37,039 nt of DNA from Clostridia bacterium (GTDB taxonomy: Bacteria; Bacillota; Sulfobacillia; SLMV01). The position numbers and the translations under genes are program-made. Under the pieces are notes generated by a model. It saw nothing but the letters and a program-made list of their open reading frames with translations, had not been told where the DNA came from and searched no databases. Of the stretch, positions 1-37,039 are shown piece by piece. Location of the stretch: positions 1 through 37,039 of the forward strand of contig PWSR01000120.1 of NCBI GenBank assembly GCA_003563985.1, written 5' to 3'. Each line of letters starts with the position of its first letter. Position 1 is the stretch's first letter.

Positions 1-51
1 ATCCACGGCGGTGCCGGAAGTGTAGGAACCCAGAATCACTCGATCGGGCAT
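1..51 (-). CDS. Start of NuoF/HndC-like subunit (partial)
   Basis: Only the first 17 codons are inside the window (MPDRVILGSYTSGTAVD). The ATG at 51..49 overlaps the stop codon of the upstream NuoE/HndA-like gene as TGATG, so translation is probably coupled. In NADH-dependent hydrogenases and complex I-like modules, the thioredoxin-like [2Fe-2S] subunit is normally followed by the FMN/NADH-binding NuoF/HndC subunit. The identity is therefore inferred from position, not from motifs, because no FMN or NADH motif is visible in so short a piece. Confidence 0.45.
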   Translation of the reverse strand, partial: MPDRVILGSYTSGTAVD

Positions 52-542
52 CAGAGCTCATCTCCCTTCCGGCGGTAATCGGCTACGATTTCGGCGATGC
101 CCTCCGGCGTCAGGTCACCGTACACGTCGTCGTTGACCAGCATGGCCGGGGGTTGATCGCACATACCGATGCAGTTCGTGAATTCCAGGGAGAATAAACC
201 ATCCTCGGAGGTCTCGCCGAAGGATATTCCCAGGGCGGACTCCAGGGCCCGGCCAACCTCTTCTTTGCCCTTCATCTCGCAGGAGATGGTCTGGCAGAGC
301 CGGAAGACGAACTTGCCCTGGGGCTCGTCGGTCAAAAAGGAATAGAACGAGATGACCTCGGATACGCGGGCGCCCGAAAGATTCAGCGCCTTGGCGATCT
401 CCATCTGGGCCTCCGCCGGTACGTATCCATAACTCAACTGGATGTCCTGTAGAATCGGAATAAGGGCGGTTTGACCGTCACCGCGCGAAGCCACGATGTC
501 GGCCACCACACTGTTCCAATCCATATCGATCCGGGCGCTCAT
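51..542 (-). CDS. NuoE/HndA-like [2Fe-2S] thioredoxin-fold subunit
   Basis: 163-aa protein of the 24 kDa NuoE/HndA family, a cytoplasmic subunit that holds one [2Fe-2S] cluster and passes electrons between NAD(H) and a partner hydrogenase or complex I-like module. An N-terminal helical part (about 1-75) contains the family phrase LSYGYVP and VSFYSF-like text (EVISFYSFL). The C-terminal thioredoxin-like domain has the four cluster cysteines C83-x4-C88 and C124-x3-C128 (CIGMC). Length is normal for the family. It starts with ATG at 542..540, overlapping the stop of the response regulator as ATGA, and its own stop overlaps the next gene as TGATG. It therefore sits in the middle of a tightly coupled minus-strand operon that runs off the window. 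Whether the complex is an electron-bifurcating hydrogenase or another NAD-linked oxidoreductase cannot be decided here. Confidence 0.88.
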   Translation of the reverse strand: MSARIDMDWNSVVADIVASRGDGQTALIPILQDIQLSYGYVPAEAQMEIAKALNLSGARVSEVISFYSFLTDEPQGKFVFRLCQTISCEMKGKEEVGRALESALGISFGETSEDGLFSLEFTNCIGMCDQPPAMLVNDDVYGDLTPEGIAEIVADYRRKGDEL

Positions 543-925
543 TCCCCCACCTCCCCGGAAAGTACTTCTTCAATCTTGGCCAAAAGCACCGCGGGCTTGA
601 TCGGTTTCTGGAGGAAGCTCTCCACGGGCACCATGTCGTCATCGGCACCGTAGTCCCAACCGGTGGCCCGGGCAACAGACGTTAGCATAATGATGGGAAC
701 CGGTCGATCGGAGGCCTTGATCTTCTGTGCTACGTAGAATCCCTCGTCGGGTTGAGCCATCATCACATCGAGGATAATTACGTCCGGTGACTCGGTCTCC
801 AGTGTCTCAAGGGCCTCATCACCATTGTTTGCGGTCAGTACCCGGTAACCGGCACCTTTGAGGGACATGCCGACAATTTCCTGGACGTCGACATCGTCGT
901 CTACTACGAGGACGGTCTTGTTCAC
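539..925 (-). CDS. Single-domain response regulator (CheY-like receiver)
   Basis: 128-aa stand-alone receiver domain with no output domain. It has the acidic pocket DDD at 9-11, the phospho-acceptor D53 in ILDVMM, the conserved T82 and the conserved K107 in QKPIKP, so it should be phosphorylatable. I chose the GTG at 925..923 because a GGGGGT stretch lies about 6 bases upstream; longer readings add low-complexity sequence with no domain. The stop overlaps the ATG of the NuoE/HndA-like gene (ATGA), which makes it the first gene of that operon within the window. No histidine kinase is visible. Because receivers without an output act by protein-protein contact, it may tie a signalling pathway to the redox complex, but that role is inferred from gene order only. 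Confidence 0.87.
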   Translation of the reverse strand: MNKTVLVVDDDVDVQEIVGMSLKGAGYRVLTANNGDEALETLETESPDVIILDVMMAQPDEGFYVAQKIKASDRPVPIIMLTSVARATGWDYGADDDMVPVESFLQKPIKPAVLLAKIEEVLSGEVGE

Positions 926-1323
926 CAGCAACCCCCTATCTCTCCGTTGATTCCGGTGCGGTGCTCTCCATCGGCGCCACCCGCGAAGGGCTCGGTGCGG
1001 ACGGAAAAGCGATCCGCTGATTTTTGCCAAATCCACGGGTATGCTAACAAATCGAGGGGGTAAAGTCCAGTTGTGAAGGCCATAACGAGCGGATTCGAGG
1101 TTGCATTTTATTCGGAAGTTTGTTCTGCATTTCACAAGGATCCGGTTTCCAGTTTGCCCTATCACAAAAGAGAATAATGATATCACACTCATTACGAGTA
1201 TTCCCACGTAATCCTATCGAGATTTCGAAAATCCGCCCGGACAAGCATGTGATATCCGTAACGACCCCGGTGGGATGCGCCGGGGAATGCCAAGGGAACG
1301 TATCGGTCCCGCGCATGACACCT
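926..1323. other. Intergenic region upstream of the response regulator
   Basis: About 400 bases between two minus-strand genes. It is more AT-rich than the neighbouring genes around 1080-1250 and should contain the promoter of the regulator/NuoE operon, but I see no convincing -35/-10 pair. A 6-bp stem-loop (CCCCGG 1265-1270 with CCGGGG 1280-1285) lies about 40 bases after the crtI-like stop. It has no T-run, so it is at best a weak terminator. Open frames here have no recognisable motif or ribosome binding site. Confidence 0.4.
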
Positions 1324-2967
1324 CTAGGCGCCCAACGCGTCGTCCGCCTCCCGAATGAGCTGCGCACTGATCCGGCCCGACTCCCATATCGTGGGCAAAC
1401 CGCTCCCGGGATGTGTACCGCCGCCTGCCAGGTAGACGCGCTCCAACTCTTCGAACCGATTGTGCGGACGGAAGTACAACATCTGCCCCAGGTTGTGGCC
1501 GAGGTTGAAGGTGGCCCCCCGATATATGGAGTGCTCCTTTTCCCATCTCTGGGGGTCCAGGATCGCCTCCGTTCGTATCCGGCTGCGCAGATCGGGTAGG
1601 GGAATTCTCTCCTCTAAGACATCGAGCACCCTCTCCCGATAATGGATCCCAAAGGTCTTCCAGTCGATCTCAGCCTCGTTGTTGGGAACGGGCACCAGAA
1701 CGTAGAGGGTAGAGTAACCCTCGGGCGCCAGGCTCGGATCGGTTGCGCTGGCATTCTGCACGTAGACCGAGGGGTCCTCGGATGCGGTGAGCCGCTCGAA
1801 TATGTCATCCGCGCTGGAGCGGGAATCGCGGGCGAAATAGATGCTGTGGTGCGGGATGTCCACCTTGCCCTCGATGCCGAGGTACATCATGAAGGTGGAA
1901 CAGGAGTACCGTTTCCGCGCGAGTTTATGGGGACTGTATTTCTTGAGCACGCCCGGCGCCACCAAGTGTAACATCGCGTGGCCAAAATCGGCATTCACGA
2001 GGATGAAGTCCGCCTCCACCAGCTCTCCAGAAACCAGTTCGACGCCGCGCGCTCTCCTGCCCTCCAGGACGAGTTCCTCCACCTCCGAACCGAGATGTAT
2101 CCGCCCCCCTTCTTCCTCGACGACCCGGGCCATGGCCGCGGGAATTCGATTGAGGCCCCCCATGACGTGGTAGACGCCAAACTTATGCTCAATGAAGGGG
2201 ATGATTGCGAAGGCACCGGGGCAGGCCCAGGGAGACATGCCCAGGTATATCGCCTGAAAAGCAAAGGCCAGCTTCAGCCTGTCATCGGAAAAATAGTCGC
2301 CGAGGACATCGAAGAGAGAGCGGCCGGGAGCCAGTTGCCGAAACGCCTTCAACGCCTCGCGGGACACCAGGTCCCCCAACCGATCGTACGGTCTCTGCAG
2401 AGCGGGCAGGAGTTCTTCGAACCTGCGCCCCTCTCTCCGGTAGAACTTCTCCACGCCCTCGGGCCCTTCGTCAAATACCCGGGCAATCTCGCCGCCCATC
2501 CCCTCGTCGGACCGGTAACTGAGAATGTGATCGTCGCCGTAATCGAGCAGGTACATGGGATCCAGCGGCACCATATCCAGGTAATCCTCGGACGAACGTC
2601 CGGTCGCCGCGAAGAGCTCGTCCAGGACAAACCTCATCATCAGCAAGGTGGGGCCGACGTCAAAGGTGAAACCGTCGCGTCGGAGGGCGGCATTTCGCCC
2701 ACCAACCTGGTCCCCCTTCTCGAATACGTCCACCTCGAAACCCCAATGCGCCAATAACATGGCCGCCGCCAGTCCCCCGGGACCGCCGCCGATAACCGCT
2801 ACCCTCGATTTCCCCAACACAAGCCCCCCATCGAAACTACGAAACATCGCGCCCTCGAGCAATCCGTAATTGGCAAGAAAAGGCCGTATTCCCTGCAAGG
2901 CAAAGGAGAAATCGGCGCTCCGGAGAAGCCCCCGCCCTCCCGGAATCCGTGGGCGAGGAAGTAGCAT
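1324..2967 (-). CDS. CrtI-like phytoene desaturase family FAD oxidoreductase
   Basis: 547-aa protein of the carotenoid desaturase (CrtI)/amine-oxidase superfamily. It has the dinucleotide-binding motif VAVIGGGPGGLAAAMLL followed by VDVFEKGDQVGGR, and the C-terminal CrtI signature VYLAGGGTHPGSGLPT followed by WESGR. Known members desaturate or isomerise carotenoid precursors at the membrane using FAD; the exact substrate is open, and no crtB or other carotenoid gene is nearby. The ATG at 2967 was chosen because GGAGGT stands 7 bases before it. This leaves about 50 residues ahead of the FAD motif, whose codons look less biased than the rest. Starts at 2847 (ATG) or 2817 (TTG, after GGGGGG) would give the more usual length of about 500 aa. 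It is divergent from the opu operon and looks monocistronic. Confidence 0.84.
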   Translation of the reverse strand: MLLPRPRIPGGRGLLRSADFSFALQGIRPFLANYGLLEGAMFRSFDGGLVLGKSRVAVIGGGPGGLAAAMLLAHWGFEVDVFEKGDQVGGRNAALRRDGFTFDVGPTLLMMRFVLDELFAATGRSSEDYLDMVPLDPMYLLDYGDDHILSYRSDEGMGGEIARVFDEGPEGVEKFYRREGRRFEELLPALQRPYDRLGDLVSREALKAFRQLAPGRSLFDVLGDYFSDDRLKLAFAFQAIYLGMSPWACPGAFAIIPFIEHKFGVYHVMGGLNRIPAAMARVVEEEGGRIHLGSEVEELVLEGRRARGVELVSGELVEADFILVNADFGHAMLHLVAPGVLKKYSPHKLARKRYSCSTFMMYLGIEGKVDIPHHSIYFARDSRSSADDIFERLTASEDPSVYVQNASATDPSLAPEGYSTLYVLVPVPNNEAEIDWKTFGIHYRERVLDVLEERIPLPDLRSRIRTEAILDPQRWEKEHSIYRGATFNLGHNLGQMLYFRPHNRFEELERVYLAGGGTHPGSGLPTIWESGRISAQLIREADDALGA

Positions 2968-3351
2968 CTGGAGACCTCCGTGCATTGTTCTCTCAACTAG
3001 ACAATCCATACTACCCTATTCTGCCCCCGGCCCACTCGAACCATAAAAGAACAATTACACACTGACACAGGTAGGCCAGGTCCCCCCGAGTGGGCACACA
3101 CAGTGATATTGCGCTATTCGGAAGGGATGATCGTAAAGCAATCTCTTTATCCGATAATATCATCACTATATTTCCCGTAGCACCCATATACGTCCGAATT
3201 CGGTCTACTTCCAATGGAGACCTCCGTTGTGATATAAATACTATGTAACATAGTTCACCCTCGGTTCGGGAGCTCCTGTTCCCGGGTTCCTATGGCCGGG
3301 GATCCCTGCCGCGAAAGAAAATGAAAATGGACAGAAGGAAAGGGAGTATCT
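2968..3351. other. Divergent intergenic region crtI-like / opu operon
   Basis: This 384-base, comparatively AT-rich spacer lies between two divergent genes and should hold both promoters. On the plus side there is a sharp dyad at 3240-3254 (annotated separately) followed by a leader of about 95 bases. For the minus-strand gene, AT-rich stretches around 3150-3175 could act as a -10 region, but I cannot name a convincing pair. A 10-bp palindrome CCGAATTCGG lies at 3194-3203. A short open frame at 3011-3214 has no supporting features and is not called as a gene. Confidence 0.45.
3227..3254 (+). promoter_or_regulatory. Candidate promoter with operator dyad upstream of opuCA
   Basis: A perfect 7-1-7 inverted repeat, ACTATGT-A-ACATAGT, occupies 3240-3254. 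TTGTGA at 3227-3232 with CATAGT at 3249-3254 (16-base spacer) is a plausible sigma-70 promoter, with 4 of 6 matches in each box. TATAAA at 3233-3238 is an alternative -10. In either case the dyad overlaps or directly follows the -10, the usual place for a repressor operator. Osmolyte uptake operons are often under a dedicated local repressor, but no regulator gene is adjacent, so the binding protein is unknown. Confidence 0.4.
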
Positions 3352-4503
3352 GTGGTCGTCTTCGAAGATGTGACGAAGATATACGACGATGAAACCGTCG
3401 CAGTCGACGGTCTCAACCTAACGGTAGAGCACGGAGAATTCATGGTCTTCATCGGCCCCAGTGGTTGCGGTAAGACCACCACGCTCCAGATGACGAATCG
3501 CCTAAAGGAGCCCACCTCCGGTCGCATCTTGGTGGGCGGACGCGACACGAAGGAGATGAAGGCCGTCGATCTCAGGAGGGGCATGGGGTATGTAATCCAG
3601 GAGATCGCCCTATTCCCCCACATGACGGTAGCCGAGAACATATACGTGGTTCCCGAACTCCTGGGCTGGTCCAAGCAACAGAAAGTGGATCGGGCCCGGG
3701 AACTTCTCCATCTAGTCGATCTCGACCCGGACATCTACATGGACCGCTACCCCATGGAATTGAGCGGAGGTCAGCAGCAGCGTATCGGTGTACTCCGGGC
3801 CCTGGCCGTGGATCCCGATGTCCTCTTGATGGACGAACCCTTCGGCGGGCTGGACCCCCTGACGCGGGATCAGCTGCACGAAGAGCTCAAACAGTTGCAA
3901 GACAAGGTAAATAAGACGATCATCTTCGTGACCCACGACATGGATGAGGCCCTGAAACTCGCGGATCGCGTGACACTGATGCGCGACGGGAAGCTCGTCC
4001 AGGTGGACACCCCCGAGGAGATCCTTCGAAACCCCAACGACGAATTCGTAGCCAACTTCATCGGTTCGGAACGGCGTCTCATCAGTCCGCTGGATGTCCA
4101 GGTTCGGGAAGTCATGCTCAAGGGTGTGCCCACCATTGGGCCCGAATCGGGAATGGACGACGCCCTCCGGTTGATGCAGGAAAAGGACACCGACTACCTC
4201 GCCGTCAACGACGGCGATCAGTTCCTGGGTATGCTCTCCGCACATCGGCTCCAGGTCCTCCGCCTCGAGGGTGATCCCGGCGGCCAGGTCAAGGACGCCA
4301 ACCTGATCAATGCCACGGTGGACTCGCGCGAAACCATGATGACCGCCGTGCACCGCCTGGCCGAAAGCCAGGAGCACGTCCTGGGCGTAATCAACCGCAA
4401 GGGACAACTCGTCGGGGCGATCTCGAGGGGTTGGCTGCCCGACATCCTGGCGAAGGAAATGTGGCCCAAGGAAGCCGCCGGATACGAAACGGAGGAGAGC
4501 TGA
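3352..4503 (+). CDS. opuCA: Glycine betaine/choline-type ABC transporter ATPase with CBS domains
   Basis: 383-aa cytoplasmic ATPase of the OpuCA/ProV family that powers compatible-solute import. It has a Walker A (GPSGCGKTT, K41), Q-loop Q83, signature LSGGQQQR at 137-144, Walker B LLMDE at 158-162 and switch histidine H195 in FVTHDMDEA. Residues from about 250 to the end form a pair of CBS domains; in OpuA these sense ionic strength or nucleotides, and here that is inferred. The GTG start at 3352 follows AGGGAG by 5-6 bases. The next gene begins 1 base after the stop, and its ribosome binding site lies inside the 3' end of this gene, so the two are one transcription unit. Substrate (glycine betaine, carnitine or choline) cannot be told from the ATPase. 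Confidence 0.9.
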   Translation: MVVFEDVTKIYDDETVAVDGLNLTVEHGEFMVFIGPSGCGKTTTLQMTNRLKEPTSGRILVGGRDTKEMKAVDLRRGMGYVIQEIALFPHMTVAENIYVVPELLGWSKQQKVDRARELLHLVDLDPDIYMDRYPMELSGGQQQRIGVLRALAVDPDVLLMDEPFGGLDPLTRDQLHEELKQLQDKVNKTIIFVTHDMDEALKLADRVTLMRDGKLVQVDTPEEILRNPNDEFVANFIGSERRLISPLDVQVREVMLKGVPTIGPESGMDDALRLMQEKDTDYLAVNDGDQFLGMLSAHRLQVLRLEGDPGGQVKDANLINATVDSRETMMTAVHRLAESQEHVLGVINRKGQLVGAISRGWLPDILAKEMWPKEAAGYETEES

Positions 4504-4504
4504 A

Positions 4505-5209
4505 TTGTTCCCGCAAGCTCTATACTCTGCACTAACCCTGACCGCAAACCGCACCTTCACTGAATCCTTGATGCGATTCTTTACCCTCGTCGGCACCCGC
4601 GGAGACGACCTGAGGGCTGCCCTCGGCCAGCACATGATGCTGGTATTGATCCCCGTGGGGATCGCCATCGTGGTGTCCATTCCCCTGGGCATCCTGGCGA
4701 CCCGCTATCGGGCCGTCGAGATTCCCGCCCTGGGGCTGGCCAACATCGGGCAGACGATACCCAGCCTGGCGCTAATCGCCCTCATGATACCGCTGGGACT
4801 CGGCATCGGCCGCCGCCCCGCCTACGTCGCCCTGCTGATCTACGCAATCCTGCCGATCCTCCGGAATACCTACACGGGGATCGCGGGAGTCGATCCGTCC
4901 CTGAAACGCGCCGCCCGCGGCATGGGCATGACCGATATGCAAATGCTGCTCAAGGTGGAGCTGCCCCTGGCCTTTCCCACGATCATGGCCGGAATCCGGA
5001 CCTCGACCGTAATCATCATCGGTACCGCGGTCCTGGCGGCCTATATCGGTGGTGGCGGACTGGGCCAATTCATCGTCACGGGATTGGGCCTCGTTCGAGA
5101 TGACCTCATCCTCCTGGGCGCCATACCCAGTGCCCTGTTGGCTATCGTGGCCGACTTGATCCTCGGCCGGGTGGAGGATTGGGTAACCCCGAGGGGCCTC
5201 AAGGTTTAG
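4505..5209 (+). CDS. opuCB: Osmolyte ABC transporter permease (OpuCB-like)
   Basis: 234-aa integral membrane permease with the MetI-like fold, about six hydrophobic segments and the cytoplasmic coupling loop that docks to the ATPase (DPSLKRAARGMGMTDMQMLL followed by KVELPLAFP). TTG at 4505 is taken as start because GGAGGAG lies about 7 bases upstream, inside the end of opuCA. A start at 4571 (ATG, MRFFTLVGTRG) would shorten it by 22 residues. Classical OpuC has two permease genes, whereas only this one is present in the operon, so it presumably works as a homodimer as in ProW/OpuAB-type systems. Confidence 0.88.
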   Translation: MFPQALYSALTLTANRTFTESLMRFFTLVGTRGDDLRAALGQHMMLVLIPVGIAIVVSIPLGILATRYRAVEIPALGLANIGQTIPSLALIALMIPLGLGIGRRPAYVALLIYAILPILRNTYTGIAGVDPSLKRAARGMGMTDMQMLLKVELPLAFPTIMAGIRTSTVIIIGTAVLAAYIGGGGLGQFIVTGLGLVRDDLILLGAIPSALLAIVADLILGRVEDWVTPRGLKV

Positions 5210-5274
5210 CCCCCGGGATATACAGCGAAGAGAATGAAGAGAGGAACACCCGTTTCCTAGGAGGTTTGTATTCA

Positions 5275-6231
5275 ATGGTAGTAAATAACAAGAAGCTATT
5301 CGCCCTTACGATCGCCTTAGTCATGTTGTCTCTGGCAGCCCTATCCTTCGTCGGATGCGGCGGAGAGGCGGAGGCGCCCGCCAACGGCGACGAGGAGTTT
5401 CCCGCGGGCTCCATCACCATAGGATCCGGCGCCTTTTCGGAGCCCTGGATCCTGGCCGAAATCGCCAAGATCCTCCTGGAGGAGAATGGCAACCTGGAAG
5501 TCGATCATATCAACAACTTCCAGGGATCCAATGTCCTGCACCAGTCCATGATGTCCGGCGATCTCGATCTCTACATTTCCTGGACCGGAACCCAGTTCGC
5601 CGGGATTTTGGAAATGGAAATCACCGAGGAGTGGAGAGATCGGGAGAAGGTCTACAACTACGTCAAAGACGAATTCGACGAGCGATACGACATCCACTGG
5701 TTCCCACCCCTTGGATTTGACAACACCTACGCCGTCTGCGTGAGGCAGGACTTCGCCGAGGAACACGGCCTGGAGACCGTATCGGATCTCCGGGAAATGG
5801 CCCCGGACCTGAAGTGCGCCACCGACGTCACCTTCATGGACCGCGAAGGCGACGGCTACTACGACATGCTGGAACACTACGATATGGAGTTCGGAGAGGG
5901 CGTCCCCATGGACTACGGCCTCCTGTATCGCGCCGTGGCGGCCGGAGACGTAGAGGCGGCCATCGCCTACTCCACCGACGGGCGCGTCGGTGCACTGGAT
6001 CTCGTCATCCTGGAGGACGACCGGAACTTCTTCCCGCCCTACGACGGCGCCGTCATCGCCCGCAATGAGACCCTGGCCGACTACCCGCAGATCGAGGAAG
6101 TCCTCTCGGTCATGTGGGATTCCTTCGATGAAGCAACCATGGCCGCTTTGAACGCCGAGGTCGACGTGGACGAGCGGGATTACCAGGTGGTTGCCCGCGA
6201 CTTCGTCGAGGAGATGGGCTGGATCGACTGA
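5275..6231 (+). CDS. opuCC: Glycine betaine/choline-type substrate-binding lipoprotein 1
   Basis: 318-aa OpuAC/OpuCC-type binding protein, exported and membrane-anchored, which captures a quaternary ammonium osmolyte and delivers it to the permease. The signal peptide is KK followed by a hydrophobic stretch and a lipobox-like FVGC with C28 as the lipidated residue. The mature part has family blocks GSGAFSEPWILAE, YISWTGTQF, PPLGFDNTYAV, AYSTDGRVGALDLVILEDD and FFPPYDGAVI. The start at 5275 is set by AGGAGGT (5259-5265) 9 bases before the ATG; longer readings would destroy the signal peptide. Conserved tryptophan and tyrosine residues could form the aromatic cage known for betaine-binding proteins. 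It shares long identical blocks with the second binding protein downstream, so one arose by tandem duplication. Confidence 0.9.
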   Translation: MVVNNKKLFALTIALVMLSLAALSFVGCGGEAEAPANGDEEFPAGSITIGSGAFSEPWILAEIAKILLEENGNLEVDHINNFQGSNVLHQSMMSGDLDLYISWTGTQFAGILEMEITEEWRDREKVYNYVKDEFDERYDIHWFPPLGFDNTYAVCVRQDFAEEHGLETVSDLREMAPDLKCATDVTFMDREGDGYYDMLEHYDMEFGEGVPMDYGLLYRAVAAGDVEAAIAYSTDGRVGALDLVILEDDRNFFPPYDGAVIARNETLADYPQIEEVLSVMWDSFDEATMAALNAEVDVDERDYQVVARDFVEEMGWID

Positions 6232-6243
6232 CGACAACGGACC

Positions 6244-6273
6244 ATGGCTGGGGACGGTACCGTCCCCAGCCAT
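6244..6273. repeat. Perfect 30-nt palindrome between the two binding-protein genes
   Basis: ATGGCTGGGGACGGT (6244-6258) is followed without spacer by its exact reverse complement ACCGTCCCCAGCCAT (6259-6273). It lies 13 bases after the stop of the first binding protein and about 135 bases before the second. The GGGGACGG core resembles short REP-like palindromes found in some Gram-positive genomes; I recall such elements but could not check. In RNA it would fold into a 12-13 bp hairpin that could protect the upstream mRNA or reduce read-through. No T-run follows, and I found no second copy in this window. Confidence 0.85.
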
Positions 6274-6409
6274 AACCAATTCCCTCCACACCGAATCCCC
6301 TTCCCCGCTTCCCCCATCGGGTACCCAGCCCGCCGGGAGGCCGAGCAGACGCACGGTTCAAAAGACAATATCTCGAACAGCGAGTTCTACCCCGGGAGGT
6401 ATAGATCTC

Positions 6410-7342
6410 ATGTTGAGCGCATCTCGCGTGAAGATTGTCTCGATCGTTCTGGCGACGGCCCTGGCATTTTCGTTGACGGCGTGCTCGGGTGCAGCCGATG
6501 GCGAGGATTCGGAATTTCCTACCCTCGACCTACAGGTCGCATCCTCGACCTTCTCCGAACCGTGGATTCTCAGCGAAATGGTCAAGATCTTCTTGGAGGA
6601 TTTGGGACACAACGTAGAGCACACCATCAACATTCAAGCCGACACTTCCCACGCCCTCATGTCCGCCGGCGAACTGGATTTCTACATGTCCTGGACCGGG
6701 ACCGAGTTCACCGGTCTCCTGGAGATGGACGTCACCGAGGAGTGGCGGGATCGGGAAAGGGTATTCGATTACGTCCACGAGCGTCTCGAGGAAGATTACG
6801 ACCGCACCTTGTTCCCGCCCCTGGGATTCAACAACACCTACGCCCTGGCGGTCCGACAGAGCTTCGCCGAAGAACACGGGCTGGAAAAGGCCAGTGATCT
6901 CATCGATATGGCCCCGGACCTGACGATCGGAACCGATACCACGTTCCAAGAGCGCAGCGGAGACGGTTTCGACGCGATGGCGGAGCACTATGGCTTCGAG
7001 TTCGGCGAAGTCACCGGTATGACCTACGGCATACTCTACCGAGCCGTAGCCAGCGGCGACGTGGACGTCAGCGTGGCCTACTCCACCGACGGGCGAATCC
7101 CCGCCATGGACCTGGTCATCCTCCAGGACGACCGGAACTTCTTCCCTCCCTACGATGGAGTCATCATCGGGAGGAATGAGACCCTGGAAGCCGACCCCCG
7201 CATCGCAGAGACTCTCTCCGTCATGTGGGGGGCCATAGATGAAGCGACCATGGCCCGCCTCAACGCCGAGGTCGACGTGGAAGAACGCGAGTTCGCAGAT
7301 GTCGCACGGGAATTCATGCAAGAAAACGGCTGGATCGAGTAA
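6410..7342 (+). CDS. Glycine betaine/choline-type substrate-binding lipoprotein 2
   Basis: 310-aa paralogue of the preceding binding protein. The signal peptide ends in a better lipobox, LTAC, with C25 lipidated. It has the same family blocks: STFSEPWILSEMVKI, YMSWTGTEFTGLLEMDVTEE, PPLGFNNTYALAV, AYSTDGRIPAMDLVILQDD and FFPPYDGVIIGRNETL. The start at 6410 is set by GGGAGGT (6394-6400) 9 bases upstream. The two proteins differ in the 140-180 region (for example MAPDLTIGTDTTFQE against MAPDLKCATDVTFMD), so they may differ in ligand or affinity while sharing one permease. It is the last gene of the osmolyte operon and is followed by a strong stem-loop. Confidence 0.89.
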   Translation: MLSASRVKIVSIVLATALAFSLTACSGAADGEDSEFPTLDLQVASSTFSEPWILSEMVKIFLEDLGHNVEHTINIQADTSHALMSAGELDFYMSWTGTEFTGLLEMDVTEEWRDRERVFDYVHERLEEDYDRTLFPPLGFNNTYALAVRQSFAEEHGLEKASDLIDMAPDLTIGTDTTFQERSGDGFDAMAEHYGFEFGEVTGMTYGILYRAVASGDVDVSVAYSTDGRIPAMDLVILQDDRNFFPPYDGVIIGRNETLEADPRIAETLSVMWGAIDEATMARLNAEVDVEEREFADVAREFMQENGWIE

Positions 7343-7354
7343 GATCCTCTCCCT

Positions 7355-7384
7355 CTCCCCGGGAGCACGCTCGCTCCCGGGGAG
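7355..7384 (+). terminator. Stem-loop terminator after the osmolyte operon
   Basis: CTCCCCGGGAGC (7355-7366) pairs perfectly with GCTCCCGGGGAG (7373-7384) across a 6-base loop, starting 12 bases after the stop of the second binding protein. The 12-bp GC-rich stem is strong, but only scattered T follows, so termination may be partial. Confidence 0.6.
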
Positions 7385-7452
7385 GTATCTCCCCCCCTCC
7401 GCGGCTGGTACACTGGAACCATCCAAACTGATCGAAATGAGGGATTCATCCC

Positions 7453-8100
7453 TTGGAACGCTGCCCGCTGTGCCGAGCCGACAACCGGGACACGTTGCAC
7501 GCATCCTCCCCCTCCGGGGGCGGTTACCTCCACTGCAACACCTGCGATTTGATCTACGTGACATTCGACGGAATCCTCTCCCCCGCCGAAGAACAATCTC
7601 GTTACCTAACCCACGACAACACCCACGAGAACGCGGGGTACGTCGATATGCTGACCCGGTTTATCGAGCGAACCGTGACACCTCATATCTCCACCGGAAA
7701 GGCCCTGGAGTTTGGATGCGGTCCCGGCCCGGTTCTGGCGGACCTCCTCGAAGCCCGTGGGTTCTCCGTCTCCCTGTACGATCCCTATTTCGCACCCGAT
7801 CCCGGCCCGCTGGATTGCACCTATGATATCGTCACCTCCACCGAGGTTCTCGAACACGTGACGGACGCACGATCTCTATGGGATCGGCTACGTCAGCTCG
7901 TGAAGCCGGGCGGCTACCTGGCCATCACCACGCGATTCCATCCGGGTCCCGACGCGTTCGCCGAGTGGTGGTATCGCCGGGACCCCACGCATATCCGCTT
8001 TTACTCCCGCAATACGATCCGGTGGGCCGCCGCCGAATACGACTGGGATCTCCTGTTATTGGACGACCGAGACACGGCAACCCTCCGGCGTCCACGGTGA
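7453..8100 (+). CDS. SAM-dependent methyltransferase with N-terminal zinc ribbon
   Basis: 215-aa cytoplasmic protein. Residues 1-35 form a small zinc ribbon (C4-x2-C7 and C28-x2-C31). Residues from about 75 are a class I methyltransferase (Methyltransf_23-like) with the SAM-binding glycine motif LEFGCGPGP, then the STEVLEHV motif and LVKPGGYLAITT. The end (RRDPTHIRFYSRNTIRW) is typical of this group of uncharacterised methyltransferases. Target unknown. TTG at 7453 is the first possible start after an in-frame TGA at 7438; a modest GAGGG lies upstream. It stands alone between the osmolyte operon and the ribbon-helix-helix gene. Confidence 0.82.
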   Translation: MERCPLCRADNRDTLHASSPSGGGYLHCNTCDLIYVTFDGILSPAEEQSRYLTHDNTHENAGYVDMLTRFIERTVTPHISTGKALEFGCGPGPVLADLLEARGFSVSLYDPYFAPDPGPLDCTYDIVTSTEVLEHVTDARSLWDRLRQLVKPGGYLAITTRFHPGPDAFAEWWYRRDPTHIRFYSRNTIRWAAAEYDWDLLLLDDRDTATLRRPR

Positions 8101-8209
8101 ACGGGAACGCCGGCGCGAACCCCACGACCCCAGCGGGGCTGCAACACGGACCGCCCATCTTTCTATGCCGACCAGGGGCGCGACCAGTGCGAATGTTGCA
8201 CCCCCCTTT

Positions 8210-8238
8210 TTGACACCATGCTGTCGCTATGCTATGAT
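8210..8238 (+). promoter_or_regulatory. Near-consensus sigma-70/SigA promoter
   Basis: TTGACA at 8210-8215, a 17-base spacer and TATGAT at 8233-8238. Transcription should begin near 8245, leaving a leader of about 17 bases with AGGGAGG (8247-8253) before the ATG at 8262. This is one of the best promoters in the window and implies strong, possibly constitutive expression of the small gene downstream. Confidence 0.85.
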
Positions 8239-8261
8239 GCTTTTGCAGGGAGGTTAGGTGC

Positions 8262-8627
8262 ATGAAACACCGACGCCTCGGACTCAGGATTCCAGCGGAC
8301 GTACACGATCACCTGCGCTGGGAGAGCTTTCGAACTCGGCGATCGATCAACAGCATCGTACTGGAAGCCATCGAGACCCGCTTGGGAGGCGATAACGTGT
8401 TACATCAGATATGGAAGCACATGGCCACCGGAAATCGCTACGCGGTTCAGCTTGAGGGTGACGACATCACCGGAGCCAAGGGACCGTTGATGGCGACGAA
8501 GGTACAGGACGACGACCTACCGCGCCTCGACTACACCGAGGACCCGGATCTCGTCGAGTGGATCAAGGCACACAAGCTGGACTTCCAGCAGCTCGAGGAC
8601 GCCAAGGAAGAGATGGAAGAAGAGTAA
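8262..8627 (+). CDS. Small protein with ribbon-helix-helix-like N-terminus
   Basis: 121-aa protein. Residues 1-42 (RLGLRIPADVHDHLRWESFR then TRRSINSIVLEAIETRLGG) fit the ribbon-helix-helix (Arc/CopG) pattern: a short strand, helix, SINSIV turn and second helix, a DNA-binding dimer fold. Residues 43-121 are not recognised; the tail is a highly acidic helix (EDAKEEMEEE). The ATG has AGGGAGG 8 bases upstream and a near-consensus promoter. It has its own promoter and terminator, so it is monocistronic. CopG-type proteins often act as antitoxins, but no toxin gene is adjacent, so a stand-alone regulator is more likely. Confidence 0.7.
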   Translation: MKHRRLGLRIPADVHDHLRWESFRTRRSINSIVLEAIETRLGGDNVLHQIWKHMATGNRYAVQLEGDDITGAKGPLMATKVQDDDLPRLDYTEDPDLVEWIKAHKLDFQQLEDAKEEMEEE

Positions 8628-8656
8628 GTAGCGAATCAATCGGATCTTCACTTTGC

Positions 8657-8682
8657 GGGCCCACCCCCACGGGGATGGGCCC
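8657..8682 (+). terminator. Stem-loop terminator after the RHH-like gene
   Basis: GGGCCCA (8657-8663) pairs with TGGGCCC (8676-8682); inner CCCC/GGGG extends the stem with one bulged A. It lies 30 bases after the stop codon and is followed by GTCTTCGCGTT, which is only moderately T-rich. Confidence 0.65.
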
Positions 8683-8774
8683 GTCTTCGCGTTACCCCGC
8701 AGCAACCGAGAGGGTATGCTTCCCGGACGGAGTACATCATAGGTAGACTGCTCGCCGGGAAGGATGATGCAACA

Positions 8775-10511
8775 GTGGCTTATGACACGATAATCCGGGG
8801 TGGCACGCTCCTCGATGGAACGGGCGGCCCCGGGGTCACCGGGGACATCGCGATCCAGGGGGATCGAATTGCCGCGGTCGGGGACCTCGAAGCGGCCACC
8901 GCCGCACGAGAGATCGACGCCGCGCGATCCGTCGTCACCCCCGGGCTGATCGATGCCCACACCCACGCCGACAAGACGATGATGCTTTACCCGGGCGCGG
9001 AGAATTACCGGGCCCAGGGCATCACCACCGTCGTGGGCGGCAACTGCGGTTCATCGCCAGCCCCCCTCACCGACTATTACCTGCAGGGCTATTGGGAATG
9101 GAACTGGTGGCACGATATCAATCCCCGGGCCTACTACGATGAAGTGGTGGCGGATCTCCCCCCCGTCATCGATGCCATGAAACGCCACGAGGGCCTGGAC
9201 CTGGACTGGCGGACCTTCGGAGAGTTCTTCGCCAGACTGGCCGAGAGAGAGCCCGGGGTGAACCTGGTCCCCCTGGTCGGACACAATGCGGTGCGGGGCG
9301 CGGTCATGGGTCGCGACTATCGTCGCGCTGCCGACGCCGAAGAAATCGAGCGGATGCGCACCCTGGTCCGGGATGCCATGCAAGACGGCGTCGTCGGGAT
9401 TTCCAACGGCTTGGACTACGCCCCGGGTGGATACGCCGATCGCCGAGAGATGGTAGCCCTGGTGAAAGAAGCGGCGAACCATGACGGCATCTTCACCAGC
9501 CACTGGCGCCGCACCGGCCTCCGCTACGGAATGGGCAACCCGGTATTGATCAAGGGCCTGCGAGAAGCGCTGGAGATCGCGCGCGAAGCCGGCGCTCCCC
9601 TCCTGCAAATATCCCACGTCCTAAATGGTTACTCCATCTTCCCCGAGAGCCCCGATGAACTCCTCCGGGAGGCCGCCCGGCTCACCTTGAACCTGCTGGA
9701 TGAGGCCATCGAAGACGGGTTGAACCTCTACTGGGATGTCATACCCAACACCAACGGGGGCACCCTCAGCGGCCGCTACCTGGCCGCAGGGCTCGCGCCC
9801 TGGCTGAAGATGTCCGGCAGCCTGGAACAGCTGGCCCGCAACCTGGCCGCCCCGGACTACCGGAAGGACGTCCGGGATTACCTCGAGGCGGGGAAATGGT
9901 ATCCCCTGAACCCGCTGGCAAACCCGGGCTGGGCCGCGGGCCTCGTGGTGGCCTCCCACCCCGACGAATCGCTAATCGACCGTTCTGTAGCAGATATCGC
10001 CGCCGCGCGGGGAACGGACTCCCTGGGCACCCTGTTCGACCTCATCGCGGAATACCCCGAGTCCCTGGGATACCCCGCCCCCGGATCGGAGACGGCCCAC
10101 CGCGTGTTCTTCGAACACCCGCGGACGATGGTGGCCCTGGATACCTTCTCCGTGGACGATACATACGAGGTGTACCGCCCACCCTACCTCAGGCCGCACC
10201 CCAACACCTACGGGGGCATGGTCCGATACTTCGAGCGCTTTGGCCGTCCCCTGCTCGGCATGGAAGAGGCCGTCCGCCGCGTAACGGGCCTGCCCGCCGA
10301 GGTATTCGGCCTCCGGGACCGCGGAATTCTACGGGAGGGGAAACGGGCCGATATCGCGGTCTGGAATCCCGACAACTACCGGGATCGCTCCAGCTACACC
10401 GAGCCCCGCCGGTATGCCGAGGGAGTAGAATACCTGTTCGTAAACGGTACGCTTACGCTGTCGGAAGGAAGACTGCTGCCCGAAACGGGTGGACGCATAT
10501 TGACGCGCTGA
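8775..10511 (+). CDS. N-acyl-D-amino-acid deacylase (D-aminoacylase family amidohydrolase)
   Basis: 578-aa cytoplasmic metal-dependent amidohydrolase that would release a D-amino acid from its N-acyl derivative. Features are the N-terminal composite beta-sandwich (IIRGGTLLDGTGGPG), the metal motif DAHTHAD (H62, H64), the family block GGNCGSSPAPL (C91, equivalent to the metal-bridging Cys of characterised D-aminoacylases), YAPGGYADRREM, TSHWRRTG and LLQISHVLN. The C-terminal end has VTGLPAEVFGLRDRGILREG and KRADIAVWNPDNY. Length is within the family range. The GTG at 8775 follows a GGAAGG-type site at about 10 bases. It converges with a D-amino-acid aminotransferase gene, which supports a role in D-amino acid use, although related enzymes can act on other N-acyl compounds. 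Confidence 0.85.
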   Translation: MAYDTIIRGGTLLDGTGGPGVTGDIAIQGDRIAAVGDLEAATAAREIDAARSVVTPGLIDAHTHADKTMMLYPGAENYRAQGITTVVGGNCGSSPAPLTDYYLQGYWEWNWWHDINPRAYYDEVVADLPPVIDAMKRHEGLDLDWRTFGEFFARLAEREPGVNLVPLVGHNAVRGAVMGRDYRRAADAEEIERMRTLVRDAMQDGVVGISNGLDYAPGGYADRREMVALVKEAANHDGIFTSHWRRTGLRYGMGNPVLIKGLREALEIAREAGAPLLQISHVLNGYSIFPESPDELLREAARLTLNLLDEAIEDGLNLYWDVIPNTNGGTLSGRYLAAGLAPWLKMSGSLEQLARNLAAPDYRKDVRDYLEAGKWYPLNPLANPGWAAGLVVASHPDESLIDRSVADIAAARGTDSLGTLFDLIAEYPESLGYPAPGSETAHRVFFEHPRTMVALDTFSVDDTYEVYRPPYLRPHPNTYGGMVRYFERFGRPLLGMEEAVRRVTGLPAEVFGLRDRGILREGKRADIAVWNPDNYRDRSSYTEPRRYAEGVEYLFVNGTLTLSEGRLLPETGGRILTR

Positions 10512-10517
10512 AGGGCA

Positions 10518-10551
10518 CGAGCCCCCGGGAGATGAATCTCCCGGGGGCTCG
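10518..10551. terminator. Bidirectional terminator between convergent genes
   Basis: CGAGCCCCCGGGAGA (10518-10532) pairs perfectly with TCTCCCGGGGGCTCG (10537-10551) around a TGAA loop. The 15-bp stem lies 6 bases after the deacylase stop and about 40 bases from the stop of the converging aminotransferase. There is no long T-run on either side, yet the stem is very stable and correctly placed for both genes. Confidence 0.75.
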
Positions 10552-10593
10552 ACTACCCTTTAGATCGTAGATACGCGACCGGACAACCTCCGT

Positions 10594-11451
10594 CTACCCC
10601 GTACCGGTCTCCCGTTGCACGATCTCCCGGAAGGCTCCCAGGAGATCCCGGGCCAGGGGGCCCGGCTCACCCGTACCGATCTCCGCATCGTCAACCCGCA
10701 CTACGGGGAGCACCTCGCAGTAGGTATTCGTAAAGAAGAGCTCCGAAGCGACCCGCAATTCTTCCCGCGTAAAGGCCTCTTCGCGCAGCGGCAGTTCCAG
10801 GTGTTCCGCCGCTTCCACCACGGCCGCCCGCGTCACCCCGGCCAGGATTCGCGGCCCCACCGGATGGGTTCGTATCACGCCATCGATTACCGCGAAGAGG
10901 TTACTCACGGTGCCCTCGGTCACGGTGCCATCGTCTTCCACGAAGACAGCGTCGTATCCACCCTTTTTCTGAACCCGGGTGGCGGCTAGGATATTGGGGA
11001 GCAGGGTGGTCGCCTTTACATCTCGCCTCCCCCAGCGGATGTCGGGTTCCGTGTACGCGGTGGCACCCTTCCGATACAGCCTCTTCGGGAGGCGATCGAA
11101 GGGTCTCACGGTACCGATGATCGTCGGTTCGATTTCGTCCGGCGCCGCGTGAATCCGAGGACAGGCGCCCCGGGTCACCTGCAGGTACACGAAGGCATCG
11201 GCCATTTGCGAACGGCCCGCCAACTCCTCGATCACCGTCGGAAGCCCCGAGAGTGCGTCCGGTGGAAGATCCACCACCTCGGCCCCGGCCCGCATGCGCT
11301 CCAGGTGCTCCCTCGCCCGAAACGGAACTCCGTCGTACAATCGAACGACTTCGTACAGACTATCGCCAAATTGCATCCCGCGATCCTCTACGGATACCTT
11401 GGCCGACTCGATCGGCAAGTACTCTCCATTCAGATACGCCAGCTCCGGCAT
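10594..11451 (-). CDS. dat: D-amino-acid aminotransferase (class IV PLP)
   Basis: 285-aa fold-type IV PLP enzyme that would interconvert D-alanine or other D-amino acids and 2-oxo acids. The pattern follows Bacillus D-amino-acid transaminase closely: K146 in WGRRDVKATTLLPN (Schiff-base lysine), E179 in VTEGTVSN, Y33 in FGDSLYEVV, and R99 and H101 in QVTRGACPRIHA, matching the residues that bind the substrate carboxylate. These features favour D-amino-acid over branched-chain transaminase. The ATG at 11451 was chosen because GGAGGGG stands 5 bases upstream; longer readings add unrelated sequence. It could supply D-alanine or D-glutamate for peptidoglycan or help catabolise D-amino acids freed by the neighbouring deacylase. 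Confidence 0.87.
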   Translation of the reverse strand: MPELAYLNGEYLPIESAKVSVEDRGMQFGDSLYEVVRLYDGVPFRAREHLERMRAGAEVVDLPPDALSGLPTVIEELAGRSQMADAFVYLQVTRGACPRIHAAPDEIEPTIIGTVRPFDRLPKRLYRKGATAYTEPDIRWGRRDVKATTLLPNILAATRVQKKGGYDAVFVEDDGTVTEGTVSNLFAVIDGVIRTHPVGPRILAGVTRAAVVEAAEHLELPLREEAFTREELRVASELFFTNTYCEVLPVVRVDDAEIGTGEPGPLARDLLGAFREIVQRETGTG

Positions 11452-11605
11452 ATCATCCCCTCCCTCTCCAGGACGCTCCTTGGTACTTGCTTCTCTCGAA
11501 GCGCCACCGGTCCCTGCTCGGAACCCGCTCCGAAACCGAGACTTGATTATTCCCGACGGAAGAGGGTAAACCCATAGGTAGACATTTATCGAGAGGAGTC
11601 TCGAC

Positions 11606-14086
11606 TTGGCAACGCAAAGCACGGAACAAAGGGAACGAAGGGAAGTTCGAGTCACGGGAATGACCTGCGCAGCCTGTGCCGCGGCGGTGGAGCGCGCCCT
11701 GGGCGCGCGCGAAGGCGTTTACGAAGCCTCGGTGAACCTGGCGACGAACTCCGCGAAGGTGGAATACGATCCCGATCGGATTTCCCCCCGGGAGATCGAC
11801 GAGGCCATTGAAGGGGCCGGGTACGGCGTCAGGACGCCCTCTGAGCGCGTCCAATTGGGAATCGGTGGTATGACGTGCGTAGCCTGTGCCCAATCCGTAG
11901 AGGCGACGTTGAACCGGGTGTCCGGCGTAGAATCGGCCTCGGTAAACGTATCCTCGGAACGCGCGCTCATCCGGTTCGACCCGTCCCGGGTCCAGTTGGA
12001 GGATCTCGTGGCGGCGGTGGAATCCACCGGATACACCGTTACCTCGCAGTCCTCTCGCCGGACGCGGGAGGACGACGAGGAGGAACGCCTGGCCGTCCAC
12101 AACCGGAACGTGATCGTGGCGTGGGCCCTGACCATACCCATCATCCTCTGGATGGTCCCCGAGATGATCTGGGGCATCATGTGGCCCACTCACTTGGTTC
12201 ACAATATCGGAGTGATCATCCTGGCGGTGGGCGTGGTATTCTACCCCGGTTGGACCACCCTGCGATCGGCACTCAATGCAATCCGGCACGGGACAGCCAA
12301 CATGGACGTATTGATCTTCCTCGGCACTACCATCTCCCTGGTCACGGGTCCCCTCAGCTTCGTAATCGGGATCGCCAACTACGCCGGGGTAGGCGGCATG
12401 ATCATGGCCTTCCACGTAACCGGTCGCGCCATCGAAGCCCGCGCCCGGGGGCGCGCCTCGCAGGCCATCAAGAAACTCCTGGAGTTGGAGGCGAAGACTG
12501 CTCGCGTGTTGGTTGACGGCGAGGAACGCGAGATCCCCATCGAGGAACTGTCCCCCGAGGACATCATGGTAGTCCGCCCCGGCGAGAAGATCCCCACCGA
12601 CGGCATCGTGGTATACGGCAGTACCTCGGTGGACCAGTCCATGGCCACCGGAGAATCGATGCCGGTCCGCCGTGACGAGGGCGAGGAAGTCATCGGAAGC
12701 ACCATGAACCTGGAGGGATACATCCGGGTCCGGGCCACCAAGGTGGGTGATGACACCTTCCTGTCGCAGGTCGTGCGCCTGGTCGAGGAGGCCCAGGGCA
12801 CTCGGGTTCCCATCCAGGCCCTGGCCGACAGGATCACGGCGGTCTTCGTCCCGGCGATCCTGGTCGTGGCCTCGCTGACCTTCCTGGCGTGGGTGCTCTT
12901 CCCGGAGCCCTTCCACGCGGCAGCCCGCTGGGGCGCGGGATTCCTCCCCTGGATCGACCCGACCCTGGATCGCTACACCCTGGCCCTTTCCGCCATGGTG
13001 GCAACCCTCGTAATCGCCTGCCCGTGCGCCCTGGGATTGGCCACCCCGACGGCATTGATGGTCGGATCGGGGAAGGGCGCCGAACACGGCATCCTCATCC
13101 GTCACGGCGAAGCCATCCAGACGATGCGCGAAGTGAAAGCCATCGTCTTCGACAAGACGGGTACCATAACCCGGGGAACCCCGGAGGTCACGGACGCGAT
13201 CCCGGTGGATGGAACCCCGGAGGATGAACTACTACGGGTGGCGGCCTCCGCCGAGGCCGGCTCGGAGCACCCCCTGGGGCAGGCCATCGTGCGCGAGGCC
13301 TCGCGTCGCCATCTGGAATACGAGGAAATCGAGGGGTTTGCCGCCGTCGTGGGTCGGGGCGTTAGGGCCCAGACCGAGACGGGGACTGTACTCGTGGGAA
13401 CGCCGGAACTCCTTCGGGAAAACGGTATCGATCGTATCGATACTCTGACCGAGCGGAAAGAAGCCCTGGAGGATATGGGGCGCACCGTGATGCTGGTCGC
13501 TTCCGCGGGACAACTACTGGGCATGATCGCGGTGGCCGATACACTCAAGGAAGACTCCGTCGCCGCCTTGGAAGAACTGGCTCGCCAAGGATTCCAGCTG
13601 GCGATGATCACCGGCGACAACCGGAGAACGGCCGAGGCCGTGGCGGCGGAGGTAGGCATCCACCGCGTACTGGCGGAAGTACTTCCCGACGGAAAGGTGG
13701 AAGCGCTGAAGCAACTGCAGGATGAATTCGGTAAGGTAGCCATGGTCGGCGACGGCATCAACGATGCCCCCGCCCTGGCCCAGGCCGACGTGGGGATCGC
13801 CATCGGGACGGGAACGGATATCGCCATCGAATCATCGGATATCACCCTCGTGGCCGGGGATCTGTCCTCCGTCGTGGCAGCGATCAACGTCAGTCGTGCC
13901 ACCTTCCGAAAGATCCGGCAAAACCTTTTCTGGGCCTCCATATACAACGTGGTGGCCATCCCCGTGGCCATCGCTGGACTCCTCCATCCGGTCATCGCCG
14001 AGGCGGCCATGGCCTTGAGTTCCGTGTCGGTGGTCACCAACGCAAACCTGCTCCACCGGGTCAAAATCGGGTTCAAGAGGAAATGA
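11606..14086 (+). CDS. copA: Copper-exporting P1B-type ATPase
   Basis: 826-aa inner-membrane ATPase that exports Cu(I). Two heavy-metal-associated domains lie at the N-terminus (GMTCAAC with C21/C24; GMTCVAC with C91/C94). Then come about eight membrane helices, the actuator motif TGES-type MATGESMPV (348-350), the ion-channel CPC motif (C472-P-C474) and the phosphorylation site D516 in FDKTGT. The HP motif SEHPLGQ, TGDNRRTAEAV and the hinge GDGINDAPALAQADVGIAIG follow. Length is usual for two-HMA CopA. The TTG at 11606 follows GAGAGGAG by about 8 bases. It is divergent from dat by about 150 bases and appears monocistronic; no copper regulator or chaperone is adjacent. A weak promoter-like pair (TTGATT 11543-11548, TAAACC 11567-11572) precedes it. 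Confidence 0.93.
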   Translation: MATQSTEQRERREVRVTGMTCAACAAAVERALGAREGVYEASVNLATNSAKVEYDPDRISPREIDEAIEGAGYGVRTPSERVQLGIGGMTCVACAQSVEATLNRVSGVESASVNVSSERALIRFDPSRVQLEDLVAAVESTGYTVTSQSSRRTREDDEEERLAVHNRNVIVAWALTIPIILWMVPEMIWGIMWPTHLVHNIGVIILAVGVVFYPGWTTLRSALNAIRHGTANMDVLIFLGTTISLVTGPLSFVIGIANYAGVGGMIMAFHVTGRAIEARARGRASQAIKKLLELEAKTARVLVDGEEREIPIEELSPEDIMVVRPGEKIPTDGIVVYGSTSVDQSMATGESMPVRRDEGEEVIGSTMNLEGYIRVRATKVGDDTFLSQVVRLVEEAQGTRVPIQALADRITAVFVPAILVVASLTFLAWVLFPEPFHAAARWGAGFLPWIDPTLDRYTLALSAMVATLVIACPCALGLATPTALMVGSGKGAEHGILIRHGEAIQTMREVKAIVFDKTGTITRGTPEVTDAIPVDGTPEDELLRVAASAEAGSEHPLGQAIVREASRRHLEYEEIEGFAAVVGRGVRAQTETGTVLVGTPELLRENGIDRIDTLTERKEALEDMGRTVMLVASAGQLLGMIAVADTLKEDSVAALEELARQGFQLAMITGDNRRTAEAVAAEVGIHRVLAEVLPDGKVEALKQLQDEFGKVAMVGDGINDAPALAQADVGIAIGTGTDIAIESSDITLVAGDLSSVVAAINVSRATFRKIRQNLFWASIYNVVAIPVAIAGLLHPVIAEAAMALSSVSVVTNANLLHRVKIGFKRK

Positions 14087-14096
14087 TGGCCAAACC

Positions 14097-14125
14097 CCGT
14101 CCGGGTTGCTAATCCGCCCGGACGG
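14097..14125. terminator. Stem-loop between convergent copA and MATE genes
   Basis: CCGTCCGGG (14097-14105) pairs with CCCGGACGG (14117-14125) around an 11-base loop. It begins 10 bases after the copA stop. The loop contains the MATE stop codon, and one arm lies in the last MATE codons. It is well placed to end copA transcripts, but without a T-run. Confidence 0.5.
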
Positions 14126-15527
14126 ACAGATTATTGTCCACCAGGCTCTGCTTCCAATCCCCTCGCCGGAACCAGGCGAGGGCCAGGGTACCTCCGATGA
14201 CGTTGCTGAAGAAGACCCCCCACCAGAGCCCGTCGGTGTGCAGCGCCGTCATCCCGGCCAACGTGTAGGCCAGGGGAATCCGCAGGCCCAGGAGTGCGAT
14301 GATAGAAAAGGCCATCGCCACGGCCGTCTTACCCGCACCCCGGAAGGCACCGTTCACCACGTTCATCACACCGATGAACCCGAAACTGAAGGCGGCCACC
14401 CGCAGGTAGGAGGCGGTGTTGGCCAGGGCCAGGACATCGGTGGCGGGCAAGAATATGCCGCCCACCGATTCCGCCGTTAGATAGATGACCGCCCCGAGCA
14501 GGGTCAAGACCGCCATCATGGAGCCGGCCCCGATCCACGTCGCCCGCTCCGCCCTTTGTGGCAACCCGGCCCCCAGATTCTGCCCCACCATCGCCGTCGT
14601 GGATTCGGCAAACCCCATGCTCGGCATGAACACCACAGAGATCACCCGGTTCCCGATTCCAAAGGCAGCCAACGCCGGCGTACCGTACGCCGCGACCACC
14701 GCGGTCATGGCCGTCATGCCGACGGCCCGGGAGGATTGCTCGATGGCGGCCGGCGCACCGATTGCCAATATCGTTCGTACCGTTTCCCAGCGCGGCCACA
14801 GGTCCTTGAACGTTGCCTTCAGCCCCAGCGTCCCGCGAAACAGGATGATCACCCCGAATATCGTGGCGAGCCCGCGGGAGAAGACCGTCGCCACGGCCGC
14901 CCCGGGGACACCCATGGCGGGGAATGGGCCCCAGCCGAAAATCAGGAAGGGATCCAACACGATGTTCAGGACGGTCGAAGCGATCATCAACCGCATCGGG
15001 CTCACCGTGTTTCCCGAACCCCGGATGAGTGCCTGGAAGACGAAGAAACCGAAAATGAAGGGTACACCAACGAACCATACCTTCAGGTAGGCGGCCGCAG
15101 CGGGGATGATAGCTGGATCGGGACCCAGGAGATGAACCACGGATTCCGAGAGGAAGAACCCCGCCACCGCGAGGACGATGGAGACGATACCGACGAAGCC
15201 GAAGGTCTGCGAAGCGATAAAATCCGCCGTGAGATTATTCCCCGCCCCCACATTCTGCGCCACCAGGGCAGTACCGGCGATGACCAGGCCCCCACCCAGC
15301 GAAATGAAGAGGAATACCACCGGGAATCCCAGTGAAATGGCCGCGACCGCCTCGGCACCCAACCGGCCCACCCAAAAAGTATCCGCCAGATTATAGATGG
15401 TCTGCAGAAAATTGCTCAGGACGATCGGCCACGCCAGCGTAAAGAGCGCCGCCGCGATGGGACCGCTGGTGAGGTCCAGCCGAACCTGGCCGGTCTTGGC
15501 CGGCGGAACCTTCAAAGGACGCGCCAC
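14109..15527 (-). CDS. MATE family multidrug efflux transporter
   Basis: 472-aa polytopic membrane protein of the MatE family (DinF/NorM-like), which expels cationic drugs or toxins using Na+ or H+. About twelve hydrophobic segments are visible, with family text in helix 1 (LFTLAWPIVLSNFLQTIYNL then ADTFWVGRLG), GMTAMTAVVAAYGTPALAAFG in the second half and FGFIGVMNVVNGAFRGAGKT. The GTG at 15527 was chosen because GGAGGGA lies about 8 bases upstream and it begins 1 base after the stop of the marR gene; longer readings would overlap marR. The marR-MATE pair is a two-gene operon, so expression is likely controlled by that repressor. Confidence 0.9.
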   Translation of the reverse strand: MARPLKVPPAKTGQVRLDLTSGPIAAALFTLAWPIVLSNFLQTIYNLADTFWVGRLGAEAVAAISLGFPVVFLFISLGGGLVIAGTALVAQNVGAGNNLTADFIASQTFGFVGIVSIVLAVAGFFLSESVVHLLGPDPAIIPAAAAYLKVWFVGVPFIFGFFVFQALIRGSGNTVSPMRLMIASTVLNIVLDPFLIFGWGPFPAMGVPGAAVATVFSRGLATIFGVIILFRGTLGLKATFKDLWPRWETVRTILAIGAPAAIEQSSRAVGMTAMTAVVAAYGTPALAAFGIGNRVISVVFMPSMGFAESTTAMVGQNLGAGLPQRAERATWIGAGSMMAVLTLLGAVIYLTAESVGGIFLPATDVLALANTASYLRVAAFSFGFIGVMNVVNGAFRGAGKTAVAMAFSIIALLGLRIPLAYTLAGMTALHTDGLWWGVFFSNVIGGTLALAWFRRGDWKQSLVDNNLSVRAD

Positions 15528-15528
15528 C

Positions 15529-15978
15529 TCAACTTCCCTCCGACGTGGACTGTTCTTCGAGGGAACGGCGAAGCTTTTCCAATATTCGCAACAGTTCCTC
15601 GAGGTCATCCTCGGTCAGGTGGCTGAACAATCGCCGCATCCGCTCGGTACGATCGGTTTCGATATCCTGCAAGGACCGGAGGCCGGCATCACTGATGGCA
15701 ACCCGCGTGACCCTTCGGTCCCTGGTATCCTTTTCCTTGGCAACGTATCCGCTCTCGTGCAGCGAGAGAACCACGTTGGAAATGGTCGTCTGATTGAGTT
15801 CCATCCGATCCGCCAGTCCCGAAATCGTATCCGGCCCCCCGTCCCGCAGCCGTCGCAAGAGGAAGAATTGCGGTCCGGAAATCTCTCGATCCCGGAAGCC
15901 GCGCCGGGCGTCGGCGAAATGCTTTCCAATCACGGATATCTGCTTATCCAAGGCCTTGATCAGGCATTCTTTATCCAA
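15529..15978 (-). CDS. MarR family transcriptional regulator
   Basis: 149-aa winged-helix regulator. The DNA-binding part lies at about 34-100 (ISGPQFFLLRRLRD, TISGLADRMELNQTTISNVV, LHESGYVAKEKDTRDRRV with the wing DTRDRR), flanked by long dimerisation helices. Such proteins usually repress a linked efflux gene and are released by a ligand or drug; the MATE gene starts 1 base downstream. TTG at 15978 is the only workable start; AGGAG lies 11 bases before it, a longer spacing than normal. An AT-rich dyad (ATATT 16010-16014, AATAT 16022-16026) in the divergent promoter region could be its operator, in which case it may also affect the peptidase gene. Confidence 0.87.
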   Translation of the reverse strand: MDKECLIKALDKQISVIGKHFADARRGFRDREISGPQFFLLRRLRDGGPDTISGLADRMELNQTTISNVVLSLHESGYVAKEKDTRDRRVTRVAISDAGLRSLQDIETDRTERMRRLFSHLTEDDLEELLRILEKLRRSLEEQSTSEGS

Positions 15979-16000
15979 GGGAGAAATTCGCTCCTAACAT

Positions 16001-16029
16001 TTGCGGGGAATATTTGTTGCCAATATAAA
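16001..16029 (+). promoter_or_regulatory. Candidate promoter of M42 peptidase, with possible MarR operator
   Basis: TTGCGG (16001-16006), 17 bases, TATAAA (16024-16029) on the plus strand. A short inverted repeat ATATT-N7-AATAT (16010-16026) lies between the two boxes, close to the marR start on the other strand. Positions suit autoregulation by MarR, but the repeat is short, so this is tentative. Confidence 0.35.
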
Positions 16030-16124
16030 GCATCGGTTCCGGTTGGGCAACCCCTTCGAAGGGTTTGTCCCGGCGAGGGAGAAGGGTTCCCGGGAGACGA
16101 AAACGACACGGAGGGATCGAATCC

Positions 16125-17195
16125 ATGAAGGATAGCCTGCGAGAGAAAACAAAACGACTGATGAAGATACCCGGGATTTCGGGCCAGGAGACCGAGGTCG
16201 TCAGATTCCTGATGGAACAACTGGCACCGGGCGCCGATGATATCTTTGCGGACTCCATGGGAAACCTTTTCGCCCTGCGCCGCGGTTCGCGCCCGGGCCC
16301 GAAATTCATGCTGGCAGCCCACTCGGATCAACTGGGTGCGGTCGTGCGCTACGTGGATCCGTCGGGTTTCCTGCGCTTTGAGAAGGTCGGGGGCATCCTG
16401 GACTCCTTGCTGGTCGGTCGCAAGGTGTGGGTCGGGGGTGTCCCGGGGATCGTGGGACTCAAGCCAGGTCATTACCAGACCGAAGAAGAGAAGCGGCGCG
16501 TACCCCAGGCCGAAGACATGTATATCGACGTCGGCGCCGAAGATGCCGATGGCGTTCGCGCCCTGGGAATCGATATCGGCACGCCGGTAACCTACATGGA
16601 CGAAATGACCGTATTTGCCGACGGCAATCGTTTCGCGGGGGCCGGATTGGACGACCGGGCCGGATGCGCCGTCCTGTGGCAGGTATTCGAGGAACTCTCC
16701 GACGGGGACTTCGGGGGCGAGTTCTGGGGAGTCATCACCGTCCAAGAGGAAGTCGGCCTTCGGGGCGCCGGCGTCGCCGGCACTCGTCTCGCCCCCGATT
16801 TCGCCCTGGCTCTGGACACCATTCCCTGCGGGGGAACTCCGGACGTCCGAACCGATCAGTTGCACACCGACATCGGCCTGGGCCCGGTTTTCGCCCTGGT
16901 AAGCGGTCGGAGGGGTCAATTCACCGCCCACCCGAAGGTGCGCAAGATGCTCACCGCCGCGGCCGAGAAATGCGGGGCCCCGTATCAGCCGATGGTATTC
17001 GCCGGGGGCAATAACGACGCATCCTCCATCCAATTGGCCGGCGAAGGCGTAGCGGCCGCCTCCGTCACCTTGCCCCGGAGGTATTCCCACTCCCCGGTGG
17101 AGATGGGCGATTTCCGCGATATGGTGGCGGCGACCAATATCCTCGAAACCCTGGTGCGGGATATGGAAACGGCCGACGGATTTGACTTCATCTAG
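16125..17195 (+). CDS. M42 family metallo-aminopeptidase
   Basis: 356-aa cytoplasmic M42 peptidase (PepA/tetrahedral aminopeptidase/FrvX-like), which trims N-terminal residues from peptides using two metal ions. Ligands visible are H66 in AAHSDQLG, D176 in GLDDRAG, E208/E209 in VQEEVGLRG (catalytic Glu plus ligand), D231 in ALDTIPCGG and H322 in RYSHSPVEM. Members usually form dodecameric shells. The ATG at 16125 follows GGAGGGA by about 8 bases; an upstream extension has no support. It is monocistronic, with its own candidate promoter and a strong terminator. Annotations as endoglucanase M for this family are historical and not supported. Confidence 0.9.
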   Translation: MKDSLREKTKRLMKIPGISGQETEVVRFLMEQLAPGADDIFADSMGNLFALRRGSRPGPKFMLAAHSDQLGAVVRYVDPSGFLRFEKVGGILDSLLVGRKVWVGGVPGIVGLKPGHYQTEEEKRRVPQAEDMYIDVGAEDADGVRALGIDIGTPVTYMDEMTVFADGNRFAGAGLDDRAGCAVLWQVFEELSDGDFGGEFWGVITVQEEVGLRGAGVAGTRLAPDFALALDTIPCGGTPDVRTDQLHTDIGLGPVFALVSGRRGQFTAHPKVRKMLTAAAEKCGAPYQPMVFAGGNNDASSIQLAGEGVAAASVTLPRRYSHSPVEMGDFRDMVAATNILETLVRDMETADGFDFI

Positions 17196-17207
17196 TCCCA
17201 CGCATGG

Positions 17208-17253
17208 AAAAGGCATCCGATGGAGCATCGCTTCCACCCGTCGGATGCCTTTT
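17208..17253. terminator. Bidirectional intrinsic terminator (M42 peptidase / perR)
   Basis: AAAAGGCATCCGA (17208-17220) pairs perfectly with TCGGATGCCTTTT (17241-17253). The 20-base loop can form a small inner stem (TGGA/TCCA). A-runs and T-runs flank the stem on both strands, so it can stop transcription of the peptidase gene from the left and of perR from the right. Confidence 0.85.
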
Positions 17254-17333
17254 CACGTGACTTGCACGATGCCGGGGTTTACCGATTCAACGTACCCGCG
17301 GAATCCCGGAGCGATCCGGGCAAAAAGGGGCCA

Positions 17334-17783
17334 CTATGCATTTTCTCTGCGCGCGTCTACACACTCCGAGCACAGGCCCACCAGGTGCACGTCGATCTGG
17401 TCGACCTCCAGGCACTCCCCGGGGACCGCACCCCGAATGGACTCCGCCACCGCGCCGAAATCCTCGGTGTGTATGTCGGAGACCTTGCCACATTGCCTGC
17501 AGTAGTGGTGAATGTGACCGCGGGTATCAAAATCGTAACGATAGCTGGCTCGATCACCGATGACAAAACGATGAACCAAGCCGACACCCTCGAAAGTATC
17601 GAGGCTCTTGTATATCGTGTTCAAACTGATGGCCGGATGATCGGCCCGCACCATCTCGTGGATCTCTTCGACGGTGGGATGTTGCCGCGATGCACGCAAC
17701 GCATCCAATATCGCCAATCGTTGCGGCGTGACGCGCAAACCGGCCTCTCTCAGTAATTCTTGGCTCGCAGTATCGCATCTCAT
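17334..17783 (-). CDS. perR: PerR-type peroxide-sensing Fur family repressor
   Basis: 149-aa Fur-family regulator. The N-terminal winged helix (8-80) holds LRVTPQRLAILDAL and ISLNTIYKSLDTFEGVGLV. Structural zinc cysteines are C95-x2-C98 and C138-x2-C141. The regulatory metal residues of B. subtilis PerR (H37, D85, H91, H93, D104) have counterparts H35, D84, H90, H92 and D103; an Asp at the last site is characteristic of PerR rather than Fur. It should repress peroxide-defence genes with Fe or Mn bound and fall off after metal-catalysed histidine oxidation. The ATG at 17783 has AAGGTGA 7-8 bases upstream. A peroxiredoxin gene lies just upstream on the same strand, separated by a terminator. 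Confidence 0.88.
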   Translation of the reverse strand: MRCDTASQELLREAGLRVTPQRLAILDALRASRQHPTVEEIHEMVRADHPAISLNTIYKSLDTFEGVGLVHRFVIGDRASYRYDFDTRGHIHHYCRQCGKVSDIHTEDFGAVAESIRGAVPGECLEVDQIDVHLVGLCSECVDARRENA

Positions 17784-17801
17784 ATAGTCATCACCTTAAT
17801 T

Positions 17802-17829
17802 AGTATAGCATATCCGCGGAGGGTGCAAA
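17802..17829 (-). promoter_or_regulatory. Candidate perR promoter
   Basis: On the minus strand TTTGCA (17829..17824), 16 bases, then TATACT (17807..17802) with a TG one base before it (extended -10). The start would fall near 17795, just ahead of the ribosome binding site. The AT-rich stretch TATACTAATTA partly resembles a PerR half-site, allowing autoregulation, but the match is weak. Confidence 0.55.
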
Positions 17830-17863
17830 GAAAGAATCTGCGGGAGGGAGATCCCTCCCGCAG
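17827..17863 (-). terminator. Intrinsic terminator after the peroxiredoxin gene
   Basis: CTGCGGGAGGG (17838-17848) and CCCTCCCGCAG (17853-17863) form an 11-bp stem with a 4-base loop. On the minus strand it is followed by ATTCTTTCTTT (17837..17827). This is 20 bases after the peroxiredoxin stop and separates it from perR; the T-rich tail overlaps the perR -35. Confidence 0.85.
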
Positions 17864-17882
17864 CCATGAGGAGAGTTCGGAG

Positions 17883-18521
17883 TCAAAGATCCCGGTGGCA
17901 GAACCACCAATCGTAACATTCGTACTGCCCCTGGCGTTCGGCGGCGGTTTCGACATCCTGGGGTGGCGGGATGATGACGCGATCACCGATCAGTTCATTG
18001 TTCGGCCAATCGGCGGGGGTGGCCACGCCCTCGGCGTCCACGACCTGAAGCGCCTTGATCATTCGCAGGATCTCGTCGAAGTTCCGCCCCATTTCCTGGG
18101 GATAGTAGAGAATGGCGCGGATTATGCCCTTCGGGTCGATGATGAAAACCGCCCTGACCGTGTTGCTTCCTTTGCCGGGGTGCACCATGCCGAGGCGCCG
18201 CCCGACCGTTCCGTCGTCGGCGATGATGGGGAATTGGATTTCCACATCGAGGTTGTCACGAATCCACTCTTCCCACTTGATATGGGCGAAGATCTGGTCG
18301 ATGCTGAGACCCATCAGTTCCGTATTGAGGCTCTGAAACTCGTCGAAGCGATTTTGAAAAGCCACGAACTCCGTAGTGCATACGGGTGTAAAGTCGGCGG
18401 GATGGCTAAAAAGCACCAACCATTTTCCCTGGTAGTCCCCCGGTAAGTTCTTGACACCCCGGGTGGTCTTAACCTCCAGTTGCGGCAGTGGTTCCCCGAT
18501 CAGGGGCATTCTCTCTTCCAT
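17883..18521 (-). CDS. Peroxiredoxin, Prx6-type (archaeal-like 2-Cys)
   Basis: 212-aa cytoplasmic thiol peroxidase that reduces hydrogen peroxide and organic peroxides. The peroxidatic Cys is C48 in [13 protein letters not shown]. The Prx6-type C-terminal domain is present ([20 protein letters not shown]). Near the end, C202 and C208 in ECYDWWFCH match the position of the extra cysteines in archaeal thioredoxin peroxidases (Aeropyrum type), so a disulfide-based cycle is likely. The ATG at 18521 follows GGGAGG by 11 bases; the ATG four codons later (MPLIGEP) fits the family N-terminus equally well. Promoter and candidate PerR box lie just upstream, and perR is the next gene. Confidence 0.92.
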
Positions 18522-18575
18522 TTCGGAATCTACCTCCCAGATACTATGTTTAGGCTGGACGGGATTCCCCGGCCC

Positions 18576-18590
18576 TTATAGTAAGTATTA
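18576..18590. promoter_or_regulatory. Candidate PerR box upstream of the peroxiredoxin gene
   Basis: TTATAGTAAGTATTA matches the Bacillus PerR consensus TTATAAT-N-ATTATAA at 11 of 14 fixed positions. It covers the 3' part of the -10 and the predicted transcription start of the peroxiredoxin promoter, where a bound repressor would block initiation. The consensus is from established PerR work; binding here is inferred. Confidence 0.6.
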
Positions 18591-18615
18591 TCACCTGATA
18601 GGGCGGGCCTGTCAA
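18587..18615 (-). promoter_or_regulatory. Peroxiredoxin promoter
   Basis: On the minus strand TTGACA (18615..18610), a 17-base spacer and GATAAT (18592..18587). The -35 overlaps the stop codon of the upstream amidohydrolase gene. The predicted start is near 18580, giving an untranslated leader of about 60 bases. Confidence 0.82.
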
Positions 18616-19847
18616 TCCTCTTGGCCTTCCGCCTCTGCCAGGCTGAGAAGGGTGTGCATCATGACCCGGACGCCGTTGACCAGATGCTCGGGGTCCGTGT
18701 ATTCATCGGGACTGTGGCTAATTCCACCGCGACTGGGGACGAAGATCATGGCCGTCGGAACGTAGGGAGCAAAGCTCTGGGCATCGTGCCCGGCGCCGCT
18801 GGGCATCGCGACGGACTCCACCCCGGATCTCCGCGATCCCCGGGCAATGTGGGACATGAGAACGTCGTCTAGGTACACACCATCTTTCTCGTAGACCGTC
18901 TTCATCAGGGCGGATCGGATATTGTCGTCCAACCAAGTATCCAGTCGATCCCGGACGCGGGCCATATCCTCGGCATCGATGGAGCGAAGCTCAACGGTAA
19001 AGCGACAGTGCCCCGGTATGATATTCATGGCGCCCGGGCTCACGGTTACGTCGCCGATGGTGGCCACCATCTCGTCGGACCGGGCGCGAGCCCACTCCGG
19101 CAGGAGCCCGAACACGGGAGCGGCCGCCACCAGGGCATCCTTCCTGCTGGCCATCGGCGTGGTCCCGGCGTGATTGGCCTGCCCCTCGACTTCGATCACG
19201 TAGCGATATATGCCCACGATCCCGGTCACGATACCGATGTCGATGCCCCGCTCCTCCAGGGTCCCGCCCTGTTCTACGTGCATCTCCAAGTACCCGCGGA
19301 ACTCCGAAGGATCTCGGCGCGCCTCATCGATACGCGTCGGATCCAGCCCTACCCTCTGAAAGGAATCCGCCAGGGAGGGCGCGCCGGTCTCTTTTACCCC
19401 GTACAATTCTTCCCGGGCAGCGCTGCCCATCATCGCCCGGCTTCCAAAGGTCCCGGCAAAATGATGTCCCTCTTCGTCGGTAAAGTTAATGATCTCGAGG
19501 TTCCAGGGTAACTTCACATCGGCTTCGATCAAGTTGCGCGCGCATTCCAGTCCCGAGAGAACACCCAGGGATCCGTCGTACTTCCCGCCCTGGGGTACCG
19601 TGTCGAGGTGCGATCCAATCACCATGGTCTTGCCCGCGGGATCGGCACCCTCCAATCGCCCGATGACATTCCCCGCCGCATCCACGCGAACGTCCAATCC
19701 GGCCTCTTCCATCCTGCCCTGCACCCAATCCCGCGCGCGCACATCCTCATCGGTGAGCGCCAGGCGCGTTATGCCTTGGCCCTCCCGGTACCCGATGGTC
19801 CCCAGTTCGTCTATGTCTGCCAGGAAACGCACACTATCAATTTTCAT
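18612..19847 (-). CDS. M20 family amidohydrolase (N-carbamoyl-L-amino acid hydrolase/allantoate amidohydrolase-like)
   Basis: 411-aa zinc hydrolase of the hydantoinase/carbamoylase branch of M20. Di-metal ligands and motifs are GSHLDTVPQGGKYDGSLG (H80, D91), NFTDEEGHHF (E125/E126), YLEMHVEQGGTLEE and SPDEYTDPEHL near the end; the lid/dimer domain contains GQANHAGTTPMASRKDA. Members cleave N-carbamoyl amino acids, allantoate or ureido compounds; the motifs do not separate these. The ATG at 19847 has a GGGATGG-type site upstream and the length is normal. No hydantoinase or purine-catabolism gene is adjacent. The peroxiredoxin promoter is embedded at its 3' end. Confidence 0.87.
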   Translation of the reverse strand: MKIDSVRFLADIDELGTIGYREGQGITRLALTDEDVRARDWVQGRMEEAGLDVRVDAAGNVIGRLEGADPAGKTMVIGSHLDTVPQGGKYDGSLGVLSGLECARNLIEADVKLPWNLEIINFTDEEGHHFAGTFGSRAMMGSAAREELYGVKETGAPSLADSFQRVGLDPTRIDEARRDPSEFRGYLEMHVEQGGTLEERGIDIGIVTGIVGIYRYVIEVEGQANHAGTTPMASRKDALVAAAPVFGLLPEWARARSDEMVATIGDVTVSPGAMNIIPGHCRFTVELRSIDAEDMARVRDRLDTWLDDNIRSALMKTVYEKDGVYLDDVLMSHIARGSRRSGVESVAMPSGAGHDAQSFAPYVPTAMIFVPSRGGISHSPDEYTDPEHLVNGVRVMMHTLLSLAEAEGQED

Positions 19848-20157
19848 ATCTACACCATCCCTTCCGGATATTGGATTCGATCTCGATGCTCAGCGACCAA
19901 GTCGGTAATTCGAAGCAGGTTCCCCTCGGCCCGGGTGAATCACACGTCGACGGGAGCGCGATAATCCTTCGACATCCGGAAACCACAGTCCGCAGGAGTT
20001 CGGGGCTTGCACAGTCTATCGTCCTCGTACTCACACCTATTGTATTTCCCCCATCCCCCGCGCTCTCCTTCCCGGGGATATGGAACCTGTTCCCCGCGGC
20101 GTCGTCGATATATGATGGAGACGTAGGATCCGGAAGTACTAAGGGAGGCTGGAGTTC
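19848..20157. other. Divergent intergenic region amidohydrolase / deacetylase
   Basis: 310 bases between divergent starts. On the plus strand TATGAT at 20111-20116 is a possible -10 for the deacetylase gene, with only a poor -35 (TGTTCC 20088-20093). I see no convincing promoter for the amidohydrolase, no clear dyad and no RNA structure. A minus-strand open frame across it (19837-20223) has no recognisable motif and would overlap the amidohydrolase start. Confidence 0.4.
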
Positions 20158-21246
20158 TTGAAGATTCGAACCGTCCTGATCGCCCTGGTCATCGCGGCGC
20201 TGCTTTTTCCCAATTATGCCCAAGCACAGCCTTCCTCCGATCGCGTGAGTACCTGGCCGACGGCCGAACAGGTCGTGGCTCTAACCTTTGACGCGGGTTC
20301 GGATCGCGGCATTTCGGAGGAGATCCTAAACATACTGGAAGAACGCGATGTTCTCGCCACGTTTTTCCTCACGGGCCATTGGATAGAAAACTATCCCGAT
20401 GATGCCCTCCGCATCAGCCGGGCAAATCATACCCTGGGCAATCACAGCTATTCCCATCCGGACATGACAACCATATCCTCCGAGCGAATTCGCGAAGAGA
20501 TCACCAGGACGGAGAATTTGGCCCGGGACGTCCTGGGATCCGGCCTCCGCCCCTATTTTCGCCCCCCTCACGGTGCGTACAACGACGAAGTCCTCCGGGT
20601 CATCGCCGAAGAGGGCTACGAGTACACCGTGATGTGGACGGTAGATACCCTCGACTGGGACGGCGCCACGGCGGACCAGATCGTGCGGAGGGTAGAAGAT
20701 GCATTGCGTCCCGGGGCAATCATCCTGATGCACGTGGGGTCCGGAACGGAGACGGCCGATGCGCTACCCCGGATACTGGATCTGCTGGAAGAGCGGGAGT
20801 ACCGTCCCGTCACCCTGCACGAGATGTCCCAGCGAGAGCCCGAGAAGCAAGCATACCAGGTCCAACCGGGCGATACACTGTACGGGATCGCCGAGGCTAC
20901 CGGCGTGGATGCCCAAGAGATCGCCCGGGCCAATCAATTGACGGACCCCTACATTATCCGGGTGGGTGACATCCTGATCATACCCGGCGCTGAACCGGAG
21001 GAAGTTCCCGAGGATGACCCCGAAGAGGCGGAACCGGAGGAGACAGAGCCCGCAGAACGGGAGTCGACGGAGCCCGAAACCGAGGAACCGACGGAGCCCG
21101 AGGAAGAGGAGGATCCACCGCAGGACTCCGAGGATCCCGCACCGTGGTGGGCGTTCCCCGGCCGGATCTTCCGCCTGCTGCTACAAGGGTTTTGGGACCT
21201 GGCGTCCGAAGGAGTGCGCTTCCTCATCGACGTGATCCGCCGCTGA
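20158..21246 (+). CDS. Secreted polysaccharide deacetylase (NodB domain) with LysM
   Basis: 362-aa exported protein. A signal peptide at 1-23 ends AQA. The NodB domain (about 38-220) has motif 1 LTFDAGSD (D45), metal histidines H96 and H100 in NHSYSHP, motif 3 RPPHGAYN, LDWDGA and ILMHVG (H192). In motif 1 the usual second Asp of TFDDG is Ala46; D49 might substitute, or the metal may be held mainly by the two histidines. A LysM domain (233-277, YQVQPGDTLYGIAEATGV) binds peptidoglycan or chitin. Next come a Glu/Pro-rich linker and an amphipathic end (FPGRIFRLLLQGFWDLA). It probably removes acetyl groups from wall polysaccharide. The TTG at 20158 follows GGGAGG by 9 bases. Confidence 0.88.
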   Translation: MKIRTVLIALVIAALLFPNYAQAQPSSDRVSTWPTAEQVVALTFDAGSDRGISEEILNILEERDVLATFFLTGHWIENYPDDALRISRANHTLGNHSYSHPDMTTISSERIREEITRTENLARDVLGSGLRPYFRPPHGAYNDEVLRVIAEEGYEYTVMWTVDTLDWDGATADQIVRRVEDALRPGAIILMHVGSGTETADALPRILDLLEEREYRPVTLHEMSQREPEKQAYQVQPGDTLYGIAEATGVDAQEIARANQLTDPYIIRVGDILIIPGAEPEEVPEDDPEEAEPEETEPAERESTEPETEEPTEPEEEEDPPQDSEDPAPWWAFPGRIFRLLLQGFWDLASEGVRFLIDVIRR

Positions 21247-21254
21247 ACCGGGAA

Positions 21255-21274
21255 TATCGGTCATTGAACCGATA
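21255..21274. terminator. Short stem-loop between convergent genes
   Basis: TATCGGT (21255-21261) pairs with ACCGATA (21268-21274) around CATTGA, straddling the dnaE2 stop and 8 bases after the deacetylase stop. The stem is only 7 bp and has no T-run, so it is a weak terminator candidate. Confidence 0.35.
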
Positions 21275-24200
21275 GCGGCTCCAGGGTTTGGACCACCACG
21301 CTCGCGGCTCCACCCCGACGCCGTATCTCTCCTCGAACCGATAGCGGACCTTTGGCCCGGGGAAAGACCAGGTGACCGTATCGCCGATATGGGCCGGAGA
21401 ACAGTACCACATCAACCAAACCCGTTTCATCCTCCAGGGAAAAGAAAACGACCGTTTTCCCGCTTCGAGTCGGGGGCCTGTGCGGACATATGACCGTACC
21501 GGCTACGGCGACCTCCTCCCCTTCGGGCGCAGATCGAGCCTCGCGCGTCGTCACAAATCCCCTGTCGGTCAGCTCTTCCCGCTTGAGGCCCATCCAGCTG
21601 CCGCCGGCCTCGATACCCAGGATGCGCCTCTCCCAGACGATCTTCTCTTCGGGCGAAAAATCGGGGATATCCCGCGCAAACGACCCCACTCTTTTCCTTC
21701 GCCCCCCGGCGGTCAACATCCAAAGCAGGGAACGCCGATTCGGCTCCAGGGATGCCAGGGCACCGCACAGGATCAGGTTTTCCGCGAGATCCGCTCCGAT
21801 ATCGACCCGCCGCAGAAAATCCCCCGGGGAAGTGAAGAAACCATCGTCCCGGGCCCGGAGCAACCGATCCAGGGCTGCCCCTCCCATCCCCTTGACCTGG
21901 GCCAGGGATATCCGAATATTCCCTTCCTCGATGGTAAAGCGGGACCCGCTCGCATTGACATCCACCGGCAAGATCCCGATCCCCCGGCGCCGGACTTCGG
22001 TGCAGAGGGTATTGGGGGGATAGTAACCCATCGGCCAATTGCTCAGTACCGCGGCGAAAAACGCGGCCGGGTAATGCTGCGCGAGGTAGGCAGTACGATA
22101 GGCCGTGTTTCCGAAGGCCGCCGCGTGGGCTTCGCAGAATCCGTAGGATGCATAACCCCGGAGGTACGAATAGATCTGCTCCGCGATCTCCGCCCCGATA
22201 CCACGCTGGGCAGCCCGCTCGACGAAGAGGCGTCCCAATTCTTCCATCTCTACCCCGGGACGAGACCGACTCATGACCCGACGCAGGCGATCGGCCTCCC
22301 CCGGGCTGAACCCGGCGATCGCCACCGCGATCTCGATGACCTGCTCCTGGAAAAGCACGACCCCGTAAGTCTTGCGCAGTATCGGTTCCAAATCCGGGTG
22401 GATGTAAGTCACCGGCTCCGCCCCGTGGCGCCGGGCAATGTAGGGCTCCACCATATCACCCTTTATGGGGCCGGGGCGAATAAGAGCCACCGATGCGATG
22501 ATGTCCTCGAGATTTGAGGCACCCAGCCGAGATTGGAGCGCCCGCTGGGCCGGGCTCTCCAGTTGAAATACGCCCAGCGTCTCGCCGCGATGGAGCATGG
22601 CATAGGTTTCTTCGTCATCCTCGGGTATGGCCTGGTAATCGAAGGCGCGATCGCGGGTTCGAATATCCATCACGGCATCCTCCACGGCGGATAGCATTCG
22701 GAGCGATAGGAGGTCCAACTTGATCAACCCCAGTTCCTCTACGCCCTCCTTGTCGAATTGGCAAATCAATTCTCCCTTGGCGGAGCGCTGCAGCGGCGTG
22801 ACCTCCTCCAGGGGCCGATCGGAGATGACGAGTCCCCCGCAGTGGGTGGAAATGTGACGGGGAAATCCATCGACCGCCGCGGCGGCGGATAGCAGGCGTT
22901 CGTACCCCTCCCACCCCTCCGGATGGTTCCGGAATTCCGGCAGGATCTCCATAACCTCGGCGATATTGCCCGAACCGCTGCCCCGGGGGATCCGTTTGGC
23001 CAGGTCCCCCAGGACCTCGGGGCGAAATCCCATGGCCTTCCCCAGCTCCCGGACGGCCGAGCGGGCGCGAAAGGTATTGAAGGTGGCGACACCGGCCACG
23101 CGATTTTCCCCGTACTTCGCACGAACGTAATCCGCCACCCGGTCCCGATGACGGGCATCGAAGTCCACATCGATGTCGGGCTTTTCGCCGCGCTCTGGAC
23201 TCATAAACCGCTCGAACAATAGATTTCTCCCCAGGGCATCCACCTCGGTGATTCCCAGGCAATAGGCCACGGCCGAATCCGCCGCGGAACCCCTGCCGGC
23301 ACAACGAATCCCCCGCCCCCGGGCAAATCGGACGACATCCTCGACCAGGAGAAAGTAATCCGCATAGCCCTGGGATATGATCACATCCAGCTCTCGATCC
23401 AGGCGCTTGGCAACTTCACCGTCCGAATGACCGTACCGTTCCAGGGCACCTCGTCGCACCAGGTCCCGCAGGTGGTCCGCAGTCCCCACATCCCGGGGTA
23501 AGGCAAAGGTGGGATATCGCCTGCGGCCCAGGTCAGGAACCGGCTCGCAGGCCTCCGCGATGGCGAGCGTATTCCGTAGGGCATCCGGCAGGTGACGAAA
23601 ATGCCGGGTCATCGCCTCGGCTGATTTCAAGTAGTTCTCGGCATTCAGATGGCGTTCCGGGTTCGTCGCGGACAGGGTGGTGCCGGTGCGAACGCAGGTC
23701 AACAAGTCGTGGACGGGAAAGTCGGCCTTCCTCGCGTAGTGTACATCGGCCGAGGCCACCAGGGGGATGTCCAGTTCTTCACTCAATTCCACCAGGCTGC
23801 GGTGAAGGCCCAGGTCTCCCGGCAAAACGGCGGGTTGCAACTCCAAGTAAAGGGAGTCGCCCACCATCTCCCGGTAGAAAAGGGCCCTTTCCCGGGCTTC
23901 CCGGTAATGCCCGGATAATAGCAGGAAGGGGATCTCCCCCGCCCGACAACCCGACAGGACGAAGAGATCTTGCCCCATGCCAGCCAGCTCGGAGGGATCC
24001 AATCGGGGCCGGCCTCGCTCACCTCGTCGATGCGCCCGGGTCAACAACTTGCATATCCCGGCGTATCCCTCGGCGTTTCTGGCCAGGGCCACCAGGTGGT
24101 ATCCGCCCGGGAGGGTGAACTCCACCCCCTGGATCGGCTTGACCCCATATTTCTCGGCCGTCCGCCGAAAATCCACCGCTCCTCCCACGTTGTCATGGTC

Positions 24201-24317
24201 CGTCAGGGCTAGAGCCCTCATCTCCCCGGCGACTGCCCGTCGGACCAGCTCTCCGACGGAGCTTCCACCGTCGAGAAAAGAGTAGGGAGAATGGCAATGC
24301 AGGTGTACGAACTCCAC
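21261..24317 (-). CDS. dnaE2: Error-prone DNA polymerase DnaE2 (ImuC)
   Basis: 1018-aa C-family polymerase for damage-induced translesion synthesis. The N-terminal PHP domain (1-200) keeps HLHCHS (H5, H7, H9) and TDHDN. The polymerase core has GRGSAADS, PDIDVDF (catalytic D383 and D385) and LIKLDLLSLRML (third Asp). SYGFCEAHAAAFG and NWPMGYYPPNTL in place of replicative DnaE text are typical of DnaE2; an OB-like domain follows (EVAVAGTVICPHRPP). The length is that of DnaE2, shorter than DnaE1. The GTG at 24317 follows GGGGGA by 7 bases. It is the last gene of the imuB-DUF6504-dnaE2 operon, 13 bases after the small gene, and thus under the same SOS promoter. Confidence 0.93.
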   Translation of the reverse strand: MEFVHLHCHSPYSFLDGGSSVGELVRRAVAGEMRALALTDHDNVGGAVDFRRTAEKYGVKPIQGVEFTLPGGYHLVALARNAEGYAGICKLLTRAHRRGERGRPRLDPSELAGMGQDLFVLSGCRAGEIPFLLLSGHYREARERALFYREMVGDSLYLELQPAVLPGDLGLHRSLVELSEELDIPLVASADVHYARKADFPVHDLLTCVRTGTTLSATNPERHLNAENYLKSAEAMTRHFRHLPDALRNTLAIAEACEPVPDLGRRRYPTFALPRDVGTADHLRDLVRRGALERYGHSDGEVAKRLDRELDVIISQGYADYFLLVEDVVRFARGRGIRCAGRGSAADSAVAYCLGITEVDALGRNLLFERFMSPERGEKPDIDVDFDARHRDRVADYVRAKYGENRVAGVATFNTFRARSAVRELGKAMGFRPEVLGDLAKRIPRGSGSGNIAEVMEILPEFRNHPEGWEGYERLLSAAAAVDGFPRHISTHCGGLVISDRPLEEVTPLQRSAKGELICQFDKEGVEELGLIKLDLLSLRMLSAVEDAVMDIRTRDRAFDYQAIPEDDEETYAMLHRGETLGVFQLESPAQRALQSRLGASNLEDIIASVALIRPGPIKGDMVEPYIARRHGAEPVTYIHPDLEPILRKTYGVVLFQEQVIEIAVAIAGFSPGEADRLRRVMSRSRPGVEMEELGRLFVERAAQRGIGAEIAEQIYSYLRGYASYGFCEAHAAAFGNTAYRTAYLAQHYPAAFFAAVLSNWPMGYYPPNTLCTEVRRRGIGILPVDVNASGSRFTIEEGNIRISLAQVKGMGGAALDRLLRARDDGFFTSPGDFLRRVDIGADLAENLILCGALASLEPNRRSLLWMLTAGGRRKRVGSFARDIPDFSPEEKIVWERRILGIEAGGSWMGLKREELTDRGFVTTREARSAPEGEEVAVAGTVICPHRPPTRSGKTVVFFSLEDETGLVDVVLFSGPYRRYGHLVFPRAKGPLSVRGEIRRRGGAASVVVQTLEPLSVQ

Positions 24318-24330
24318 GGGAATTCCCCCG

Positions 24331-24582
24331 TCAATCGTAGATTCGATAAAGCACCCAGGGACCCGGACCCCGAACCTCCCGGCAAATCTCCACGAGACCG
24401 CCGCGGGCTATCCGGAGCCGATAGAACACCTTTTCTCGCTCCCCGGACCACCAACATCCCGTGTCTCGCCATCGTTCCTCGATGGCGACGATCTCAACCC
24501 ATACATCACCCAGGAGTACGGCCTCGGGAGTTCCCCGACATGATGTCCGGACACCCACCCTTCGATTCACCAATCGGCCCAT
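24331..24582 (-). CDS. DUF6504-like small protein in the mutasome operon
   Basis: 83-aa protein between imuB and dnaE2. Its pattern (VGVRTSCRGTPEAVLLGDVW, VEIVAIEERWRDTGCWW, then FYRLRIARGGLVEICRE and WVLYRIYD) fits what I recall of DUF6504: an N-terminal VRV-G-P strand, the E-x-W-R/WW block and a C-terminal W-x-L-x-R-x-Y. The fold is probably a small beta-barrel; function unknown. The ATG at 24582 has GGGGGAGG 8 bases upstream at the end of imuB. The ATG at 24588, overlapping the imuB stop (TGATG), is too close to that site. Its position between two translesion genes suggests an accessory role in the same complex. Confidence 0.72.
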   Translation of the reverse strand: MGRLVNRRVGVRTSCRGTPEAVLLGDVWVEIVAIEERWRDTGCWWSGEREKVFYRLRIARGGLVEICREVRGPGPWVLYRIYD

Positions 24583-24587
24583 TTCCA

Positions 24588-25790
24588 TCACCTCCCCCGG
24601 AGCGGATCCCATAACTCCAGCATCCGCTCCCGGCGACAGGATCCCGCATCCTCGCCCCACCGGGCAATTTCACCCGGGAATTTTCGATCGAGGTCTTCTA
24701 CCAGTTCCGCCAGTATCTCCCGGCGATTCCGTTTCCCCCCGAGGATGGATACCTGCTCCAGTTCCCCGGGGCGCAACCCCGAAAACTCGATCCGGAAACG
24801 CTTTGGATACATTACGCCTCTGTCGTTCCAAAGGCGTCGCAGGGCGGATATCAAGGCCATCTGGCGTCGCCGGGGTCCGGAGAATTCCCTCTGTCCCCGC
24901 TCCCATCCGCCGTCTTCTCCGGACAACCAAAGGCTCATGCGCTTCGCCACTAGGGACTCGCGGTCCAGTTCCTCTGCGAGATCCCGGCAACACTGGACCA
25001 GGAATCCCTCGATGGCGGTGGACGTCCAATTCTCGACCTCTCCCTCGCGAACCCTTCTCGGGGGCGGATAGTTGCCGGTAACGATGGTACCGTCTCGCCC
25101 CCGGGCCCAACTGACCAATCGCCGTGCCCACCCCGGACCGAATCGCTCCCGCAGCAGCTCCTCGGAAATCCGGGCTACATCACCGAAGCGATCGAGCCCC
25201 AGGTGGGCGAGATCCCTGGAGATGTCCCCGGGGATCAATTGCGAAAAGGCGGGCGAGAGGGAAGCCAGGAGCCCCTCGCTTCCCTCCGCCCTTATCGCCA
25301 CCACCCGGGCCGCACGCCCCTCCAGGTGCCGAACCTCGCCGAACCCCCGCCCCGCAGCACCCAGGGCAACATCCGCCAAAACCTTTCCGGGCCCGTATCC
25401 GATGTGAAGGCTGTGCCCGAGATCCGGGGGGAGGCGGACCAGCAGTTCGCACACGAGGGCCAATGGATCCTCTCCCCGCGCCAGGTCGATCATCAGGTGA
25501 CCCGGCGATATCATCTCCACGCCGGGTGATACATCCGCCGCCGCCGCCGCGAAGATCTCCGCCCTCGGTCCATATCGGACGAGATCGCACTCCACCGCGC
25601 GGATACCGGGGCAGCGCATGGCGGCTTCCGACGATGATATACCGATCTCGATCCCCTCCCCGCGGGCGCGCGGACAAGTATCGACTACCGCGCCCTCCCG
25701 CAACACGATGGTTGGTCTGCACTCATCCCCGGGAACTCCGGCCTCCAGGGCGGCGAGCAGTCCCTCTAAAATGATTCCGAGCGCGGGCAT
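24588..25790 (-). CDS. imuB: ImuB-like Y-family polymerase homologue, catalytic residues missing
   Basis: 400-aa protein of the Y-family polymerase fold. The usual first catalytic Asp (in DMDxFFASVE) is replaced in ALGIILEGLLAALEAG, and the S-x-DE motif is replaced by SPGHLMIDL, so it should not polymerise DNA. This is the hallmark of ImuB, which bridges DnaE2 to the sliding clamp. Later parts include a thumb/helix-hairpin-helix region (DLAHLGLDRFGDVARISEEL followed by LRERFGPG) and a little-finger-like domain. The ATG at 25790 follows GGGGGT by 6 bases; the in-frame ATG at 25814 lies inside the SOS box and is rejected. First gene of the operon; there is no imuA next to it. Confidence 0.85.
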   Translation of the reverse strand: MPALGIILEGLLAALEAGVPGDECRPTIVLREGAVVDTCPRARGEGIEIGISSSEAAMRCPGIRAVECDLVRYGPRAEIFAAAAADVSPGVEMISPGHLMIDLARGEDPLALVCELLVRLPPDLGHSLHIGYGPGKVLADVALGAAGRGFGEVRHLEGRAARVVAIRAEGSEGLLASLSPAFSQLIPGDISRDLAHLGLDRFGDVARISEELLRERFGPGWARRLVSWARGRDGTIVTGNYPPPRRVREGEVENWTSTAIEGFLVQCCRDLAEELDRESLVAKRMSLWLSGEDGGWERGQREFSGPRRRQMALISALRRLWNDRGVMYPKRFRIEFSGLRPGELEQVSILGGKRNRREILAELVEDLDRKFPGEIARWGEDAGSCRRERMLELWDPLRGR

Positions 25791-25807
25791 GATCCGACCC
25801 CCTAAAT

Positions 25808-25821
25808 CGAACATTTGTTCT
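25808..25821 (-). promoter_or_regulatory. LexA/DinR-type SOS box
   Basis: On the minus strand AGAACAAATGTTCG matches the Gram-positive LexA consensus CGAACRNRYGTTCG at 13 of 14 positions. It lies 4-17 bases downstream of the predicted transcription start of the imuB operon and 18 bases before the imuB ATG, where LexA would block transcription until DNA damage. Confidence 0.88.
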
Positions 25822-25831
25822 GGTAGGAGCT

Positions 25832-25860
25832 ATCATATTCCCCTCGCCCTCCGGAGTCAA
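25832..25860 (-). promoter_or_regulatory. Promoter of the imuB-DUF6504-dnaE2 operon
   Basis: On the minus strand TTGACT (25860..25855), a 17-base spacer, then TATGAT (25837..25832). Ten of twelve positions match the sigma-70 consensus. The predicted start is near 25825. Confidence 0.85.
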
Positions 25861-25938
25861 GAAGGGTCCGGATCCCCCAACGGGGAACCCCGGGAAAGGG
25901 GGCGGCCCATCGTCTGTCCGCGGAGGCGCCCACCGGCG

Positions 25939-25961
25939 CCCGGGGAACTTTTGTCCCCGGG
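25939..25961. other. Stem-loop in the divergent region imuB / DUF4349
   Basis: CCCGGGGA (25939-25946) pairs with TCCCCGGG (25954-25961) with loop ACTTTTG. It lies about 77 bases upstream of the DUF4349 gene and 80 bases beyond the imuB promoter. It could be a leader hairpin or a cryptic terminator; no T-run follows. Confidence 0.35.
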
Positions 25962-26037
25962 TCCTCGTCGCAAGTCATAGGTCGCCGAAAACGGGGGCCG
26001 GAGCTTTCGATCCACCGATGAAGGGGTGGCGGTATTC

Positions 26038-26928
26038 ATGACACGAAACGCATACACCATCGTAGCCGCACTCGTGACCGCGGTGCTCCTAATCGCCGGC
26101 TGCAGTGCCGCGCCGCGAGGGATGACGGGATACGATTCTGCCCCCGGGGCCCCTGTGGAGCAGCCGGAAATGGATATGGCAGAGGAACGCGCGGCCCGGG
26201 AAGAGTTCGGGGACACCGGGGGTGTCCCGGGTGAAATCGTAGAGCAACGACAGATCAAGAACGGGGAGATCACCTTGGAGGTACCCTCCCCAGAAGATAC
26301 GATGACGGAAATCGTTGAGATCGTAGAATCCCGGGGTGGATACGTAAGCGATTCCAGCCTGCAACAGCAACAGGATCAGCGGCCGCGGATCAACATGACC
26401 GTCCGCGTACCCGAAGCCGAGTTCGATTCTCTTACGGCCGAACTCCACCGCATGGGTGTCGTGACCCGGAGTAGAACGTGGATCGACGATGTCACCGAGG
26501 AGTACATCGACTTGCGGGCTCGCCTGAACAACCTGGAAAGCGAAGAGGAAGCGCTGCGTCAAATCCTGGAGCGCGCGGAAACGGTGGAGGATATGCTGGC
26601 CGTCCGCAGGCAGCTCAATGATGTGCGGGGTCAAATCGACTCCCTCTCGGGCCGGCTCCGCTACCTGGATGACCGCATATCGTATTCAACCTACAGGATC
26701 AGCATCCAGCCCGAGGGACTGGCCACCACTGCCATAAAGACCACCGGATTTGACGGTTTCGGGTCACGGGTTGTGACGGCATTCATCCGCGGAGCCAACT
26801 GGGTGCTCAACAATATCGCCGCGGCGATATTGGCCCTCACAATCGCCGTACCCGCCCTGGTCGTCATCGCCATCCTGTTTTCCCTGGGACTACTGGTGTA
26901 CCGCCGGTGGGGAAGCAAACTCTTCTGA
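26038..26928 (+). CDS. DUF4349 family membrane-anchored lipoprotein
   Basis: 296-aa protein with a lipoprotein signal (lipobox IAGC, C22), a Pro/Glu-rich spacer, a DUF4349 beta domain (about 70-150: NGEITLEVPSPEDTMTEIVE, IVESRGGYVSDSS, NMTVRVPEAEFDSLTAEL) and a coiled coil (about 160-230, RARLNNLESEEEALRQILER). A final transmembrane helix (about 262-285) is followed by RRWGSKLF. The function of the family is unknown. The ATG at 26038 is preceded by AAGGGG at 11 bases; a GTG at 26026 would add four residues. It appears monocistronic and ends at a stem-loop. Confidence 0.86.
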   Translation: MTRNAYTIVAALVTAVLLIAGCSAAPRGMTGYDSAPGAPVEQPEMDMAEERAAREEFGDTGGVPGEIVEQRQIKNGEITLEVPSPEDTMTEIVEIVESRGGYVSDSSLQQQQDQRPRINMTVRVPEAEFDSLTAELHRMGVVTRSRTWIDDVTEEYIDLRARLNNLESEEEALRQILERAETVEDMLAVRRQLNDVRGQIDSLSGRLRYLDDRISYSTYRISIQPEGLATTAIKTTGFDGFGSRVVTAFIRGANWVLNNIAAAILALTIAVPALVVIAILFSLGLLVYRRWGSKLF

Positions 26929-26938
26929 GCCACCTCCC

Positions 26939-26966
26939 GGGGGAGCCCCTCCTTTCGGGCTCCCCC
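26939..26966 (+). terminator. Stem-loop terminator after the DUF4349 gene
   Basis: GGGGGAGCCC (26939-26948) pairs perfectly with GGGCTCCCCC (26957-26966) around CTCCTTTC, starting 11 bases after the stop. The T-content afterwards is modest (GTCCTCCTCG). Confidence 0.65.
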
Positions 26967-27103
26967 GTCCTCCTCGCGGGAAACCCAAGCGCCACCGCGC
27001 CCCCATCCGGGCAGGAATGACCGAAGGCAGGGAGAACAGTAGGTAGGTACTCGACTACCCGGAGTGTCCCCTGGGGGCGCATGCGAATCGAGGAGGGATC
27101 GAG

Positions 27104-27838
27104 ATCTCCGATTTCAAGGCCGCGGTCATCATACCCGCGTACAATGAAGGACCCCGGATCGGTTCGGTAATCGAAGTCGTAACGCGGTCCGGGCTCTTCG
27201 ATGCCATAATCGCAGTGGATGATGGTTCGCGGGATGATACCTGGGAGGCGATCTGCAGTCAACCGGTAACCGGGCTTCGACACCGTGAAAACCGGGGCAA
27301 GGCGGCCGCTCTGCAGACGGGATTGAATGCGATCCCGGGGGCCGACGCCGTAGCCTTCATCGATGCCGACCTCCTGGGAATCACTCCCGAGCACCTACAG
27401 GATCTCCTGGAGCCCATCCGAGCCCATCCCGACAAGCTGATGACGGTGGCCCAGTTCATCCGCGCCCATCCCGGGATCGACGCGGTACAAAACTGGTTCT
27501 CCATCCTCAACGGCCAACGCGTTCTCAGCCGGCGCTTCATCGACGAGTTACCGGACCTGACCCCCCTTCGATTCGGGGTGGAGGTCTTTATGACGCGATA
27601 CGCTCGCGATCTCGGACCTGGGCATATGACCGTTCCGTGGCCGGGCGCAAGCCACGTCCTGAAGGAGACGAAGTATGGATTGATCCCCGGGTTCGTCGAA
27701 CGCATGCGAATGTACAAAGAGGTATTGGGGACCTACTGGTGCCGATATCCTCGCTGGGCGAGGGAGCGTTTTGACATCCGGGAAGGCCGAGAGAACATCC
27801 CGCAGTTATCAGAGCGGGAAACCCGGGGCGATGACTGA
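27104..27838 (+). CDS. Family 2 glycosyltransferase with apparent AUC start
   Basis: 244-aa cytoplasmic GT-A glycosyltransferase without membrane helices. The start is followed by SDFKAAVIIPAYNEGPRIGS, then AIIAVDDGSRDDT, RHRENRGKAAALQTGL and the metal-binding DADL in AVAFIDADLLG, all classical GT2 features. The acceptor is unknown; a dolichol-phosphate-mannose-synthase-like or wall-sugar role is possible. No ATG, GTG or TTG lies in frame between the in-frame TAG at 27044 and GTG 27215, which sits inside the DDGS motif. AGGAGGG (27091-27097) stands 6 bases before ATC at 27104, so I take ATC as the start. A CTG at 27071 or an indel relative to ATG 27081 are alternatives. Confidence 0.8.
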   Translation: MSDFKAAVIIPAYNEGPRIGSVIEVVTRSGLFDAIIAVDDGSRDDTWEAICSQPVTGLRHRENRGKAAALQTGLNAIPGADAVAFIDADLLGITPEHLQDLLEPIRAHPDKLMTVAQFIRAHPGIDAVQNWFSILNGQRVLSRRFIDELPDLTPLRFGVEVFMTRYARDLGPGHMTVPWPGASHVLKETKYGLIPGFVERMRMYKEVLGTYWCRYPRWARERFDIREGRENIPQLSERETRGDD

Positions 27839-27853
27839 AACCCGGCAGCGAGG

Positions 27854-27882
27854 GGGGAACGGGGAATTACCCTCCGTTCCCC
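27854..27882. terminator. Stem-loop between convergent glycosyltransferase and addA genes
   Basis: GGGGAACGG (27854-27862) pairs with CCGTTCCCC (27874-27882); flanking GAGG/CTC can extend it with a bulge. It is 15 bases after the glycosyltransferase stop and 10 bases beyond the addA stop, so it can serve both. Confidence 0.6.
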
Positions 27883-27892
27883 TCGGGTTCCA

Positions 27893-30800
27893 TCAACAAC
27901 TCGAATCGCAGTGAAAGGCGAACCCACACCAGTGACAGCGGGCCCCGCGATGCTTCCGAAAATCCGCCTCGATCGCCGAGTCCTCGATGCTGCGGATCAA
28001 CTGCCGGGCGCGGGCGAATACGTCCTCTCCGCCCTCCTCGCCCGGGGGAAGGCGATGGTGGACACCGGGATGAAGGAAATGCAGGTACGCATCCGTTGCC
28101 GGATAGTAGCTCTTCCCGACCACCCCCAGGTATAGTTCCAACTGGAACCGATAGGATTCCGCCCGCTCGGCGATTCCCCCCGCGGAAACGCGATCGGTCT
28201 TGTAATCGACGACGCGCCAGTCCCCTTCTTCCGCCCGATAGAGGGCATCCACCACGCCGGAAATGTACCGATCCTCCAAACCCGGGACCTCCTCGAGGAA
28301 ACCCCATTCGCTGTACGCATCGCCCGAGCGGTGGGCGGTGCGAAACGCCCGGAAAAAGGTGCTCTCCGCGAAGACACGAACCAGTTCGAGCATCCGTCGA
28401 CGGACACCCGCCATGCCATCGGCTCCCTCCCAGAGGGCTGCCTCGCGCATGGCGGCGATGACCGCACCCTCCACGCTCTCCTCCAACAACAGCTCGCAGG
28501 CTCGATGGACCAGCGTACCGAAGCGCATGGGGTCCAGCGGGGAACGGTCGCGCCCGGGCGCCCCGGGATCGACCTCCGGGGCCAATTCGGGCCAGCCGAG
28601 TCGATGCCGCAGCAGGTAGAGACGGGGGCACTGCAGGTAATCGGTCAGGGCCGTCACGGAATACGTTTGCATGCCCGCCGGCTTCCCCGGGGGCAAGGGA
28701 TCCGGCAACCCGAGATCGGCCACCTTTCCGTAGTGGGCCAGCAGTTCCGCGGCATCTCCGGACGAACGATCCCGATCGCGGGGTGCCCCGGCGTTCTCCA
28801 ACCGCGCCAGGTCCAGGTGCGTCACCCGGATCGCCGGGGCGTGCTGCGGCTCCAACCCCGCGGCGTACCACCCGAAGTACGCGTTTTTCCCAAAGGCATC
28901 GACGGGGGGAATCCCGTCCTCCGCCGATTCCGGTTCCTCGCCGGCACCGCCCACCAGCACGAGCCGGCGTTCCGCGCGGGTGCAGGCGACGTAGAAAATC
29001 CGCATCTCCTCTTCGAGGCTCAGTTCCTTGTCCACGGCCGCCAGGTCCTCGAAGAAAGGGGCCGAATGATCCGGCAGATTCAATCCCAACCCGTGGGAAG
29101 CGTCCAGTACAAAGGATGTATTGGTGCGGGCCTGGGAGGAATCGGCGTCGGGAATGATCACCGTATCGAACTCCAAGCCCTTCGCTCGATGGATGGTGGA
29201 CAGTACCACCTCACCCTCGGGAATCGACCCGGCGGTCCCTTCATCCGCGGCGCCCACGCGAACCAGGGTGTCCAGGTGTCGGGCCAACTGCGCATAACCC
29301 GTTCCCTCTTCTCCTCCCATCTTCTCGGCCAGGGCGATGGCGCGGTCCAGGTTCAACCAGGCGTCTTCCGCCCAGGGATGCCCCGACAACACCTCGCGAT
29401 AGACGCTGTTCTCCAGCACGTGAACTAACAGCTCGTGGGGTGGCAGGAGCCGGCTCCAGGCCCTCCAGGTGGCGAGCGCAGACTGGCAGGCCACCAGCCG
29501 GTGATCCCGGGTTTCCGCGCCCAATGCACACAATCCATCCCAAAGGCTGCCCGCGGCCGCGTCCGATATTTCGAGTAAGATCTCGTCCTCCAGGGAGAAA
29601 AAGGGAGAACGAAGCACCGTGGCGAGGGAGATGTCGTCGGAGGCGTCGGCCAACCAGTGAAGAACGGCCTTGAGATCGGATACCTCCTCGGATTCGAAAA
29701 AACCGCGCCCTCCCGCGACTCGGTACGGGATCCCCCGGGCGGCCAGGGCCCGGCCACAGGGCTCCAGGGAGTTCCCCGATCGACCCAGGATGGCCACGTC
29801 CCCCGGGGATCCACCCGAGGACAGCCACGTCTCGATGCGATCCGCGATCACTTCCCCCTGGCGACGACGAAACTCGCCCCGATCCTTCCCCGTGGAAGGG
29901 CGGGCCAGCATCAGGAATTCTACCGACTGCCCTTCACTCGCCTCGGCCTCCGGGGCCGGCGACAGGGGTACGTACTCGGCGAAGCGCCGGGAAAAGACCG
30001 AGTTGGTCAGATTCACCAGGTCGGGTGCGCTGCGGAAGTTGGTGTCCAGGTGAACATCCTCGGCGCCCCCCCGCCGGAGTTGCTCCGCTGCGGAGCGGAA
30101 TATGCCGACATCGGCGCCCCGGAACCGGTAGATGGATTGATCGGCATCGCCGACCACGAAGACGCCGCCATCTCGCTCCGATCCGACGGGAGATTCCCCG
30201 CGGATGAGTTGAACGATTCTCCATTGGACTTCATCCGTATCCTGGAATTCATCCACGAGCAAGTGGCTGTATCTCCTCTGTAATCGGAGCAAGAACTCCG
30301 GGTGGGATTCCATGGTATTCAATGCCAGCTTCTGCAGATCATCGAAGTCCAGGACACCCCGACGCTCCTTTTCCGTCTCGTAGCGACGATCCATCTCCTC
30401 CACGGCGTGCAGAAACTCCCGGGTGGCGGCCCACTCCCGGCGAAGATCGGTCTTCCGACCGATGGCGTGGAGGGCACCCACCGGCTCCCGGTAATCCTTG
30501 GGGCAACTCTTGGTGGGCAGTGCCCGCCGCAGGTCTTCGAGGGCAGCCTCGGCGTCGCCCGCCTCGAACCGATGGCGAAGATCTCGCCATCGCCCGGCCA
30601 AGGCCTCCACCTTGGGTGGATACACCTTGGACCGGGAGGCCGCGCCGGCCCGGTGCAGTTCCAGTATCCGTTCGACGGTATCGATAACCTCCCGGGTGTC
30701 GCCAGAATCCAACCCTCCGGACGCCCAGGTGCCCGGGGTACCACCGATCCGGTAGTACATGTTCTCAATGGAATCCGATGTGACCCGGACCACGTCTCGC

Positions 30801-31408
30801 CAGCTCATCGTGTGCCGCATGGCGGCATCTCGAACCCGCTGCATCAGTTCCGTGGGAGAGGACCCGAATCGATTTCCGTGTCCCCGCCGATCCGCCATCT
30901 CCCGCAGATGCTCGGCGTCCCAGGGACCCAAGGCCTCGTCCAATACCTCCCGGGATATATCCTCCAGGATCAACCGGCGCTGATACGGATCGATGACGGC
31001 GAACTCCGGATCCAGTCCCGCCAGGTGCGGGTAATCGCGGAGCACGCTCTGGCAAAAACCGTGGATGGTCCCGAGGTATGATGCCTCGATTCGCCAAACC
31101 AGTGACCTCCAGTGGTTTGCCCCGTGGGCATCCCCATCATCACGGGCCGCGATCCATCGCGACGCCAGGCGATGGCGCAACCGCTCCTTCATCTCGGCGG
31201 CGGCGCGATTCGTGAAGGTGATGGCCGCGATTCGCTCGGGGGCGACCCCGGTGGCCAACAGGTGCTCCATCCGGCCGACCAGCACCCGGGTCTTGCCGCT
31301 ACCGGGGCCCGCACCGACGACGACGTCACCGGTTTGGCTCTCGATGGCCCGTCCCTGGGGCTCCGTCGGCTCCGGCAGTGCTCCGCCCGCGAAAGGATAT
31401 CTATTCAT
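27893..31408 (-). CDS. addA: AddA-like UvrD helicase-nuclease with Fe-S-type cysteine set
   Basis: 1171-aa ATP-dependent helicase/nuclease for double-strand-break end resection. SF1 motifs: Walker A GAGPGSGKTRVL, Ia ITFTNRAAAEM, Walker B LLVDEFQDTDEVQW, III VGDADQSIYRFRGAD, V TIHRAKGLEFDTV, VI FYVACTRAERR. The C-terminal PD-(D/E)XK nuclease has FGTLVHRACE, GVVDALYRAEEGDW and VVDYKTDR. Unusually for AddA, a Cys in LQCPRLYLLRH is matched at the very end by C1158-x2-C1161-x5-C1167, the spacing of the AddB iron-sulfur staple, plus a terminal C1171. The ATG at 31408 follows GGAGGAGG by 6 bases and overlaps the addB stop by 8 bases, so the pair is translationally coupled. Confidence 0.9.
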   Translation of the reverse strand: MNRYPFAGGALPEPTEPQGRAIESQTGDVVVGAGPGSGKTRVLVGRMEHLLATGVAPERIAAITFTNRAAAEMKERLRHRLASRWIAARDDGDAHGANHWRSLVWRIEASYLGTIHGFCQSVLRDYPHLAGLDPEFAVIDPYQRRLILEDISREVLDEALGPWDAEHLREMADRRGHGNRFGSSPTELMQRVRDAAMRHTMSWRDVVRVTSDSIENMYYRIGGTPGTWASGGLDSGDTREVIDTVERILELHRAGAASRSKVYPPKVEALAGRWRDLRHRFEAGDAEAALEDLRRALPTKSCPKDYREPVGALHAIGRKTDLRREWAATREFLHAVEEMDRRYETEKERRGVLDFDDLQKLALNTMESHPEFLLRLQRRYSHLLVDEFQDTDEVQWRIVQLIRGESPVGSERDGGVFVVGDADQSIYRFRGADVGIFRSAAEQLRRGGAEDVHLDTNFRSAPDLVNLTNSVFSRRFAEYVPLSPAPEAEASEGQSVEFLMLARPSTGKDRGEFRRRQGEVIADRIETWLSSGGSPGDVAILGRSGNSLEPCGRALAARGIPYRVAGGRGFFESEEVSDLKAVLHWLADASDDISLATVLRSPFFSLEDEILLEISDAAAGSLWDGLCALGAETRDHRLVACQSALATWRAWSRLLPPHELLVHVLENSVYREVLSGHPWAEDAWLNLDRAIALAEKMGGEEGTGYAQLARHLDTLVRVGAADEGTAGSIPEGEVVLSTIHRAKGLEFDTVIIPDADSSQARTNTSFVLDASHGLGLNLPDHSAPFFEDLAAVDKELSLEEEMRIFYVACTRAERRLVLVGGAGEEPESAEDGIPPVDAFGKNAYFGWYAAGLEPQHAPAIRVTHLDLARLENAGAPRDRDRSSGDAAELLAHYGKVADLGLPDPLPPGKPAGMQTYSVTALTDYLQCPRLYLLRHRLGWPELAPEVDPGAPGRDRSPLDPMRFGTLVHRACELLLEESVEGAVIAAMREAALWEGADGMAGVRRRMLELVRVFAESTFFRAFRTAHRSGDAYSEWGFLEEVPGLEDRYISGVVDALYRAEEGDWRVVDYKTDRVSAGGIAERAESYRFQLELYLGVVGKSYYPATDAYLHFLHPGVHHRLPPGEEGGEDVFARARQLIRSIEDSAIEADFRKHRGARCHWCGFAFHCDSSC

Positions 31409-34400
31409 CGTTCGCCTCCTCCCCACGCGGCGCCCCGGGAACGTATTCCTTGTCGGCCATCCGATCCCGCGAGTACCGGCAAAGGCCCGGGTACGGACAA
31501 TATTCGCAGTCCCCTGAATCAAAGGGGAACATGGGGAATCGACCCTCGTTCATGCCGCGCCAGGATCTCAAGATGTGTCGGGCCGCCGCCGCCAGGAGGG
31601 CATCCATATCCGGGATCGCCCGGGATTCCGGCAATCCGAGGATGGGCAATGCCTCGGGCCGATAGATACCCCGCTCCCAGTTCGCCCCCGAAACGCTGAT
31701 ATACCCCCCGCCCAGCAGGTCCTTGTCCGGGTTCTCGATCCCGGCTGCCATGAGGTACAGGGGCATCTGGGCATCGCCACCCCGCTCGGCCGTATCGGCC
31801 TTGGGGGGATTCGTCCCCAGCTTGTAGTCGAATACCATCAGGCGATCGCGCTCCTCTCCCCCGGGATTCTCCCAGATGTCCAGTCGGTCGATCGTTCCCG
31901 AGATCTTTACATCTTCTCGAACTGCCACCCCGGCTTCACCGAGCAATCGACCCAGGGGATGCTCGAAGCGGTGTTCCAACCGATAGGGTTGCATATCCCT
32001 TCCCGGCACCCGTGAACGACGTTCGTCCTCGGCTTCGAGGAGGTCGCCCAGGGTGGATATTGCACGCCTCGCAACGGACTCCCACCACACGTCGCCGATC
32101 CACCCCAAACCCTCGCGAAGTTCCGCCAACGCCTCTTCCAGGATCTCCTCTAGGATCTCGCGGCGGGCGCCGAAGCGGGTATCATCTCCTTCTCCCAGGG
32201 CCAATAGCGGGATCAGATCGCGATAGTATCTCTCCAAGACGCGATGGTACAGCTGGCCCGCGCGGTGGGCCGCCAGGGATTCCTCGGGGCGAAAGCCATC
32301 ATCGAGTCCAAGGATGTGGGACGCGAAAAAGCGATAGGGACAACGGCCGTAGGCATCCAATCCCGTGACGGCCAAGCGCCCCCGCCGGGCCAGGTAGGAT
32401 GCCACCTTCGACGTCGCGGATTGTCCCAGGATGCCGTCCCAGGGACCGAATTCGCGGGACCAGCGGGCGGACTCGGCGGCGGTGGCGCGCGCCAACTCCC
32501 GGGCACCGGGGTTCGGTAGGGAGCGGATGGAGGGACCGGGAAACCTCTCGCGTCGCCCGCGTTCCAGGGTTTCTCCGGCCAACTCCAGCGTCTCCTCCAG
32601 CAAACCATTATGTCCCCGCACCGCTCCCAAGAGGCGGAGTCGCATCCGGGTCCACGTTCCCGGGGTTCGATCCCGGTCCCGGGACCCGGTGAGGTCTTCG
32701 TACGACTCCGGGTTCTCCATGGCCAACTCTTGGAGGTAGGGGGACACCGTCGTAGTTCTCCCGTCACTCTTGGCCGAATGGATGAGGAGTAGATCGGCCT
32801 CGCAGGCGCGGACCGCCCGGTAGAACCGGCGATTCTGCTCCCGGTAGGATTCCGCATCCGGCGGGTGATCACGCACCAATCGACCGATCCACGAAGACGC
32901 CACCGGACCCGGGTAGGTTCCGGCCGAGATATCGGGCATGGCCACGATTTGATAGGTCTCCCCGGATAATTCCTCGGGCAATGCCAGTCGAACACCCCTG
33001 CCAGCCCCCGGACGTCTATCCAGGAGATCGGGCGTCGCGGGCTCTCCCACGAGAACGCCGGCGAGCATTTCCTCGAAGGCGGCGGAGAAGATCGTTCGAG
33101 AGCACCGGGGATCGGTCTGGCCGAACAATCCACCGAGGGACAGGCGCAAGCCATCGGACATCTTGCGCCAGGCATCCAGATCCCGGAGGGTATCCACCCC
33201 GTATCCCCCGTCGGATTCCAGGACCTCCCGGATGCCCCGGGGCACCCCCAGGGTGTCCAATGCCCGGAGGAAGCCGTCGACCAACGGCTGGCTTCCCCTC
33301 TCGGGCACGCCATCCAGGATGCGATTCAAATCCGAGAGGGCGCCTTCCATGGCGGATATCTCGTCGATCCATCCGCCGAGGGTACCCGTGGATTCCCAGG
33401 CGATGGCCCCGGAACCACCCGTACGGGCCCGAAGGGATCGCTTCACCGTGGCCAGGTGTTCCCGGATGTCCTCGCCTTCCAGCTGGGGCGGCACGAAACG
33501 CGTTAAACGAAGCAGTCGTTCCCACTCCCCCAGGTACGGACCCGAAACCAGGTCGACCAGGTTCTCCGCCGAGGGGGACTCCAGCACCCGCAGGAGGGCC
33601 CGGGCCACCCGTCCCGGCCCGGTCTCGCCCAGGGTGACGGCTGGAGCGGTATCCACGGGAACGCCGGCCCGAACGAGTTGCTTCGCTCCCATCCGAAGGC
33701 GAGCGGAAGAAGAATAGACCACGCAACAGCGGTGGACGGGCGTACCGCCCCGGATCTCCTCCTTGATTCGCGCCGCCAGTTCTTCGACACCCTCTGCATC
33801 ATCGGACACGCGAAAGGCGCTGGTTCGGGGTCCCGTGGTGGGATCCCACCCCGCGGGGTGAAATATGCGCGCGGCGAGTCCCGAGCGGTTCCGGTCGGGA
33901 TCGTAGGCGACGACGTGGGATTCCAAATCTCCCAGGTCCCGTTTCAATTCATCGGTGGTCGGGAAGAGATCGGGACGCTCTCCGTCCCACGCCAGCAGCA
34001 ACAGCGGGTCTCGGGACCGGCAGAAGGCAGCGGTAAGCAATTCGATCGTGGGTTGATCCAGGTGCCAGAATCCCTCCACGGTAAAACGATCCCAGAGGAA
34101 TCCTTCGTCCTCGCCTTCCCGCAACGCCCGGGCTAGCACGTGAAATAGGCGCGGGCCGTCGGCCAAATCGTATTCGGCGAGGAGATCCTCGTACGCGACG
34201 AGCAGGGCCCGGAGTTCCCCGGGGAGGTCTCCCGCATCCGCCAATTCGCCCTCGCGGGTTTCCCTGACGAATCGCGCCAAGGACTCGGCCGTTCCCCGGC
34301 GTCCCCAGATTCCGGCGAGCCCACCCGACGGGGAGGGTTCAATTCGAGCCACCAGTGCGCGGATGAGGGCGTTCTGTTCCCATCCCTGTAGACGCCGGAG

Positions 34401-34631
34401 CCCGATCCCCATCCGGATGGCCAGTTCTCCGATCCATCCACCCATCATCTTCACGGGAATCCGATCTCCGCCCGGTGAGCCGGTCCGTTCCATGTGCATC
34501 CTTCGGCGTTGAATCATGAGATTGCGGTCGGCCACGAGGTAGAGATCCCGGGGGGAGCCTTCATCCCCCCGTGCGCTACCGCCGAGACGCGCTCCGGCCA
34601 ATGCCTTCGCATCGAGATCCGTCGTTTTCAC
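31401..34631 (-). CDS. addB: AddB-like nuclease subunit with Fe-S staple
   Basis: 1076-aa partner of AddA. The N-terminal half is a degenerate UvrD-like helicase: no Walker A (GxxGxGKT) is seen, as in RexB-type proteins. The C-terminal RecB-like nuclease has GQLYHRVLERYYRD, ISGTIDRLDI and VFDYKLG (Asp and DYK active site). The iron-sulfur staple is a Cys in GRCPYRFFASHILGL plus C1042-x2-C1045-x5-C1051 (CEYCPYPGLC). This subunit should cut one strand while AddA unwinds and cuts the other, leading to RecA loading. The GTG at 34631 has GGAGG 8 bases upstream. A strong intrinsic terminator ends only about 20 bases before this start, leaving little room for a separate promoter. Confidence 0.9.
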   Translation of the reverse strand: MKTTDLDAKALAGARLGGSARGDEGSPRDLYLVADRNLMIQRRRMHMERTGSPGGDRIPVKMMGGWIGELAIRMGIGLRRLQGWEQNALIRALVARIEPSPSGGLAGIWGRRGTAESLARFVRETREGELADAGDLPGELRALLVAYEDLLAEYDLADGPRLFHVLARALREGEDEGFLWDRFTVEGFWHLDQPTIELLTAAFCRSRDPLLLLAWDGERPDLFPTTDELKRDLGDLESHVVAYDPDRNRSGLAARIFHPAGWDPTTGPRTSAFRVSDDAEGVEELAARIKEEIRGGTPVHRCCVVYSSSARLRMGAKQLVRAGVPVDTAPAVTLGETGPGRVARALLRVLESPSAENLVDLVSGPYLGEWERLLRLTRFVPPQLEGEDIREHLATVKRSLRARTGGSGAIAWESTGTLGGWIDEISAMEGALSDLNRILDGVPERGSQPLVDGFLRALDTLGVPRGIREVLESDGGYGVDTLRDLDAWRKMSDGLRLSLGGLFGQTDPRCSRTIFSAAFEEMLAGVLVGEPATPDLLDRRPGAGRGVRLALPEELSGETYQIVAMPDISAGTYPGPVASSWIGRLVRDHPPDAESYREQNRRFYRAVRACEADLLLIHSAKSDGRTTTVSPYLQELAMENPESYEDLTGSRDRDRTPGTWTRMRLRLLGAVRGHNGLLEETLELAGETLERGRRERFPGPSIRSLPNPGARELARATAAESARWSREFGPWDGILGQSATSKVASYLARRGRLAVTGLDAYGRCPYRFFASHILGLDDGFRPEESLAAHRAGQLYHRVLERYYRDLIPLLALGEGDDTRFGARREILEEILEEALAELREGLGWIGDVWWESVARRAISTLGDLLEAEDERRSRVPGRDMQPYRLEHRFEHPLGRLLGEAGVAVREDVKISGTIDRLDIWENPGGEERDRLMVFDYKLGTNPPKADTAERGGDAQMPLYLMAAGIENPDKDLLGGGYISVSGANWERGIYRPEALPILGLPESRAIPDMDALLAAAARHILRSWRGMNEGRFPMFPFDSGDCEYCPYPGLCRYSRDRMADKEYVPGAPRGEEANDE

Positions 34632-34651
34632 GGGTTAATCCTCCGTCCACA

Positions 34652-34700
34652 GCAAAAATGTCGGGGCGATCCTCGACATTACCCCGAGGACCGCCCCGAC
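34652..34700 (-). terminator. Intrinsic terminator directly upstream of addB
   Basis: On the minus strand GTCGGGGCG (34700..34692) pairs with CGCCCCGAC (34668..34660), with an inner CCTCG/CGAGG hairpin, and is followed at once by ATTTTTG (34659..34653). This is a textbook Rho-independent terminator. It follows the small gene at 34726 and stops just ahead of the addB ribosome binding site, so addBA depends on read-through or on a promoter inside the hairpin. Confidence 0.85.
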
Positions 34701-34725
34701 GCGAATCAATCGACGTAGTACCGAT

Positions 34726-34908
34726 CTAGTTATCGCAGGAGCTGGCCGCCTTCTCCGGCTGACAGTCCCTGAGCTGCGCTCGCTGTCGCAGTTTTTCTCG
34801 GTACATGCTCTTCCTGGTCTGCATGATCAGCTCCACGAAGCTATGTTTGCGCTTGCGTAGTTCGCGACGCCTCTCATCCAGTTTCTCCTTGCTGATGCCA
34901 GCGGACAT
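34726..34908 (-). CDS. Small basic protein of unknown function
   Basis: 60-aa predicted helical, strongly basic protein (MSAGISKEKLDERRRELRKR, then KHSFVELIMQTRKSMY and REKLRQRAQLRDC). I do not recognise it. The ATG at 34908 follows GGGAGG by 11 bases; a GTG three codons earlier (34917) is too close to that site. It is followed after 26 bases by a strong terminator and lies between selD and addB on the same strand. The good terminator and ribosome binding site support a real short transcript, but no homology can be claimed. It could also be a leader for control of addBA. Confidence 0.5.
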   Translation of the reverse strand: MSAGISKEKLDERRRELRKRKHSFVELIMQTRKSMYREKLRQRAQLRDCQPEKAASSCDN

Positions 34909-35009
34909 CTGGGACACGACCTCCCTATGTTGTCGCCAAACCTGCCTACGCTCTATTTACTTCGACATCCGAAGGAAATATCCTTCCGGAAAAGCGAGGT
35001 AAATTGGCA

Positions 35010-36077
35010 TCAACGGCCGGCCAATACGCGGACGGCACGGTGATCGCAACGAAAACCGGCCCGCCCAATCACGTAACCCCGGCTTCCCCCGCGCACGAGG
35101 GCATCGAGCAGGCCGTTCTCCCGATCCCCGGAAACCGAGATGAGCAGGCCGCCACTGGTGACGGCATCGGCCAGCAACAGGCGCCGGTGGTCCGGGATCT
35201 CCCCGGCGAATTCCACCGCGCTGCGACCGACCAGGTAGTCGAGGTTGGAGCGGCTCCCCCCCGGGAAGACATCCCGCGATGCCAGGGCCTCGGCACCCTC
35301 GAGGATCGGCACGCGCGATGCATCGATTTCCAGCGTGCAATCCGATGCGTCCGCCATCTCTGCGGCGTGACCCAGGAGGCCAAAACCGGTGACGTCGGTG
35401 GCGGCATTCACGCCCACGGACTCCATCGCCCGGGCCGCGACATCGTTCAATTCCTTCATCGCAAGGAGGGCTGCCTCCAGCGATTGCGGCGATGCGATCC
35501 CGCGCTTCGCCGCCGTGGTGATCACGCCCACACCGATGGGCTTGGTCAACACCAAGGAATCACCGGGACGCGCACCGCCAGTGCGGATGATGCGGTCCGG
35601 ATGAACCAGCCCGGTCACGGCGAGCCCGAACTTGGGCTCCGCATCGTCGATGGAATGTCCACCGAGGAGAACGACCCCCGCCCGATCCAGGACCTCCGCA
35701 CTCCCCCGGAGGATATCCTCCAAGACCCAGAGCGGCAGCAGCTCCTCGGGGAATGCGACCAGGTTCAGGGCCGTCAGGGGCTTGGCTCCCATGGCGTACA
35801 GATCGCTCAATGCGTTGGTCGCCGCGACGGCGCCGAAGTCCGCGGGGTCATCCACCACGGGGGTGAAAAAATCCACGGATTGCACCAGCGCCCTCTCGGC
35901 ATCGAGGCGATATACACCGGCATCATCGGGGAAGTCCAACCCGACGAGGACATCGGAGCCGGACCTCGGCGATTGCATGTGGCGCATGACCTGCGCCAGG
36001 GTCTCGGGACCCAGTTTGCAGCCTCATCCCGCCTTGGAAGTCATCTGGGTCAGGCGAATCTTATCCCGATCGGACAC
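35010..36077 (-). CDS. selD: Selenide, water dikinase containing selenocysteine (in-frame TGA)
   Basis: 355-aa enzyme that makes selenophosphate from selenide and ATP, the selenium donor for SelA. From GTG at 36077 the frame reads VSDRDKIRLTQMTSKAG, then TGA (36026..36024), then GCKLGPETLAQVMRHM and the rest without interruption. The TGA falls at the position of catalytic Cys17 of E. coli SelD (GAGCGCK), with K21 matching the essential lysine, so it should be read as selenocysteine (U18). Other family text: LVGLDFPDDAGVYRL, QSVDFFTPVVDDP, ATNALSDLYAMGAKP, LLGGHSIDD and TDVTGFGLLGHA. GGGGGGTGA precedes the start. The first 17 bases overlap the end of selA. Reading only from the ATG at 35987 would lose the active site. 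Confidence 0.93.
35991..36021 (-). promoter_or_regulatory. Candidate bacterial SECIS hairpin of selD
   Basis: Starting 2 bases after the TGA on the minus strand, CTGC (36021..36018) pairs with GCAG (35994..35991), and GGGTC (36012..36008) pairs with GACCC (36003..35999) around the apical loop CCGA, with an internal loop between. The apical loop is about 16 bases from the TGA, in the range used by SelB in bacteria. Confidence 0.65.
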
Positions 36078-37039
36078 CGCTATCACCCCCCAGATCTTCT
36101 CGGGCACGGCAAAATGCATCGGCGATATCGTGGTAGTCTGCGGGCAACAGCGTACGGGGATCTAACAGCAGGGAGTCCGAAGCGATGCGCACCACCACGG
36201 GCACATCCGCCCGTCGCAGCGCCGCGGCCCACGCCTGCGGGCCGGGACAATCCGGCGCACATCGCACCAGGACCGTGGGTAATTTCTGCTCCGGGGCGGA
36301 ACCACCGCCCACGCGGGAGCTTCCCTCCACCAGGTCCACTACACCGGGGAAAACCGGTCGAATATCCCGGGCCAACGCCTCGGCGCGATCCCCGAGCTCC
36401 AGCCGACTCATCGACAACATCCGCAGCGCGGGAATCTCCTCCGTTGCCCTGCCCTCGAGATACGAGGCGAGGGTCGCCGAGAGGGCAGCGAGCGTCATCT
36501 TGTCCACCCGCAGGGCCCGCGCCAACTGGTTCTTCCGCAGGTGAGCGATCAATTTCTTGGACCCGAGGATGATCCCGGCCTGGGGACCCCCCAGGAGCTT
36601 ATCCCCGCTGAAGGTGATGAGATCCATGCCCGAACGCACGGCTTGGACGATGGAAGTCTCCTCTACCCGGTCCGGAAGGCCTCCCGCCGCGAGATACCCG
36701 CTTCCCAGGTCAAACACGCTCAATACACCCAGTTCGCGGGCCATCGCCGCAATCTCCGCCGGGGTCACCTCCGCGGTAAATCCCTCCATCCGGAAATTGC
36801 TGTGATGCACCTTCAAGAACATCGCGGTCGCCTCGCCTACGGCATCCCGGTAATCCCCGGGGTGGGTGCGGTTGGTCGTTCCCACCTCGCGCAGTCGGGC
36901 TCCCCCGCTGCGGAGAACCTCGGGGATGCGAAACGACCCTCCGATCTCCACCAGTTCCCCGCGGGACACCAGCACATCGCGATCTGCGGCGAAAGTATTC
37001 ACGACCAGGAGCAGGGCGGCGGCATTATTATTGACCACG
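36061..37039 (-). CDS. selA: L-seryl-tRNA(Sec) selenium transferase (partial, N-terminus outside window)
   Basis: 325 C-terminal residues of SelA, the PLP enzyme that converts seryl-tRNA(Sec) to selenocysteinyl-tRNA(Sec). It begins inside the family block VNNNAAA, so roughly 140 residues lie beyond the window edge; the GTG at the edge is an internal valine, not a start. Family features are RGELVEIGGSFRIPEVLRSG, VGTTNRTHPGDY, KVHHSNFRMEGFT and the PLP lysine in TFSGDKLLGGPQAGII. The gene ends at TAA 36063..36061, inside the first codons of selD, giving a selA-selD operon with translational coupling. selB and selC are not in this window. Confidence 0.94.
   Translation of the reverse strand, partial: VVNNNAAALLLVVNTFAADRDVLVSRGELVEIGGSFRIPEVLRSGGARLREVGTTNRTHPGDYRDAVGEATAMFLKVHHSNFRMEGFTAEVTPAEIAAMARELGVLSVFDLGSGYLAAGGLPDRVEETSIVQAVRSGMDLITFSGDKLLGGPQAGIILGSKKLIAHLRKNQLARALRVDKMTLAALSATLASYLEGRATEEIPALRMLSMSRLELGDRAEALARDIRPVFPGVVDLVEGSSRVGGGSAPEQKLPTVLVRCAPDCPGPQAWAAALRRADVPVVVRIASDSLLLDPRTLLPADYHDIADAFCRAREDLGGDSGVRSG

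Follow-up and report, generated by a model that had tools for sequence, protein, structure and literature searches.

A glycosyltransferase gene of a Clostridia bacterium with a probable AUC start codon behind a strong Shine-Dalgarno sequence

The window, i.e., the whole stretch of 37,039 nucleotides that was analyzed, forms contig 179 in a draft genome of 1.88 Mb, which is about 91% complete and split into 211 contigs. The nearest named relatives of this genome are the "Clostridia bacterium" MAGs CSSed165cm_110R1, B1Sed10_200, and CSSed165cm_371, the names of which match the sample names of an Illumina-sequenced study of soda-lake sediments (PMC6146748). The gene of interest encodes a glycosyltransferase of the GT2/GpgS-like type and is adjoined on the opposite strand by AddA-like and AddB-like helicase-nuclease genes (27893-31549 and 31401-34634, minus) that slightly overlap each other. 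Adjacent to one another on the minus strand (21261-24407 and 24588-25829) are genes for a DnaE-type polymerase of 1018 aa and for a protein like Y-family polymerases; the pair resembles a mutagenesis cassette of the DnaE2/ImuB type. The features of the glycosyltransferase locus are as follows:

26938-26967, plus: strong hairpin 3' of the upstream DUF4349 gene (predicted fold, z = -2.5), without a T run and hence not a textbook terminator
27017-27043, plus: ATG open reading frame (MTEGRENSR) in the frame of the glycosyltransferase, stopped by TAG
27044-27046, plus: in-frame TAG closing the frame upstream
27071-27073, plus: in-frame CTG, rival start with an 11-residue extension, 6 nt behind GGAG (27061-27064)
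27081-27170, plus: out-of-frame ATG with a 29-codon open reading frame, stop TAA at 27168
27091-27097, plus: Shine-Dalgarno sequence (SD) AGGAGGG, ending 6 nt before the ATC
27104-27106, plus: ATC, proposed start codon, 7 codons before VIIPAYNE
27104-27838, plus: GT2/GpgS-like glycosyltransferase gene read from ATC, 244 codons and TGA
27215-27217, plus: GTG, first canonical codon in frame, too deep in the fold to serve as the start

The hairpin probably separates the transcripts of the DUF4349 gene and the glycosyltransferase gene.

The identity of the product was judged from Pfam, an AlphaFold model, PDB folds, and the substitution pattern. It matches Pfam Glycos_transf_2 at 2.3e-20, and the model, built from 13 relatives (pLDDT 87, pTM 0.84), displays a GT-A fold with the N-terminal PAYNE strand and the DDGS and DAD motifs; strand 1 comprises residues 6-12 and strand 2 residues 34-39. 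The closest PDB folds are mycobacterial glucosyl-3-phosphoglycerate synthases. The likeness to GpgS and related GT-A enzymes lies in the predicted fold and a weak profile match, whereas the identity is only 20-24% and the score against the NCBIfam glucosyl-3-phosphoglycerate synthase equivalog (43.9 bits) falls far below the cut-off of 262 bits, so any substrate suggested by the fold is tentative. A solute product of the glucosylglycerate type would suit a saline habitat. In comparisons with three relatives the differences fall mostly on third codon positions (0.59-0.65, against 0.19-0.23 for second positions), a pattern of purifying selection on an intact gene.

This intact gene lacks a usable ATG, GTG, or TTG. 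After the TAG at 27044 its frame (27047-27838) reads V L D Y P E C P L G A H A N R G G I E I S D F K A A V I I P A Y N E, and the first canonical codon is GTG 27215, in agreement with the original prediction that no such codon lies in frame back to that stop. GTG 27215 corresponds to residue 38 of the model, and a start there would remove the nucleotide-binding beginning of the fold, including all of strand 1 and the greater part of strand 2, which bears out the earlier argument that the GT2 core needs a start upstream of 27122. No NTG codon is present in any of the frames between 27098 and 27119. The perfect AGGAGGG predicted 6 bases ahead of ATC 27104 was found at 27091-27097. A second in-frame ATC at 27098 touches the SD and is therefore too near to it.

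The SD is complementary to the 16S rRNA of the same genome, which ends GGATCACCTCCTTTCT and carries a normal anti-SD. The aligned spacing to ATC 27104 is 7, within the usual range of 6-10 in this genome. Since AGGAGG is frequent in the genome (745 occurrences in 802 kb, both strands), its presence alone carries little weight. The chance of finding it 5-9 nt upstream of one given codon is about p = 0.002, and about p = 0.006 when all four homologous start columns are allowed; among shuffled leaders, 0.2% gave AGGAGG at such spacing with an in-frame near-cognate codon. The SD may pair with UCUCC at 27105-27109; the predicted RNA fold was no better than that of shuffles, and a search of Rfam gave no noteworthy match.

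The start column was compared in ten homologues encoded by other family genomes, a paralogue encoded by this genome itself, and a single homologue of greater distance. The homologues carry ATG or GTG 5-8 codons ahead of the conserved (I/V)IPAYNE motif, most of them with a recognizable SD. The three closest have ATG at 6 codons (G001), GTG at 6 or 8 (G002), and ATG at 6 (G007), and the paralogue (L002) shows AGGAGGGGGAGTT-ATG (GCAGGAGGGGGAGTT-ATG) at its start. The gene in the window has ATC at 7 codons with a perfect SD. The comparison with relatives, which had been proposed beforehand as a check, thus supports the location: the ribosome site is where homologues lead one to expect it, and the codon alone is unusual. 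The AUC is kept in none of the relatives compared and most likely arose in this lineage by replacement of an ATG or GTG that the ancestor had.

Near-cognate starts were also found in other genes of this genome and its family. At the start column of infC, ATA is present in eight of eight family genomes, behind the extended SD AGGGGGTGAT or a close variant (L042, G000:C200:5909-6409 minus, in this genome; L040, L041, and L043-L047), and coincides in alignment with the N-terminus of a solved Bacillus-type IF3; for two of these genomes, a GTG two codons further upstream is an alternative. The infC gene of Staphylococcus aureus likewise starts with AUA (PMC13009471). The nth gene for endonuclease III (L163, in L090 at 207-941 plus) has CTG, with AGGGGG upstream, at the column where its relatives have GTG, GTG, and ATG. 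The nth gene of G005 (L169) also has CTG where the sister species G004 has GTG, and the two CTG starts appear to have arisen independently. A flippase-like transporter gene (L179, in L081 at 12952-14328 minus) lacks a canonical start and has ATC behind AGGAG. Its G002 orthologue (L181, in L243 at 1431-2810 minus) also lacks one, its ATC standing likewise 17 codons from RI(A/S)SIL; the ATC column is thus common to both genomes and is preceded at 8 nt by a run of purines that resembles an SD. Beside infC, a gene for a TrmH-like methyltransferase (L107, 4437-5312 minus) has the start candidate ATC-ACC-AGC; it may start at this ATC, which is uncertain because an internal ATG exists.

Four other explanations of the GT2 start were weighed. 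The true codon might be ATG (or GTG/TTG), ATC being a minority allele or a mistake of base calling or assembly. Relatives carry ATG or GTG there, a single base separates ATG from ATC, and the assembly is fragmented, as its contig number and completeness indicate. Per-site consensus errors of short reads are rare. Against an error also speak the Illumina data used in the related soda-lake study (PMC6146748) and the near-cognate starts that recur in this genome and its family; they stand at matching columns, one of them in two species, a pattern that errors do not explain. These other starts tip the balance toward a genuine AUC, and we consider an error unlikely.

Initiation at CUG 27071, giving the N-terminal extension (M)GAHANRGGIEISDFK, seems more improbable still. 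This codon is in frame with GGAG 6 nt upstream, CUG appears to serve as the start of nth in this genome, and positions 27071-27103 have a weakly coding-like codon usage (+2.2 nats). However, no homologue conserves such an extension, the SD would be of 4 nt only, and the perfect SD would become functionless coding sequence. There is little reason to believe that ATG 27081 is parted from the GT2 frame by a single-base indel, be it genomic or an assembly fault, yielding a short extension or a freshly broken gene. This ATG sits 23 nt upstream of the ATC, and in G001, too, an ATG stands 15 codons ahead of the motif, but G001 has the usual-place ATG (6 codons) as well, ATG 27081 is preceded by a mere GGGGG at about 3 nt, a long homopolymer is absent, and the remainder of the gene is without decay. 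Readthrough of TAG 27044 from ATG 27017 is scarcely credible since, although that ATG lies in the GT2 frame, the upstream peptide is conserved in no relative and the perfect downstream SD would be left unexplained.

Translation of the GT2 gene thus probably begins at AUC 27104 behind the strong SD, as judged from sequence and its comparison. We infer that AUC is used, that methionine occupies position 1, and that expression is reduced. The SD 6 nt upstream would position the 30S subunit over AUC 27104, where the ordinary initiator fMet-tRNA (CAU) would pair with A and U and be mismatched at the third position, so that the protein would start with methionine, (M)SDFKAAVIIPAYNE. By fixing the mRNA, the SD may let fMet-tRNA tolerate this mismatch, less efficiently, as in the S. 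aureus cases. IF3 would be expected to discriminate against AUC, leading to low synthesis; lower expression than from a canonical start is what analogy with other species predicts.

Altered initiation machinery was considered as a cause and checked in part. Both initiator tRNAs carry the GGG/CCC anticodon stem and the C1-A72 mismatch, IF3 is full-length with both domains present, and, the anti-SD being normal as well, no loosening is visible. With the initiator tRNA, IF3, and anti-SD all ordinary, the likely mechanism is the one shown in S. aureus, in which a strong SD makes up for a weak start codon. The S. aureus starts of cvfC1 (AUU), ccpN (AUA), citZ (AUA), and infC (AUA) resemble the GT2 start in differing from AUG at the third base only, in their strong SD at normal spacing, and in belonging to ordinary protein-coding genes (PMC13009471). 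Such AUU/AUA starts behind extended SDs have about 10-30% of AUG activity (PMC13009471). In contrast to the GT2 start, which is AUC, belongs to a glycosyltransferase, is not conserved, and is proposed from sequence, the S. aureus starts were mapped by retapamulin profiling and two of the sites are conserved across species. The AUA of S. aureus citZ is lineage-specific (PMC13009471), and codon conservation is thus helpful and not required. The AUU/AUA start of infC shares with GT2 the third-base mismatch and the expected discrimination by IF3; it differs in being conserved and autoregulated by IF3, whereas the GT2 start has no evident regulatory role. In E. coli, AUC belongs to a group of seven codons that are treated as the most efficient initiators (PMC12350097). 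In the literature consulted, AUC starts are rarer than AUU/AUA starts.

A survey with a simple gene model covered 560 kb of this genome, in which 293 strong genes start with ATG (168), GTG (70), or TTG (55) and nine further genes lack a canonical start near the coding boundary. After inspection three of the nine stand, i.e., GT2 (ATC), nth (CTG), and the flippase gene (ATC); most of the others proved to be shadows on the antisense strand or to possess a regular GTG. Among the candidates rejected as near-cognate starts, the minus-strand ORFs of L090 and L095 were antisense shadows, the L075 D-aminoacylase and the plus-strand L081 candidate have GTG, and the window ORF at 7441-8100 and NrdR have TTG. 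When orthology across three congeners was used (about 390-404 genes), accepted cases besides infC numbered three in this genome (G000), none in G001, and one in G002. The automatic ortholog screens gave many false candidates, with alignments running into shadow ORFs and SD-adjacent noise, and the remaining cases were read by eye. The excess of this genome over the two congeners was not significant (3 of about 147 versus 1 of about 254, p = 0.14; p = 0.30 without GT2, which was given in advance). According to published data, CUG accounts for 0.024% of bacterial starts (PMC11497404), and among 61,358 ancestral AUG starts a change to CUG was seen in 2 and a change to AUU in 1 (PMC5622118). The total of near-cognate starts, from candidates checked by eye, is above what these rates suggest.

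The GT2 AUC would be an uncommon but understandable case of a weak start. Standard gene finders take only ATG, GTG, and TTG, so genes such as this one are truncated (here to GTG 27215, with the first strand lost) or dropped. A broader idea, which we regard as tentative and rather doubtful, is that this soda-lake Clostridia family tolerates AUC, CUG, and AUA starts in ordinary housekeeping genes well above the rate of other bacteria, with strong SDs compensating, so that its start rules would effectively be wider than NTG. If true, a lineage with several ordinary AUC- and CUG-start genes would be a natural system for learning how far a strong SD can replace the start codon, and would offer a way to ask whether IF3 stringency differs among bacteria.
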